Shown piece after piece: positions 1-64,000 of a DNA stretch of 64,000 bases (within the stretch, counting starts at the first letter, position 1; every line of letters starts with the position of its first letter). Under the pieces are notes generated by a model. That model was not told where the DNA came from. It saw nothing but the letters and a program-made list of their open reading frames with translations, and did no database searches. The stretch is from an uncultured Clostridia bacterium. Lineage in GTDB: Bacteria > Bacillota > Clostridia > Saccharofermentanales > Saccharofermentanaceae. The stretch covers positions 54,650 through 118,649 of the forward strand of contig CAMVBS010000001.1 in NCBI GenBank assembly GCA_947165785.1, given 5' to 3'. Both the position numbers and the translations under genes were made by a program.

Positions 1-2
1 TA

Positions 3-734
3 GTTTATTCCACATGTACTTTCTGTGAGGGTGAAGATGAGGACATGATCAGGGACTTCATGGAAAAGCATCCGGGCTATGAGATCATCCCTCATCCTGA
101 ACTTTCTGACGTAACCGTATGCGATAAGCTCCCGGGCGCCATGAGGATCTGGCCGCACCTGTCGCGTGGAGACGGACATTTCTGCGTTCATCTTCGTAAG
201 GTGTCATCCGATCATGAATCCAGATTTGATTATACTTTTGCTACTCGAAAAAGGACTGACAACTATTCGTTTAATAAATCCCGTGAAGCACTTCTTTCTT
301 TCATGAAGGACATACTTAAGGATGATGCTTTCAAGGCATTTAAGGGAAGATGCGATCAGCAGTTTGTATTCCATAAGAACAAGATCCATCTCGTACCCGT
401 AAACGAGCACCTTTTCGACAGGCTCAAAGTCGTAAAGATGGGACATTTCCCGGGTGAGATCAAGGAGACTTTCGATAAAAGGATCTTCTTGCCTTCACAC
501 TGTCTCGCGATATCACTTGTTTTCGATGAGATAAAAGATGATCGTAAGCTCGTACTTAAAAGAGATGATGAAAGGCTCATGAAGTACCTTAAGGGTGAGA
601 CCATAGATGCAAATGAGATCAAGGCTTCCAAAGGATATGTGGTCGTATGCGTGGATTCTTATCCTTTGGGATTTGCAAAGATACAGGGATCGTCACTTAA
701 AAATCTGTATCCTAAGGCGTGGCGTCTGGTTTAA
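3..734 (+). CDS. RsmB/RsmF-type rRNA cytosine-C5 methyltransferase, C-terminal part (5' end outside window)
   Basis: Open upstream of the listed ATG; frame reads VYSTCTFCEGEDEDMI...LPGAMRIWPHLSRGDGHFCVHLRK, the NOL1/NOP2/Sun 'YSTCT' and 'R.wPh..~gdGhF' signatures. Confidence 0.85.
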   Translation, partial: VYSTCTFCEGEDEDMIRDFMEKHPGYEIIPHPELSDVTVCDKLPGAMRIWPHLSRGDGHFCVHLRKVSSDHESRFDYTFATRKRTDNYSFNKSREALLSFMKDILKDDAFKAFKGRCDQQFVFHKNKIHLVPVNEHLFDRLKVVKMGHFPGEIKETFDKRIFLPSHCLAISLVFDEIKDDRKLVLKRDDERLMKYLKGETIDANEIKASKGYVVVCVDSYPLGFAKIQGSSLKNLYPKAWRLV

Positions 735-744
735 GGAGGAAATT

Positions 745-1329
745 ATGAGGATCGTTATAGCAACAGGTAATAAAGATAAGGTCCGTGAGATCAACGAGAT
801 CTTGAAAGGAACTGAATTTGATGCTGTCTCCATGAAAGAGATCGGCATCGATCCGGAGATAATCGAGGATGCCGACAGTTTTGAGGGAAATGCCCTCATT
901 AAGGCAAGGACAGTCCATGAACTTACCAAAGAGTACGTCATGGCTGATGATTCGGGTCTTTGCATCGATGCTCTGAACGGTGCTCCTGGTATCTATTCCG
1001 CGAGGTTTTGCGGTGAGGATTCAACTTATGAAGAGAAGTTCAAGAAGATCTTTGAGATGCTCAAGGATGTTCCTGAGGAAAAGAGAACTGCACAGTTTGT
1101 ATGTGCCATCGCAGTCGTAAGACCTGACGGATCTTCATTTACGGTAAGGGGAGAGTGTCACGGCATCCTTCACGAAAAGCCGATGGGAGAAGGCGGATTC
1201 GGCTATGATCCGATCTTCTATGTGCCTGAATTCGGAATGACTACGGCACAGATGACAAAAGATCAAAAAAACAGTATAAGCCACAGGGGAAAAGCCTTGC
1301 GTGCAATGGTTGATAAATTGACTCAATAA
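745..1329 (+). CDS. rdgB: XTP/dITP diphosphatase (RdgB/HAM1 family)
   Basis: MRIVIATGNKDKVREINEIL...ADDSGLCIDALNGAPGIYSARF...GGFGYDPIFYVPE; SD aaggagga upstream of ATG 745. Confidence 0.95.
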   Translation: MRIVIATGNKDKVREINEILKGTEFDAVSMKEIGIDPEIIEDADSFEGNALIKARTVHELTKEYVMADDSGLCIDALNGAPGIYSARFCGEDSTYEEKFKKIFEMLKDVPEEKRTAQFVCAIAVVRPDGSSFTVRGECHGILHEKPMGEGGFGYDPIFYVPEFGMTTAQMTKDQKNSISHRGKALRAMVDKLTQ

Positions 1330-1396
1330 TGTTATCATACCTTTTGCCGTGTACAAATGTACGCGTGACGTGGACTGTCAGAAAAGAGGGTATGAA

Positions 1397-1843
1397 ATGG
1401 ATAGCGCCGACAAAGAGTACTATTTGGTAGATAAAAAAGTACTTCCTGAGGTATTTCTCAAGGTCATCGACGTAAAGCAGAAACTCAATATCGGAGAATC
1501 GGCTTCAGTCAATGAGGCTGTTCGTAAGGTAGGCTTGTCGAGAAGTGCTTACTATAAGTATAAAGACGCTGTCATGCCGTTTTATGAGACAACAAACGGT
1601 AAGAAGGTAACTCTTCTTATTACCGTTGAGAACTTCCAGGGCATCTTGTCCTCGATACTCAATATCGTTGCTTCATCAAGGGCGAATATCCTTACGATCA
1701 ATCAGAATATCCCGATCAACGGGCTTGCGGATATCTCGATCTCACTTGAGACCGCATCGATGTTCGGATCTTTGGAAGATCTTTTGACAGACATCAATAA
1801 GCTTGCCGGTGTCAGATCGTGCAAGATACTTAGCAGAGAATAA
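1397..1843 (+). CDS. ACT domain-containing protein (PheB-like)
   Basis: YYLVDKKVLPEVFLKVIDVKQKL... N-terminal module followed by ACT-like VTLLITVENFQGILSSILNIVA; directly precedes homoserine dehydrogenase. Confidence 0.85.
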   Translation: MDSADKEYYLVDKKVLPEVFLKVIDVKQKLNIGESASVNEAVRKVGLSRSAYYKYKDAVMPFYETTNGKKVTLLITVENFQGILSSILNIVASSRANILTINQNIPINGLADISISLETASMFGSLEDLLTDINKLAGVRSCKILSRE

Positions 1844-1865
1844 TAATAAACGGAGAATAAATGGT

Positions 1866-3062
1866 ATGAAGAACATTGGTATTTTGGGTTTCGGTGTAGT
1901 CGGTTCCGGTGTAGCCGAAGTAATCCACATGAACGGCGACAAGATCGCCAAGCGTGTAGGTGAGGAGATAAAGGTCAAAAAGATCCTCGATCTTCGTGAT
2001 TTTCCTGACAGCATCTTTGCTGACCTCATCACACATGACAGCGAAGAATTCTTTAATGATCCTGACATCTCTATCGTTGTTGAGACGATAGGCGGTGCCC
2101 GTGTTGCTTATGAGTTCACTAAGAGAGCTCTTTCAATGGGTAAGAGCGTCGTAACAAGTAATAAGGAACTTGTTTCAACTCACGGTGTCGAGCTTATGGA
2201 GATTGCTTCTCAGAATGATTGCAGTTATATGTTTGAGGCTGCTGTCGGTGGCGGTATCCCGATAATCCGACCACTCCATAAGTGTCTTGCAGCTAATAAG
2301 ATCATGCGTATCGCAGGTATCGTTAACGGTACTACCAACTATATCCTTACAAATATGCGTGATTCCGGTCTTTCATATGAGGATGCTCTTAAGCAGGCTC
2401 AGAAGATGGGTTATGCAGAGCAGGATCCTACAGCTGATGTTGAGGGTATCGATGCTCAGCGTAAGCTTTCCATTCTTTCCACGATCGCTTTGGACGGTGC
2501 TTATGTTTCTCCTTCCGTTATCCATACTGAAGGAATAAGCAAGATCACGTTAAACGATATCATCTTTGCAGAGTCCATTAACTGCAGCGTTAAGCTCCTT
2601 GCAAGATTCGATCATCCTGCTGACGGAAAGCCGGCATGCTTTGTAGCACCACACTTTGTAAGCCATGAGGCTCTTTTGTCTAATGTTAACGGTGTCTTCA
2701 ACGCTATCATGGTAGAGGGTAATGCATTGGGCGAATCCATGTTCTATGGCCAGGGTGCAGGTAAGCTTGCAACTGCTTCTGCTGTTGTAGGTGATATCAT
2801 CGATTCTGCTCTTCACAGACATAAGGATGCACATATCACCAAGTGGTTTGAATCTGAAGACAAGGTTGAGGATTATGAGAATATCGTGATCTCCGCTGTT
2901 GTAAGAAGTAATGACATCGCTTCCGTTAAGAGTGCCTTCTCCGGTTACGAGATCGAAGAAGTAGCCGATAATGCGATCATAGTTAAAGACATCTCACATA
3001 AGGAGATCGATTCCAAGATCGGTTCTTTAAGCGGTGCATCTTACATCCATTATATGGAATAA
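1866..3062 (+). CDS. hom: homoserine dehydrogenase
   Basis: MKNIGILGFGVVGSGVAEVI...VTSNKELVSTHG...EAAVGGGIPIIRPL...GIVNGTTNYIL...DPTADVEGIDAQRKL. Confidence 0.95.
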   Translation: MKNIGILGFGVVGSGVAEVIHMNGDKIAKRVGEEIKVKKILDLRDFPDSIFADLITHDSEEFFNDPDISIVVETIGGARVAYEFTKRALSMGKSVVTSNKELVSTHGVELMEIASQNDCSYMFEAAVGGGIPIIRPLHKCLAANKIMRIAGIVNGTTNYILTNMRDSGLSYEDALKQAQKMGYAEQDPTADVEGIDAQRKLSILSTIALDGAYVSPSVIHTEGISKITLNDIIFAESINCSVKLLARFDHPADGKPACFVAPHFVSHEALLSNVNGVFNAIMVEGNALGESMFYGQGAGKLATASAVVGDIIDSALHRHKDAHITKWFESEDKVEDYENIVISAVVRSNDIASVKSAFSGYEIEEVADNAIIVKDISHKEIDSKIGSLSGASYIHYME

Positions 3063-3077
3063 TAAATAAGTAAAGTT

Positions 3078-3112
3078 AACTCCCTGAGTGTTATCGCTCA
3101 GGGAGTTTTTTT
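3078..3112 (+). terminator. intrinsic terminator after hom
   Basis: AACTCCCTGAGtgttatcgCTCAGGGAGTT followed by TTTTT. Confidence 0.9.
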
Positions 3113-3116
3113 CTGT

Positions 3117-3146
3117 AAAAAAGAGCCTGTCAAAAGACAGACTCTG
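3117..3146 (-). terminator. intrinsic terminator after glutamine synthetase (minus strand)
   Basis: minus strand AGAGtCTGTCttttGACAGGCTCTTTTTT. Confidence 0.85.
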
Positions 3147-3169
3147 TGAATGATCATCAAATTGATCGA

Positions 3170-5080
3170 TCAGACCTGATTATCGCTGTAGTCCTTATAG
3201 AGGGCACGAAGCTCTTCCATTGCGGCATTCATCTTGATCTGAAGTCTTGAGATATCCTTAAGGTTCTTGTTCTTAATGGCAAGCTTGATCGAATCGAAAG
3301 TGCAGAAGTGCTCATCAGTATTCTTTGCAAGAGAGAACTTGATGGACTCGATGTCAGACCATGCATCGTTATCATATGAACTTGAATCGTTATGAAGCTT
3401 AACGACCTTGCGCAAAAGAGCGATATTGGAAGGGATGATCCTGTCCATGAGCTCCATCTGCCACATGTCGAGCATAGCGTGTGAATAAGATGAAAGGATC
3501 TTGTCGCTGAAAACATCGCCTGCGCAAAGGATCTCGAGACCCTCATCAAATGAGAGGAAGTCCTTGAGCGAATCATAAACAGTAGCCGGAGGTACACCGA
3601 AGAGGTGATCTCTCTCATCTTCTGTCATATTATCGAAAATATCTTCCTCACAGCGGTAGAGCTTATCTTTCTCGAGGTAATCTGCTTCCTCACCGAAAGG
3701 CTTGATGAATTCAGCTTCGAGCTGAGAGATAGTCTTATTGCTGCTTACTGCATAATTGATACCGTCGAGCATGCACTGGTAGATAGCAGAAAGACAAAGA
3801 TATGTATTTGTATGCGGGTTAGGGGAGCGAAGCTCGAATCTTGTTGCATACTTATTGTCAAGTGATCTTACAAGACCCAAAAGAACGGATCTGTTACGTG
3901 AAGGAGTCTTAACATCCTGACCGATGGAAGCTACTGCATGAGTAGGAGCCTCGAATCCCGGCTTGAGTCTCTGGAATGCATCATTGGAAGCTGATACGAA
4001 TGGGTTGATGAGCTGATAGTTCTTCATGATACCCATCAAGGAACCCCAACCGATCCTGCTCAAGTATTCATTCTCGAAATCCTTAGGAGCAAAGAGATTG
4101 ACCTTCTTACCGTTTGTAAGATAAGCAACAGCGTTAACATGTGTGTGCTCACCGGAACCTGCTACACCGTAGAGCGGCTTAGCGGTAAAGCTTACCTCAA
4201 GACCATGCATACGGAAGATCTCCTTGATGAGGATACGTGCAGTGATCTCATAATCGGCGCCCTGGAGTGCATCTGAATATTTCCAGTCAACCTCGAGCTG
4301 TTCCATGATGCCGTGGAAATCACCTGTTGAGGAGATGGAAGCTTTAACACCGCCGACTTCCTTATGACCCATCTCAGGCTGGAAACCGTAAAGGTCCAGG
4401 AGCATGATGACCTGCTCAAGAGCAGTTCTTACAGCACCTTTGGTCCTCTTCCAGTAAGATTCCTTAAGGCCCTGTGAAATGGAGAGCTTCTGAGAAGAAA
4501 CTGTCTCGTCAGGAGAGTTGACCCAGAATTCCAACTCAGTAGCCATTATGATGTTGATCTGCTTAAGTTCGTCATGATCGAAGCCGTGCTCATCGCAAAG
4601 AGATTCGTCATTCTTAAACAGTTCCATAAGCTTATGCTCAAAATATGTAGCGCTCTTCTTAAGTACTGAACGGGAGCAGACTGCTTCGCCGTTGTGGTAG
4701 AGGAAAGAAGGGATACGAAGAGTTCCTACAGGAAGACCGGTCTCCATATCGATATGCTCGTAGTTATAATCAACAAACCATACTACGTCAGCATCAGGGA
4801 TAAGGTCTACTTTACCGTCGTTAAGAGTTGCGATACCCGGAAGTACAACGGAAGAACCGTCTGTTGCGATCGCCTGACCATTGAGGTAACTCTCGATGTT
4901 CTTTGTAAAATCGGAGATCGGGATCTTCTCATCCGTATCATTTCCTGCAAGGTCGATACCAGCAAGTGAAACAAACCTTATCTCCTTATGTTGCTCAAGA
5001 ATGCTCTTAATGTCCTGTTCGGAGTGTTTCTCCGGCGGAATGATATAAGTAAGATTAGGGTTTACTTGAAAGTTGATCAT
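3170..5080 (-). CDS. glutamine synthetase, large atypical form (~636 aa)
   Basis: GS motifs ELEFWV, GSGEHTHVN, NPFVSASNDAFQRLKPGFEAP, RNRSVLLGL; start MINFQVNPNLTYI at 5080 preferred over ORF start 5191. Confidence 0.85.
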   Translation of the reverse strand: MINFQVNPNLTYIIPPEKHSEQDIKSILEQHKEIRFVSLAGIDLAGNDTDEKIPISDFTKNIESYLNGQAIATDGSSVVLPGIATLNDGKVDLIPDADVVWFVDYNYEHIDMETGLPVGTLRIPSFLYHNGEAVCSRSVLKKSATYFEHKLMELFKNDESLCDEHGFDHDELKQINIIMATELEFWVNSPDETVSSQKLSISQGLKESYWKRTKGAVRTALEQVIMLLDLYGFQPEMGHKEVGGVKASISSTGDFHGIMEQLEVDWKYSDALQGADYEITARILIKEIFRMHGLEVSFTAKPLYGVAGSGEHTHVNAVAYLTNGKKVNLFAPKDFENEYLSRIGWGSLMGIMKNYQLINPFVSASNDAFQRLKPGFEAPTHAVASIGQDVKTPSRNRSVLLGLVRSLDNKYATRFELRSPNPHTNTYLCLSAIYQCMLDGINYAVSSNKTISQLEAEFIKPFGEEADYLEKDKLYRCEEDIFDNMTEDERDHLFGVPPATVYDSLKDFLSFDEGLEILCAGDVFSDKILSSYSHAMLDMWQMELMDRIIPSNIALLRKVVKLHNDSSSYDNDAWSDIESIKFSLAKNTDEHFCTFDSIKLAIKNKNLKDISRLQIKMNAAMEELRALYKDYSDNQV

Positions 5081-5312
5081 ATTGATACCTGCCTCATTCT
5101 TGAGATTTTTTATGATTATGTATTCTAACATAACGTTTTTTTGGATGATATAATCTCTCTTATTAAAAATCACAAATATAAACGCGCGCATTTATGGTGA
5201 ATATGTTGAACTTGAATATACCGTCACATATATGGGCGAAATAGTGGCATTTGCTTCAGAATATGGATTTGTCACTTGATTTTTACCGTGACATTAGTGC
5301 AATATTTAACAG

Positions 5313-6038
5313 ATGAGTATTAAAGTTTTCTTTTCGGCATTTAATATCGATGATACCAAGAGGAAGTGGCTGGTCCGTTTCCTGTTTGTTGTATTGTCGG
5401 TTCTTGTATCTCTGGCTATTCTCTTTCCTGTCGGAGATCCTGATCTTGAGAAGAATTCCATATTGATCGAAAAGATGATGAACGGGGAAGTAGACCCCTT
5501 TACTACGGATTTCACTCCTCTTGTTGATAATGCGATCTATCTTCTGAGTATTGAGGCACTGACATATCTTGTTATGTGCATCTCAGTTGTTTCGGCCGCC
5601 GCATTTATCTACGGAAGACGCAAGGTCAAGACCAAGGAACACAGGAAGAAGATAGTAAGAAATACCATCCTTGCGCTTCTCATGCTACTTGTCATCTTTC
5701 CGATGTTCTATTCGTTATATGTGAATTTTTATCTTTTGTTTGCACTAGCCGCGGTTTACGTCTCTATAATAGGCTGCTGCTTTGTTTCCGGTGATTACAG
5801 CTTCGGTGCTTCTTTCGGTAAGGGATTCAGATTCGTAAAAAAGAATGCTCCGACATGCATAGTGAATTTCATTTTGATGTTTATTCTCTTTTATACAGCG
5901 GAATATGTGATCGAAGCACTTAAGGAAGGACATGCCTACATGACGATCCTCGCAGGTCTTGCAGGACCTCTTGAAGTCTACAAGAACCTTGTTTTCGGCC
6001 GGATGGTCGCGTCGATCTATGTATTCGGCGAGAAGTAA
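5313..6038 (+). CDS. multi-pass membrane protein of unknown function
   Basis: ORF 241 aa with several hydrophobic segments; no SD in front of ATG. Confidence 0.65.
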   Translation: MSIKVFFSAFNIDDTKRKWLVRFLFVVLSVLVSLAILFPVGDPDLEKNSILIEKMMNGEVDPFTTDFTPLVDNAIYLLSIEALTYLVMCISVVSAAAFIYGRRKVKTKEHRKKIVRNTILALLMLLVIFPMFYSLYVNFYLLFALAAVYVSIIGCCFVSGDYSFGASFGKGFRFVKKNAPTCIVNFILMFILFYTAEYVIEALKEGHAYMTILAGLAGPLEVYKNLVFGRMVASIYVFGEK

Positions 6039-6185
6039 ATATCACAAACAGAACATATTTCATTTGAAATATTTTGTTACTTTCATTTGTTGAGTTTTTT
6101 GAGCATATAATTTATTATTATTGAGGCTGCTAATCTCGCATTAGAGTTTTTACATAAATTTTCCGTAAAATGTGGAGGAGTCAAA

Positions 6186-7358
6186 ATGGACGTTAAACAA
6201 GAAGCTATCAAGAAGCATACCGAATGGCAGGGCAAGATCGAAGTTATCGCCAGAGCACCTGTTGGAACAAAGGAAGAACTTTCCATCGCTTATACACCTG
6301 GAGTTGCTGAGCCATGTCTCGAGATCTCCAAGGACGTAGATCTTTCATATAAGTACACAAGAAGACATAACCTCGTTGCTGTTGTTACAGACGGTACAGC
6401 AGTTTTGGGTCTCGGTGATATCGGACCTGAGGCAGGTATGCCTGTTATGGAAGGTAAGTGTGCACTCTTCAAGGCTTTTGGTGACGTTGACGCTTTCCCT
6501 CTTTGCATCCGTTCCAAGGATGTTGATACAATCGTAGATACAGTTGCTCTTCTCGCTGGTTCTTTCGGCGGTGTAAACCTTGAGGATATCTCTGCTCCAA
6601 GATGCTTCGAGATCGAGAAGAAGCTCAAGGAAAGATGTGACATCCCGATCTTCCACGATGACCAGCACGGTACAGCAGTTATCACACTTGCAGGTCTTAC
6701 AAACGCTCTTAAGATCGTTGGTAAGAAGATGGAAGACATCCATGTTGTTGTAAACGGTGCAGGTGCTGCTGCTACAGCTATCACAAAGCTTCTCATCTCC
6801 AGAGGCCTTAAGAACGTTATCCTTTGCGATCGTAAGGGTGCTATCTATGACGGCAGAGACGGACTTAACCCTGCTAAGGAAGAAATGGCTAAGATCACAA
6901 ACCCTGAGAAGAAGGCTGGTACTCTTGCTGAGGTTATCGTTGGTGCAGACGTATTCATCGGTGTTTCCGCTCCTGGCGTACTTACAGCTGAGATGGTAGC
7001 TACAATGGCTAAGGATCCTGTAGTATTTGCTTGTGCTAACCCTACACCTGAGATCCTCCCTGATGAGGCTAAGAAGGCTGGTGTTGCAGTTATGGCAACA
7101 GGCCGTTCCGATTTCCCTAACCAGGTTAACAACGTTCTTGCTTTCCCTGGTATCTTCCGTGGTGCTCTCGATGTAAGAGCTTCCGATATCAATGATGAGA
7201 TGAAGATCGCTGCTGCTAATGCTATCGCAGGCATCGTTTCTGATTCTGAGCTCAATCCTGAGTACATCCTTCCGGATGCTTTCGATCCACGCGTAGGTAA
7301 GGCGGTTGCCGCAGCTGTTGCAGAAGCAGCACGTAAGAGCGGCGTTGCTCGTATCTGA
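6186..7358 (+). CDS. NAD(P)-dependent malic enzyme
   Basis: AYTPGVAEPCLEISKD...VTDGTAVLGLGDIGPEAGMPVMEGKCALFKAFGDVDAFPLCI...FHDDQHGTAVI. Confidence 0.95.
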   Translation: MDVKQEAIKKHTEWQGKIEVIARAPVGTKEELSIAYTPGVAEPCLEISKDVDLSYKYTRRHNLVAVVTDGTAVLGLGDIGPEAGMPVMEGKCALFKAFGDVDAFPLCIRSKDVDTIVDTVALLAGSFGGVNLEDISAPRCFEIEKKLKERCDIPIFHDDQHGTAVITLAGLTNALKIVGKKMEDIHVVVNGAGAAATAITKLLISRGLKNVILCDRKGAIYDGRDGLNPAKEEMAKITNPEKKAGTLAEVIVGADVFIGVSAPGVLTAEMVATMAKDPVVFACANPTPEILPDEAKKAGVAVMATGRSDFPNQVNNVLAFPGIFRGALDVRASDINDEMKIAAANAIAGIVSDSELNPEYILPDAFDPRVGKAVAAAVAEAARKSGVARI

Positions 7359-7373
7359 CAAGTTTAGATATCA

Positions 7374-7425
7374 TTTCACCCCGCTCAAATCTTCAAAAAC
7401 GGAGATCTTGACGGGGTGAATTTTT
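7374..7425 (+). terminator. intrinsic terminator after malic enzyme gene
   Basis: TTCACCCCG...CGGGGTGAA with internal pairing, then TTTTT. Confidence 0.85.
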
Positions 7426-7445
7426 GTAATTAAGGAGAATTATAT

Positions 7446-7934
7446 ATGGTCGACAGAATGGAATTGCTTAAGTTAATCAAGAACAATGCTAAGCTTTCTT
7501 CAAAAGAGATCGCCGTTATGCTCGGTACTACTGAAGAAGATATCAGCAACGAACTTAAGGCATTGAGTGATGAGGGTATCATCCTTGGTTATACTACTCA
7601 GATCAACTGGGAAAAGACAGAGAAGGAATCTGTTATCGGTATGATCGAAGTAAAACTCTCTCCTATGAGAAATAAAGGATATGACCATATTGCCAATCTT
7701 CTCTGCAAATACGACAAAGTTACATCATGTTACCTCGTATCAGGTGATTATGACCTGATGCTCATATACGAAGATGACAATCTTCGCGAGGTTGCAAGCT
7801 TTGTATCTGAAAAGATCGCGCCTCTTGAAGGTGTCCTTTCTACAAAGTCCCACTTCATACTTAAGAAGTATAAGATAGATGGAATCGTCTCCGAGAGAAA
7901 CGACAGAGATGACAGACAGACAGTTATCCTGTGA
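7446..7934 (+). CDS. Lrp/AsnC family transcriptional regulator
   Basis: MELLKLIKNNAKLSSKEIAVMLGTTEEDISNELKALSDEGIILGYT plus RAM-like C-terminal domain. Confidence 0.9.
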   Translation: MVDRMELLKLIKNNAKLSSKEIAVMLGTTEEDISNELKALSDEGIILGYTTQINWEKTEKESVIGMIEVKLSPMRNKGYDHIANLLCKYDKVTSCYLVSGDYDLMLIYEDDNLREVASFVSEKIAPLEGVLSTKSHFILKKYKIDGIVSERNDRDDRQTVIL

Positions 7935-7944
7935 TCAAGAAGGA

Positions 7945-9141
7945 ATGAAAATGGATTATAACGATAAGATATCAGATGTAGTAAAGATGGTTCCGCCGTC
8001 AGCTATACGTAGATTTTTCGATCTTGCCAATGAGATGAAGGAAGTTATCTCTCTTTCTATTGGTGAGCCTGATTTCGTAACACCTTGGTCTATAAGGGAA
8101 GCAGGTATCAACTCTCTTGTAGACGGATATACACACTATTCTCCTAATGCGGGTTATATCGAGTCCCGTAAGGCGATCTGTGATTATATCGAAAAGCGTT
8201 ATAAGGTTAAATATGCGCCAAACGGTGAAGTGCTCATCACAGTGGGCGGAAGCGAAGGCCTTGATCTTGTTGCCCGAGCTCTTATTAATCCGGGTGATGA
8301 GGTCATCGTAGTAGAGCCTTGCTTTGTTGCTTATAAAGCGACAGTACAGTTCGCTCACGGTGTTCCTGTTGTCTGCGAGACAAAGCCTGAGAATGACTTT
8401 AAGCTTCAGCCTGAAGAACTCGAGGCTAAGATCACTGACAAGACAAAATACATAATCATGGGTTATCCGAGTAATCCTACCGGTGCGATAATGACCAGGG
8501 AAGACTTGGAGAAGATCAAGGATGTTCTTTTAAGACACCCTGATATCGTGGTCATCTCCGACGAGCTCTATGCCGAACTTAATTATGTTGATGAAGATCC
8601 GTGTTCTCTCATTCAGTTCGAAGAGATAAAGGACCGTGTCATCATGATCAACGGTTTTTCCAAGTCATTTGCGATGACAGGATGGAGATTGGGATATGTT
8701 CTCGGTGAGAAGTCCTTGATCGCGGCTATTACAAAGATCCACCAATACTGCATAATGTGCTCTCCTTCGATGGGACAGCTTGCCATCATTGATGCATCTT
8801 ATAACGGACTTGAATACGTTAAGGAGATGAAAGACGAGTATAATCACAGGCGTCGTGTGATAATCGAGGGCCTTAAGAATGCGGGTCTTGAGTGTTTCAC
8901 TCCGTCAGGCGCGTTCTATGCGTTCCCTTCCATAAAGGGGCTGGGTCTTACTTCAGAAGAATTCTGTGAGAAGTTCCTTAGGGAAAAGCACGTTGCCATA
9001 GTGCCGGGAAATGCATTCGGAGAATGCGGTGAAGGCCATGTAAGGATAAGTTATGCAGCTTCCATGGAATCGATAAATACTGCTATGGAAAGACTTGCTG
9101 AATTTGTAAAAGAGATAAAGGAAGGAAAACACAATGCTTGA
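7945..9141 (+). CDS. pyridoxal-phosphate aminotransferase, class I
   Basis: ISLSIGEPDFVTPWSIREA...GYPSNPTGAIM...VISDELYAEL...NGFSKSFAMTGWRLGY. Confidence 0.92.
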   Translation: MKMDYNDKISDVVKMVPPSAIRRFFDLANEMKEVISLSIGEPDFVTPWSIREAGINSLVDGYTHYSPNAGYIESRKAICDYIEKRYKVKYAPNGEVLITVGGSEGLDLVARALINPGDEVIVVEPCFVAYKATVQFAHGVPVVCETKPENDFKLQPEELEAKITDKTKYIIMGYPSNPTGAIMTREDLEKIKDVLLRHPDIVVISDELYAELNYVDEDPCSLIQFEEIKDRVIMINGFSKSFAMTGWRLGYVLGEKSLIAAITKIHQYCIMCSPSMGQLAIIDASYNGLEYVKEMKDEYNHRRRVIIEGLKNAGLECFTPSGAFYAFPSIKGLGLTSEEFCEKFLREKHVAIVPGNAFGECGEGHVRISYAASMESINTAMERLAEFVKEIKEGKHNA

Positions 9142-10243
9142 GTACGATAACATAAGACTTGAACTCGAGGGTTATGCTGAACCGGTTGCTACATTGCGCG
9201 AATCACTTCATATCGAGCACACTCTTATCGAGATAAGTGAGCTCGAGGCAAGGACTCAGGAGCCTGAGTTCTGGAATGATGTCGAGAAGGCACAGAAGCT
9301 TCAGACAAATCTTAAGAGACTTCAAAAGAAAGTAGAGTCTTTTAATAATCTTGCTACTGAGAGGGAAGATCTCCTTGCACTTTGCGAACTCGGTAATGAA
9401 GCAGAAGATACCGACACTTTGGAAGAACTCAAGGAAGGTGTTGAAAGCTTCAAGTCTGATTTCGAAAAGATGCGTCTTGAGACATTGCTCACAGGCGAAT
9501 ACGATAAGAACAATGCCATTCTTACGCTTCATGCAGGTGCAGGCGGAACAGAGGCTCAGGACTGGGTAAGCATGCTCTACAGAATGTATACTAGATGGGC
9601 AGAGATGCATGACTTTGAAGTTAAGGTGCTTGAGTATCTTGACGGTGATGAAGCAGGCATTAAGAGCTGTTCGATCATGGTATCAGGTGAGAATGCCTAT
9701 GGTTTCTTAAGATCAGAACTTGGAGTTCATCGTCTGGTACGTATTTCTCCATTTGATGCTTCAGGTCGCCGTCATACATCCTTCGCTTCCTGCGAGGTCA
9801 TGCCTGAACTTGATGATACTATCGATATCAAGATCGATCCTTCAGATCTTCGTGTTGATACATATCGTTCGACAGGTAAGGGAGGTCAGCACATCAACAA
9901 GACTGACTCCGCTGTTCGTTTGACTCACTTGCCGACAGGCGTTGTAGTTGCTTGTCAGTCAGAGCGTTCTCAGATCCAGAACCGTGAGACGGCCATGAAC
10001 ATGCTCAAAGCTAAACTCTTTGCTCTTGCTCAGGCTGCTCAGATGGAAAAGATCGAGGACCTGAAGGGTAATCAAATGGATATTGCCTGGGGTTCACAGA
10101 TCAGATCATACGTATTCTGTCCTTATACGATGGTTAAAGATCACCGTACAGGATATGAAGTCGTAGATGTTGACTCCGTAATGGACGGAAACCTGGATGG
10201 TTTTATAAATGCATTCCTTTCCGGAATGAAGATAGAGAAATAA
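9134..10243 (+). CDS. prfB: peptide chain release factor 2, encoded in one frame
   Basis: HAGAGGTEAQDWVSMLYRMY...RSTGKGGQHINKTDSAVRLTHLPTGVV; no in-frame TGA near codon 26. Confidence 0.95.
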   Translation: MLEYDNIRLELEGYAEPVATLRESLHIEHTLIEISELEARTQEPEFWNDVEKAQKLQTNLKRLQKKVESFNNLATEREDLLALCELGNEAEDTDTLEELKEGVESFKSDFEKMRLETLLTGEYDKNNAILTLHAGAGGTEAQDWVSMLYRMYTRWAEMHDFEVKVLEYLDGDEAGIKSCSIMVSGENAYGFLRSELGVHRLVRISPFDASGRRHTSFASCEVMPELDDTIDIKIDPSDLRVDTYRSTGKGGQHINKTDSAVRLTHLPTGVVVACQSERSQIQNRETAMNMLKAKLFALAQAAQMEKIEDLKGNQMDIAWGSQIRSYVFCPYTMVKDHRTGYEVVDVDSVMDGNLDGFINAFLSGMKIEK

Positions 10244-10254
10244 GAAATGATCGT

Positions 10255-10289
10255 GCCGTTTCGCTTTATAGCGAAGCGGCTTTTCTTTT
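10255..10289 (+). terminator. intrinsic terminator after prfB
   Basis: GCCGtTTCGCTttatAGCGAAgCGGC then TTTTCTTTT. Confidence 0.85.
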
Positions 10290-10389
10290 CGAGAATGATT
10301 ACAGAACAGAATGAAAATCATCTTGCAAGAATAGAATTACTTTAGTAAAGTTTTAATGAATACTTCTATTTAATAAGAGGATACATTTA

Positions 10390-12243
10390 ATGAAGAATAA
10401 TAATGATATGAAAGAAGAACTGAACGAAGGTGTTCTTTTCGATGCTTCAAAGGCATCAGGAATGAGGTCAAAAGCTAAGATCATCGCTGCCGTACTTGCG
10501 GCTACTGTCTCAATCTCTTTGGCAGTTGCAGGTTGTGACAAGAAGGCGGCAGAGCAGAAGTATAATCTCGTAAATGCAGACGGAACAACGATCGAACTTA
10601 CGGCAGATGAGATAAAAACTGCTCTTTCGGGCGATGTATTTTTCCAGGGAGTTAAGATTGACGGGATCGATATGTCAGGTAAATCAAAGGAGGAGGCAGT
10701 AAAGCTCCTTTCTTCCAAACTTACCGAGGAGCCCGCCAATGTCGATATCAAGTTGGACTTTGACGGTCAGGAATTCCCACTTGATCTCAGTACTCTTAAG
10801 CTGGAGAACAATGCTTCTGAGATCGTTGATGAGGCATTCTCTTACGCAAGACCTTCAGAAGGTGCTTCTGCTGAAGAACTCGTAGACTGCTATACAAAGA
10901 TGCAGGGACTTCAGACAACGGCAGTTGAGTATAATACTGCATTTACAGTTAATACTGACGGACTTTCTGAGGTAGTTCACGGAGTTCTCGATGAATATAA
11001 TACCGAGAAGGTAGAAGCAACGATCGAGTCATTTGATACTCAAAAACTCGAATTTGTTATAACTGATTCACAGGCAGGTTGTGTTGTTGACATTGATAAG
11101 GCGGTTACTGATGTTAAGTCGCTTCTTGATGCAGGAACATATACAGGTTCTGTTACTGTTGACTTTACTAAGGATGAGCCTGAATCTGATGCTGAAGTTT
11201 TAAGAGAAGAGATGGGTCTTATCTCATCCTCATCTTCGATTACCAGCGCTGACAGCAACCGTAACGCAAATATCGATACAGCATGTAAGAAGCTTGACGG
11301 TCACATCATTCAGCCGGGCGAGCAGTTCTCGTTCAACGGTTATGTCGGTCCGAGAACATCTGAGGCCGGTTATAAGACAGCTGGTATCATCCTTGGCGGT
11401 AAAGCTGCTAAAGGACTTGGCGGTGGTGTTTGCCAGGTAAGTTCCATGCTCTTCCAGTCAGCTTGTAAGGCTGATCTCGAGATCAACGAGAGACATCCGC
11501 ATGAGTGGCCGTCTACATATTGTCCTATCGGAACAGATGCAACTGTTGATTACGGCAGTGCCGATATGAGATTTACTAATACATCTGATTATCCGATCGC
11601 TATCCATGCATTCTATGAAGATGACAAGACGCAGATCACCATCCAGCTTTATGGACATAAGTTCGAAGACGGTATGTATATCGAACTCGTTTCTTCAGGC
11701 GGACCTACAGGTGAAGATGCAGGCGTTGTCTATGAGGCTGATCCTGAGTTTGATGTCGGAACAGTCCTTCATTCGCATCCTGCACATCCAGCTCAGTCAG
11801 CTGTATGTTACAAGGTCTGGTATGACAAGGACGGTAATGAGATAAAGAGAGACAGATGCTGTGGAAGTTATTATCCTTCCATCCCTGAGTACGTTGCTAT
11901 CGGTGTCCTTAAGGAAGACGGTACTCTTGCTGAGATGGATCCGGAGACAGGTGAGATCATCGATACAGAGGAGACAACTGAATCCTCAGATCCGAATGCT
12001 ACACCGACTCCGTCTGTTACGCCTTCCGTAACACCATCTGTAACTCCTTCGAATACACCTACAACTACACCAACACCTACTGTAGCTCCGTCGGAAACAA
12101 CTCCTACACCTACTGCTGAGCCGACTCCTACTGAGACTCCGACCCAGGCACCTACGGAAACTCCGACAGAAACTCCGACACCTGAACCGCAGGAACCTAC
12201 AACGACTCCTGATAACAGTAGTGAAGGTGGAGAACAGCCGTAA
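10390..12243 (+). CDS. VanW family protein with N-terminal membrane segment and Thr/Pro-rich tail
   Basis: IQPGEQFSFNGYVGPRTSEAGYKTAGIILGGKAAKGLGGGVCQVSSMLFQSACKADLEINERHPHEWP (VanW core); low-complexity TPT tail. Confidence 0.9.
   Translation: MKNNNDMKEELNEGVLFDASKASGMRSKAKIIAAVLAATVSISLAVAGCDKKAAEQKYNLVNADGTTIELTADEIKTALSGDVFFQGVKIDGIDMSGKSKEEAVKLLSSKLTEEPANVDIKLDFDGQEFPLDLSTLKLENNASEIVDEAFSYARPSEGASAEELVDCYTKMQGLQTTAVEYNTAFTVNTDGLSEVVHGVLDEYNTEKVEATIESFDTQKLEFVITDSQAGCVVDIDKAVTDVKSLLDAGTYTGSVTVDFTKDEPESDAEVLREEMGLISSSSSITSADSNRNANIDTACKKLDGHIIQPGEQFSFNGYVGPRTSEAGYKTAGIILGGKAAKGLGGGVCQVSSMLFQSACKADLEINERHPHEWPSTYCPIGTDATVDYGSADMRFTNTSDYPIAIHAFYEDDKTQITIQLYGHKFEDGMYIELVSSGGPTGEDAGVVYEADPEFDVGTVLHSHPAHPAQSAVCYKVWYDKDGNEIKRDRCCGSYYPSIPEYVAIGVLKEDGTLAEMDPETGEIIDTEETTESSDPNATPTPSVTPSVTPSVTPSNTPTTTPTPTVAPSETTPTPTAEPTPTETPTQAPTETPTETPTPEPQEPTTTPDNSSEGGEQP
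11998..12220 (+). repeat. low-complexity repeat encoding a Thr/Pro/Ser-rich C-terminal tail
   Basis: ATPTPSVTPSVTPSVTPSNTPTTTPTPTVAPSETTPTPTAEPTPTETPT... Confidence 0.8.
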
Positions 12244-12271
12244 TTACGGATCTTATTAAGAAATAACGATA

Positions 12272-12310
12272 ACGCATGTGAAGATATACTTCGCATGCGT
12301 TTTCTTTTTG
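12272..12310 (+). terminator. intrinsic terminator after the VanW gene
   Basis: ACGCATGtGAAgatatacTTCgCATGCGT then TTTTCTTTTT. Confidence 0.8.
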
Positions 12311-12327
12311 CTGATATTACTTTATTC

Positions 12328-12876
12328 TTATCTTATTGAAGATCTTATGGTATCCCATAAAACTCTTGCTGCGAACTTGCTTCCTGCGATCGAAGCGTGG
12401 GCACCATCTTCATCGTATAGTTCAATGTCAGGATTATTGTTTTTATAGATCCACCATTCAGTTCCGACCGGAGCAAGAAGAGCATTTAATCCTTCTGTTA
12501 TCTTTGTGTGGGCAAGGTGCATCTGTTCCTGAGCTGATTCATCATTCTTTCTGGCCCATGGCTCGAAAAAGATAATCCGGCTTTCTGATTCATCAGCCCA
12601 GCTGTTTAATGTCATGGATGCCTTAAAGAACTCGTTTATGTGGTCGAAAGGGTGAGCGTGTTCCTGAAGGACAATGTAGTCATAGTTTCCGTATTTAATG
12701 TTAAATCTTGCTTCTTTATCTCTTACGTGCTGCGCAAGATACCAGCCGCCATGAGCCAGCATTGTTATATCGCAGGCGTATCCGTCTTTTTCAGCAGCGT
12801 ATTTGACTAAGTAGGGAAGATCATTCATGTATGTATGACTGTTTCCGATGAATAGTATCTTTATGTTCTTATTCAT
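12328..12876 (-). CDS. SGNH/GDSL-like hydrolase
   Basis: FIGNSHTYMNDLPYLV...VLQEHAHPFDH...DEDGAHASIAGS (Ser...Asp-x-x-His); SD aaggaggat on minus strand before MNKNIKI. Confidence 0.7.
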   Translation of the reverse strand: MNKNIKILFIGNSHTYMNDLPYLVKYAAEKDGYACDITMLAHGGWYLAQHVRDKEARFNIKYGNYDYIVLQEHAHPFDHINEFFKASMTLNSWADESESRIIFFEPWARKNDESAQEQMHLAHTKITEGLNALLAPVGTEWWIYKNNNPDIELYDEDGAHASIAGSKFAARVLWDTIRSSIR

Positions 12877-12963
12877 ATAAGTAATATCCTCCTTATGATA
12901 ATAAACTAAAGGCTGTCTCACTTAAGTGAAACAGCCCTTTAAGTTCATTTATCGATCAGTTGA

Positions 12964-14940
12964 TCATTTGTTCCAATCGTAGTAGCAGGACTGGTAACCA
13001 TAGTGTGATGGCTTGCCGTCAGTAGATACTGTGATAGGAGCCTTGAACTTCTCACCGGCCTCGATCGTTGCGCTTGTCGGAGTACCGATGAATGTGTTCT
13101 TGTCATTAGGATCAGCTGTGAATGTAAAGTAATCAGATGAAACACCTGTTATTGTCTTATCACAGTTGAACTTGATCTTAACTGAGTTAACGGAATCCTT
13201 GAGCTGAGCATTTACAGAACCGTAGTTCTCAAGAACGAGGTTACATGTGAAGCCGTTATCATTAGCAGCAAATCCGCTCATGCTCGTATAGAATGTAGTT
13301 ACAGCACCGCTGCCTGTTGAAGGCTTCTTGGTTGTTGTTGTAGCCTCAGCAGTAGTTGTTGTGGTCGTAGCCTCAGTCGTTGTAGTTGTAGTAGCTTCTG
13401 TTGTAGTAGTTGTTGTAGCCTCTGTGGTCGTTGTAGCTTCCGTAGTAGCTTCAGTTGTAGTCGTAGCTTCTGTGGTTGCTTCTGTCGTAGCCTCAGTTGT
13501 AGCTTCGGTAGTTGTTGTTGCTTCCGTAGTAGCTTCAGTAGTCGTAGCTTCTGTTGTAGCGTCAGTCTCTTCTGATTCTTCCGGTTCTGTAGGATCAGAC
13601 TTAGACTCGGAAACAATGGATGTCTCAACTGTAGTCTTTGGATTACCCTTAAAGTAATTAGTGATCTTTGAACCAAACTGAAGTGCAACGATAACGCACG
13701 CAACGATAAGGAAAAGTGCGACAACAGCGATGATCGGTCCGATTCCTATGGATTTATCCTTCCTTGGCTTATCTACTGTAGTAACAGGCTGGATATTTCC
13801 GGTCTGGCTTGCAGCTGATTTGCGCTGTGGTGAAGGAGGTATACGTCTCTCGTTAGGATTAGCTGCAAAAGGACTGTTGGATGATGCATGACGTGCAGGT
13901 CTTTTAACAGGAGCAGATTCTTTACCTGCGCCAGGTCTAACATTGCCGGCCTGTCTTTTTACAGGAGGTCTTTGTTCAACGGAAGCAGCATTTGTCTGCT
14001 TACCGAAAGCATCAACACCGGATGCAACTTTACCATATGTCTGAACGCCTTCAAGCTTATCTTTTGAAGAAACCTGCTTGGAGCTGTTGCTTCCAGGCTT
14101 AGTTGAAGACTTAAATGACTCGAAAGCCTTCTGATCAGGTGTGAGTTCAGGCTCGGCGAAATCTGCTACAGAAGAAGATGCGACAGCTGCTGCAGCAACT
14201 GCAGGTGCTGCATTCTTGGCATTGTCAACTGTTTCTTTGATCTCGTTATTGATCGCTTCTTTGTTATCGAGATTATCAACCACTACAGGTTTTTCTTCCT
14301 TAGGAGCATTTCCTGAGAAGGAACTGGATGATTTTGTTGTTTCAGATGCAGCAAAATCGAGATCCTTTGCTGACTTGGCAGTTGCAGCCTTTGGAACAAA
14401 AGCAGGTTTGTCGATATTCTCGACAGCCTCATCGACCTTATCTGTTGTTTTCTGAATATCTTCCTTAACTTCGTTCTTTGTTTCCTGAACTGTATTTTCT
14501 TCTTTCTTAAACGGATCTTCGTTATTCGGAGTTGATTTAAGTTCCTCGGTTTCAGAAGCATTCAAAGGCTTAAAAGCTGATATCGAAGAATCGAAATCAA
14601 AATCCGCAAGATCGTCTTCGTAGTCGATGCCTTCGATCGATTCATTCTGCTTAAGCTTATCAGATACAGAATTTACAGGATCATTGTTCTTAAATGAAAC
14701 AACAAAAGAACTGTCAATGGTATCACTAGCCTTTATATCATCTTCACTGAAACTGGAATCGAATAAAGAGTCGTGCTCAGTCTTACTGGTACCGTTCAAA
14801 GGCGAAGCAAAAAGGGAATCAGGATTTGAGTCCGCAGACGGAGAATCGTCGAGCTTGTTATTAGCTTCGTCTGATCCGAACAATTTGCTGTCGTTTTTGT
14901 TCTCGTTGTCGTCAGAATTGTAGAGCATATCAATGTTCAC
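12964..14940 (-). CDS. single-pass membrane protein with long low-complexity N-terminal region, TEATT repeat linker and C-terminal extracellular-type domain
   Basis: TM IGIGPIIAVVALFLIVACVIVAL; repeat TEATTTTEATT; C-term TTFYTSMSGFAANDNGFTC...SHYGYQSCYYDWNK. GTG start 14940 or ATG 14928. Confidence 0.75.
   Translation of the reverse strand: MNIDMLYNSDDNENKNDSKLFGSDEANNKLDDSPSADSNPDSLFASPLNGTSKTEHDSLFDSSFSEDDIKASDTIDSSFVVSFKNNDPVNSVSDKLKQNESIEGIDYEDDLADFDFDSSISAFKPLNASETEELKSTPNNEDPFKKEENTVQETKNEVKEDIQKTTDKVDEAVENIDKPAFVPKAATAKSAKDLDFAASETTKSSSSFSGNAPKEEKPVVVDNLDNKEAINNEIKETVDNAKNAAPAVAAAAVASSSVADFAEPELTPDQKAFESFKSSTKPGSNSSKQVSSKDKLEGVQTYGKVASGVDAFGKQTNAASVEQRPPVKRQAGNVRPGAGKESAPVKRPARHASSNSPFAANPNERRIPPSPQRKSAASQTGNIQPVTTVDKPRKDKSIGIGPIIAVVALFLIVACVIVALQFGSKITNYFKGNPKTTVETSIVSESKSDPTEPEESEETDATTEATTTEATTEATTTTEATTEATTEATTEATTTTEATTEATTTTEATTTTTTEATTTTTTEATTTTTTAEATTTTKKPSTGSGAVTTFYTSMSGFAANDNGFTCNLVLENYGSVNAQLKDSVNSVKIKFNCDKTITGVSSDYFTFTADPNDKNTFIGTPTSATIEAGEKFKAPITVSTDGKPSHYGYQSCYYDWNK
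13326..13566 (-). repeat. tandem low-complexity repeat encoding (T/E-A-T-T)n
   Basis: gtagtagcttcagttgtagtcgtagc-type degenerate repeats inside the CDS. Confidence 0.85.
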
Positions 14941-15106
14941 CTTCCTATATTAATAAAAATAATATAATTCAAATTATATGTGTTTTCAATTACTTACATT
15001 TCACATATGTTAAAAAGTAAATTCAATTATATTTATTTCTACTTATCTCGAAAAACGTTTGACATACCATAACTTAAATGTTATTATCTTTAAGCGCTTG
15101 GAAAAA

Positions 15107-15193
15107 GCTCGTGTGGCGGAATAGGCAGACGCAACGGACTTAAAATCCGTCGGGATAAAACCCGTACCGGTTCAAGTCCGGTCACGAGCACCA
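15107..15193 (+). tRNA. tRNA-Leu (anticodon UAA), CCA encoded
   Basis: Acceptor GCTCGTG/CACGAGC, anticodon loop cttaaaa, long variable arm cgggataaaacccg, GGTTCAAGTCC T-arm, ACCA end. Confidence 0.95.
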
Positions 15194-15211
15194 TTTTCGA
15201 GTAACCAACAT

Positions 15212-15288
15212 CGCGGAGTGGAGCAGTTGGTAGCTTGCCGGGCTCATAACCCGGAGGTCGTGAGGTTCGAGTCCCGCCTCCGCAACCA
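15212..15288 (+). tRNA. initiator tRNA-fMet (CAU)
   Basis: CGCGGAG...CTCCGCAACCA with C1-A72 mismatch and GGG/CCC anticodon stem flanking CTCATAA. Confidence 0.95.
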
Positions 15289-15292
15289 GTTA

Positions 15293-15324
15293 AGAGTTGT
15301 CTCTTTTGAGACAACTCTTTTTTT
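15293..15324 (+). terminator. intrinsic terminator after tRNA pair
   Basis: AGAGTTGTCTCttttGAGACAACTCTTTTTTT. Confidence 0.92.
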
Positions 15325-15425
15325 GTCTATACGACCGATAATGAACACCACTATTGACGCATTTTTGGAAATACACTGATCTCTACATGTGCTATAATCT
15401 TCGTTATCGAGGACAGATAGCACAT

Positions 15426-16541
15426 ATGTATCAAGCTTATATCTTATTGTATTTTGCGTTAAATATTTATCCCGCCTGGAGGACTTTTCAGTGGCTTCGG
15501 ATATATTTTCCTGATCTGAACCCTGTTGCGTACGGAATTGTTTTCGCACTCCTGCCGATCGCATCGGTCGCAACTTTTTACAGTCACAAAGTTCCCATCA
15601 GGGTCAAAAAGGTCATAGATTGGGTAGGCGGCATCTTTATGCTCGTCTTTATGTTTTCCTTTGTCTTTTGGCTCATTATCGATATCGGAAGGATCATACT
15701 TAAGCACCTTGATATAGACAGGACCCTTTTCGAGAAGTATGGAGGAATAGGTGTTTTTGTTCTTACTGCGCTCATAATCATCCCCGGAGTTATAAATTAT
15801 CTCAGGATAAGGATCACCAGTTATAAAGTAAGCCTTAATCATAAGATAGACGGCGGACTTCGAGCAGTATTGATATCGGATGTTCATCTCGGTGCCGTTA
15901 ATTCTGAACGCCATATCAAGAAGGCGCTGGATATCATAAATTCTCAAAATGCCGATGTAGTCCTTATCGCCGGAGATATGTTCAACAATAACTTTAATGC
16001 GATAATCGATCCTGAAGGTACGGCTAAGCTCTTAAGAGGGATAAAGAGCAAATACGGCGTATATGCCTGCTTGGGAAATCACGACGCGGGAAAGACGTAT
16101 CCTTTGATGGCGGATTTTCTTAAGAAGAGCAATATCAATCTTTTAAATGATGAATTCATCAGTGTGGATGACAGGTTTAAGATCCTCGGAAGGATCGATC
16201 CGGAACCTATGGGCGGCTTTGATGAAAAGACCGTAAGATGTTCCATCGATAAGCTTGAGACAGAAAATGATTTTGAGCTTCCGACTATCGTATTGGATCA
16301 TAATCCGGGAAAGATAGGGGAGTACGACGGAAAGTATGACCTTATCTTATGCGGACATACCCATCATGGTCAGATGTTTCCTGCTAATTTCGTTACCAAT
16401 ATGCTTTTCAAGGTCGATTACGGATACTATCGTGAGAAGCCTGATATGCCTGCTGTTATCGTATCGTCAGGACTTGGTATATGGGCCATGCCTTTTAGAA
16501 GTGCCAGTGTCTGTGAAGTTGTAACTATCGAGATCGATTAA
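15426..16541 (+). CDS. membrane-anchored metallophosphoesterase
   Basis: N-terminal TM helices then LISDVHLGAV...IAGDMFNN...LGNHDAG...CGHTHHGQ. Confidence 0.9.
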   Translation: MYQAYILLYFALNIYPAWRTFQWLRIYFPDLNPVAYGIVFALLPIASVATFYSHKVPIRVKKVIDWVGGIFMLVFMFSFVFWLIIDIGRIILKHLDIDRTLFEKYGGIGVFVLTALIIIPGVINYLRIRITSYKVSLNHKIDGGLRAVLISDVHLGAVNSERHIKKALDIINSQNADVVLIAGDMFNNNFNAIIDPEGTAKLLRGIKSKYGVYACLGNHDAGKTYPLMADFLKKSNINLLNDEFISVDDRFKILGRIDPEPMGGFDEKTVRCSIDKLETENDFELPTIVLDHNPGKIGEYDGKYDLILCGHTHHGQMFPANFVTNMLFKVDYGYYREKPDMPAVIVSSGLGIWAMPFRSASVCEVVTIEID

Positions 16542-16620
16542 TTTTCAGGGTAGAAGTCATCGTAATGTGCTAAAGTATCTTTGAAATTGTTTGAAATGGA
16601 ATAACTGACGGAGAGATTAT

Positions 16621-17571
16621 ATGAAGAAACTGATCGGTTTTATGGTATCGCTGTTTATCCTTGTCATCCTGCTTAGCATCGTATTTACTTCCTATATGTT
16701 CAAAAAGCAGGATCGTACCATGTCCTATCTTTATACTCAGGAAGACGTTGACGGCATACTTGATGAAGAAGATCCTTCTTCTCGAAAAAGTGATGAGAAC
16801 GGTACTTTTAGGACCGTCATGACAATATCGTTGATGATAGTATCAGCCTCGACTTTGATCTTTGGATTCCTTTTTATCAACGAACGTATCCGGATACTCT
16901 CGAGCAAAGAGGAACAGATGCCTTTGGATATGAAGATCATCAAGGAGATCGCAGATTCTGCCGTGAAAGAGAAATCTTCTCAGAATAAGGATGATGATCA
17001 GCTGATTCAAAAGGCACGTATGATACTAAATTCAGATCATGGATCCAAGTCTGATGATAAAGAGGCTGATATTATGTCTCAGGCCATGAAGATCATAAAT
17101 CTTGATTCCGGTCGTAAGACTCGATCCGATGATGAAGAAGAGCTAATGGCCAAGGCCAGAAAGATCCTTAATATTAAGGATGAAACTGAAACAGAAGCTC
17201 CGCCAGTCGTTCCTGCCATTACCCAACCATCAGTTCCGCAGGTATCCGTTTCTCAGTTTGAACTCGGAAACTTTCTTGAAAGTGAGATGAACAGACTCCT
17301 GATCCTGGATTTTGTCAGAAATGATAAGAGTGCGGTCGTAATGTCAGATATGAAAAGCATATCTGAGGTCCTTGATATGATCACGGATGAACTCGGTACC
17401 GATATTAAAGTAGAGCTTAATACGGATGTAAATGCAGCTTTGGATATTAAGGGAAGTGACAAAGAACTTGGTGAGGACATCAGGGAAAGGATCACGGAAC
17501 TTATTAATAAAGCACTGGGAAAAGTTACTTTTGAAGAACAGACTGTCAAGATCAGATTTCCAATAATATGA
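16621..17571 (+). CDS. hypothetical membrane protein (two TM segments, charged linker)
   Basis: ORF 316 aa, SD gagag, hydrophobic N-term LIGFMVSLFILVILLSIVFTSYMF. Confidence 0.65.
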   Translation: MKKLIGFMVSLFILVILLSIVFTSYMFKKQDRTMSYLYTQEDVDGILDEEDPSSRKSDENGTFRTVMTISLMIVSASTLIFGFLFINERIRILSSKEEQMPLDMKIIKEIADSAVKEKSSQNKDDDQLIQKARMILNSDHGSKSDDKEADIMSQAMKIINLDSGRKTRSDDEEELMAKARKILNIKDETETEAPPVVPAITQPSVPQVSVSQFELGNFLESEMNRLLILDFVRNDKSAVVMSDMKSISEVLDMITDELGTDIKVELNTDVNAALDIKGSDKELGEDIRERITELINKALGKVTFEEQTVKIRFPII

Positions 17572-17576
17572 AATAA

Positions 17577-17608
17577 AAAAGGGAGCTCTCATATGAGAAC
17601 TCCCCTTT
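17577..17608. terminator. bidirectional intrinsic terminator
   Basis: aaaaaaGGGAGcTCTCatatGAGAaCTCCCctttt between convergent genes. Confidence 0.75.
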
Positions 17609-17628
17609 GAATATATCGGAAAAGTTTA

Positions 17629-18399
17629 TCAGATTGCTGTGTAACCACCGTCTACTGCGATGTTCTGTCCGTTAACATAGGAAGAAGCAGGGGAAGCGAG
17701 GAATAATGCTGCAGTATCAAGCTCTCCTTCGTTACCGTAACGGCCGATCGGGATAGCACCCTTAGCGTAAGCTGAGAACCAGTCTGTCTCAAGTGTATCC
17801 TTTGTAAGAGGTGTCCAGAAGTAACCAGGGCAGATGGCATTTACTGTGATGCCCTCCTTACCCCATTCAGCTGCAAGTGCACGTGTGAGGTTTACAACAC
17901 CGCCCTTAGCTGCGTGGTATGGAGCACATGTAGCTGCCATATTACCAACAAGACCGTACATGGAAGCGATATTGATGATCCTTCCGTACTTAGCCTTGAG
18001 CATTTCCTTTGCGAACTCACGGGCACAGATGAATGTACCGAAAAGGTCAACGTTGATCTCGTTCATGAAGACTTCGTCCTTGATATCAACTGTAGGAGCA
18101 ACTGCACCTGTACCTGCATTATTAACAAGGATGTCTACACGGCCGAATTCCTTCATGGTTGCTTCGACTGCACCCTTAACTTTTTCTGTATCTGTAATGT
18201 CGCATGCATAAGCAAGAACCTTAACGCCGAATTCCTTCTCGATAGCTTCTTTGTTCTCGTCAAGAAGATTCTGACGACGTGCAAGAAGAACAAGGTTAGC
18301 GCCCTGACTTGCGAATGCCTTAGCCATCTGAAGGCCGAGGCCTGTGGATGCGCCTGTAACTACTGCTGTCTGTCCGGAAAGGTCAAAATAATTTTTCAT
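17629..18399 (-). CDS. SDR family oxidoreductase (gluconate 5-dehydrogenase-like)
   Basis: AVVTGASTGLGLQMAKAFASQGANL...LVNNAGTG...YHAAKGGVVNLTRALAAEWG. Confidence 0.92.
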   Translation of the reverse strand: MKNYFDLSGQTAVVTGASTGLGLQMAKAFASQGANLVLLARRQNLLDENKEAIEKEFGVKVLAYACDITDTEKVKGAVEATMKEFGRVDILVNNAGTGAVAPTVDIKDEVFMNEINVDLFGTFICAREFAKEMLKAKYGRIINIASMYGLVGNMAATCAPYHAAKGGVVNLTRALAAEWGKEGITVNAICPGYFWTPLTKDTLETDWFSAYAKGAIPIGRYGNEGELDTAALFLASPASSYVNGQNIAVDGGYTAI

Positions 18400-18563
18400 T
18401 TGAAAGCCTCCTTGGGGTATTACTATATCTTCAACGTTTTAATCTTATCATATGAAAATTGAAATAAGGTGTATAATAAGGGACGGAAAAAGAGTGAAAT
18501 GAAGGCGCTTTTTGCATTATTATGACGAAAAATGACTTTTTTCGCTCGAAAAGAAGATCAGTA

Positions 18564-18592
18564 TTGACATTCTTGCCATGAATGTATATTAT
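18564..18592 (+). promoter_or_regulatory. sigma-A-type promoter of infC operon
   Basis: TTGACA - 17 nt - TATTAT. Confidence 0.85.
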
Positions 18593-18598
18593 TGTGTA

Positions 18599-18726
18599 GT
18601 CACAAAAAGAAGAACTCGTTTCTCACCTCAAGCGAACAGTTAAGAGGTAAATACTTAAGATCATCTCTTTAGATGCTTTATGTATGGAACGGGTTCAGAC
18701 CGTTCTTTTTTTGTTTAAGGAGGTGT
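18599..18726 (+). promoter_or_regulatory. infC 5' leader with terminator-like hairpin (putative L20/IF3-type attenuation leader)
   Basis: GAACGGgttcagaCCGTTC-TTTTTTT at 18687-18712 directly before SD aaggagg; operon infC-rpmI-rplT. Confidence 0.7.
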
Positions 18727-19254
18727 ATTCGTATCGCTAAACCAACATCAAATCAAATGATCAACGAAGAGATCAAATTCAGCAATGTTCGTCTTATCAA
18801 CGCGGACGGTGAGATGGTCGGAGTAGTTCCGATAGAGAAGGCTCTGGCAGTGGCTGAGGAAGCAGACCTTGATCTGGTTTGCATATCGCCTAATCCGGAC
18901 AACCCGGTTTGCAGAGTTATGGATTACGGCAAGTATCTTTTCGAGCAGGGGAAGCGAGAGAAAGAAGCCAAGAAGAAGCAGAAAGAGACTGAACTCAAAG
19001 AGATCGGTATCAAGCTTACAACGGATGTTCATGACATCGAGGTTAAGCAGAAGGCTGTCATCAAGTTCCTTAAGAACGGCGACAGAGTTAAGATCAACAT
19101 CAGGTTCAGAGGTCGTGAGATGGCATACCAGCAGCAGGGTTTCGCTGTAATGGAGAAGTTTGCAGAAGGTATTGCCGAGTACGGTCAGGTTGATAAGCAG
19201 CCTAAGATCGAGGGACGTAACATGGTAATGTACCTTGTCCCTAAAAAGAATTAA
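18727..19254 (+). CDS. infC: translation initiation factor IF-3, AUU start codon
   Basis: Frame: ATT CGT ATC GCT AAA CCA; SD aaggaggtgt immediately before; INEEIKFSNVRLINADGEMVGVVPIEKAL...VMDYGKYLFEQ. Confidence 0.93.
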   Translation: MRIAKPTSNQMINEEIKFSNVRLINADGEMVGVVPIEKALAVAEEADLDLVCISPNPDNPVCRVMDYGKYLFEQGKREKEAKKKQKETELKEIGIKLTTDVHDIEVKQKAVIKFLKNGDRVKINIRFRGREMAYQQQGFAVMEKFAEGIAEYGQVDKQPKIEGRNMVMYLVPKKN

Positions 19255-19284
19255 GTAAACCAATGTTCAAGGAGGAACACTAAA

Positions 19285-19485
19285 ATGCCTAAGCAGAAAA
19301 CACACAGCTCATCTAAGAAGAGATTTAAGGTAACAGGAACAGGTAAGGTTCTTTACGCACAGGCTTTCCGCCGTCATATTCTTAGCAAGAGACCTACAAA
19401 GAGAATGAGACACCTTCGTCACAATGCAGTATGCTCTGAAGCTAATGCAAAAGTTATCAAGAAAATGATCCCTTACGCTAGATAA
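19285..19485 (+). CDS. rpmI: 50S ribosomal protein L35
   Basis: MPKQKTHSSSKKRFKVTGTGKVLYAQAFRRHIL. Confidence 0.97.
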   Translation: MPKQKTHSSSKKRFKVTGTGKVLYAQAFRRHILSKRPTKRMRHLRHNAVCSEANAKVIKKMIPYAR

Positions 19486-19538
19486 GCTTCGGATCTTTCA
19501 GTTTTTTAATCATTGATACCCACTAGGAGGAAAATAAA

Positions 19539-19892
19539 ATGTCAAGAGTAAAAAGAGGCGTACGTGTTAGAGCTCGTCATCGTAAGGTATTAAAGCAGGC
19601 TAAGGGATATTTCGGTAAGAAGAGCAAGCTCTTCAAGGTAGCTAATCAGGCTGTCATGAAGTCCGGTGCTTATGCATACAGAGATCGTCGTGCTAAGAAG
19701 AGGGATTTCAGAAAGCTCTGGATCGCTCGTATCAATGCAGCAGCTAGACTTAATGGCCTTTCATACAGCAAGTTCATGAATGGTCTTAAGAAGGCAGATA
19801 TCGCTCTCGACCGTAAGGTTCTTTCCGATATCGCTATCACAGATCCAAACAGCTTTGCAAAGCTTTGTGAGCAGGCTAAGGCAGCTCTCTGA
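19539..19892 (+). CDS. rplT: 50S ribosomal protein L20
   Basis: [32 protein letters not shown]. Confidence 0.97.
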
Positions 19893-19919
19893 TAAAGCGA
19901 CTGATAAAGATGATATAAC

Positions 19920-19952
19920 GGGTGCTTCAAATATTTGGAGCACCCTTATTTT
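19920..19952 (+). terminator. intrinsic terminator after rplT
   Basis: GGGTGCTtCAAATATTTGgAGCACCC then TTATTTT. Confidence 0.85.
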
Positions 19953-19969
19953 ATGGTATTATTGTTTCT

Positions 19970-20755
19970 ATGGATATCATCAGGAGTAAAGACAATTCTA
20001 AGGTTAAACGACTTGCGCTGCTTCATGACAGGAAGAAGGCGTCAAAGGAAGGTCTTGTTTTTATTGAAGGAACGAGACTTTGTGAGGATGCACTCCTTTC
20101 AGGCGTTAAGCCCGTTATGTTTGCTTTCTCTGAAAACAGGAGCATTCTTGCAGATGAGTTGATCTCAAAGTACAAGATCGACTGTGAGATCGCTGCGCTC
20201 TCGAATGAATGCTTTGAGAAGGTTTCTAATACCGTCAATCCTCAGGGGATAGCAATGGTCGTATCTGAGCCTGAACTTGGCTCGAAGATCCCTTTTAACG
20301 GGAAGGATGATATCTATCTGTGTCTTGAAGGGCTTCAGGATCCCGGGAATATGGGCACAGTTATAAGGCTTGCTGATGCTTTCGGATTTACTGCAGTCAT
20401 CATGGTAAAGGGAACGGTCGATCCGTTTAATGAGAAGGTTTTGCGCGCTTCAATGGGCTCTGTATGGCATGTTCCTCTCAGACGAGTTGACAGTATCGAT
20501 GATGTTTTCGAGCATTGTAAGAAGCATGATATCAGGACACTTGCGGCACATCTTAATGGTGATTTGTTAAATGAGGCGGAACTTGAGCTTCCGTGCTGCT
20601 ATTTTATTGGTAATGAGGGCAACGGTTTGACGGATGAATGTTCTGATCGTTGTGATACAATGGTTAAGATACCGATGCAGGGAAAGGCGGAGTCACTTAA
20701 TGCGGCTTCGGCAGCATCTATAATCGGGTACATTTTATCGACTAAGAGGAAGTAA
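19970..20755 (+). CDS. TrmH/SpoU family RNA 2'-O-methyltransferase
   Basis: MDIIRSKDNSKVKRLALLHDRKKASKEGLVFIEGTRL...LEGLQDPGNMGTVIRLADAFG...IGNEGNGL...IPMQGKAESLNAASAASII. Confidence 0.92.
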   Translation: MDIIRSKDNSKVKRLALLHDRKKASKEGLVFIEGTRLCEDALLSGVKPVMFAFSENRSILADELISKYKIDCEIAALSNECFEKVSNTVNPQGIAMVVSEPELGSKIPFNGKDDIYLCLEGLQDPGNMGTVIRLADAFGFTAVIMVKGTVDPFNEKVLRASMGSVWHVPLRRVDSIDDVFEHCKKHDIRTLAAHLNGDLLNEAELELPCCYFIGNEGNGLTDECSDRCDTMVKIPMQGKAESLNAASAASIIGYILSTKRK

Positions 20756-20756
20756 T

Positions 20757-21386
20757 ATGCAGATAGTTGTTTTGGGCACTTCAACTAATGCGATCATTCT
20801 CGCAGAGAGACTGTCGAGAACGCATGATGTTGTTTTGGTAGATACAGATGCTTCGGAGAGAGCTGAATATTTTAAACTGGATGTAACACCGATCGATGGT
20901 GTCATCATCGATACGGCTGTTTTCGAAGAAGCAGGCGTTGCAAATGCAGATGTTGTATGTGCTTTAAGTTCAAGTGAGAATACTAACCTTGTAGCGGCTC
21001 AGATCGCTAAGCATAAGTTCGGTGTAAAGAAAGTCATTGCATGTACTTATGATACTGAAGAATTCGAGATGTTCCAGGACGTTGGAGTAACTCCTATCTC
21101 TGCAACAGATCTTACTGTTGATGCTTTTATAAAGAAGATCCATGACAGTGACGAAGATGTCGAGAATCAACTCGGTGTCTCGTATGTTAATCTTTTCGGT
21201 GACAACTATAAGTTTAAGCTCTTTAAGATAGATGACAGTACAGAAGGAGCTAAACTTAAAAATCTTGCTGATACCGAAGGCGGAGTTATCCTGGGTGTCT
21301 TAAGAGACGGAGAACTTATCAATTACGATCCTTCATTCAAGGTTAGCATGAATGATAAAGTACTCGTCGCAGAAGTATATGAATAA
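20757..21386 (+). CDS. TrkA-family K+ uptake regulatory protein (single RCK)
   Basis: MQIVVLGTSTNAIILAERLSRTHDVVLVDTDASE... Rossmann plus C-terminal RCK_C-like segment. Confidence 0.85.
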   Translation: MQIVVLGTSTNAIILAERLSRTHDVVLVDTDASERAEYFKLDVTPIDGVIIDTAVFEEAGVANADVVCALSSSENTNLVAAQIAKHKFGVKKVIACTYDTEEFEMFQDVGVTPISATDLTVDAFIKKIHDSDEDVENQLGVSYVNLFGDNYKFKLFKIDDSTEGAKLKNLADTEGGVILGVLRDGELINYDPSFKVSMNDKVLVAEVYE

Positions 21387-21398
21387 GGGGAGAGAAGT

Positions 21399-22055
21399 AT
21401 GAAGATCGTAATCGTTGGTGCAGGTAAGGTAGGATTCTTTCTTGCAAGCGAGCTTGTTTTAAAGGGTCAGAATGTAACTGTCGTTGATATAAGGCCTAAG
21501 GCATGTTCACATATCGCCAATTCCCTTGGAGTAGAGACTGTGTGTGCCGATGCTTCAACTGTTCAGGGATTATCTGATGTATGTAATGAAACTGATATCC
21601 TCGTAGCTCTTACAGGTAATGATGAGAATAACCTCATTACATGTCAGATCGCTAAGAAGTATTATAACGTTCCGACAACCATTTCCAGGATCAATAACCC
21701 TAAGAATAACGATATCGCATCTATGTTTGGTGTAGATAAGCATTTCTGCGGTACGGATATCATCGTTAATCTCGTTGAGAATGAGATCGAGTTCAAGGGT
21801 ATGAAGATCGTCACGAGCTTTGATAATACAGATCACGTTATCGTTGAGTTTAATCTTTCTTCAAATTCTGAAGCCTGCGAGAAGAAACTCAGTGAGTATA
21901 AATTCGTTAAGGATGCAAAGGTCGTTGTAATAACATCATCTGACGGCAAGACTATCACTCCTCAAGGTGATACCGTCATGCATGCTGATGACAATATACT
22001 CATGGTCTGCCGCAGACGCCATATCAAAGATATCTGGGAAGAGATGGTCAAGTAA
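21399..22055 (+). CDS. TrkA-family K+ uptake regulatory protein (single RCK)
   Basis: MKIVIVGAGKVGFFLASELVLKGQNVTVVDI...LTGNDENNLITCQIAK. Confidence 0.9.
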   Translation: MKIVIVGAGKVGFFLASELVLKGQNVTVVDIRPKACSHIANSLGVETVCADASTVQGLSDVCNETDILVALTGNDENNLITCQIAKKYYNVPTTISRINNPKNNDIASMFGVDKHFCGTDIIVNLVENEIEFKGMKIVTSFDNTDHVIVEFNLSSNSEACEKKLSEYKFVKDAKVVVITSSDGKTITPQGDTVMHADDNILMVCRRRHIKDIWEEMVK

Positions 22056-22059
22056 TAAG

Positions 22060-23469
22060 ATGCTGGTAAAACAAAGCTTTGCACATAAGGTTATCGATTG
22101 GATATTTAAGAATCCGAGCCGAATGATCATTTCGTCATTTCTCTTGGTTATCCTGATAGGAAGTATTCTCTTGTTCCTTCCTTTCTCGACATATTCAGGA
22201 CATCATCTGAATTACTTTGAGGCGCTCTTTACGTCTGTATCGGCCGTCTGCGTTACGGGACTTGTAGTAGCTGATACTGCAACGACTTTTACCATATTCG
22301 GCAAGATCGTCCTAATAATATTGATCCAGATCGGTGGCCTAGGACTTGTAACCATTACTTCGTTTATTATTTCCTTTACTCGCAAAAAACAGGACCTTCG
22401 TACAAGGCTTGTAGCCCAGGAGACCTCAGGAAGCTTCAGTTTTAAAGAAGCTCCATTGCTTTTACGATTCATCCTAGGCCTTACTTTGGGATTTGAATTC
22501 GTTGGCGGCGTATTGTTTGCAGTTGAATACGTACCGAAGTACGGTTGGGCAGAAGGCCTCGGAAAAGCATTTTTCCAGGGTATATCAGCTTATTGTAATG
22601 CCGGATTCGATCTCATGGGTAATACTGAATCAGGTAAGTTCTCGAGCCTTGTCGGATTTGCGGGATCTCCTCTTATCGTAATAACTACATGCTGCCTTAT
22701 CCTTTTCGGCGGTCTTGGATTTACCGTATGGGTAGATCTTTTCGGCATGGTCAAGAATCATCGTAAGAATAAACTTAAGGTTCACTCCAAGATCGTTCTC
22801 GAATGGACCCTGGGATTAACTCTCGTAGGACTTATTGCGATGTTTATCCTGGAGTACAGTAATAAGGCAACAATGGGTGACATGTCTTTTGGAGAAAGGA
22901 TCCTTGCATCCTTCTTCCAGTCAGTTACATTCAGGACCGCAGGATTTAACACTATCGACCTCGGAGCCATGACCAATCCTTCCAAGACCATAGGAATCCT
23001 TCTTATGTTTATCGGAGCAGGTTCCGGTTCCACAGGCGGCGGTATAAAGATAACCACGTTTGCTATTATCGTTTACTCAGTTATAAGTGAGATCAAGGGA
23101 AATAAGGATACTGTTACGCATAAGCACACTATCTCAGGTTCCATAGTAAGAAGGGCAGTAGCGATCTTCTTTATCGGTATCTTTGTAGTTATCGGTCTGT
23201 CGCTTCTTCTCTCGATCACTGAACATAAAGCGATCATGGCTGGTGATTTCAATTTCATCGATGTGGTCTTTGAAGTAACTTCTGCTTTTGCTACCGTTGG
23301 TGTTTCATCACTTGGTACGCCTAATCTTCTGACGATCAGTAAAGTGCTCCTGATACCTGCGATGTTCCTCGGCCGAGTAGGTCCTATATCCCTCGCATTG
23401 AGCCTTGCCATGCGTGACACCAGGAAGATCGGTGAGGTCTATCCTGAAGGAAAGGTTCATATTGGATAA
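22060..23469 (+). CDS. trkH: TrkH/KtrB family K+ uptake channel subunit
   Basis: SVSAVCVTGLVVADTATTFT...QSVTFRTAGFNTID...GAGSGSTGGGIKITT...SAFATVGVSSLGTPNL. Confidence 0.93.
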   Translation: MLVKQSFAHKVIDWIFKNPSRMIISSFLLVILIGSILLFLPFSTYSGHHLNYFEALFTSVSAVCVTGLVVADTATTFTIFGKIVLIILIQIGGLGLVTITSFIISFTRKKQDLRTRLVAQETSGSFSFKEAPLLLRFILGLTLGFEFVGGVLFAVEYVPKYGWAEGLGKAFFQGISAYCNAGFDLMGNTESGKFSSLVGFAGSPLIVITTCCLILFGGLGFTVWVDLFGMVKNHRKNKLKVHSKIVLEWTLGLTLVGLIAMFILEYSNKATMGDMSFGERILASFFQSVTFRTAGFNTIDLGAMTNPSKTIGILLMFIGAGSGSTGGGIKITTFAIIVYSVISEIKGNKDTVTHKHTISGSIVRRAVAIFFIGIFVVIGLSLLLSITEHKAIMAGDFNFIDVVFEVTSAFATVGVSSLGTPNLLTISKVLLIPAMFLGRVGPISLALSLAMRDTRKIGEVYPEGKVHIG

Positions 23470-23495
23470 CGACTGTTTTATGCAGATTAACAAGA

Positions 23496-23518
23496 CCCTT
23501 TAACATACTAGGGTGTTT
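23496..23518 (+). terminator. possible terminator after trkH
   Basis: ACCCTttaacatactAGGGT then gtTTTg. Confidence 0.4.
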
Positions 23519-23614
23519 TGAAAAGTCTCTTTTGTGAAAATGAACGAATTGTGAACACAATGTTAACAAAGTATTGCTAACATATGGATATTGTGTTAAC
23601 GTATTAACGTACAT

Positions 23615-23771
23615 TAAGGAAGACTTTTACAAGAGTCGGTTATGTTATGAGAAGACAAACTGACTTGTCAGATAACAGTCTTTTGCCCAATCAGATCGGG
23701 TCAGAACGATCTGGATTGTTGTCAGACAAGTGTATAAACTTGAATACTTCCTTATTGATAATCTGTTTTTT
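23615..23771 (+). ncRNA. putative structured RNA (unclassified; 6S-like architecture possible)
   Basis: Closing helix TAAGGAAG(23615-23622)/CTTCCTTA(23747-23754); long irregular hairpin ACTTGTCaGATAAC/GTTGTCaGACAAGT plus AATCAGATCG/CGATCTgGATT; U-run 23766-23771. Confidence 0.45.
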
Positions 23772-23853
23772 GTATCCGGAGGAGCCGCAAAACCGTGTGC
23801 GACTCCTTTGGAGATTAAACCTGACAGTTACTTTTTTATGAAATACCTTTTTC

Positions 23854-23886
23854 TAAAGGAGCCGTCCCAAGTGGGCGGTTCTTTTA
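23854..23886 (+). terminator. intrinsic terminator-like hairpin
   Basis: aaaGGAGCCGtCCCaagtGGGCGGTTCtttta. Confidence 0.65.
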
Positions 23887-23936
23887 CTTGCTGAAATTTG
23901 TCAGATCGAAAGAGCACAACAGATATTACGTGAAAG

Positions 23937-23968
23937 AAAAACCCTTTCGTCTATTCAGGCGAAAGGGT
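23937..23968 (-). terminator. intrinsic terminator after glnS (minus strand)
   Basis: minus strand ACCCTTTCGcctgaatagaCGAAAGGGTTTTTC. Confidence 0.85.
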
Positions 23969-23994
23969 CATTGTTTTTTGAATAAGGCTGATTC

Positions 23995-25659
23995 TTAGTT
24001 TCCAGGCTTGTAGCTGTCCTTCAAGGATACTGCTCTGTTAAATACGAGATTATCTGAAGTGAAGTCCTTGTTATCTGCACAGAAGTAACCGAGTCTTAAG
24101 AACTGGAAACGATCTTCCGGCTTTGCGTTCTTAAGGGATGCTTCAACCTTGGCGCCCTTAACGATCTCCAGAGAGTCAGGATTGATGAAGTCAAGATAAT
24201 TGCAATCTGCAAGATCAGGAGCTTCAACAGTGAAGAGACGGTCATAAAGCCTTATCTCCGCATCAAGAGCAGTAGCAGCATCAACCCAGTGGATCGTAGA
24301 CTTTATCTTTCTTCCGTCAGCAGTATTACCGCCTCTGGATTCCTCATCGAATGTAGCATGAACAGCGATGACATTACCGTCGGCATCTTTATCGCATCCT
24401 ACGCATTTAACGACATAAGCGCTCTTAAGTCTTACTTCGTTGCCCGGGAAGAGACGGAAATACTTTTTCTCAGGTACTTCCATGAAATCCTCAGCTTCGA
24501 TCCAGAGCTCGCGGGAGAAACTGATCTCACGTTTTCCTGTCTCAGGCTTTTCAGGGTTGTTCTCAACTTCGAACACTTCGCTCTTTCCCTCAGGGTAGTT
24601 ATCGATGATGAGCTTAACAGGGTGAACAACACCCATTACACGCTGAGCATTTGCATTGAGATCTTCACGAAGGCAATATTCGAGGAATGCATAATCAACA
24701 ACTGCATTTACCTTGGATACGCCGTTACGTGCATGGAAAGCACGTATGGATTCAGGAGTATAACCGCGACGGCGAAGACCGCAAAGCGTAGGCATACGAG
24801 GATCATCCCATCCTGATACAAGACCGCTCTCAACGAGGTTCCTGAGCTTTCTCTTGCTTAATACGGTATGAGTGATTCCAAGTCTTGCGAACTCGATCTG
24901 ACGTGGCTTACATGGAACTGAGATGTTGTTTATTACCCAATCATAAAGAGGTCTGTGAGCCTCGAATTCCAAGGAGCAGAGAGAGTGGGTGATACCTTCG
25001 AGTGCATCTTCGATAGGATGAGCAAAGTCATACATAGGGTAGATGCACCATTTGTTGCCCTGACGGTGGTGTGGGATCCTGTTGATACGATAGATAACAG
25101 GGTCACGCATGTTGAAGTTACCGGAAGCAAGGTCGATCTTGGCACGGAGTGTGAGTTTACCATCCTCGAATTCTCCGTTCTTCATACGCTCGAAAAGATC
25201 AAGGCTCTCTTCGATTGGACGATCACGGAACGGGCTCTGTGCAGGTGTTGATGTGTCACCGCGCATCTCTTTCATCTGCTCAGGTGTGAGCTCGCATACG
25301 TAAGCAAGGCCCTTCTTGATGAGCTCAACGGCAAATTCATACATCTTGTCGAAGTAATCGGATGCATAGAAGAAGCGGTCATCCCAATCGTGGCCGAGCC
25401 AGTGGATATCCTCTTTGATGGCATCTACATACTCTTCGTCTTCCTTTGTAGGGTTTGTGTCATCCATACGAAGGTTACAAAGTCCGCCATACTTTTCAGC
25501 TGTACCGAAGTCGATCTCCAAAGCCTTGGCATGTCCGATATGAAGATATCCGTTTGGCTCAGGAGGGAAGCGGGTGTGGACTTTCTGACCATAGCAGCGT
25601 CCGCCTTCCTTAAGTTCTTCGTCGATTATCTCGTGAATAAAATGCTTATATTCTTCCAT
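23995..25659 (-). CDS. glnS: glutaminyl-tRNA synthetase
   Basis: TRFPPEPNGYLHIGHAKALEIDFG...LRMDDTNPTKEDEEYVDAI...WDDPRMPTLCGLRRRGYTPESIRAF. Confidence 0.95.
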   Translation of the reverse strand: MEEYKHFIHEIIDEELKEGGRCYGQKVHTRFPPEPNGYLHIGHAKALEIDFGTAEKYGGLCNLRMDDTNPTKEDEEYVDAIKEDIHWLGHDWDDRFFYASDYFDKMYEFAVELIKKGLAYVCELTPEQMKEMRGDTSTPAQSPFRDRPIEESLDLFERMKNGEFEDGKLTLRAKIDLASGNFNMRDPVIYRINRIPHHRQGNKWCIYPMYDFAHPIEDALEGITHSLCSLEFEAHRPLYDWVINNISVPCKPRQIEFARLGITHTVLSKRKLRNLVESGLVSGWDDPRMPTLCGLRRRGYTPESIRAFHARNGVSKVNAVVDYAFLEYCLREDLNANAQRVMGVVHPVKLIIDNYPEGKSEVFEVENNPEKPETGKREISFSRELWIEAEDFMEVPEKKYFRLFPGNEVRLKSAYVVKCVGCDKDADGNVIAVHATFDEESRGGNTADGRKIKSTIHWVDAATALDAEIRLYDRLFTVEAPDLADCNYLDFINPDSLEIVKGAKVEASLKNAKPEDRFQFLRLGYFCADNKDFTSDNLVFNRAVSLKDSYKPGN

Positions 25660-25662
25660 AAC

Positions 25663-27117
25663 TTAACTCCTCATAAGTCTTTCAAGACCGATATTGATCC
25701 TTCTTAATGATTCATCCTTACCCAGAAGGATAAGAACTTCGGCGCAACCGCCCGGTGTTACGGCAACACCTGCAGCTGCGATACGTACAGGCCACATGAC
25801 AAGAGCATTCTTCATCTCGTGCTCAGTTGCGTATCCTGTCAAAAGCTCGCTTAATGCATCTCTGTTCCAATCACATTCCTGAAGCTTAGGAAGGATATCG
25901 GAAAGGATAGCCTTTGATGTATCGAGAGTGGATTTACTCTTTTTATGCTCGAAAAGGCTCAGGTCGAAGTCTTCGAACTTTGTAAGGAACTCGAGCTTTT
26001 CAGGAAGCTGTGTAAATCTTGTGATACGAGGCTTCAAGATCTCTTCGAGCATAGGATAATTGTTCTCGCTTATACCAAGCTGATCAAAAAACGGCTTAGC
26101 ATGTGAGATGAATTCGTCATAGCTCATGTTCTTAATGTGCTCGGCATTTACCCATTCGAGCTTATCGTAATCGAAAACACTAGGGGACTTGGAGATTCCC
26201 TTAGGATCGAATGCCTTTATGAGCTCTTCCATGGAGAAGATCTCCTGGTTATCGGACGGAGCCCATCCCAAAAGTGCGATATAGTTTATGATCGCCTCAG
26301 GAAGGAAACCGTCATTAATAAGATCCATGAAGCCCGTGCTTCCATGTCTTTTCGAGAGTTTGGAGATAACTTCGTTTCCTTCCTCATCAACGGATTTACC
26401 CATGATGAGCGGAAGGTGCATATATGTCGGGATCTCCCAGCCGAATGCTTCGTAAAGAGCATTGTACTTAGGTGTGGAAGAAAGATACTCAGATCCTCTT
26501 ACAACGTGAGTAATACCCATGAGGTGATCATCGATAACGTTGGCGAAGTTATAAGTAGGGAAGCCGTCAGCCTTCAAAAGGACCTGATCGTCAAGGTCTT
26601 CGTTAGGGATAGTGATCTCACCATAAACGATATCCGTATATGTTGACTCACCTGATAACGGCATCTTCTGTCTTATTACATATGGGATGCCTGCATCGAG
26701 ATTCTTCTGGATCTCTTCAGGAGAGAGGTCACGGCAGTGACGGTCATAACCGGATTCACTTTGCTCACGAAGACTTTCCAAACGCTCCTTGGTACAAAAA
26801 CATCTGTATGCCTTGCCTTCGTTAACTAGCTGCTCAGCGTATGGCTTATAAAGACCCAAACGTTCACTTTGAACGTATGGACCGAAATCACCTCCGATAT
26901 CAGGACCTTCATCGTGTGTTAAACCTGCGAGCTTCAAAGTATCATAGATAACTTGCGTTGCACCCTCGACATAGCGTTCCTGGTCAGTATCTTCGATCCT
27001 TAATACGAATGTACCGTTGTCATGCTTAGCCGTCAAAAACTCATAAAGAGCTGTCCTTAGATTGCCTACGTGCATAAAACCCGTAGGGCTTGGTGCAAAT
27101 CTTGTTCTGATCTTCAT
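25663..27117 (-). CDS. gltX: glutamyl-tRNA synthetase
   Basis: MKIRTRFAPSPTGFMHVGNLRTALYEFL...RIEDTDQERYVEGA...ISKLSKRHGSTG. Confidence 0.96.
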   Translation of the reverse strand: MKIRTRFAPSPTGFMHVGNLRTALYEFLTAKHDNGTFVLRIEDTDQERYVEGATQVIYDTLKLAGLTHDEGPDIGGDFGPYVQSERLGLYKPYAEQLVNEGKAYRCFCTKERLESLREQSESGYDRHCRDLSPEEIQKNLDAGIPYVIRQKMPLSGESTYTDIVYGEITIPNEDLDDQVLLKADGFPTYNFANVIDDHLMGITHVVRGSEYLSSTPKYNALYEAFGWEIPTYMHLPLIMGKSVDEEGNEVISKLSKRHGSTGFMDLINDGFLPEAIINYIALLGWAPSDNQEIFSMEELIKAFDPKGISKSPSVFDYDKLEWVNAEHIKNMSYDEFISHAKPFFDQLGISENNYPMLEEILKPRITRFTQLPEKLEFLTKFEDFDLSLFEHKKSKSTLDTSKAILSDILPKLQECDWNRDALSELLTGYATEHEMKNALVMWPVRIAAAGVAVTPGGCAEVLILLGKDESLRRINIGLERLMRS

Positions 27118-27198
27118 ATGAATCACCTTTATTATTAATATAAATACGAACTGTATTCTACCATAAAAAAGAATTTTTTAGTGGTATAATTCAAAGGT

Positions 27199-28215
27199 AT
27201 GGATAAATTGCAGACAAACAGATCAACTGATTACTATTGCGGTAACGGAATCTCCTTTGAGGTCGTTGCTCCTTACATCGCGAAAAGAAGCGGTGATGTT
27301 AAGATAGCCATCTGCTCCGACAGGGTAGTAAGCGGTTATTACTACAATAAGTTCGAGGAACAGTTCCTTAAGCTCGGAATAAAGCCTTTGCTCGTTCCCG
27401 TAGATGCCAGGACTTCCTCCAAGGGACTTACGTCTGCTGATACGCTTTTTAAAGCTCTCGTTGATTTTGACTTCGGTAAGAATGACTGGCTAATTGCCTT
27501 CGGCGGTGGCGGAGTCATTGATATATGCGGTTTTGCCGCATCCGTTTTTACAGGCGGCATCAATCTCATGGCGGTTCCGACGACTCTCGGATCCATGATC
27601 GACGGAGTTCTTGCCGATAAGGCTTTTCTCAATTCATCAGGCCATAAGGATGAGATCTCGGTTCCGTTCTCGCCGACTGTAGCGATAATCGATCCGCTGT
27701 TTCTTAATACCGTACCGCCTAAGGTTAGGGCTAACGGATATGCTTCAGTTATAAGGCTTGCTCTTCTTGATAATATCGAACTTCTCTCGGGTATCGAGGG
27801 TAAAGGCGATTTCAGGGTGTACATCAATGACATCTATAAGAGCAGGATGGCTGTTGAGGATAAAGATCCGTATCTGCTTACACTTGGTGATGAGCTTTCC
27901 GATGCGATCGAGAGTTACTTCAGGTTCATGAATTATTCAGAAGGTGAGGCACTGGCTTTAAGTCTGCTTGCAACCGTAAGTGACAGTAAAAGAGAGCCTC
28001 TTACCAAGATATATGGTGCTCTCGGACTTCCTATAAGACTTGAAGGCTGCACCGAGAAGATGATGATAAAGACATTAAAGGAGAACTTCTCGCATAAAGG
28101 AGTCTCAAAGGTCAAGATGGCTGACAGAGACGGCGGGAAGTGGCATGTTTTCGAGTATGATGCCGATGAGGCAATGAAGATACTTGAAAACAGGCTTAAA
28201 AGGATAATCGAATGA
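27199..28215 (+). CDS. 3-dehydroquinate synthase-fold protein with divergent metal site
   Basis: AFGGGGVIDICGFAASVFTGGINLMAVPTTLGSMIDGVLADKAFLN...NTVPPKVRANGYASVIR; AroB-like NAD-binding core, ligands altered. Confidence 0.75.
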   Translation: MDKLQTNRSTDYYCGNGISFEVVAPYIAKRSGDVKIAICSDRVVSGYYYNKFEEQFLKLGIKPLLVPVDARTSSKGLTSADTLFKALVDFDFGKNDWLIAFGGGGVIDICGFAASVFTGGINLMAVPTTLGSMIDGVLADKAFLNSSGHKDEISVPFSPTVAIIDPLFLNTVPPKVRANGYASVIRLALLDNIELLSGIEGKGDFRVYINDIYKSRMAVEDKDPYLLTLGDELSDAIESYFRFMNYSEGEALALSLLATVSDSKREPLTKIYGALGLPIRLEGCTEKMMIKTLKENFSHKGVSKVKMADRDGGKWHVFEYDADEAMKILENRLKRIIE

Positions 28216-29459
28216 GGACATTTAAAATGAGAAGATTCGGAGCTTTGCTCTTGTGCTTGATAATGCTTTTTACGCTTGTATCCTGCAGCAAAAAGGGTGC
28301 GAACGGATCGGGTAAACCGGCTGACTATGGAACTTACGGAGCAGATATTGCACGTAAGATCGCTAAGGACTATCCGTATCGTAAGGCATTTACTTCATCG
28401 GAGAATGAAGCGGGAGCATTTATCAAGAAAGAATTCGAGAAACTCGGATATAAGGTAGAGACCCAGTCTTTCGGCGGAACGTACGGCGGTGATTCGTACA
28501 ACTATATCGTTCATATCGAAGGCAGCGGTTTTGTGGAAGTAGCTGATAACGGCGATACCAAAGAGATCAGACGTAAGGTCGTTATCGGTGCTCATTATGA
28601 TTCTGCTTTCTCGGCTGATCAGGTTCCTGAAGACCGTACGTACGACGGAATCTCCGATAACGCATCAGGCGTCGGATGTCTTCTTACGCTTGCAAAAGAA
28701 CTCAAACAGTGCGGCGATCTTGCCTTTGATATAGATCTTGTAGCTTTCGGAGCAGGATGCAGTGAATATGCCGGTGCCCGTAAATATGTCGAGAGCCTGT
28801 CTTCCGACGATCTCGAAGAGATCGAGGTCATGTACTGTATCTCTAATATCTATGCAGGTGATAAAGTCTATGCAAGTTCCGGACTTAATTCACTGGACAG
28901 ATCGCAGAAGTATAAGATGCGCCGTAAGCTTTATCAGGCATATGACGTTGCTTATAACGATATGCTCGCATCAGTAAACGGTTTTTATCTTTACTATAAT
29001 GAATCAAATATCGTTACCGACATTAACGGTGACGGTGAAGACGATATCTACAGAGAGGTATCCGTCAATAAGTCTGACTATACGCCTTTTGATGAGAAGA
29101 ACGTTCCTATCGTATTTTTCGATTCGGGTGACTATTTCTTTGATTCGCTTGAGAAGACCAAAGAGACCAAGAACCTTACGCTTCAGGAGTTTGACGGTAA
29201 GATCTCCGGAACATTCCTTGATTCTTCCGCGATCCTTGATGAGGTACAGGTAACTGAAGACAAAGACCTTCTCGAGATCAGGATCAATAATATCGCTTAC
29301 TGTATCATCGGTTCACTTCAGAAGGGTTCCGACTTCGGCCTTACACATGAGCAGTATGAGGAATCATTAAGAAGCATCACGACAGAACCTTCCGAGACTT
29401 CGAAGGGTAAGAAAAAGACTGAGGATAAAGCTTCAGAAACGAGCGAGACTCAGAAATAA
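28212..29459 (+). CDS. M28-family Zn-dependent aminopeptidase-like lipoprotein
   Basis: Lipobox LFTLVSCSKK; VIGAHYDSAFSADQVPEDRTYDGISDNASGVGCLLTLAKEL; 4-nt ATGA overlap with upstream gene (or start at 28227). Confidence 0.85.
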   Translation: MRTFKMRRFGALLLCLIMLFTLVSCSKKGANGSGKPADYGTYGADIARKIAKDYPYRKAFTSSENEAGAFIKKEFEKLGYKVETQSFGGTYGGDSYNYIVHIEGSGFVEVADNGDTKEIRRKVVIGAHYDSAFSADQVPEDRTYDGISDNASGVGCLLTLAKELKQCGDLAFDIDLVAFGAGCSEYAGARKYVESLSSDDLEEIEVMYCISNIYAGDKVYASSGLNSLDRSQKYKMRRKLYQAYDVAYNDMLASVNGFYLYYNESNIVTDINGDGEDDIYREVSVNKSDYTPFDEKNVPIVFFDSGDYFFDSLEKTKETKNLTLQEFDGKISGTFLDSSAILDEVQVTEDKDLLEIRINNIAYCIIGSLQKGSDFGLTHEQYEESLRSITTEPSETSKGKKKTEDKASETSETQK

Positions 29460-29872
29460 TAAGCGAGAGTTATGACATCTCCCGTTTCCCATTTGAAATT
29501 CAAGGCCTGAACTTCACCCGGGTGCAAAGTAGACACCTTGTGAGGGTCATTGCAGGAACCCTTGATAAGTTCTTCCGGGTCCTTTACTTCTGCATTTTTA
29601 TCGAAAAAGCCGATCAGTTCTCTGCCGTTAAGGCCTATATGTGCGTTCTTGCAGTCTTCAGGGATATAAAGATCCAGTCTGAACCTTTTCGGGGAAGGGA
29701 TATCAAATACAAAATTAATGACTTTGCGGTCAGATGTATCTTTTACGACTTCTTCCTTGAGCTTACAAAGATCTCCCTCAAATTCGAATTCGTAGATCGC
29801 ATCCTCATAATCGAAAACAGCAAGTCCGCTGTTAAGATCGCCTGAAATAAAAGCATTAGTTATAGTTTTCAT
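29450..29872 (-). CDS. hypothetical protein
   Basis: MKTITNAFISGDLNSGLAVFDYEDAIYEFEFEG...; follows mnmA on the same strand. Confidence 0.6.
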   Translation of the reverse strand: MKTITNAFISGDLNSGLAVFDYEDAIYEFEFEGDLCKLKEEVVKDTSDRKVINFVFDIPSPKRFRLDLYIPEDCKNAHIGLNGRELIGFFDKNAEVKDPEELIKGSCNDPHKVSTLHPGEVQALNFKWETGDVITLAYYF

Positions 29873-29876
29873 GTTT

Positions 29877-30950
29877 TTAAACCTCATCCGGTAATATAGT
29901 TCCGCCGCCCAAGACCTCGTCTCCGTCATAGAGAACACAGGCCTGCCCCGGTGTGATCGCTCTTTGCGGCTCGTCGAAAACAACCTCAACGTTACCGTTA
30001 TCCATGACCCTTGCAGTGCATGGCTGTTCTTTTTGTCTGTATCTTACCTTGGCCTTACAGGAAATGCTGCCCTTAGGAGCAACTCCGCTGGTCCAATTAA
30101 AGTCTCCTGCCGTAAGTCTGTCGGAATAAAGATCTTTTTCACGTCCGAGATAGACATTATTCGTTTCAGGATCTACACGAAGAACGTATAAAGGCTCTTC
30201 TGAAGCAAGTCCTAAGCCTTTTCTCTGACCTCTGGTATAGCGGATTATACCTTTGTGCTTACCTAAAACGGTTCCGTCCTTATATACGAAATCGCCTTCA
30301 GGATACTCTTTTCCCGTAAAGTCCTTTATTACGTCAGCATATTTGCCGTTTGGAACAAAACAGATATCCTGACTGTCAGGCTTGTGTGAATTTATAAACC
30401 CGTTTTCTTCAGCGATCTTTCTGGTCTCTGTTTTTGTAAGATCTCCGATAGGGAAAAGGACATGGGAGAGTTGTTCCTGAGTCAGGGAATAAAGGACGTA
30501 ACTTTGATCCTTCGTCTCGTCAGGAGCCTTCAAAAGTGCGTATCTGCCTTCCTTTTGAACTATCCTTGCATAGTGTCCCGTAACTATATGATCACATCCG
30601 AGAACCTGAGCCCTCTCGAAAAGCTTATCGAACTTCATGAATCTGTTACAGTCGATGCACGGATTAGGAGTAAGACCGTTTTCGTATGCGAAGATAAACT
30701 TATCGATTATCTTTTCCTTAAAACCGTCCTTGAAATTAAAGACATAGAAGGGCATTCCAAGCTTAAAAGCAACGCTTCTTGCATCCTCGACATCTTCTAC
30801 AGTACAGCATGTGTGGGTGTTTTCCTTGATCGCTTCCGGATCTTCATGAAGTTTCATGGTGCAACCTATACACTCATAGCCGTACTTTTGAGTAAGAAGT
30901 GCAGCTACACTGGAATCTACGCCGCCGCTCATTGCGATAAGTGCTTTCAT
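29877..30950 (-). CDS. mnmA: tRNA 2-thiouridine(34) synthase MnmA
   Basis: MKALIAMSGGVDSSVAALLTQKYGYECIGCTMKL...NPCIDCNRFMKFD...TGHYARI...KPDSQDICFVP. Confidence 0.96.
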   Translation of the reverse strand: MKALIAMSGGVDSSVAALLTQKYGYECIGCTMKLHEDPEAIKENTHTCCTVEDVEDARSVAFKLGMPFYVFNFKDGFKEKIIDKFIFAYENGLTPNPCIDCNRFMKFDKLFERAQVLGCDHIVTGHYARIVQKEGRYALLKAPDETKDQSYVLYSLTQEQLSHVLFPIGDLTKTETRKIAEENGFINSHKPDSQDICFVPNGKYADVIKDFTGKEYPEGDFVYKDGTVLGKHKGIIRYTRGQRKGLGLASEEPLYVLRVDPETNNVYLGREKDLYSDRLTAGDFNWTSGVAPKGSISCKAKVRYRQKEQPCTARVMDNGNVEVVFDEPQRAITPGQACVLYDGDEVLGGGTILPDEV

Positions 30951-31002
30951 TTAAGTTGCTCCCTGTACGTTTTCTCAAGATTTTATACCAACTGAGAAAA
31001 AT

Positions 31003-31029
31003 AAAAAAGGGGCACTTGATGTGCCCCTC
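31003..31029 (-). terminator. intrinsic terminator after ilvE (minus strand)
   Basis: aaaaaaGGGGCACttgatGTGCCCC read on minus strand. Confidence 0.85.
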
Positions 31030-31054
31030 GGATAGACTAATGATTATATGAGGA

Positions 31055-32128
31055 TCAAACCTTTGTAATCCAGCCGAACTTATCCTCGACCTTACCGCTC
31101 TGGATACCTGTGATGGTATCGTAGAACTTCTGTGTGATAGGTCCGATCTCACCGTTGTTGATCGTGATGACAGTATCCTCATACTTGAGTTCGCCGACAG
31201 GTGAAACAACTGCTGCAGTACCGCAACCGAAGCACTCCTGCATACGTCCGGACTTACCTGCCTCGATAACCTCATCGATGGAGATCTTACGCTCTTCAAC
31301 CTCAAGACCCATATCCTTAGCGATCTCGATGCAGCTTCTTCTTGTGATACCAGGAAGGATGGAACCTGCAGCAAGGGAAGGAGTAACGAGCTTGTTGTCG
31401 ATGATGAACATGATGTTCATAGCGCCGACTTCCTCGATGTACTTCTGCTCAACACCGTCGAGCCAGAGAACCTGCTCATAACCGCTGTCATGAGCGATAG
31501 TCTGAGCGATCAAGGAACAACCGTAGTTACCTGCGCACTTTGTAAAACCTGTACCGCCACGTACTGCACGTACATACTTATCCTCAACGTAGATCTTAAC
31601 AGGCTTGATTCCGTGAGCATAATAAGCACCGGAAGGTGAGAGCAAGATGAAGAACTTATATGTATCGGAAGCACGAACACCGAGGTATGGGTCTGTAGCG
31701 ATAACGAACGGACGGATGTACAAAGACTCGCCCTTACCGGATGGAATCCAGTCCTTATCGATCTCAACGAGCTTCTTTGTAGCGTGTACGCAGAAGTCGA
31801 TGTCAACTTCAGGGATAACGAGACGATCGTTGGAGTTGTTCATACGCTCGAAGTTGCAAGCTGGACGGAAGAGGTTGATGGAACCGTCTTCGCACTTATA
31901 TGCCTTAAGTCCCTCGAAAACAGCCTGACCGTAGTGGAATACCATTGCAGATGGCTCGATGGAGAACTCGCCGTATGGAACGATGCGAGGATTGATCCAG
32001 CCCTGGCCTCTTACATAGTCCATAACGAACATGTGATCGGAGAAGATGTGGCCAAATGGAAGTGGCTCGCCGGCTACTGGCTTCTTTCTGGGATTTGTTG
32101 TCTTAGTTACTTTGATTTCAGGAAACAT
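31055..32128 (-). CDS. ilvE: branched-chain amino acid aminotransferase
   Basis: MVFHYGQAVFEGLKAYKCEDGSINLFRPACNFERMNNSNDRL...SGRMQECFGCGTAAVVSPVGEL. Confidence 0.95.
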   Translation of the reverse strand: MFPEIKVTKTTNPRKKPVAGEPLPFGHIFSDHMFVMDYVRGQGWINPRIVPYGEFSIEPSAMVFHYGQAVFEGLKAYKCEDGSINLFRPACNFERMNNSNDRLVIPEVDIDFCVHATKKLVEIDKDWIPSGKGESLYIRPFVIATDPYLGVRASDTYKFFILLSPSGAYYAHGIKPVKIYVEDKYVRAVRGGTGFTKCAGNYGCSLIAQTIAHDSGYEQVLWLDGVEQKYIEEVGAMNIMFIIDNKLVTPSLAAGSILPGITRRSCIEIAKDMGLEVEERKISIDEVIEAGKSGRMQECFGCGTAAVVSPVGELKYEDTVITINNGEIGPITQKFYDTITGIQSGKVEDKFGWITKV

Positions 32129-32290
32129 TGAAAATATCCCTCCTATATTTATTGATGTTAATGATTATAATACTTTTTTTCTTAAAGGCTAATAAATAAA
32201 GTCTTTAGTTGTTTTTTGGAATTAATTTTTGTTCTTTTTGAACTAATTCTCGAAAAAAATGCTATACTTTCAACGCGAGGGCAAATTAAT

Positions 32291-33019
32291 ATGCAAGATT
32301 TAAGAAAGATCACCAGAAGGTTCGATCCGAAGGATGGTTTCAGGATCGAGCTCCATTCTCATACGTCTGCTGCCAGTGCATGTTCGAGCATTGCACCGGA
32401 AGACATGGCGTTTATGTATAAAAAAGCAGGATATGGCGGACTTGTGATCACAGATCATTTCCTTACGGGTAACACTTGTGTTGACAGGACGTTGCCGTGG
32501 GATCAGCAGGTAGATCTGTTTTTCGAGGGATACGAGAGAGCAAAAGTTGCCGGTGATATGATCGGACTTCGTGTTTTCGAGGGTATTGAATATTCTGATT
32601 ACGGTACGGATTTTCTCTTGTTCGGCCTTGATAGGGATTTTATTAAGGCGCATCCTGAAATGACCAAGATGGAACCTGAGGAGTTCCTTCCGTTCTTTCA
32701 TGAAGCGGGAGCATTCATCATCCAGGCTCATCCGTTCAGAGAAGCAAGCTACGTACGACAGGTAAGGTCTTATGCACCTTATGTTGATGCGATCGAGGTG
32801 ATCAATCTCGGTAACTGGGAAGCCGAATACGACAGGAAGGCCAGGGAAGAAGCCGAGAGATACGGTAAGCCCATGACGGCGGGTTCAGACTGTCATCATT
32901 TCGGCGACGGATATTTCGGAGCAGGTATCATCCTTAAGAAAGAACCTAAAGACCTGGCTGAGATATGCAGGATCATAGGCTCCGGCAAGGGTTATGACAT
33001 TTTTGGAGGGGACAGGTGA
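32291..33019 (+). CDS. PHP domain phosphoesterase
   Basis: RIELHSHTSAASACSSIAPEDMAFMYKKAGYGGLVITDHF...IIQAHPFR...TAGSDCHHFGD. Confidence 0.9.
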   Translation: MQDLRKITRRFDPKDGFRIELHSHTSAASACSSIAPEDMAFMYKKAGYGGLVITDHFLTGNTCVDRTLPWDQQVDLFFEGYERAKVAGDMIGLRVFEGIEYSDYGTDFLLFGLDRDFIKAHPEMTKMEPEEFLPFFHEAGAFIIQAHPFREASYVRQVRSYAPYVDAIEVINLGNWEAEYDRKAREEAERYGKPMTAGSDCHHFGDGYFGAGIILKKEPKDLAEICRIIGSGKGYDIFGGDR

Positions 33020-34155
33020 GATTTTCCAATCTGTGGATCATGGGCGAAGAGGATCATCGCATTACTATTGAATGCGGGGATAAGAAGATCCTGAGGATAT
33101 CCCATCACATTGGAAATGATGAAGCCCCGTTTGAGGGCTTTGTTACCCCCGGTTTCATAGATACACATATTCACGGAGCTGCAGGTTTTGATACCAGTGA
33201 TGCTGATCCCGAAGGACTTTGTAAGATGGCTGTAAGCCTTGCGAAGGTCGGAACGGCAGCATTTTGTCCGACGACTATGACTATACCCGAAGATCAGATC
33301 TTCAGGGTCTGTGAAAGCGTGGTAAAAGCCTCCGAGATCCTTAAGAATACTGAGGAACCTCACGCTAAGATCATAGGTCTTCATCTGGAGGGCCCTTTTC
33401 TTAATCCGCTTAAGTGCGGCGTTCAAAATGATTCCTGCTGTGTTCTTCCAAAAGACGGTATGGATCTTGTGGAGAGGATCGAGAAAGAGTTCCCGGGACT
33501 TCTTAAGATGATAGATATAGCTCCGGAACTTGAAGGTTCGATAGAGTTTATTAAGACCTTTAAAGACAGGTATGTCATCTCATTAGGACATACTGCAGCC
33601 GATCATGATATCGCCATGGAAGCCTTTAATTCAGGTGCTTCAGGAGTTACTCATGCGCTAAATGCCATGGATCCGATCCTTAAAAGATCGACCGGAGTGT
33701 TGGGCGCTGCAATAGATTCAGGGGCATATGTTGAAGTCATATCGGATCTTCATCATATAGACAGAGCTATGGTAAGGCTCTTGTATTCGGATGTTTTTGA
33801 GGAAAGGATTGTTACGGTTTCCGATTCTATGCGTGGAGCTTTAATGCCTGACGGAGTATATGACCTTGGCGGAACAGATGTTACGGTAAGAAACGGAAGG
33901 ACATATTACGGGGAAGAAGGTGGACTTGCAGGTTCCGTAAGCTTCTTGTGTGATGAGTTCGTTAAGCTGATCGATATCGGGGTGGACCCTATAAGAGCTG
34001 TGGATTCGGTAACTGATAATCCTTTGATGAGGCTTGGGATAATGGAAGACGAGACTATGCCTGGATTACTTGATATCGGAAGGCCTGCAACGTTTAATGT
34101 TTTCGATAAGAATGGAAGGCTCCTTAGAGTTATCAATGAAGGGAACGAATTATGA
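33016..34155 (+). CDS. nagA: N-acetylglucosamine-6-phosphate deacetylase (GTG start)
   Basis: VTPGFIDTHIHGAAGFDTSDAD...IGLHLEGPFLNPLKCG...SLGHTAADHDIAMEAFNSGASGVTHALNAM. Confidence 0.93.
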   Translation: MRFSNLWIMGEEDHRITIECGDKKILRISHHIGNDEAPFEGFVTPGFIDTHIHGAAGFDTSDADPEGLCKMAVSLAKVGTAAFCPTTMTIPEDQIFRVCESVVKASEILKNTEEPHAKIIGLHLEGPFLNPLKCGVQNDSCCVLPKDGMDLVERIEKEFPGLLKMIDIAPELEGSIEFIKTFKDRYVISLGHTAADHDIAMEAFNSGASGVTHALNAMDPILKRSTGVLGAAIDSGAYVEVISDLHHIDRAMVRLLYSDVFEERIVTVSDSMRGALMPDGVYDLGGTDVTVRNGRTYYGEEGGLAGSVSFLCDEFVKLIDIGVDPIRAVDSVTDNPLMRLGIMEDETMPGLLDIGRPATFNVFDKNGRLLRVINEGNEL

Positions 34156-34931
34156 AGACGGATTGTTCATTTAAATCACTTTGCGAATCACCTTTGTTCA
34201 AAGGTGTTAACTGCAATGAATTCGAGGATTTTTGTACTGTCACCAGGGCAAGAAGCTACGAGAAAGGTGAGATCATAGCTTCTGAGGGAAGTCCTTGTAA
34301 CTCGATCGGGATCATATCCGAAGGACAGGTTGCAGTTCAAAAGATCTCTTCGAGCGGTGAATTTGCCACCATTGCGCTGCTTTCATCAGGCGATTTCTTC
34401 GGAGAAGACGTGATCTACAGTTCAGACAGCACGTATTCGACTACTCTTGAAACGATGAGCCACTGCAGGATCAGATTCGTCAGCAAGGATATCATGAATT
34501 CCATAATGAATAAGTGTCCGTCAGTAAAAGACAACATCCTCAGGATCTTATCAGACCGTGTCATCAATCAGAACAGAAGGATCGAACTTCTGTCTCAGAA
34601 GACTCTTAGAGAAAAGATCGCTTATTATCTCATAGATCTTTTTAATCAGCAGCAGAAGAAAAATGATGAGCGTATCTCAGGTGAATGCAGAGCCTGCAAG
34701 GATTTCGGTAAGGAAAACTGTAAATATCCGAGCGAAGCAAGGATCGTTGAGCTTCCTGTTTCCAAGGAGATAGCAGCTAAATTCCTTGCAATGCCGAGAC
34801 CATCTTTCTCCAGAGAACTGATCGCGATGGAAAAAGACGGGCTTATCAAGGTTAACGGGCGTAAGATAACACTTTGTGACGTTGCAAAACTTGAGACGGA
34901 GATCGTTGAAGGATTAAATAACGACAACTGA
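34152..34931 (+). CDS. Crp/Fnr family transcriptional regulator
   Basis: cNMP-binding fold (GEIIASEGSPCNSIGIISEGQV) plus HTH KEIAAKFLAMPRPSFSRELIAMEKDGLIKV. Confidence 0.9.
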   Translation: MKTDCSFKSLCESPLFKGVNCNEFEDFCTVTRARSYEKGEIIASEGSPCNSIGIISEGQVAVQKISSSGEFATIALLSSGDFFGEDVIYSSDSTYSTTLETMSHCRIRFVSKDIMNSIMNKCPSVKDNILRILSDRVINQNRRIELLSQKTLREKIAYYLIDLFNQQQKKNDERISGECRACKDFGKENCKYPSEARIVELPVSKEIAAKFLAMPRPSFSRELIAMEKDGLIKVNGRKITLCDVAKLETEIVEGLNNDN

Positions 34932-35001
34932 TATTATTCGTTTCTATATATAAATTTATGTTATACTTAATAAGATAAACATATAGGTAGGGTTAAGAGT
35001 T

Positions 35002-36420
35002 TTGTCTTTTGTAAATAAGATAGCTGATTTCATAAATGAATTGTTCAGAAGTCTGAGCAACGGCTACCTCTTCTTTGGCGGATGGGGTGACCTCATAAGG
35101 TCTGTCTGCGATATCCTGCTTATTACGTTTCTCCTTTACTGGGCACTTCTGTTTATCAAGCAGAGCAGGGCATGGCAGCTCATCAAGGGTATCGTTTTCG
35201 TAGTCGTATTCGTTCTCCTTTGCAGCCTCTTGGGTCTTGAGATGGTAGGCTTCCTGTTCAGTAAGTTCCTTTATGTATTTGCGATAATGTTCGTAGTAAT
35301 CTTCCAGCCTGAACTTCGAAGGATCCTTGAGACCGTTGGTATCAAGTCGTTTACTTCCATTAAAGGCGTGCTCGTTAATTCCAACGATCATAAGACGGAA
35401 ACTACGCGTTTCATAAAAGAGATAAGTAACGCATGTAAGGAAATGGCCAGGGATTATACCGGAGCTCTTATCCTTATCGAGAGAAATACCAAGCTTGACG
35501 AACTTCTCATGGAAGAGAATGTCGTTCAGTTCGAATCTTCTGTCACAAGTAACGTCCTGCAGTCGCTTTTCTATAAGGGGGCACCTATGCATGACGGCGG
35601 TGTCCTTATAAGGGAAGGAAAGATCATAGCTGCAAGATGTCATGTTCCTCTTTCAGTTACGATGCATAACCTTGACAGATCCGGTACCAGACACCGTGCT
35701 GCTGTTGGCGCCAGTGAAATGGGTGATACGATCGCTGTTGTAGTATCAGAGGAGAGGGGAAAGACCTCTATTGCCGTTAACGGTAAGCTTTATGAGATGC
35801 AGAACAGCGCTGAACTCGAGGCTAACCTTAAGTATCTTTTGGGTGTTTCCGACCTTAATGAGAGCGGCCTTAAGAGGGCCATCGGCGGAAAGAAGAAGAA
35901 AAGATCCAAGGCTCAGATCGCCAATGCCAACGTAGTAGTTGCTCAGAATGAGCCTTCAGGTGACGATTCGTCATTTAAGATGGCTGATTCTGTTCAGAGG
36001 GGAGCCGAGTCGCTCAGGAGCAAGAGCAGATCTTCTTCGATCGCTGAGAAGATCATACTTGCCGTGTTGTCGCTCCTTATCTCATTCGGTCTTTGGATCT
36101 ATATCCAGATCAATAATAACCCTGTAATCACAAAGCACTATGAGGTGCCGATCTCATATGACAACATGTCTTTGGACGGAGATTCATATCTTTCTTATCC
36201 TATCGAAAAAGTTGAAGTCGACATTGTCGGACGACAGAAGGTTCTCGACAGGCTTACGTCTGATGATATAGTTGCTACGGTCGATGATTCGTCAGTTGAG
36301 GGATCAGGTGTAACTGAACTTCCTATCATCGTAAGTTCGAAGGATTCCGGTGTATATTTCAGGGTAGAGCAGCAGCTTCCTGAGACCATTTCAGTTCTGG
36401 CTTCTGATAAGTCAGAGTAA
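35002..36420 (+). CDS. cdaA: diadenylate cyclase CdaA fused to a YbbR (CdaR-type) domain
   Basis: 3 TM + DAC (PMHDGGVLI...GTRHRAAVGASE...VVVSEERG) then second TM and SYPIEKVEVDIVGRQKVLDRLTSDDIVATVDDSSVEGSG in one uninterrupted ORF. Confidence 0.9.
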   Translation: MSFVNKIADFINELFRSLSNGYLFFGGWGDLIRSVCDILLITFLLYWALLFIKQSRAWQLIKGIVFVVVFVLLCSLLGLEMVGFLFSKFLYVFAIMFVVIFQPELRRILETVGIKSFTSIKGVLVNSNDHKTETTRFIKEISNACKEMARDYTGALILIERNTKLDELLMEENVVQFESSVTSNVLQSLFYKGAPMHDGGVLIREGKIIAARCHVPLSVTMHNLDRSGTRHRAAVGASEMGDTIAVVVSEERGKTSIAVNGKLYEMQNSAELEANLKYLLGVSDLNESGLKRAIGGKKKKRSKAQIANANVVVAQNEPSGDDSSFKMADSVQRGAESLRSKSRSSSIAEKIILAVLSLLISFGLWIYIQINNNPVITKHYEVPISYDNMSLDGDSYLSYPIEKVEVDIVGRQKVLDRLTSDDIVATVDDSSVEGSGVTELPIIVSSKDSGVYFRVEQQLPETISVLASDKSE

Positions 36421-36447
36421 AAATCCTAATATTTTTGACACAAAAAT

Positions 36448-36482
36448 AATAAGGTTGCTTCTCGGGTAGAAGCAACCTTATT
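36448..36482. terminator. bidirectional intrinsic terminator
   Basis: AATAAGGTTGCTTCtcgggtaGAAGCAACCTTATT between convergent genes. Confidence 0.85.
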
Positions 36483-36510
36483 AATAGCCCTTAAACTAAT
36501 GCGTTTGTCG

Positions 36511-36885
36511 TTAAACGACTCTTGTACGAAGCTTATCGAAAGCTTCTCTTGCGCATTCTCTTACAGTTGGATCCGAATCAGCGAAAGCCAATTTCTTAAC
36601 ATATTCCTCACAATGTTTTGCCTCGATTTCAGCTACAGACTGTGCAGCTGATGCCCTTACGAGTGGAGAAGGATCTCTCAAAAGAGGTATGAGAGCCATT
36701 CCCGAATCATATGTTTTAATAAAACCCATAGCTGTTGCTGCGGCAGCACGTATCTCGTCTACGTCGTTAGATGAAGCTTTGACTAGATCCTTAAGCTTCC
36801 CCTTCCTGCCGAGTTTTAATAGCTTATCAATTGTAGCATCAACACTTGCCAAACTGATCACCCCCCGTAGGTTAAGTTCTATCAA
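36511..36885 (-). CDS. HEAT-repeat protein
   Basis: DEIRAAAATAMGFI...ALIPLLRDPSPLVRASAAQSVAEI...DSDPTVRECAREAFDKL. Confidence 0.8.
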   Translation of the reverse strand: MIELNLRGVISLASVDATIDKLLKLGRKGKLKDLVKASSNDVDEIRAAAATAMGFIKTYDSGMALIPLLRDPSPLVRASAAQSVAEIEAKHCEEYVKKLAFADSDPTVRECAREAFDKLRTRVV

Positions 36886-37080
36886 TCATATTATGCAACA
36901 AAAAAGTAAAATATCAAAATATTTTTTTGTAAAAGTTTTGACAAATTATTTAATTGTTACACCATAGCCACCAATTTTCTTAAAACACTATTTTTTCGTT
37001 CAATTTATTTTACAATATTTGTATAATCAATTGAGGAAGAATGAAATTTGTTTACAATTTTTTTATTATTGAGGTGGCCC

Positions 37081-38304
37081 GTGACACATAATAAACACAT
37101 CAGAAGGTTAGTTGCATTTTCGGTTGTATTTGCATTTGTTTTTTCTTCCTGTTCCAAGAAGCTTCCGGAAGAGACACTTCCGCCTGCAACTTCAGTAACT
37201 GTTGCAGAAACGACATTGGAAACTGAAGCTACAGAGGAAACGACAACAGTGGAGGAGACTACTCCGGAACCTACAAAGGCTCCGAGTCACGGCCCTAACA
37301 GTACGGCTGTGGTAACAGATATGCCTGTTCCTTTAAACGGACAGCTTTCCGTTAAGGATACCTGCATCGTTAATGAAGCAGGTGAGATCGTTCAGCTTAA
37401 GGGCATGAGTCTTTACGGCATCAACTATACAGGCAAGTTCTTCAGCAAGGATACATGTCAGACACTCGCTGAGGACTGGGGATGCGATGTAATAAGGCTT
37501 GCCATGTATACGATAGGTTCTACGAGTAAAGCTTATATCGATGAGCCGGATAAGTATTTCCAGCTGATGTGTGATTATATCGATCTTTGCGTTGATCAGG
37601 GCGTTTACTGCATTGTTGACTGGCATATCCTTTTCGATGGCGATCCGATGCAATATAAGGAGGAATCCATCGACTTTTTCTCGAGAATTTCCGCTATCTA
37701 TGCTGATTGTCCTAACGTTATCTATGAGATCTGCAATGAGCCTAACGGCAAGTCCTTGGCTGATGAGAGTGTGGATGTCGGCTGGGATAACTGTATAAGA
37801 CCATATGCAGTTGAGGTTATCGAAGCCATAAGAGCTAATGATCCTGATAACATCATCATAGTCGGAACTCCTAACTGGAGCCAGTTCGCGGATGATGCGG
37901 CAAAAGATCCGATCGATGATGAGAATGTAATGTATACGATCCATTTCTATGCTGGTTCCCATGGTGAGGATGTAAGGAGCAGGATGCAGTCTGCTCTTGA
38001 TTCAGGTCTTGCACTGTTCTGTACTGAATGGGGAACTACCTTTGATAACGGCGGCGGAACAGTTGATACCGAATCCTCGGATGAGTGGCTCGAGTGGCTT
38101 GACAGTAATCACATCAGCTGGTGCAACTGGTCTATTGGCGGTTCTGCATCTGAGTCTTCAAATGCTCTCAGGATGGGATCTGATTCCTTTACGCCTGAAG
38201 AGAAATACGGCGGACACTGGCCTGACGAATTCCTTACGACATCAGGTTATTACGTAAAATGTAAACTTCTCGATATTCCGTATGAACCGGAAGGCGATAA
38301 CTGA
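37081..38304 (+). CDS. glycoside hydrolase family 5 (cellulase-like) lipoprotein
   Basis: Lipobox FVFSSCSKK; KGMSLYGINYTG...DWHIL...NVIYEICNEPNG...LFCTEWGT; GTG start with gaggtgg SD. Confidence 0.88.
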   Translation: MTHNKHIRRLVAFSVVFAFVFSSCSKKLPEETLPPATSVTVAETTLETEATEETTTVEETTPEPTKAPSHGPNSTAVVTDMPVPLNGQLSVKDTCIVNEAGEIVQLKGMSLYGINYTGKFFSKDTCQTLAEDWGCDVIRLAMYTIGSTSKAYIDEPDKYFQLMCDYIDLCVDQGVYCIVDWHILFDGDPMQYKEESIDFFSRISAIYADCPNVIYEICNEPNGKSLADESVDVGWDNCIRPYAVEVIEAIRANDPDNIIIVGTPNWSQFADDAAKDPIDDENVMYTIHFYAGSHGEDVRSRMQSALDSGLALFCTEWGTTFDNGGGTVDTESSDEWLEWLDSNHISWCNWSIGGSASESSNALRMGSDSFTPEEKYGGHWPDEFLTTSGYYVKCKLLDIPYEPEGDN

Positions 38305-38315
38305 CGGGGTATAAG

Positions 38316-39428
38316 ATGAAGAGAAGATATTTGATTTTTACGCTCATAGTTATTCTCGCGATGATCATTATAGGCTGTTCCTCCAAAGATCAGACGCAGA
38401 CTTCGGGAACTTCTGAGACTAAAGCTTCTGTTCTTGAAGAGTCTTTGATATCCGAAAACGGCGCAACTGAGACTACTGAGACGACATTGCCGTCGCCGAC
38501 GCCTACTCCTACGCCTTCGCTTCCTCCTCAGGAGGTGCTCGTAAGTTTCATAGGCGACTGTACTTTGGCCGAAGCTGCGGCTTGGAACGGTTCTTCCAAG
38601 GGTTTTGATGCCGTAGTTAACGGAGATATGGAGTATTGTTTCAAAAATGCCAGAGAGGTCCTGTCTCAAGATGACATGACTTTGGCTAATTTTGAGGGCA
38701 CTCTTACGACTGCAACCTCTCACAAAGAGAAGGAATACGCTTTTGCAGGCGATCCTTCATATGTTCAGATGCTTACATACGGCAGTATCGAAGCCGTTAA
38801 TCTCTCAAATAACCACACTGACGATTATTTCGATGCCGGTATAAACGATACCAGGGCAACTTTGGATGAAGCTGGCATAGTTTGGAGTGATGAGACAAAT
38901 TACTCGGTCTATGAAGTAAAGGGTATTAAGATCGGAATGGCGGGCACGTCTTTTCCTACGAACAGGCAGGCCATGTATAACGCGATCGATGAGCTTCGTT
39001 CCGAAGGATGCCAGATCGTTATAATCTCCTGCCATTGGGGTATTGAGAAAGATTATAAGCCGAGGGAAGACCAGGTCTCTCTTGCTCATGATCTAATCGA
39101 TTACGGTGCTGATCTGGTTGTCGGAACACATCCTCACAGACTTCAGCCGATAGAATTTTACAACGGACACTACATCTTTTATTGTCTTTCCAATTTCTGC
39201 TTTGGAGGCAATACGTCTCTTGGAGACCCTGATTCTGTGATCATCCAATGCAATTTCAAGATGGATGAGACTAACAGTTATGTCGTAGATTACGAGCTTA
39301 CGGTCATTCCGTACTGTCAGACGACCGTGTGGCCTGGAAATGATTACTGTCCTCGTCCGTATGAATGGAGTTCGGACGATTATTACCGTGTTTTGGACAG
39401 GCTTGAGTGGTCACAAGAAGATGAGTAA
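38316..39428 (+). CDS. CapA (PgsA-like) family lipoprotein
   Basis: Lipobox MIIIGCSSK; VSFIGDCTLAEAAAW...NLSNNHTDDYFDAGI...SCHWGIEKDYKPREDQVSLAHDLIDYGADLVVGTHPHRLQPIE. Confidence 0.88.
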   Translation: MKRRYLIFTLIVILAMIIIGCSSKDQTQTSGTSETKASVLEESLISENGATETTETTLPSPTPTPTPSLPPQEVLVSFIGDCTLAEAAAWNGSSKGFDAVVNGDMEYCFKNAREVLSQDDMTLANFEGTLTTATSHKEKEYAFAGDPSYVQMLTYGSIEAVNLSNNHTDDYFDAGINDTRATLDEAGIVWSDETNYSVYEVKGIKIGMAGTSFPTNRQAMYNAIDELRSEGCQIVIISCHWGIEKDYKPREDQVSLAHDLIDYGADLVVGTHPHRLQPIEFYNGHYIFYCLSNFCFGGNTSLGDPDSVIIQCNFKMDETNSYVVDYELTVIPYCQTTVWPGNDYCPRPYEWSSDDYYRVLDRLEWSQEDE

Positions 39429-39519
39429 AAATTAGTCAAGTTTTATGCAAATTTCTTCTTAAGCGAAAGCCATCTTTGTTATATAATCAAAAGGTATTTT
39501 CGTTTACAGGAGTTATATT

Positions 39520-40023
39520 ATGGCAAAAGTTCTCGTAGTAATGGGATCTGATTCGGACTTTCCGGTCATGGAAGGCTGTTTTAAGATGCTCAAAAAATTC
39601 AATATCGAGTTTGAGGCTAATGTGTGTTCAGCTCACAGAACACCTGAGAAGGCTATCAAGCTTGCAAAAGAAGCAAAAGACAACGGTTTTTCTGTTGTTA
39701 TCGCAGCTGCCGGACTCGCTGCTCACTTAGGCGGTGTACTTGCAGCTAATACAGTTCTTCCGGTCATCGGTGTCCCTTGTAAGGGCGGAGCGCTCAATGG
39801 TGTAGACGCGCTTTATGCAACAGTTCAGATGCCTACAGGCATCCCGGTTGCTACAGTTGCCATTGACGGTGGATCTAATGCAGCCATCCTTGCAGCTCAG
39901 ATGCTCGCAATAAGTGATGAGACACTTTCACAGAAACTTTCTGATTATAAGGCATCTCTTGCTTCTTCAGTTGAAGAGAGAGATCAAAGATTAAAGCAAA
40001 AGATCGCAGCAATGGAGGACTGA
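39520..40023 (+). CDS. purE: 5-(carboxyamino)imidazole ribonucleotide mutase
   Basis: VLVVMGSDSDFPVMEGCFKMLKKF...VCSAHRTPEKAI...VIAAAGLAAHLGGVLAANT. Confidence 0.96.
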   Translation: MAKVLVVMGSDSDFPVMEGCFKMLKKFNIEFEANVCSAHRTPEKAIKLAKEAKDNGFSVVIAAAGLAAHLGGVLAANTVLPVIGVPCKGGALNGVDALYATVQMPTGIPVATVAIDGGSNAAILAAQMLAISDETLSQKLSDYKASLASSVEERDQRLKQKIAAMED

Positions 40024-40026
40024 TAA

Positions 40027-41409
40027 ATGAGCGGTATTTTCGGATGTTATGATATTTCACACAAGTCAAATGATGTAGCAAAGACCGTTTATTACGGTAT
40101 CTTCTCTTTGCAGCACAGAGGTCAGGAGTCCGCAGGTATTACGGTAAATAATTGCGGAACATTCATGAGTCATAAAGCACTTGGCCTCGTAGCTGATGTT
40201 TTCGATGATCTTACACTTTCAGCTTTGGAAGGACATTGTGCCATCGGTACAGCAAAGCTTGCTTCTGAGCTTGAGCCTGCTATCGATGCAATGCAGCCGT
40301 TCTCCATTAAGTCCAGGACAGGCCACGTTGCTCTTTCCACTAACTGCAAGATCTTAAATGCCAACACTTTTAGAAATAAGCTCATCGATAAGGGCGCTAT
40401 TTTCCAGACAAACACTGAAGCAGAAGTTATCATGTCTCTTTTCTGCAGAAATCAGGTTAAGACCGAGACTGTAGAGGATGCTCTTCTTGAGACGATGAAG
40501 AGTCTTAAGGGTGCTTATTCACTTATCTTTATGACTAACGATCGTATCGTCGGTGTAAGAGATCCTTTAGGCCTTCGTCCTTTGATCCTTGCTAAGAAAG
40601 ACGATATGTACATGCTTTCATCTGAGTCATGTGCTTTCGACGCTATCGGTGCAGAGATCATCAGGGATATCGATCCGGGTGAGATCATCACGATCACAGA
40701 TAAGGGTATTACTTCGACTTATTACACCGTTAAAGGTGAGAAGTGCACTCTCGAGAACGGAAGACTTTGTATCTTCGAGTTTGTTTACTATGCAAGACCT
40801 GACAGTGTTATCGACGGTTCAAGCGTTTATGATTCCAGAGTTAAAGTAGGTGAGTTCCTTGCTAAGGAGCAGCCATGTGACTGTGATCTCGTTATCGGTG
40901 CACCTGATTCAGGTAACCCTGCTGCCGTTGGTTTTGCTCAGGGTTCAGGAATTCCTTACGGTGCAGGACTTCTTAAGAACAGATATGTAGGACGTACATT
41001 TATCCAGGGTACACAGGGACAAAGAGAACTTGCTGTTCGTATGAAGTTTGCAGTTCTTAAGTCAGCTATCAAGGGTAAGAGGATCTGTATCGTTGATGAC
41101 TCTCTTGTAAGAGGTACGACAACAAAGCACATCATCAGATTCCTTCGTGATGCAGGTGCTAAGGAAGTACACTTGAGAATTGCTTCTCCTAAGGTTATGT
41201 ATCCTTGCTACTACGGTGTATCAACATCAACTGCAAGTGAGCTTCCTGCAACAAAGATGACAACAGAAGAGATCTGTGAGATGATCGGTGCCGATTCTTT
41301 GGGCTATATCAGTCTTGAAAGCCTCAAGGCTTCTACAGAAGGCATCCGCTGCGGTCAGTGCTCCGCTTGTTTTGACGGTGTATTCGTAGCAGGTGAGCCG
41401 GAGAAGTAA
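40027..41409 (+). CDS. purF: amidophosphoribosyltransferase
   Basis: IFGCYDISHKSNDVAKTVYYGIFSLQHRGQESAGI...ICIVDDSLVRGTTTKHIIRFLRDAGA. Confidence 0.96.
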   Translation: MSGIFGCYDISHKSNDVAKTVYYGIFSLQHRGQESAGITVNNCGTFMSHKALGLVADVFDDLTLSALEGHCAIGTAKLASELEPAIDAMQPFSIKSRTGHVALSTNCKILNANTFRNKLIDKGAIFQTNTEAEVIMSLFCRNQVKTETVEDALLETMKSLKGAYSLIFMTNDRIVGVRDPLGLRPLILAKKDDMYMLSSESCAFDAIGAEIIRDIDPGEIITITDKGITSTYYTVKGEKCTLENGRLCIFEFVYYARPDSVIDGSSVYDSRVKVGEFLAKEQPCDCDLVIGAPDSGNPAAVGFAQGSGIPYGAGLLKNRYVGRTFIQGTQGQRELAVRMKFAVLKSAIKGKRICIVDDSLVRGTTTKHIIRFLRDAGAKEVHLRIASPKVMYPCYYGVSTSTASELPATKMTTEEICEMIGADSLGYISLESLKASTEGIRCGQCSACFDGVFVAGEPEK

Positions 41410-41410
41410 T

Positions 41411-42031
41411 ATGAAGATTGCAGTATTCGTATCAGGCGGCGGTACAAACCTTCAGGCGATCATTGACCAGATCAAGGACGGATCTCTAAAAAACGTTGAG
41501 ATAGCTCTTGTTATCGCTTCGAATGATAAGGCATATGCTCTTCAAAGAGCAGCTGACAACAATATTCCTGCTGTCGTTATGTCCGTAAAGAACTATGAGA
41601 GCCGTGAGATCTGGGATGATGCAGTCCTTGCCAAGCTTAATGAGAGTGGTGCTGAACTTATCGTTCTTGCAGGATATCTTTCTTTGCTGGGTGAGAAGAC
41701 CGTAAAGGCTTTCAACAACAGGATCATCAACATCCATCCTGCGCTCATTCCTTCGTTCTGCGGTAAGGGCATGTACGGTATCCGTCCACATGAGGCAGCA
41801 TTGGAGCGCGGTGTTAAGGTATCCGGCGCTACGGTTCATATTGTTAATGAGAATTATGATGAAGGACCGATCCTTCTTCAGAAATGCGTTGACGTTCTTC
41901 CTGATGACACTCCTGAAACTCTTCAGAAGCGTATCATGAAAGAATGCGAGCAGGTAATCCTTCCGAAGGCTATACAGCTCTTTGCGGATGGAAAGATAAA
42001 AGTAATCAACAACAGAGTTGAATATATTTAA
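41411..42031 (+). CDS. purN: phosphoribosylglycinamide formyltransferase
   Basis: MKIAVFVSGGGTNLQAIIDQI...LAGYLSLLG...NIHPALIPSFCGKGMYG...VSGATVHIVNENYDEGPIL. Confidence 0.95.
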   Translation: MKIAVFVSGGGTNLQAIIDQIKDGSLKNVEIALVIASNDKAYALQRAADNNIPAVVMSVKNYESREIWDDAVLAKLNESGAELIVLAGYLSLLGEKTVKAFNNRIINIHPALIPSFCGKGMYGIRPHEAALERGVKVSGATVHIVNENYDEGPILLQKCVDVLPDDTPETLQKRIMKECEQVILPKAIQLFADGKIKVINNRVEYI

Positions 42032-42048
42032 ACAGAGGGGTGACATCT

Positions 42049-42765
42049 ATGAAAACTTATGACATCGCTGAACTTCTCAAGGGTAATGATTATCCGGGCA
42101 GAGGAATCGTGATCGGAAAGTCCAAGGATGGAAAGAGTGCAGTTACGGCTTATTTCATCATGGGCAGAAGCGTAAACTCCAGAAACAGAGTATTTACGGC
42201 AACTGAGGATGGTATCAAGACTGAAGCATTCGATCCTTCACTTCTTACTGATCCGCATCTTATCATCTATTCTCCTGTAAGGGTTCTCGGTAACAAGACT
42301 ATTGTTACTAACGGAGATCAGACAGATACGATCTATGAGCTCATGGATAAGCAGCAGACATTTGAGCAGGCTTTGAGAACACGTGAGTTCGAGGATGACG
42401 CTCCTAACTATACACCTAGGATCTCAGGTATCATGCACGTTGAGAACGGTTCATATAACTATGCAATGTCCATTCTCAAGTCCGCAGACGGTGATCCGTC
42501 TTCTTGCCAGAGATATACTTTCTCTTATACAAATCCTATCGCAGGCGAGGGAAGATTCATTCATACATATATGGGTGACGGTAATCCGCTTCCTAGCTTT
42601 GAAGGTGAGCCTGAGAAAGTAACTATCGACGGAGATATCGATTCATTTACAGATATGCTCTGGAACAGCCTTAATAACGATAACAAGGTTTCCTTGTTCG
42701 TTCGTTATATCGACATCGCTACAGGTAAGGCTGATACAAGGATCGTAAATAAAAACGTTAAGTAA
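42049..42765 (+). CDS. PurO-like IMP cyclohydrolase (IMP_cyclohyd family)
   Basis: MKTYDIAELLKGNDYPGRGIVIGKSKDGKSAVTAYFIMGRSVNSRNRVF; sits between purN and the AICAR transformylase. Confidence 0.82.
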   Translation: MKTYDIAELLKGNDYPGRGIVIGKSKDGKSAVTAYFIMGRSVNSRNRVFTATEDGIKTEAFDPSLLTDPHLIIYSPVRVLGNKTIVTNGDQTDTIYELMDKQQTFEQALRTREFEDDAPNYTPRISGIMHVENGSYNYAMSILKSADGDPSSCQRYTFSYTNPIAGEGRFIHTYMGDGNPLPSFEGEPEKVTIDGDIDSFTDMLWNSLNNDNKVSLFVRYIDIATGKADTRIVNKNVK

Positions 42766-42784
42766 TTTCCCGGAGGATAATAAA

Positions 42785-43966
42785 ATGGCAAATGAAATGC
42801 TTTTGAAGTACGGCTGCAATCCTAATCAGAAGCCGTCCAGAGTCTTTATGAAGAACGGTTCAAACCTTCCTATCGAGGTCTTGAACGGTAAGCCTGGCTA
42901 CATCAATCTTCTTGATGCATTCAACGGCTGGCAGCTTGTTAAGGAACTTAAGGCTGCATCAGGTCTTCCTGCTGCTACGTCTTTTAAGCATGTATCTCCT
43001 GCAGGTGCTGCAGTTGGTCGTCCTCTATCTGAGACAGAGGCAAAGATCTACTTCGTAGATGATCTCGGTGAACTTTCTCCGATCGCTTGCGCTTATGCAA
43101 GAGCAAGAGGCGCAGACCGTATGTCTTCCTACGGTGACTTCGTAGCTTTGTCTGATACATGTGATGCTATCACGGCTAAGATGCTCCAGCGTGAGGTTTC
43201 CGACGGTATCATCGCTCCTGATTATACAGACGAGGCTTTGGAGATCTTGAAGTCAAAGCGTAAGGGCACATATAACGTTATCAAGATCGATCCTAACTAC
43301 ACACCTGATCCGATCGAGACAAAGGATGTTTTCGGTGTAACATTTGAGCAGGGCAGAAACGAGCTCAAGATCGACAAGGATATGCTCAATGAGATCGTTA
43401 CAGATAATAAGGATATCCCTGAGGACAAGAAGATCGACCTTCTTATCGCTCTTATCACTTTGAAGTACACACAGAGTAACTCTGTTTGCTACGTAAAGGA
43501 TGGTCAGGCTATCGGTATTGGTGCTGGTCAGCAGTCACGTATCCACTGTACACGTCTTGCAGGTAACAAGGCTGATAACTGGTGGCTCCGTCAGCATCCT
43601 AAGGTCATGGGTCTTCAGTTTGTTGACGATATCCGTCGTCCTGACAGAGACAATACCATCGACGTATATATCTCTGATGAGTACGAGGATGTTCTCGCAG
43701 AGGGCAGATGGCAGGAGCTTTTCAAGGTTAAGCCTGAAGTATTGACTCTCGAGGAGAAGAAAGAGTGGCTTAAGAAGAACTTTGACGTATGTCTCGGTTC
43801 TGATGCATTCTTCCCATTCGGTGATAATATCGAGCGTGCTAAGAAGAGCGGTGTTAAGTACATTGCTGAGCCGGGCGGATCCATCCGTGACGATCATGTC
43901 ATCATGACATGTAATAAGTATGGAATGGCTATGGCTTTCACAGGCATCAGACTGTTCCACCATTAA
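42785..43966 (+). CDS. stand-alone AICAR formyltransferase (PurH C-terminal domain only)
   Basis: MLLKYGCNPNQKPSRVFM...LNGKPGYINLLDAFNGWQLVKEL...SFKHVSPAGAAVG...GQQSRIHCTRLAGNKAD; no MGS-like domain. Confidence 0.9.
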   Translation: MANEMLLKYGCNPNQKPSRVFMKNGSNLPIEVLNGKPGYINLLDAFNGWQLVKELKAASGLPAATSFKHVSPAGAAVGRPLSETEAKIYFVDDLGELSPIACAYARARGADRMSSYGDFVALSDTCDAITAKMLQREVSDGIIAPDYTDEALEILKSKRKGTYNVIKIDPNYTPDPIETKDVFGVTFEQGRNELKIDKDMLNEIVTDNKDIPEDKKIDLLIALITLKYTQSNSVCYVKDGQAIGIGAGQQSRIHCTRLAGNKADNWWLRQHPKVMGLQFVDDIRRPDRDNTIDVYISDEYEDVLAEGRWQELFKVKPEVLTLEEKKEWLKKNFDVCLGSDAFFPFGDNIERAKKSGVKYIAEPGGSIRDDHVIMTCNKYGMAMAFTGIRLFHH

Positions 43967-43990
43967 TCTGTTATTTAACGATAATTCTGA

Positions 43991-44021
43991 GATTGCCTTG
44001 AGTTTTCAGGGCAATCTTTTT
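43991..44021 (+). terminator. intrinsic terminator after AICAR formyltransferase gene
   Basis: GATTGCCtTGagttttCAgGGCAATCTTTTT. Confidence 0.85.
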
Positions 44022-44080
44022 ATTTGCCGATAAAACCTTAGTTGTGTATATTCTAGATAGAAAAACAGGAGAATCAAAAA

Positions 44081-44698
44081 TTGAAGTATATATTGATCTA
44101 TCTTTTAATATCGGCCTTTAATGCTCTTGTAGTATTTTTACTTATCACTTTTATCAGAGAAGGTTTTTATAGGATCCATAAGCCTTTAAGACCGCATAGT
44201 TCCAAGTATTTGATCACTTCTTCCAATCATATAGAGATCCAGGGCTTCAATCAGTGCGCCGGTTTTTCGAGCGCATATCTTATGAGACATTACGGCAAAG
44301 ATGTCACGGGTGACATGATATACAAGAATATGCCTCATCTGGATAACGGAACCATCCTTCCCAAGCATGTAGTAAGGCTTTTAAGAAACGAAGGCTTTGA
44401 TGCGGGATATTTTCGAGGATCCATAGATACTTTAAAGGCACTTGTTGAAAAGGGCGATCCTGTCATAGTCTTCATAAGGTCGTCTTTGGATTCGGATATC
44501 CTTCATTTTGTTAATGTTGTGGGCTTTGATGAGGAGAATATCTTTATCGTTGATTCTCTCGAAAACAATATAAACGAGCCATCTGAACACTATAACCGCA
44601 AGGTGTCTCTGGCTGATTTTCGAAAAATATGGAATACATCAAGAACTATAATGCCTCTTCACAGAAATACTTTTATCAAGGCAGAAGTGAAACCTTGA
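44081..44698 (+). CDS. C39-like cysteine peptidase, membrane-anchored (TTG start)
   Basis: N-terminal TM; IEIQGFNQCAGFSSAYLMRHYGKDVTG...DILHFVNVVGFDEENIFIVDS. Confidence 0.7.
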   Translation: MKYILIYLLISAFNALVVFLLITFIREGFYRIHKPLRPHSSKYLITSSNHIEIQGFNQCAGFSSAYLMRHYGKDVTGDMIYKNMPHLDNGTILPKHVVRLLRNEGFDAGYFRGSIDTLKALVEKGDPVIVFIRSSLDSDILHFVNVVGFDEENIFIVDSLENNINEPSEHYNRKVSLADFRKIWNTSRTIMPLHRNTFIKAEVKP

Positions 44699-44747
44699 TC
44701 ATCATATCTTGATATTAGTAGTATAAGACCTTAATGGAGGAACTATT

Positions 44748-45710
44748 ATGAAAAAGATAATTTCTGTGTTTTTGGCGACAGCTCTTTTGGCAGGACTTAC
44801 TGCATGTACATATAATATCGATAAGGATATAGATATCAAAGTCAAGACTTCAATGAATACGGATGAGACCAAAGAAACCGATGAGACTGATATCACTCAG
44901 AAGGATGGCCCTTCTGATGATCTTAAGTCGGGCGATACTCTTATGTTCAGTGCACGTAACGGCAACTGGGGCGAGGTTTGCATTACTGATGATTATTGGC
45001 AAAGCACCAATTATGAGGTTTATTATGACGGTACGATAAAGTGCACCAAGTCATATAATCTTTCCGGATTATCAGTAGGGACCACAACTCTCAGTGATAA
45101 GGATTATAAGAAGATCTATGATTTTGCGTATGATGCTTATACTAATGATTCTTTTTCTGATTACAGCGAAGACGGTTGTGATGGTGATAACTGGAGCTTT
45201 GTTTATTACGATTCCGATGAGAACGCCCATGATCTGTACTCAGGATATGCTTATGGCAATGATGATATGACTACTATTGAGGATATTCTCGAGTCATATC
45301 AAGATGATATGGAATTTACAGATGATCAGATGCCGGATAGCGGAGAAATGCTCAGGATCTCATGGTATAGCATGGAGCCTTGCGACCAAGACTCTATGAT
45401 CGGCGAAGAATACATAATCTATTACGATAATACTGTAGAGCTCTATTCTCTTTATAATTCCAAGAATAATGAACTTAGTAAAACGATCACGATATCAGAT
45501 GATACTCTTAAGTATCTTTGGAATTTCAGCAAAGATTCTATAAAAGAGCAGACTTTTGCCGGTTATTCAGAAAATGTTGACGACGGTGATATCTGGATGT
45601 TTGAATTTCAAAGCGGTTCGGGTCAGTATATTACCATCTACTACGGATACATATACGATAATGAACAGCTAAGTGAGGTCGCAGATACGCTTAAAGCATG
45701 TTTTGAATGA
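44748..45710 (+). CDS. lipoprotein of unknown function with two related repeats
   Basis: Lipobox ALLAGLTACTYN; two ~110 aa segments sharing YYD(G/N)T...YSE..DDGD.W.F pattern. Confidence 0.7.
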   Translation: MKKIISVFLATALLAGLTACTYNIDKDIDIKVKTSMNTDETKETDETDITQKDGPSDDLKSGDTLMFSARNGNWGEVCITDDYWQSTNYEVYYDGTIKCTKSYNLSGLSVGTTTLSDKDYKKIYDFAYDAYTNDSFSDYSEDGCDGDNWSFVYYDSDENAHDLYSGYAYGNDDMTTIEDILESYQDDMEFTDDQMPDSGEMLRISWYSMEPCDQDSMIGEEYIIYYDNTVELYSLYNSKNNELSKTITISDDTLKYLWNFSKDSIKEQTFAGYSENVDDGDIWMFEFQSGSGQYITIYYGYIYDNEQLSEVADTLKACFE

Positions 45711-45815
45711 TGTGTTGTCCCGGAGCTTTTTGATGTCTCCTACTATATAGAATCTTAATAAGAAATGTAGTAATATCTATGAGTTAAGTAATACTTGATT
45801 TATAGGAGATCACAC

Positions 45816-47102
45816 ATGAAGAATATTCTCGTTGTAGGCGGTGGCGGAAGAGAGCATGCCATCATAATGAAGCTTTCAGAAAGTTCTAAGGTAGGTAAGA
45901 TCTATTGTGCACCGGGTAACGGCGGTATCAGTAAGTATGCTGAGTGCTTTGACGTTAAGGCTACTGACATCGAAGGCATGGTCGAGCTTGCAAAGAAGCT
46001 TAAGCCTGATATGGTAGTTGTAGCTCCTGACGATCCGCTCGTATTGGGTATGGTCGACAGACTTAATGAAGAAGGCTTTATGACTTTCGGTCCTAAGGCA
46101 AATGCCGCTATCATCGAGGGTTCCAAGGTATTCTCCAAAGAACTCATGAAGAAGTACGATATCCCAACAGCTTTTTATGAAGTGTTTACTGATAGTGACA
46201 GTGCCATCAAGTACCTTAAGCAGCAGAATTCTTATCCTGCAGTTATCAAGGCTGACGGTCTTGCACTCGGTAAGGGCGTTATCATAGCTCAAAATGAGGA
46301 AGAAGCAATAACGGCTGTTAAGGAAATGATCGATGACTTAAAGTTCGGTAAGAGCAGCAGCAGAGTTGTAATTGAGGAATTCCTTACAGGTCCTGAAGTT
46401 TCAGTTCTTTCATTTACAGATGGTGAGACAATGGTACCTATGATCTCTTCCATGGATCACAAGAGAGCTCTTGATAATGATCAGGGACTTAATACGGGCG
46501 GAATGGGTACGGTTTCTCCGAATCCTTGCTACACGGAAGATGTTGCAAAAGAATGCATGGAGAAGATCTTTATCCCTACAATGAATGCAATGAAGGCTGA
46601 GGGCAGAACTTTTGAAGGATGCCTTTACTTTGGTCTTATGATCACTCCAAAGGGACCTAAGGTTATCGAGTATAACTGCAGATTCGGTGATCCTGAGACA
46701 CAGGTTGTTCTTCCTATGCTCGATGCAGATCTTTACGATATCTTTGAGGCTATATATGAACACAGACTTAAGGATGTAGATATCAAGTGGCATGATGGTG
46801 CGTGTGCATGTGTCATCATGGCATCCGGCGGATATCCTGAAAGTTATAAGAAGGGTATCCCTATGAACGGTTTTGACGATAAGGGTCAGGTTGAGGGATG
46901 CTTTGTATATCATGCAGGAACAAAGCTTGATGATAACGGAACATTCCTTACTAACGGTGGTCGTGTTATCGGTGTTACTGCAAGAGCAAATGATCTTCAG
47001 AGCGCTCTTGATAAGGCTTATGAGGGCGTATCCAAGATCGATTTCGAGGGTAAGCACTTCAGACATGATATCGGTAAGCGTGCCTTGGAGTTCAGGAAAT
47101 AA
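45816..47102 (+). CDS. purD: phosphoribosylamine-glycine ligase
   Basis: MKNILVVGGGGREHAIIMKLSES...CAPGNGGIS...MVVVAPDDPLVLGMVDRL...EYNCRFGDPETQ. Confidence 0.96.
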   Translation: MKNILVVGGGGREHAIIMKLSESSKVGKIYCAPGNGGISKYAECFDVKATDIEGMVELAKKLKPDMVVVAPDDPLVLGMVDRLNEEGFMTFGPKANAAIIEGSKVFSKELMKKYDIPTAFYEVFTDSDSAIKYLKQQNSYPAVIKADGLALGKGVIIAQNEEEAITAVKEMIDDLKFGKSSSRVVIEEFLTGPEVSVLSFTDGETMVPMISSMDHKRALDNDQGLNTGGMGTVSPNPCYTEDVAKECMEKIFIPTMNAMKAEGRTFEGCLYFGLMITPKGPKVIEYNCRFGDPETQVVLPMLDADLYDIFEAIYEHRLKDVDIKWHDGACACVIMASGGYPESYKKGIPMNGFDDKGQVEGCFVYHAGTKLDDNGTFLTNGGRVIGVTARANDLQSALDKAYEGVSKIDFEGKHFRHDIGKRALEFRK

Positions 47103-48295
47103 TGAAAGTCGGATTATTCGGCGGTTCATTCGACCCTATCCATAACGGTCATATGAGTATGATCGAAGGTGCACTTAAAAAGGTCGATAAAGTAGTGGTG
47201 ATCCCTGCAGTCAGGAATTCATTTAAACGTGGCAGGATACTTAATCCTGCTCCGTATCGCTACTATATGACTTCTGATGCCCTTGGTATCTTTGGCGAGA
47301 AGGTAGTTATCAGTGATATCGAATTCTTTATTCCGGGTATCAGTTATACCGTAAATACCATAAAGAAACTTCTTGAGGATGATAATCTCAAGAAGCTTCT
47401 TCGTACAGATGAAGATATAGAGTTGTTCTGGATCTGCGGATCTGATATCTTGCCAACATTTGATAAATGGTATGATCCGGAAGGTATACTTAAGCTTTGT
47501 AAGCTTCTTGTAGCAGCAAGACCGGGCATGGATAAGGACTTTGAAAAGTCCGTTCGAATGATCGAGGAAAGATTTGATACTCATATCGAGACTTTTGATA
47601 TAAACGGTATCATGATATCTTCTTCGGAGATACGAGTCGATAAATGTCTTATCGAAGTTCCGAATGAAGTTCGTGACTTTGTAAAGACGAATAATCTTTA
47701 TCCTGAACCGAACTATCTGTTGCATTGTTCTGACGAGGCTATCGAGAAGTTCTATGAATATTGTATAGCTCTTTATCCGAAGCTTAGCAGATACAGGCTA
47801 ATCCACACTATCAATGTTGCTATAGAAGCGGTCAAGTTTGCGGTCATGTATGGCGCTGATCCTGATAAGACTCTGATAGCAGGTGTTTTGCATGATTGCG
47901 TTAAAGAGATGCCTGACGAAGTTCAGCGTGAGTTTGCTCTTGCTGATTCCGGTGAAAGTTATGACGTAGATAAGCTCTGGCATGGACCGGGCGGCGCATA
48001 TTATGCAAATAAGTATCTTGGTATCGATGATGAAGAGATCTTAAATGCCATTAGGTTTCATACGACAGGTCATAAGGATATGACCATACTCGAGAAAGTC
48101 GTTTATCTGGCTGATAAGATCGAGCCTGCAAGAGATTATGATGACCTTACAGAGGTTCGTGCAGCAGCTTCAAAAGACCTTGATAAAGGTGTATATCTGT
48201 CGCTCAAGGCATTTGTTGACAAGAGTTCAAAGAAGAACAGGAAACTGCACAAGAATACTTTGGATTTTGCAAATGACCTTGGACTTAAAGTGTGA
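47102..48295 (+). CDS. nadD: nicotinate-nucleotide adenylyltransferase NadD fused to YqeK-type HD hydrolase
   Basis: N-term VGLFGGSFDPIHNGHM...ISSSEIRV; C-term HTINVAIEAVKFAVMYGADPDKTLIAGVLHDCVKEMP...IRFHTTGHKDMT...YLADKIEPARD. Confidence 0.93.
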   Translation: MKVGLFGGSFDPIHNGHMSMIEGALKKVDKVVVIPAVRNSFKRGRILNPAPYRYYMTSDALGIFGEKVVISDIEFFIPGISYTVNTIKKLLEDDNLKKLLRTDEDIELFWICGSDILPTFDKWYDPEGILKLCKLLVAARPGMDKDFEKSVRMIEERFDTHIETFDINGIMISSSEIRVDKCLIEVPNEVRDFVKTNNLYPEPNYLLHCSDEAIEKFYEYCIALYPKLSRYRLIHTINVAIEAVKFAVMYGADPDKTLIAGVLHDCVKEMPDEVQREFALADSGESYDVDKLWHGPGGAYYANKYLGIDDEEILNAIRFHTTGHKDMTILEKVVYLADKIEPARDYDDLTEVRAAASKDLDKGVYLSLKAFVDKSSKKNRKLHKNTLDFANDLGLKV

Positions 48296-48330
48296 TAAAG
48301 TATATTTAATAATTTTGTTAGGAGTGTTTT

Positions 48331-48666
48331 ATGACAAGTAAAGAATTGGCTGATAAGATCGCAGTGCTTCTGGATAACAAAAAGGGTATCGACATCGAGG
48401 TTATCGATGTAGCAGATAAGACAGTACTTGCAGATTATTTTGTTATCTGCAGCGGTAATTCCACAACACAGATCAAGGCTTTGGCTGATGAAGTTGAAGT
48501 TGTCCTTAAGAATGAGGATGAGATCTATGCTGATCATGTTGAGGGAAGAAACAGCAACAGATGGATCCTTATCGATTATAAGGATGTTGTAGTTCATATC
48601 TTCCATCCTGAAGAGAGAGCAAATTACGATCTGGAGAAGCTTTGGGAAACAAAGAAGCCTATCTGA
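48331..48666 (+). CDS. rsfS: ribosome silencing factor RsfS
   Basis: KGIDIEVIDVADKTVLADYFVICSGNSTTQIKALADEVE...WILIDYKDVVVHIFHPEERANYDLEKLW. Confidence 0.95.
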   Translation: MTSKELADKIAVLLDNKKGIDIEVIDVADKTVLADYFVICSGNSTTQIKALADEVEVVLKNEDEIYADHVEGRNSNRWILIDYKDVVVHIFHPEERANYDLEKLWETKKPI

Positions 48667-48779
48667 TGATCTCGTGATATCAAGGCTTTTCGTCGTTTTT
48701 CGACGAATTTGTCGGTTTTTGTTTTTTTTGTCGATTTCTATGACTTTTATTTGTGCTACCTTTTTTATGAGGTGGCACA

Positions 48780-49373
48780 ATGTTTTCGAAGAGAAAAAAG
48801 GAGAAGATCTATCCGATCATCTTTATACTGACGGTCATCTGCGCAGTAGTGTATAAGATCTTTCTGAGCGGTCGCCTGGAAGCCATGAAGTCTGATGAGA
48901 TAGTGATCGAGACATCTGAGACTACGGTTACTGAAGTCTCTTCGAATATATATGTCTATGTGTGCGGAGAAGTTAATTGTCCGGGTGTCTATGAGATAGA
49001 ACGCGGATCGATACTTAATGATGCCGTTGAGCTTGCGGGTGGCCTTACCGATAATGCCGCGGCTGAAGACATCGATCTTGTAATGGTCCTTAATGAGAAT
49101 ATTTCGGTTAAGATCCCGTCTTATGATGATATCGATACGTCTGTAATTACCATCGGAAATGATCCGGATGAGGATAAGAGCGGACTGATCAACATCAATA
49201 CGGCTGACAGACAAACGCTAATGACGCTGCCGGGTATAGGCGAGTCAACGGCTGATGCCATAATCGATTATCGGAGCAGTCATGTTTTCGAGAAGGAAGA
49301 AGATCTTATGAATGTCCAGGGAATCGGTGAATCAAAATTTAATAAGGTGCGATCTATGATTTGTGTAGATTGA
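48780..49373 (+). CDS. comEA: ComEA-like DNA-binding protein (SLBB + helix-hairpin-helix)
   Basis: IYVYVCGEVNCPGVYEIERGSILNDAVELAGGLTD...LININTADRQTLMTLPGIGESTADAIIDYR. Confidence 0.9.
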   Translation: MFSKRKKEKIYPIIFILTVICAVVYKIFLSGRLEAMKSDEIVIETSETTVTEVSSNIYVYVCGEVNCPGVYEIERGSILNDAVELAGGLTDNAAAEDIDLVMVLNENISVKIPSYDDIDTSVITIGNDPDEDKSGLININTADRQTLMTLPGIGESTADAIIDYRSSHVFEKEEDLMNVQGIGESKFNKVRSMICVD

Positions 49374-49417
49374 CTCTTGCCACAAGCGGGTTTTAAGAGT
49401 AAACTTTACTAAATCAA

Positions 49418-49664
49418 AAAAGCGACGATAAGGACACGTGCCTGTGGAAAACGTCACCAGAGAATCGAAGTCATCGGCTGGAAGCTTCGTTAGATAAGTC
49501 CCACAAGTATACAACCTTTGAGCTGCAGGGGTAAATCATTTATGAGTAACCTTCGCCGTACGGCCGCGTTAAGGCTTAATTGAGTGGCATATCAAATGAT
49601 ATGCAATTTGGGTGGAACCGTGCAACCATGCATCCCAATGCTTGGGGCATGGTGTTTTTATTTT
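49418..49664 (+). promoter_or_regulatory. T-box leader of thrS
   Basis: T-box core TTGGGTGGAACCGTGC (49608-49623), AGAGA and GGCTGGAAG stem I motifs, candidate ACC (Thr) specifier at 49514-49516, followed by terminator. Confidence 0.9.
49625..49664 (+). terminator. T-box regulated terminator
   Basis: ACCATGCatCCCAAtgcTTGGGGCATGGTgTTTTTATTTT. Confidence 0.9.
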
Positions 49665-49722
49665 GTAGGAAAACATCATGCCGGAAAACTACCGTCAGAA
49701 ACAAGAACAAGGAGGTAAGAAA

Positions 49723-51501
49723 ATGGTAGATTTTAATGATGAAGTACAAAGAAAGATGTACCGACACACAACAGCCCACGTTTTGGCGCAGGCAGTAAAG
49801 AGGCTCTGGCCTGATACCAAACTTACTATCGGTCCTGCTATCGAGGACGGTTTCTATTATGATTTCCAGCATGAGGGTGCTTTCTCGGCAGAAGATCTTA
49901 AAAATATCGAAGCTGAGATGAAGAAGATCATAAAAGAAAACCTTAAGCTCGAGAGATTTGAGCTTCCTCGTGAAGAGGCTGTTAAGTTTATGCAGGAGAG
50001 AAACGAGCCATTTAAGGTCGAGCTTATCAACGATCTTCCTGATGATGCCGTTATCTCATTTTACAAGCAGGGCGATTTCGTAGATCTTTGCGCTGGTCCT
50101 CATATCGAGAGCACAGGCGAGATCAAGGCTTTCAAGCTTACATCAACATCTGCATCCTACTGGAGAGGCGATTCAAACAGAGAGAGCCTTCAGAGGATCT
50201 ATGGTACTGCATTCCCTAATAAGGAGATGCTCAATGAGTACCTTACAAAGCTTGAGGAAGCTAAGAAGCGTGATCACAATAAGCTCGGTCGTGAACTCGA
50301 GTATTTCACGACTGTTGATTATATCGGTCAGGGACTTCCTGTACTCCTTCCTAAGGGTGCAAGAGTCGTTCAGCTCTTGCAGCGCTGGGTAGAGGATGTT
50401 GAGCAGTCTAAGGGCTGTCTTCTTACAAAGACACCTTTGTTTGCTAAGCGTGACCTTTATAAGATCTCCGGTCACTGGGATCATTATCTTGACGGAATGT
50501 TCGTTATGGGCGATCCGCAGGATGAGACAAAGGAGTGTTTTGCACTTCGTCCGATGACCTGTCCGTTCCAGTATCAGGTATACCTTAACAGACAGAGAAG
50601 CTATCGTGATCTTCCTATGAGACTTACTGAGACATCTACGCTCTTCAGAAATGAGGACAGCGGTGAGATGCACGGTCTTATCCGTGTCCGTCAGTTTACT
50701 ATCTCCGAGGGTCACTACATCCTTCGTCCTGATCAGCTCGAGGAAGAGTTCAAGGGCTGTCTTGAGCTTGCTAAGTACTTCCTCGGTACTGTAGGTCTTC
50801 TTGAGGATTGTACTTTCAGATTCTCTCAGTGGGATCCTGCAAATCCTAAGAATAAGTATGAGGGTACCAAGGAACAGTGGGAAGAGGCTCAGGCTACAAT
50901 GGCTAAGATCCTCGATCACTTGGGCGTTGAGTATACCATTGGTATCGATGAGGCTGCTTTCTATGGTCCTAAGCTCGATATCCAGTACAAGAACGTATAC
51001 GGTAAGGAAGATACTCTCGTAACCATCCAGATCGATATGCTCCTTGCTGCTAAGTTCGGTATGGAATATGTTGACGTAGACGGAACAAAGAAGAATCCTT
51101 ACATCATCCACAGAACGAGTCTCGGATGCTTTGAGCGTACACTTGCTTATCTCATCGAGAAGTATGCAGGTTGTCTGCCTCTTTGGATGGCTCCTGAGCA
51201 GGTTAGGATCCTTCCTATTTCCGATAAGCAGGTCGATAAGGCATATGAAGTTCGTGATGCACTTCGTGCTAAGGGCCTTCGTGCTGAGGTTGATGACAGA
51301 AGCGAGAAGATCGGTAAGAAGATCCGTGAGGCTCGTCTCGATAAGCTCATCTACTGGTTCGTAATCGGTGATAACGAAGTTGAGAATAACTCTGTATCCG
51401 TAAGCTGCAGATTTGAAGAAGGCTCCAAGTCAATGTCAGTTGAGGATGCTTGTGCTAAGCTCGTTGACGAAGTTGAAAAGAAAGTTCGTCATGACAACTG
51501 A
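49723..51501 (+). CDS. thrS: threonyl-tRNA synthetase lacking the N-terminal TGS domain
   Basis: MYRHTTAHVLAQAVKRLWPDTKLTIGPAIEDGFYYDF...LRPMTCPFQYQVY...TSLGCFERTLAYLIEKYAG; SD aaggaggt. Confidence 0.95.
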   Translation: MVDFNDEVQRKMYRHTTAHVLAQAVKRLWPDTKLTIGPAIEDGFYYDFQHEGAFSAEDLKNIEAEMKKIIKENLKLERFELPREEAVKFMQERNEPFKVELINDLPDDAVISFYKQGDFVDLCAGPHIESTGEIKAFKLTSTSASYWRGDSNRESLQRIYGTAFPNKEMLNEYLTKLEEAKKRDHNKLGRELEYFTTVDYIGQGLPVLLPKGARVVQLLQRWVEDVEQSKGCLLTKTPLFAKRDLYKISGHWDHYLDGMFVMGDPQDETKECFALRPMTCPFQYQVYLNRQRSYRDLPMRLTETSTLFRNEDSGEMHGLIRVRQFTISEGHYILRPDQLEEEFKGCLELAKYFLGTVGLLEDCTFRFSQWDPANPKNKYEGTKEQWEEAQATMAKILDHLGVEYTIGIDEAAFYGPKLDIQYKNVYGKEDTLVTIQIDMLLAAKFGMEYVDVDGTKKNPYIIHRTSLGCFERTLAYLIEKYAGCLPLWMAPEQVRILPISDKQVDKAYEVRDALRAKGLRAEVDDRSEKIGKKIREARLDKLIYWFVIGDNEVENNSVSVSCRFEEGSKSMSVEDACAKLVDEVEKKVRHDN

Positions 51502-51532
51502 TCGAAGATTACCTTAAGATAAAAAGTTCAAT

Positions 51533-51571
51533 AGCCTCCTTGCTGCTTTTGCGGCAGGGAGGTTTTATTTT
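51533..51571 (+). terminator. intrinsic terminator after thrS
   Basis: GCCTCCttGCtgcttttGCggcaGGGAGGttttattttg. Confidence 0.8.
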
Positions 51572-51637
51572 GTGCAACAAAGTCAACTTATCAATCGTCT
51601 TTGAGATATGGGATAAAGGGAAAGAGAGGGATAGAAT

Positions 51638-52240
51638 ATGAAAAAATTTCTTTTGTTGCCTGTATTTATACTTGGATTCAGTATTTTATTTGTCGGATGT
51701 AAAAAGGAGGAGGCAGACCCTGTTGTTAGGACTTCCGGTGAAACATCCGTGACTTCACAAGTTCCTGTCGTCGAGCAAGATCTCGGTGATTACCCGGATA
51801 AGCTTGAAATGGTTGATGGCGATACTGAGACCGTAACGATCTTCAAATGTGGAACTGTTTATTATGGCTGTGTAGACGGCACTCAGTCCTGGGAGGAGTA
51901 TGCGAGTGCGCCTTTGGATCTGGATGACGGATCGTTTGCTCATGCTAAGGTCGATTATAAACTGCTCTATGGAGGGATCGTAGGTTATGTCGGAACAAAG
52001 CAGATAACTTCTGTTTCGGATACGACGGAACTTTCAACAGAAGATGTTCTGGCCGGTAATTCGATCATGGATTATGACGAGTCACAAGGTCATTTCGGCG
52101 GGCCTCGTCTTATCGAAAAAGACGGTAAGAACTATATTATCTGCAGAGATAATCTTCTCCAATACAGATTATATGATGAATCCGGACAGCTTCTATGTAC
52201 TTGCGCTGAGTACACTGAGGCTGCGGGGTTTGCCGGCTGA
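51638..52240 (+). CDS. lipoprotein of unknown function
   Basis: Lipobox FSILFVGCKKEE; SD gagaggg. Confidence 0.7.
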   Translation: MKKFLLLPVFILGFSILFVGCKKEEADPVVRTSGETSVTSQVPVVEQDLGDYPDKLEMVDGDTETVTIFKCGTVYYGCVDGTQSWEEYASAPLDLDDGSFAHAKVDYKLLYGGIVGYVGTKQITSVSDTTELSTEDVLAGNSIMDYDESQGHFGGPRLIEKDGKNYIICRDNLLQYRLYDESGQLLCTCAEYTEAAGFAG

Positions 52241-52335
52241 TAAATGTTCATCTGATATCTGCGACTTCATAATGATATAATCAAATAGTTGACGGGAATT
52301 TATGCTTTTTCTTTTTGGGGTCGAGGTAGAAGCAG

Positions 52336-53439
52336 ATGACATTGGCACGCTATCTTTTATGGTTTATTTGTGTACTTGCTTGGTTCTCGCTTTTGTGCGC
52401 TCTTAAATATCCTTTTCGAAAAAAAAGAATGATACCCATAAGGATCATCATTATCGTAGTAAAAGCACTGCTTACGGTGTTTACGGCATATGAGGTCATG
52501 GTAGATGAATCACCGGTCGTATATCGGCTCAGTTTTGTTCTGGCTTCACTTTATGTGGCACTTTTCGGTGATACTTTGGGAGATATTATCGCGCTTCCAA
52601 TAATGCTTTTGAAGAAAAAGGGAAACAATTTGATATTTCAGGTCGTGGCAAGTGCAGTTTGTGTCATAACCTATCTTATAGCCGGCACGGTCAATATGCA
52701 GACGGTATCTGCTAACCGTTTTGATGTAAAGTCCGATAAGATCACAGAAGATTATAAAGTGGTATTTGTATCGGATCTTCATGTCGGATCTTCCCAAAGT
52801 CTTAAGACTACACAAAAAACGATCGATAAGATCGCTTCTGAGAAGCCTGATCTGGTGCTTCTTGGCGGAGATATCACTGATGAGATGACCACAAAGGAAG
52901 AAATGGAAGAGGTCTATCGTTTGATCGGAAAATTGGAGGCGCCTGTCTATTTCATTTACGGAAATCATGACAGACAGCCGGATCATTTCGGAACAGTTGA
53001 AGAGAAATACTCTGAAGATGAGCTTATCAATGCCATATCATCCAATGGTATAACTATCCTTAAGGATGAATGGATTAATTTTTCTGACGAACTTGTCATC
53101 TTCGGGCGTGAAGATTATTCTTCTGAGGATCGTAAGGCTCTTTCTGATATAGATCCTCGTCCTGAAGGATGTTTTGTCCTGCAGATCGACCATTCGCCGT
53201 ATGAGAAGGATGATATAACAAACAGTGGTTCAGACCTTCAGCTTTCCGGTCACTCGCATGCAGGACAGATCTTTCCTCTTAAAGCACTTTATACTGTCGC
53301 GGGCTATGATGCTTATGGCTTTTTCCATTACGGTGACACTGAACTTTATGTATCTTCGGGTGCTTCAGGGTGGAGTTTTCCGTTCAGGACCGAGAATAAA
53401 TGCTATTATGAAGTGATCACGCTTGAACCCGAATCGTAA
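52336..53439 (+). CDS. membrane-anchored metallophosphoesterase
   Basis: N-terminal TM helices; VFVSDLHVGSSQ...LLGGDITDE...IYGNHDRQ...LSGHSHAGQIFP. Confidence 0.9.
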   Translation: MTLARYLLWFICVLAWFSLLCALKYPFRKKRMIPIRIIIIVVKALLTVFTAYEVMVDESPVVYRLSFVLASLYVALFGDTLGDIIALPIMLLKKKGNNLIFQVVASAVCVITYLIAGTVNMQTVSANRFDVKSDKITEDYKVVFVSDLHVGSSQSLKTTQKTIDKIASEKPDLVLLGGDITDEMTTKEEMEEVYRLIGKLEAPVYFIYGNHDRQPDHFGTVEEKYSEDELINAISSNGITILKDEWINFSDELVIFGREDYSSEDRKALSDIDPRPEGCFVLQIDHSPYEKDDITNSGSDLQLSGHSHAGQIFPLKALYTVAGYDAYGFFHYGDTELYVSSGASGWSFPFRTENKCYYEVITLEPES

Positions 53440-53452
53440 GGAAGGAATCGTT

Positions 53453-54217
53453 ATGATCTTATATTTCAGTGCAACCGGTAATACAGAAGCTACAGCCAAA
53501 AAACTTGCGGCACTATTAGATGATGAATGTCTTAATCTCCTGGACAGGATCCAAAAGAATGACTTCAGAGAGATCGCATCTGAAAAGCCTTTCGTTATAT
53601 GTGCTCCGATCTATGTGTGTGAGATGCCGAGGTTTCTTGCTGCATTCTTAAGACAACTTCCTTTGACCGGCAACAGGGATGTTTATTTCGTTTTTACAAG
53701 TGGCGGTTATACAGGAATTGGAGGAGTCCTTGCCAAGTCGATCATTACAAAAAAGGGCATGAACTTCAAAGGCTATACAGAACTTAAGATGCCGAGAAAT
53801 TATATCGCCAATAATACATATCCGGAGCTTACCGAAGAAGAGATAAGAAGAAGGATCGAGGTCTGTTCAGAAACTATCCCTCATATAGCTGAGACGATCA
53901 GGACCGGCGGTATCCTTACTTACAGATATGTTTGGATGTTTGAGCGTATCATTACCGTTCCGTTTAATCCCGTCTGGTGTCGGATACGTCAGAGTGTTAA
54001 ACCGTTCCGCGTTAATGATAAATGCATCTCGTGCGGAAAATGTGCGAAGCTCTGTCCTTTAAATCTCATCAGCATGAATGATGGAAAGCCTGTCTGGAAT
54101 GGCAAAAGTTGCTCTCACTGTATGTCCTGCATCCAGAATTGTCCTGTTGAGGCTATCGACTATGGAAATATCACTCAGGAGAAGAAACGCTATCTTTACA
54201 AGAAGTACGGTAAGTGA
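53453..54217 (+). CDS. EFR1-type flavodoxin/ferredoxin fusion protein
   Basis: MILYFSATGNTEATAKKLA...FTSGGYTGIGG...CISCGKCAKLCPLNLI...CSHCMSCIQNCPVEAIDYG. Confidence 0.88.
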   Translation: MILYFSATGNTEATAKKLAALLDDECLNLLDRIQKNDFREIASEKPFVICAPIYVCEMPRFLAAFLRQLPLTGNRDVYFVFTSGGYTGIGGVLAKSIITKKGMNFKGYTELKMPRNYIANNTYPELTEEEIRRRIEVCSETIPHIAETIRTGGILTYRYVWMFERIITVPFNPVWCRIRQSVKPFRVNDKCISCGKCAKLCPLNLISMNDGKPVWNGKSCSHCMSCIQNCPVEAIDYGNITQEKKRYLYKKYGK

Positions 54218-55573
54218 TCAGTCCTTCTTGTCTTTAAGCTTTCTGTAGACCGTAAAATACATAGTTATGAAGCTTGCGCTTCCTCCGATGATGTTAGAGA
54301 TAGGTTCAGCCCAGAATATACCGCTTATGCTGTCTTTAAGCAGCAACGGAAGGATAAGCGTGAGCGGAACAACGATGATGATCTTACGAAGTATTGAGAA
54401 TGTGATGGCATATTTGGTCTTCGCGAGTGACATAAATGTTGTCTGGCCCGAGAACTGAAGTGACATGAATACATATCCCATAAAGTAGATCTTGAGGTAC
54501 TTTGTTCCAAGTGTAACTATTGAAGCATCATTAGTGAAAAGACTGATGAAAAATCCCGGGAATATGAATACGAAAGCCCAGGCAAACGCCGTATAGATAA
54601 GTCCCATGGCGGTGTTGACTCGGATGCCTTTACGAACTCTGTCGTATTTTGCCGCACCGTAGTTAAATCCCAGTACAGGCTGTGAACCTGAAGTAAGACC
54701 GCTGACTATAAGTCCCAAGATGGCACGGACAGAATTTATTACAGTCATTATGGTTACGTAATCATCACCGCCGTAGTACTTAAGTGACTTATTGCAGACT
54801 ATCTGTATGACGCAGTTGGTCGCTTCCATTATGAAATTAGTTATACCGACGGATACGATCTTAAATGCAGTCTTAAACGAGAACCTGAAACCTTTGATCT
54901 TGAGACTTATATCGCTCCTGTTTCCGAAGAAAAACGACATTACCCAGATAAATGAAACAATCTGGGAAAGAACTGTAGCGATAGCTGCACCTCGTATCCC
55001 GAGCCCCATCTTAAAGATAAGTATCGGATCAAGGATAACGTTGACGGCAGCTCCCGAAAGCGTCGTGATCATCGCAGTTCCAGGGCGTCCCTGAGCAGAG
55101 ATATAGAAATTCATTCCGCTCCCGATCATAAGAAACGGAGTTCCTATAAGATAAAACAGAAGATATCTTCTTGCATAAAGATATGTAACATCGCTCGCAC
55201 CTAATGAATAAAGCAAAGGCTTCATCGTCAGGTAGCCTATAGCAGTCAGTATAAAAGATGAGAACAGGAGAAGGATCAAAGAGTGAGTCATGACATCTTT
55301 GGCCTGATCATCATGTTTGGCTCCTCTTGCTATCGAAAAAAGCGGAGTACCGCCAAGACCGAATAAGAGTGTGAATGCCATTATCAGCGTGATTATCGGA
55401 AAACAGATCCCGAGTCCCGTAAGTTCACTCTTGCCGGTGTCAGGAATGTGACCTATGAAGATCCTGTCGACTATGGAGTACAGTAACTGAGCGAGCTGTG
55501 CAATAATAAGCGGTACGGCTTGCTTTATGATTATCCATGTAATACTGCCTTTTCCGAAATCGTTCTTTTTCAT
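54218..55573 (-). CDS. MATE family efflux transporter
   Basis: QAVPLIIAQLAQLLYSIVDRIFIGHIPDTGKSELTGLGICFPI...GSGMNFYISAQGRPGTAM. Confidence 0.92.
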   Translation of the reverse strand: MKKNDFGKGSITWIIIKQAVPLIIAQLAQLLYSIVDRIFIGHIPDTGKSELTGLGICFPIITLIMAFTLLFGLGGTPLFSIARGAKHDDQAKDVMTHSLILLLFSSFILTAIGYLTMKPLLYSLGASDVTYLYARRYLLFYLIGTPFLMIGSGMNFYISAQGRPGTAMITTLSGAAVNVILDPILIFKMGLGIRGAAIATVLSQIVSFIWVMSFFFGNRSDISLKIKGFRFSFKTAFKIVSVGITNFIMEATNCVIQIVCNKSLKYYGGDDYVTIMTVINSVRAILGLIVSGLTSGSQPVLGFNYGAAKYDRVRKGIRVNTAMGLIYTAFAWAFVFIFPGFFISLFTNDASIVTLGTKYLKIYFMGYVFMSLQFSGQTTFMSLAKTKYAITFSILRKIIIVVPLTLILPLLLKDSISGIFWAEPISNIIGGSASFITMYFTVYRKLKDKKD

Positions 55574-55651
55574 ACGATGATTATAGCACTTGGGTCTTAG
55601 GCCGAACGTATGATAAAATGTTTAATATTTTTATATAAGGGCGGGGATAAT

Positions 55652-56935
55652 ATGTTAAAAGAAAGAACGGTAGCAAATGTGCTCAGACCGATATTCGCGG
55701 TCTTGATGGTCTTTATATTCATGTATTCGACAACATGCTTTATCTTGAGAGGCACTATCGTTAGTAAGGTTTTCTGGAGAGATGTAGTCTTAGGAGATAA
55801 CGTTATGGATGAACTCCATGATGCGATCCAGGTTGAACTTAAGAAGAATGGTACTGATTATAAAGGACTTGAAGATGCCGCAGATGAACTTGCAGTGTAC
55901 ATGCTCGATGAATGCCTTAACTCCATTTTCGAGGAAGATTATCAAGTTGATTATGACGGATTTGAGGAGATCTATGAAGAGTACTTTATACCTTATCTTG
56001 AGAAAGAGGGTGCCGATCGTAATCAGATCAAGGAACTTAAGGGAGATCTTTATGACCAGGTCGGTGATGAGGTTGCCGCATTAAGGGATGAATTCGGAAA
56101 TGATATCAATCATCTTGTTATAAGGACACAGCGCGAACTCGTATACTACGGTTCTGTAGGACTTGCAGTAGTAGTCATTTTTGAAGTTGTTCTTTTCCTT
56201 ATTCACAGGAACAAGTTTAAGCCGATCAGGGCACTCGGTATATCGATGACCATCTCAGAGGGCCTGTGCTTTCTTGGTTATCTGATATTAGGTTTGTTAT
56301 TTGTTGCGATAATGCAGGCAAATATAGAAGGAGATGCTGAAAATCTTCTCAAAGCGATCGTGGGTAATTTCTCAAAGGGTGTATTTATCATATGTGCCTG
56401 CACATTTGCTCTTTTGCTCGTTGGTATTACTTTGATCATTGTAGGATCTGTTCTTACAGGTAAGAAGAACCGTAAATATGCTGATGAACATCCTGAACTG
56501 ACTAAGAACATGTTCATAGTCAATAATGCAAGTCAGCCATATTCACAGACGGTTACTCAGTATAATCCTAACGGTTATCAGACAATGCAGCAGCAATATC
56601 AGCAGGGCTATCAGCCGATGCAGCCGCAATATCAGCAGGGATATCAGCCTCTGCAGCAGCAGTATCAGCAGGGATATCAACCTATGCAACAGCAGTATCA
56701 GCCTGTTCAGCCTCAATATCAGCAGCAACAGCAGGTTTCGCTTGGACAACAGCCGATAGATCCACAGTCAGCGACAAAGCCTCAGTATACAACTGAAGGA
56801 CTTCCGATCTATCAGTCCAATAATATGCCATATAACCAGGGATACTCTAATCAGGTGTTCCCTGAAACAGAACCAAGACCTTCTTCGTCTAATAGTAGTT
56901 CCGATCATTACGATTGGGATGAAGAACTAGAGTGA
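55652..56935 (+). CDS. multi-pass membrane protein with Q/Y-rich repeat tail
   Basis: SD gggcggggat; TM segments then QYNPNGYQTMQQQYQQGYQPMQPQYQQGYQPLQQQYQQGYQPMQQQYQ. Confidence 0.75.
   Translation: MLKERTVANVLRPIFAVLMVFIFMYSTTCFILRGTIVSKVFWRDVVLGDNVMDELHDAIQVELKKNGTDYKGLEDAADELAVYMLDECLNSIFEEDYQVDYDGFEEIYEEYFIPYLEKEGADRNQIKELKGDLYDQVGDEVAALRDEFGNDINHLVIRTQRELVYYGSVGLAVVVIFEVVLFLIHRNKFKPIRALGISMTISEGLCFLGYLILGLLFVAIMQANIEGDAENLLKAIVGNFSKGVFIICACTFALLLVGITLIIVGSVLTGKKNRKYADEHPELTKNMFIVNNASQPYSQTVTQYNPNGYQTMQQQYQQGYQPMQPQYQQGYQPLQQQYQQGYQPMQQQYQPVQPQYQQQQQVSLGQQPIDPQSATKPQYTTEGLPIYQSNNMPYNQGYSNQVFPETEPRPSSSNSSSDHYDWDEELE
56592..56728 (+). repeat. in-frame ~33-bp tandem repeat encoding QYQQGYQPMQ(P/Q)
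   Basis: three near-identical copies of cagtatcagcagggatatcagcc(g/t)(a/c)tgcagc plus degenerate flanking units. Confidence 0.9.
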
Positions 56936-56943
56936 GGTAATAT

Positions 56944-58923
56944 ATGAAATTGAAAGAAAGAATGATCAGGATAGCCGCGCTTACTGTCGCGGCTGTTTCC
57001 GTTGTCATCTTTACGGTCGGCAGTAAAGATCTGCTGGCAGATGATGAGACACCCTCTGAGGGCGCTACGGTAGTCATTCAGACGGATGATGAAGATGCAT
57101 CAGAAGATGATTCGGAATTGGTTGATGTCAGTAACAGTGTCGCAGACAAGGATTCATCTGATGAAGGATCTGATGTTAATGAACAGGATAAGGATAAGAC
57201 TCCGGACCAGCCTGATAATAAGGAAACCGAGACAACTGTTACTCCCACAGTCGATCCGACGGTTACACCTGAAATAACACAGGAGCCTGAAAAAAATCCG
57301 GAGGAAACTGATACCAAGGATGAGGATAAAGTTCCTGCAGATTCCGATATCAGAAAGTTTGTTGAGAGACTTTATTCCACATGCCTTGACCGTGGTTCAG
57401 ATGTTGACGGTATCGATTACTGGAGCAAAGTCCTTTATGATCACGAGAGGACCGGTGCAAGTGTAGCGGTAGATTTCGTATTCAGTGAGGAATATCTGTC
57501 CAAGAACGCATCTGATGAAGAATTCCTTAAGATGCTCTACTATGCATTCTTTGACAGAGAACCTGATAAGGAAGGTATGGATTACTGGCTCTTCCAGATG
57601 AAGAACAGCGGCTGTACCAGAAGAAAGATATTCGAGTGTTTTGTTAACTCTCAGGAGTTCTATGATATCTGTGATAATTTCGGGATAGTCCGCGGTTATT
57701 ATGAATCAGATGATCCCGAAGATCTTAAGCCTGAGAATGCTCTTTTTACCAAGGAAGAATTCGATATCTTCAACTTTGTTGAGAGATTATACGGAACCTG
57801 CCTTAACAGAGGATCTGATCTTGACGGTATAAGGTATTGGACAAGGCAGCTCTCATCCAAGGCTAGGAGCGGAGCTCAGGTATCCTACGAATTCGTATTC
57901 AGTGAAGAGTATCTCGGAAAGAATACATCGGATGAAGAGTTCTTGAAGATGCTCTATTATGCTTTCTTTGACAGAGAGCCTGACGATGACGGCTTTAAAT
58001 ACTGGCTCGATACGCTTCAGAATACTTTGTATACTCGAAAATACATTTTCCAGTGTTTTGTAAACTCTGATGAGAATAAGGAGATCTGCGATAAGTATGG
58101 TATCGACAGAGGCGCTTACTTTTCCGATGACCCTTGTGATCAGTATCCTGAGATCGCCAAGTTCGTTGAAAGACTATATAATAATGTCCTTGGAAGGACT
58201 TCCGAAAAAGACGGCATTGACTACTGGACTTTGAATCTCGGTACATTTGAGATGACACCAAAGGAAGTAGCCAACAGATTCTTTGATTCTCAGGAGTTTA
58301 AGGATAAGAATACAACGGATGAAGAATATGTTGATGTCCTTTACAAGACCTGTATGGGCCGTGATCCTGAAGCTGACGGCAAGACTTTCTGGCTTGACGG
58401 TTTAAAAGATAAGACCTATACACGTACCGATGTCCTGAACTTCTTTATAAGCTGTGAAGAGTTTGACACTATCATGAAAGCAACCGGCATAGTTGAAAAG
58501 CCTATCGTTACGGTTGCCCGTCAAGAGGTAGGACAGGAGGGAGGAAAACCTTATCTTGAATGGTACGGTTATAAGTACAGGATCGAATGGTGTGCCGTCT
58601 TTGTAAGTTGGTGTGCAAATCAGTGCGGATATATAGACAGCGGTGTCGTACCTAAGTACAAGTGGTGTTTGGATGCCAAGGACTGGTTCATAAAGAAAGG
58701 CCGCTGGGTAAGCGATAATATGTACCGTCCGAAGAGCGGAGATATCATCTTCTTTGATTGGAACGGAAACGGTGTCATCGATCATACGGGTATCGTTGTC
58801 GGAACTGATGCAACAGGAAGGATCCACACTATCGAAGGTAACAAAAAGGATGCAGTAAGAAACGACAGAGTTATCTATGTAGGTGATCCTGATATTTGCG
58901 GTTACGGTATTCCTGCATATTGA
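56944..58923 (+). CDS. secreted protein with three DUF4214-like repeats and C-terminal CHAP amidase domain
   Basis: Signal peptide; FVERLYSTCLDRGSDVDGIDYWSKVL repeated three times; CHAP core RIEWCAVFVSWCANQCG...GDIIFFDWNGNGVIDHTGIVVG. Confidence 0.87.
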   Translation: MKLKERMIRIAALTVAAVSVVIFTVGSKDLLADDETPSEGATVVIQTDDEDASEDDSELVDVSNSVADKDSSDEGSDVNEQDKDKTPDQPDNKETETTVTPTVDPTVTPEITQEPEKNPEETDTKDEDKVPADSDIRKFVERLYSTCLDRGSDVDGIDYWSKVLYDHERTGASVAVDFVFSEEYLSKNASDEEFLKMLYYAFFDREPDKEGMDYWLFQMKNSGCTRRKIFECFVNSQEFYDICDNFGIVRGYYESDDPEDLKPENALFTKEEFDIFNFVERLYGTCLNRGSDLDGIRYWTRQLSSKARSGAQVSYEFVFSEEYLGKNTSDEEFLKMLYYAFFDREPDDDGFKYWLDTLQNTLYTRKYIFQCFVNSDENKEICDKYGIDRGAYFSDDPCDQYPEIAKFVERLYNNVLGRTSEKDGIDYWTLNLGTFEMTPKEVANRFFDSQEFKDKNTTDEEYVDVLYKTCMGRDPEADGKTFWLDGLKDKTYTRTDVLNFFISCEEFDTIMKATGIVEKPIVTVARQEVGQEGGKPYLEWYGYKYRIEWCAVFVSWCANQCGYIDSGVVPKYKWCLDAKDWFIKKGRWVSDNMYRPKSGDIIFFDWNGNGVIDHTGIVVGTDATGRIHTIEGNKKDAVRNDRVIYVGDPDICGYGIPAY

Positions 58924-58958
58924 TTTTTGCAATCATGTGATATAAAATATCACGGCAT

Positions 58959-59034
58959 CGGGGTGTGGCTCAGGTGGTAGAGTGCTTGCTTCGGGAGCAA
59001 GAGGCCGCGAGTTCGAGTCTCGCCACTCCGACCA
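58959..59034 (+). tRNA. tRNA-Pro (CGG), CCA encoded
   Basis: CGGGGTG/CACTCCG acceptor, anticodon loop ttCGGga, GTTCGAGTC T-loop, ACCA end. Confidence 0.95.
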
Positions 59035-59046
59035 TGATATTTCAAG

Positions 59047-59073
59047 AAAGTTGTCCTATGGGCAACTTTTTTT
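59047..59073 (+). terminator. intrinsic terminator after tRNA-Pro
   Basis: AAGTTGtCCtatGGgCAACTTTTTTT. Confidence 0.85.
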
Positions 59074-59192
59074 GTGGATGCAATTCACATACAAGCCCCT
59101 GGTATTAGGCGGTCATTTCGTGCATTTCCCATATGGGAGTTCCATAAATTAAGTGTATATTGATAATCGTGAAAAATTCTATGAGGTGTGGT

Positions 59193-60830
59193 ATGGGTAA
59201 GAAAAGACCGTTTTTTGGACACTATAAGAAGATCTTTGTAAATGAATTTAAAGGTTATAACGGTAAGAAATTCGTAGGTGATATCGCTGCCGGTATAACT
59301 GTCGGAGCAGTTGCGCTTCCTCTGGCATTGGCATTCGGTGCCGCAAGCGTTGATGCTGAACACGCTGCTATCGGTATTGCAGGCGGTCTTATCACGGCTA
59401 TCATCGCAGGTATCATAAGCGGACTTCTTGGAGGCGGAAGCTTTCAGATCTCAGGACCTACGGGTGCCATGGCAGTTGTCCTCGGTACCATTGTTTCAGG
59501 TAAATACGGTCTTACCGGAATGTTCCTTGCTACATTTATCTCCGGTGCTATATTGCTCCTTTGCGGTCTTTTGCGATTCGGACGACTTGTTCAGTTCATA
59601 CCGAAGCCTGTTGTTACGGGCTTTACATCTGGTATCGCCCTCGTAATCGCAATCGGTCAGCTCGGAAATGCCTTCGGAGTCACGGTTAAAGGTGAGACGA
59701 CCATAGATAAGGTTGTATGCTTTATCAAGAACATCGGTTCAACTGATGTTAAGGCGTTGGGATTAACGTTGGCAGTTGTAGCTATCATGTTCCTTTATCC
59801 TAAGAAACTCAGTAAATACGTTCCTGCATCTCTTGTTTCCATCATCGTGATCACGGTTGCAGCAACGCTTCTTAAGCTTGAAGTTCATACCATCGGATCT
59901 ATCCCGAGATCTATCATCAACTCTGAGGTCCTTGATATCCGTAATGTTGATCTTGACATGACAAAGAGCGTAATCGGTTATGCTATCACGATCTCACTTC
60001 TCGGTATGATCGAGAGCCTTCTTTGCGGTACTTGTGCCGCTGCCATGAAAAAAGAGAAGTTCGACTCCAACGTCGAGCTTATCGCTCAGGGACTTGCCAA
60101 CATGACAGTTCCGTTCTTCGGCGGTGTTCCTTCAACGGCAGCTATTGCCCGTACATCCGTTGCTATCAAGAGCGGCGGTAATACAAGACTTACATCCGTG
60201 TTCCAGTCCGTGTTCCTCGTTCTTTGTATGTTTATACTTGCACCTGTCATCGGAATGGTTCCGTATCCGGCTCTTGCAGGCGTACTTATCGTTACGGCTA
60301 TCAAGATGAACGACTTCAAGACAATCGGTTTCTACTTTAAGAACAAGCTTCTTGAGCCGCTCCTTCTTTGCTTTGTAACGATGATCGCAACTGTGCTTCT
60401 CGATCTTACATACGCGATCCTCATCGGTGTTGCTCTTTCCATGATCATCATGATAAAGAACCTCGCATCCATCAATGTTACAGTCGAGGAAGAGACATTG
60501 ATCGAGAAGAAAGACTGTGCAGTAGTTTACAGCGTAGGTGCTTACTTCTTTGCCAACGGTCGTGAGCTTTTGAAGGCTATCGAGAAGACACCTAGAAACT
60601 ATGACTGCTATATCTTTTCCTTCAGAGGCGTAGTCTTTGTGGACCTTTCAGCTGAGCAGGATATCCTCGAGGCAGTTGAATACCTTAAGAGTAAGAATGC
60701 GGAGTTCTGTTTTGTAGGTATAAATGACACAGTCATGCGCTCTCTCGAGAAGGTCGGTTTTCCTGAGAAAGTCGGCAAGGAGCATATCTATGCAAACCTC
60801 GAAGAATATGTAAAAGCAGGTAATTCCTGA
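59193..60830 (+). CDS. SulP family anion transporter with STAS domain
   Basis: DIAAGITVGAVALPLALAFGAAS...ISGPTGAMAVVL...GMIESLLCGTCAAAMKKEKFDSNVELIAQGLAN; C-terminal STAS-like. Confidence 0.93.
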   Translation: MGKKRPFFGHYKKIFVNEFKGYNGKKFVGDIAAGITVGAVALPLALAFGAASVDAEHAAIGIAGGLITAIIAGIISGLLGGGSFQISGPTGAMAVVLGTIVSGKYGLTGMFLATFISGAILLLCGLLRFGRLVQFIPKPVVTGFTSGIALVIAIGQLGNAFGVTVKGETTIDKVVCFIKNIGSTDVKALGLTLAVVAIMFLYPKKLSKYVPASLVSIIVITVAATLLKLEVHTIGSIPRSIINSEVLDIRNVDLDMTKSVIGYAITISLLGMIESLLCGTCAAAMKKEKFDSNVELIAQGLANMTVPFFGGVPSTAAIARTSVAIKSGGNTRLTSVFQSVFLVLCMFILAPVIGMVPYPALAGVLIVTAIKMNDFKTIGFYFKNKLLEPLLLCFVTMIATVLLDLTYAILIGVALSMIIMIKNLASINVTVEEETLIEKKDCAVVYSVGAYFFANGRELLKAIEKTPRNYDCYIFSFRGVVFVDLSAEQDILEAVEYLKSKNAEFCFVGINDTVMRSLEKVGFPEKVGKEHIYANLEEYVKAGNS

Positions 60831-60869
60831 TATAATCGTTACATATCTTTTTCGAAAAGGAGAATCATA

Positions 60870-61364
60870 ATGATCGCGATCGCAGCAGTAGATAAGAATT
60901 GGGCAATCGGAAATAAAGGAGACCTTCTCATATCTCTTCCGGAGGATCAGAAGGGTGTATTCAGGGTATATACGGCTGGTAATACGGTCGTATTCGGAAG
61001 AAAGACCCTGATGACCTTTAAAGATCAGAAACTTCTCCCTAAAAGGATCAACATAATACTTAGCCGCAACAAGTCTTTCGAGAAGGAAGGAGCTGTTATC
61101 CTTCATTCCACTGATGAGCTTGATTCGTATGCCAAAAGCCATCCTGATGAGAAGATCTTTGTCATTGGCGGTGAGGAGATCTATAAAACTCTTCTTCCGA
61201 TCTGCGACGAAGCTATCATAACCAAGATCAACCATGAGTTTGAGGCTGATGCATATTTCCCGAACCTGGATGAGGATGAAGAGTGGGAGCTTACTAAGGT
61301 GGAAGATACCGTAATGTCTGAAAAGGGCGTATCTTTCAACGTTTGCCATTATTCCCGTAAATAA
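60870..61364 (+). CDS. folA: dihydrofolate reductase
   Basis: MIAIAAVDKNWAIGNKGDLLISLPEDQ...TVVFGRKTLMTF...IILSRN...FVIGGEEIYKTLLP. Confidence 0.92.
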   Translation: MIAIAAVDKNWAIGNKGDLLISLPEDQKGVFRVYTAGNTVVFGRKTLMTFKDQKLLPKRINIILSRNKSFEKEGAVILHSTDELDSYAKSHPDEKIFVIGGEEIYKTLLPICDEAIITKINHEFEADAYFPNLDEDEEWELTKVEDTVMSEKGVSFNVCHYSRK

Positions 61365-61428
61365 ATGCAGTTGTGCACAATGCACAAAAGAATAGACTAG
61401 AAATTATATAAACTGTACAAAAGATTCG

Positions 61429-61457
61429 TTGACGTTGTTACCCTCTAAGGCTATCAT
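61429..61457 (+). promoter_or_regulatory. sigma-A-type promoter of the 86-aa ORF
   Basis: TTGACG - 17 nt - TATCAT. Confidence 0.7.
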
Positions 61458-61528
61458 ATAGTTGTCGGTAGGAGATACCGGCACAGACCAAATGATATAT
61501 GATAAATGCCTATAAGGAGGTAATTCAG

Positions 61529-61789
61529 ATGAAAGCTTTTGTAATGCATGACATTGATGTACAGACACTGATGAAGGCACTTGATGAGTGCAAGGGCGAT
61601 GTAATGCTCATCACAGAGGAAGGCGATCACTTCAACCTCAAGAGTAAGCTCAGCCAGATCACAGGTATCATGAAGCTTATCGAGGGTGGTATCGTATGCA
61701 ACGCTAAGATCTACTGCTCTGATCCTGACGACGAAGCATTGCTTTTCAGACTCAACTTGTTTGGTACAATCGAGGAGATCGAGGACTGA
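61529..61789 (+). CDS. small protein of unknown function (86 aa)
   Basis: SD aaggaggt; MKAFVMHDIDVQTLMKALDECKGDVMLITEEGDHFNLKSKLSQITGIMKLIEGGIV...; own promoter and terminator. Confidence 0.8.
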   Translation: MKAFVMHDIDVQTLMKALDECKGDVMLITEEGDHFNLKSKLSQITGIMKLIEGGIVCNAKIYCSDPDDEALLFRLNLFGTIEEIED

Positions 61790-61815
61790 TCTCCTAACAC
61801 TTTAAGAGAATCAAC

Positions 61816-61850
61816 GGGAGGTTGCCCCTAACGGGGCGGCCTCCTTTTTT
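61816..61850 (+). terminator. intrinsic terminator after 86-aa gene
   Basis: GGGAGGttGCCCCtaacGGGGCggCCTCCTTTTTT. Confidence 0.9.
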
Positions 61851-61963
61851 ACTTGCTGTCAGGCCTTTTGAGGGCCTCGCTTTTATTATTTATATAAATA
61901 ATTAGCATAAAATAATCATTATGCTATAATGAGAATGCCTTAATGGCGCCTATAGGAGAACTT

Positions 61964-62719
61964 ATGAACAAATATGTGTTTAATGCCAGAGATATTGCAG
62001 CGTACCTGAAGTGGTTTAATGTACCGAGTTATCTTGAAGTTACGTACATGCAGTATTTCTTTTCGATAAGCAAGAAGATACTTGCTGAACCATTAACGAG
62101 AGACTTTGAAAAGTTTAAGAATGAAGTCTACCGTGAGCTTTACTATCTTTGGGCCAATGGATTTGAAGATGACAGATCTGATATTTCCAAGATGCCTGCT
62201 GACGGTCAGCTCTCACTTATATGTGATCAGGATTGTATAAATCTCGAGTCTTACATGAAGCTCATTACGCTTCATCTTATCTTTTCGAGATATCTTCCGT
62301 ATGTAAAGATCAATTTCTACGGCATACCTTTCTCTTTGGGTATCAAGTGCGAATTCTCTGATTACGAGGAGAATGTCTGCAAAGTGTTTGAGGGACTTAA
62401 CCTTACATGTACTGATACTTTCGGTAAGCCGTTCGATATAAGACTCGGTGTGCCGGATGAGCTTTTGTGCGTTTCCTTGAATGAAGAATTCAAGCAGCGC
62501 ATTAGTGGAGAAAAAGACTTCAGAATGCTCATCAGGAACCAGGAAATGAAACATATGCAGGAACTTAAGGAGAAATCAATGGAGATCTTCGGTTCCATGA
62601 ATAAAAAGCAGGAATCGCCTGTGACTAAGACAAGACCCAGGTCACAGCATAAGGAACGTAAGAATGTCAGGCAGCCTAAGGGGGCTCCATTAAAAAATAT
62701 TGACGGAGAGAAAAAATGA
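61964..62719 (+). CDS. hypothetical protein
   Basis: MNKYVFNARDIAAYLKWFNVPSYLEV...; SD taggagaa; ATGA overlap with next gene. Confidence 0.7.
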   Translation: MNKYVFNARDIAAYLKWFNVPSYLEVTYMQYFFSISKKILAEPLTRDFEKFKNEVYRELYYLWANGFEDDRSDISKMPADGQLSLICDQDCINLESYMKLITLHLIFSRYLPYVKINFYGIPFSLGIKCEFSDYEENVCKVFEGLNLTCTDTFGKPFDIRLGVPDELLCVSLNEEFKQRISGEKDFRMLIRNQEMKHMQELKEKSMEIFGSMNKKQESPVTKTRPRSQHKERKNVRQPKGAPLKNIDGEKK

Positions 62720-64000
62720 GCGAGTACAAATTAGGATTGGATATCGGTTCTACAACGATCAAAGTCGTTCTTCTGGAAGATGAAAAGATCGTTCATTCTG
62801 AGTATAAGAGACATCATTCCGATATTTCAGGTCTTCTCAACGAACTTTTGAAAGATCTTGAAAAACTCTACCCGGGACTTAAGACAAAAGTTACCATTAC
62901 GGGTTCCGGCGGACTTTCTGTTGCTAACTGGCTTAAGCTGGATTTCGTTCAGGAAGTCATGGCTGAGACGGTTGCCATCAATAAATATCATCCGGAGACC
63001 GATGTCATCATCGAGCTTGGCGGTGAGGATGCAAAGATCACATATATGCATCCTGTGCTTGAGCAGAGAATGAACGGTACATGTGCAGGCGGTACAGGCG
63101 CATTTATCGATCAGATGGCTCAGCTCCTTCAGACTGATGCTGACGGTCTTAATAACTTTGCAAAGGACTACAGATCTCTTTATACGATCGCTAGCCGTTG
63201 CGGTGTTTTCGCGAAGAGTGATCTTCAGCCGCTCATCAATGAAGGCGCAGCCAAGGAAGACCTCGCGGCTTCCATCTACCAGTCTGTTGTTAATCAGACC
63301 ATTGCAGGACTTGCATGCGGACGTCCTATCAAGGGTCATGTAGCATTCCTTGGAGGTCCTTTGTTCTTCAATTCGGAACTTCGTGCTGCTTTTGAAAGAA
63401 CTCTTAAAGACAGCGTTGATTCTTTCTGGATGCCTGATGAGGCTCAGATCTACGTTGCTTTGGGTGCCGCATTAAGTTCCAAGGGTGAGGATGTAGACCT
63501 CAATGATCTTATCAAGAGATTCGGAAATAAAGACGGCTTTACACCTGATATCATCCGTATCGATCCGCTTTTTAAGAATGAAGAAGAAAAGAAGGCTTTC
63601 GATGAAAGACATGCCAAGGACATGATCGAGATCCATGATTTCAAAGAGCAGAAGGGTCCGATGTTCCTTGGTATCGACGCAGGTTCCACAACTACAAAGG
63701 CAGTCGTCATAAATGAAAAGGGTGAACTTTGCTACACGTATTATGCTGGTAACAAAGGTAATCCTGTAATGAGCGCAGTTAATATCGTTAAGGACATCTA
63801 TAAGCAGATGCCTAAGGATTGCTATATCTCATATTCCTGCGTAACGGGTTACGGTGAGAATATCATCAAGGCCGCTTTGGGAGTTGATATCGGTGAGATC
63901 GAGACCATGGCGCACTTCCAGTCTGCCAAGTTCTTCTGTCCTGATGTTGATTTCATCATCGATATCGGCGGTCAGGATATGAAGTGTATGAGGATCAGGA
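62716..64000 (+). CDS. acyl-CoA dehydratase activase (2-hydroxyglutaryl-CoA dehydratase activator/DUF2229-type), 3' end outside window
   Basis: Manually translated, absent from ORF track because it runs off the end: MSEYKLGLDIGSTTIKVVLLEDEK...GGTGAFIDQMAQLL...SRCGVFAKSDLQPLINEGAAKEDLAASI...FLGIDAGSTTTKAVVI. Confidence 0.9.
   Translation, partial: MSEYKLGLDIGSTTIKVVLLEDEKIVHSEYKRHHSDISGLLNELLKDLEKLYPGLKTKVTITGSGGLSVANWLKLDFVQEVMAETVAINKYHPETDVIIELGGEDAKITYMHPVLEQRMNGTCAGGTGAFIDQMAQLLQTDADGLNNFAKDYRSLYTIASRCGVFAKSDLQPLINEGAAKEDLAASIYQSVVNQTIAGLACGRPIKGHVAFLGGPLFFNSELRAAFERTLKDSVDSFWMPDEAQIYVALGAALSSKGEDVDLNDLIKRFGNKDGFTPDIIRIDPLFKNEEEKKAFDERHAKDMIEIHDFKEQKGPMFLGIDAGSTTTKAVVINEKGELCYTYYAGNKGNPVMSAVNIVKDIYKQMPKDCYISYSCVTGYGENIIKAALGVDIGEIETMAHFQSAKFFCPDVDFIIDIGGQDMKCMRIR

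Follow-up and report, generated by a model that had tools for sequence, protein, structure and literature searches.

c-di-AMP is an essential signal. In Firmicutes, its cyclase CdaA and the CdaA regulator CdaR (YbbR) are encoded by separate genes of a cdaA-cdaR-glmM operon (PMC8573169, PMC6368335), and the two proteins are reported to contact each other through their transmembrane (TM) regions (PMC10243994, PMC8573169). The direction of the regulation is disputed, CdaR being an activator or a repressor according to conditions (PMC8573169). In S. aureus, disruption of ybbR raised c-di-AMP (PMC11520302), and one study of this species found the effect of YbbR not conclusive (PMC6368335). In Chlamydia, it has been proposed that YbbR is the limiting partner in the production of c-di-AMP, the balance between DacA and YbbR being important (PMC12422730). 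The CdaR proteins of lactic acid bacteria have three or four repeats, and CdaA-CdaR fusions have been reported in some streptococci, namely A5LQF8, E1M7C3 and V8IIN0 (PMC10243994).

Here we describe a locus in a window of 64,000 nucleotides, that is, the whole stretch of DNA analysed, from an uncultured member of the Clostridia. The original prediction, made from the sequence of the window, was that cyclase and regulator form a single polypeptide at this locus. This polypeptide is real: one open frame contains the Pfam domains of CdaA together with a region recognised by a CdaR profile.

Anatomy of the protein and identity of its tail

The cdaA-cdaR fusion gene (35002..36420, plus strand, as are all its parts given below) has a TTG start and encodes 472 amino acids. 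Its first half is of the CdaA type, with a three-helix N-terminal membrane region and a DAC domain that carries the catalytic Asp-Gly and RHR motifs. The three membrane helices of the CdaA_N region (residues 28-54, 57-76 and 80-100; 35083..35301) were recognised by Pfam (residues 32-104, 36.2 bits), by hydropathy and as helices in the AlphaFold model; the full-length model, whose overall pTM is 0.49, places a short leading helix ahead of them. The DAC catalytic domain, predicted to be cytoplasmic, follows at residues 143-263 (35428..35790), and the proposed HMM check for it (PF02457) returned 113 bits. Within this domain, the active-site motifs are HDGG at residues 197-200 (35590..35601), where the usual form is HDGA, and GTRHRAA at residues 228-234 (35683..35703). 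The DAC model matches B. subtilis CdaA with a TM-score of 0.94 by target length.

A charged linker, modelled with low confidence (pLDDT <50) and taken to be disordered, occupies residues 286-342 (35857..36027); in relatives this region varies between 23 and 120 amino acids and shows low conservation. The linker leads into a fourth TM helix, TM4 (residues 347-372; 36040..36117), which is indicated by hydropathy and the AlphaFold model and matches the N-terminal TM helix of CdaR. A conserved pattern, LWxYxQxxxNP, runs out of TM4, and the protein ends with a single YbbR-like beta domain, predicted to be extracytoplasmic (residues 375-469; 36124..36408).

Whether this tail is indeed CdaR was tested by profiles in two directions, because its Pfam YbbR score is marginal. 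The expected YbbR match (PF07949) fell short in hmmscan, where residues 382-465 scored 19.9 bits against a Pfam cut-off of 22.3, and was obtained in the genome-wide profile search, at 23.9 bits. About half of the order, moreover, has no Pfam YbbR match. Such marginal scores are what one might see if the tail were an unrelated extracytoplasmic domain rather than CdaR. However, a CdaR N-terminal profile, built solely from the N-termini of 36 stand-alone CdaR proteins from other orders, matches residues 347-465 of the window protein with 66.3 bits (i-E 1.3e-17, Z=100,000), and matches every one of the 75 complete fused ORFs. In the opposite direction, a profile built from the tails of the fusions picks out residues ~4-130, i.e., the first TM helix and first YbbR repeat, of stand-alone CdaR in 36 genomes, with domain E-values down to 4e-24; these 36 ORFs lie downstream of cdaA in genomes of other orders. 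A profile trained without family f4 recovered 11 of 11 f4 tails.

The predicted fold is consistent with these matches. The best PDB matches of the AlphaFold tail model (pLDDT 90.1) are YbbR-type domains, including Listeria CdaR lmo2119 and Dhaf_0833, with target-length TM-scores that reach 0.71. Their E-values are modest, 0.0066 at best, but there is no competing fold. A PDB sequence search with the tail alone as query gave a weak match (best E 0.4). With the stand-alone CdaR profile and the PDB folds pointing the same way, we consider an unrelated domain highly improbable. Judged by profiles and model, the tail is the TM helix plus the first YbbR repeat of CdaR, the later repeats having apparently been lost; the frame ends after this one repeat, short of the several repeats of a CdaR. 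A CdaR reduced to about one repeat is what had been predicted.

Distribution and origin of the fusion

The source genome is a 2.46-Mb draft in 148 contigs, so that the joining of two genes by an error of assembly or sequencing, through an overlooked stop or frameshift, had to be considered. The same unbroken architecture, however, is found in 75 complete ORFs from four families of the order (two genomes being represented twice), in independent genomes that include single-contig ones. Because of this recurrence a missed frameshift can be excluded without reads, and an artefact, whose probability we regard as negligible, was ruled out. The original prediction had also raised the question of a second, stand-alone cdaR; there is none among the matches in this genome, in which the fusion is the sole YbbR match as well as the sole DAC match.

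Across the whole order of gut and rumen Clostridia (98 sampled genomes), the fusion is the standard and only form. DAC is present in 94 of the 98 genomes, and every DAC frame that does not run off a contig is of fusion length, 420-569 amino acids; truncation at a contig end was seen directly for L018 and L027, and deduced from coordinates for G069 and G080. Fragments excepted, the Pfam YbbR matches of the order all lie inside the DAC frame. The close relatives are MAGs in public records, among them ones from yak omasum and horse faeces. Outside the order, the DAC frames among the matches listed for 177 genomes of the class, a list in which fusions of low score may be lacking, are 272-395 amino acids long, with YbbR in a separate frame. 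That cdaA and cdaR are separate genes elsewhere, as had been stated, was also seen in 40 class loci fetched from outside the order: a stand-alone cdaA is present in 40/40, and a matching downstream cdaR in 36/40.

The fusion profile was also run against 399 genomes sampled from the phylum; among the matches listed, in a ranking in which any fusion would come first, only that of the window's own genome is full-length. Fifteen phylum rows with reported frames of 577-706 amino acids were considered as further fusions, and none of the 15 holds up; in all of them a stop codon follows cdaA, and CdaR then continues in the same frame. As to how unusual the architecture is, the original expectation stands in one part, the separate genes of the sampled Clostridia outside the order, and fails in two: the fusion is the standard of its order rather than a one-off, and the streptococcal fusions were already published (PMC10243994).

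A tree built by a quick method from 93 DAC regions has a single branch (SH-aLRT 99) that sets the fusions apart from the rest; a single origin is the simplest reading. In sister genomes, the start of cdaR usually lies within or just past the end of cdaA, with offsets mostly between -28 and +17, and at some sister loci cdaR is in the same frame as cdaA, after a stop. Most likely, overlapping cdaA and cdaR genes were fused through stop loss or a change of frame, and the later YbbR repeats may have been lost along with this. In 16 loci (L120-L124, L127-L136 and L139), 15 of which were chosen for their long reported frames and which is therefore a biased sample, cdaR opens in frame immediately past the cdaA stop codon; that is, these loci are one stop away from a full-length fusion.

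Genomic context

Directly upstream of the fusion lies a gene for a Crp/Fnr-family regulator (34152..34931, plus strand), and upstream of this one for a NagA-like N-acetylglucosamine-6-phosphate deacetylase (33016..34155, plus strand). In most of the f4 loci examined, and in part of family f1, a Crp/Fnr gene likewise immediately precedes the fusion, and a NagA-like gene is upstream of it in many f1 loci. The product of NagA, glucosamine-6-phosphate, is the substrate of GlmM, and these recurrent neighbours (33016-34931) may hint at a metabolic link to GlmM. Downstream are a convergent HEAT-repeat ORF and then a GH5 cellulase ORF, with a terminator-like hairpin of 16 pairs, found by pattern match, between the fusion and the HEAT-repeat ORF (36447..36483, minus strand). 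The predicted absence of glmM holds for the fusion locus, where it is not adjacent, and not for the genome, in which glmM is found on contig C29 (7354-8667, 548 bits).

A 498-residue DHH-DHHA1 protein (L145, 916-2409), encoded about 8 kb from glmM on the same contig, is a candidate phosphodiesterase for c-di-AMP or pApA. GdpP was not identified among the three DHHA1 matches of the genome, of which all but one, of 898 residues, were scanned, and neither the c-di-AMP riboswitch RF00379 nor a PstA/DarA receptor was found in the genome. The TrkA (21399-22055) and TrkH (21967-23469) genes do lie in the window, as had been noted, ~11.5 kb from the fusion; what connects them with it is this co-location. 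A T-box leader (RF00230) was found at 49416-49640 with 100.8 bits.

Function and relation to known systems

We propose that the protein is a housekeeping membrane CdaA joined to the N-terminal part of CdaR as a built-in 1:1 regulator, and assign this reading a probability of roughly three in four. The DAC domain would produce c-di-AMP from ATP in the cytosol, TM4 would pack in cis on the CdaA TM bundle, as reported for the separate CdaR in trans, and the YbbR domain outside the membrane would tune the activity or the oligomer state of the cyclase. A one-chain fusion in itself makes the stoichiometry of cyclase and regulator permanently 1:1, and the retention of just the TM helix and the first external domain fits a built-in regulator. 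An envelope signal could in this way pass across the membrane to c-di-AMP synthesis, as the original prediction suggested. More tentatively, and with less than even odds in our estimation, the order may have exchanged the CdaA/CdaR pair for a minimal one-chain transmembrane cyclase whose c-di-AMP output is under the direct control of its single external YbbR domain. If so, the question of what CdaR senses could be addressed in this naturally minimal system.

Two other explanations must be weighed against a built-in regulator. The tail formed by TM4 and YbbR could be a passive second anchor, or a relic of CdaR, in an enzyme that acts like plain CdaA. The loss of the later CdaR repeats would be in keeping with such a role, as would the S. 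aureus study in which no conclusive regulatory effect of YbbR was seen (PMC6368335). Furthermore, compared with the DAC part, the YbbR part is less conserved and changes more rapidly, a pattern that an anchor under weak constraint would show as well, and in one pair the pN/pS of the tail is ~0.98, near neutrality. In most pairs compared, however, the tail is under purifying selection, weaker than that on the DAC domain, and it has been kept in 75/75 complete ORFs across four families. In addition, R411 and P460 of the YbbR part are invariant in an alignment of 54 fusions, and W365, Q369, N373 and P374 are near-invariant. We thus regard a passive tail as unlikely.

Much less probable still is a degenerate DAC domain, which would make the protein a sensor or scaffold instead of a cyclase. 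HDGG does replace HDGA in most members of the genus (the window, L003-L005, L007 and most of L040-L065), and the copy in L006 and L066 has RHK for RHR. Yet D198, R230 and H231, along with G199, are invariant in the same 54-row alignment, HDGA is retained in L043 of this genus and in nearly all members of the other families, and the fusion is the only DAC of its genome. The horse-faeces genome L006 deserves a remark of its own. Its sole DAC (6001-7401) has RHK for RHR, AVA for AVG and INAP for VPLS, with which its activity may be altered; the RHK motif is shared by L066.

With CdaA (DacA; TIGR00159 / PF02457 plus PF19293), the fusion shares the architecture of three TM helices and a DAC domain, the catalytic motifs and the fold. 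It differs in the added C-terminal linker, extra TM helix and YbbR domain, and scores just below the cut-off of the CdaA equivalog TIGR00159 of NCBIfam (187.7 versus 188.8 bits). Its TM helix and YbbR domain are shared with CdaR (YbbR, PF07949), to whose first ~130 residues they are homologous, but the fusion has one repeat, is not a separate protein and is not followed by glmM. Compared with the Firmicutes cdaA-cdaR-glmM operon, the same components are present in the genome, but cdaA and cdaR are fused and glmM is on another contig. A natural one-chain, one-repeat version would show which part of CdaR was worth keeping, and would be a smaller target in studies of the structure and activity behind membrane control of c-di-AMP.

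Our literature search found no paper joining Saccharofermentans with c-di-AMP, and an earlier description of the clostridial form is possible. The streptococcal fusions likewise hold CdaA and CdaR in one uninterrupted frame; compared by description only, they occur in some strains and are described as large, whereas the Clostridia fusion is order-wide and has one repeat. Given that the streptococcal fusions are already known, the new points are the fixation of the fusion across an order, its reduction to one repeat and the unlinking of glmM from the locus.
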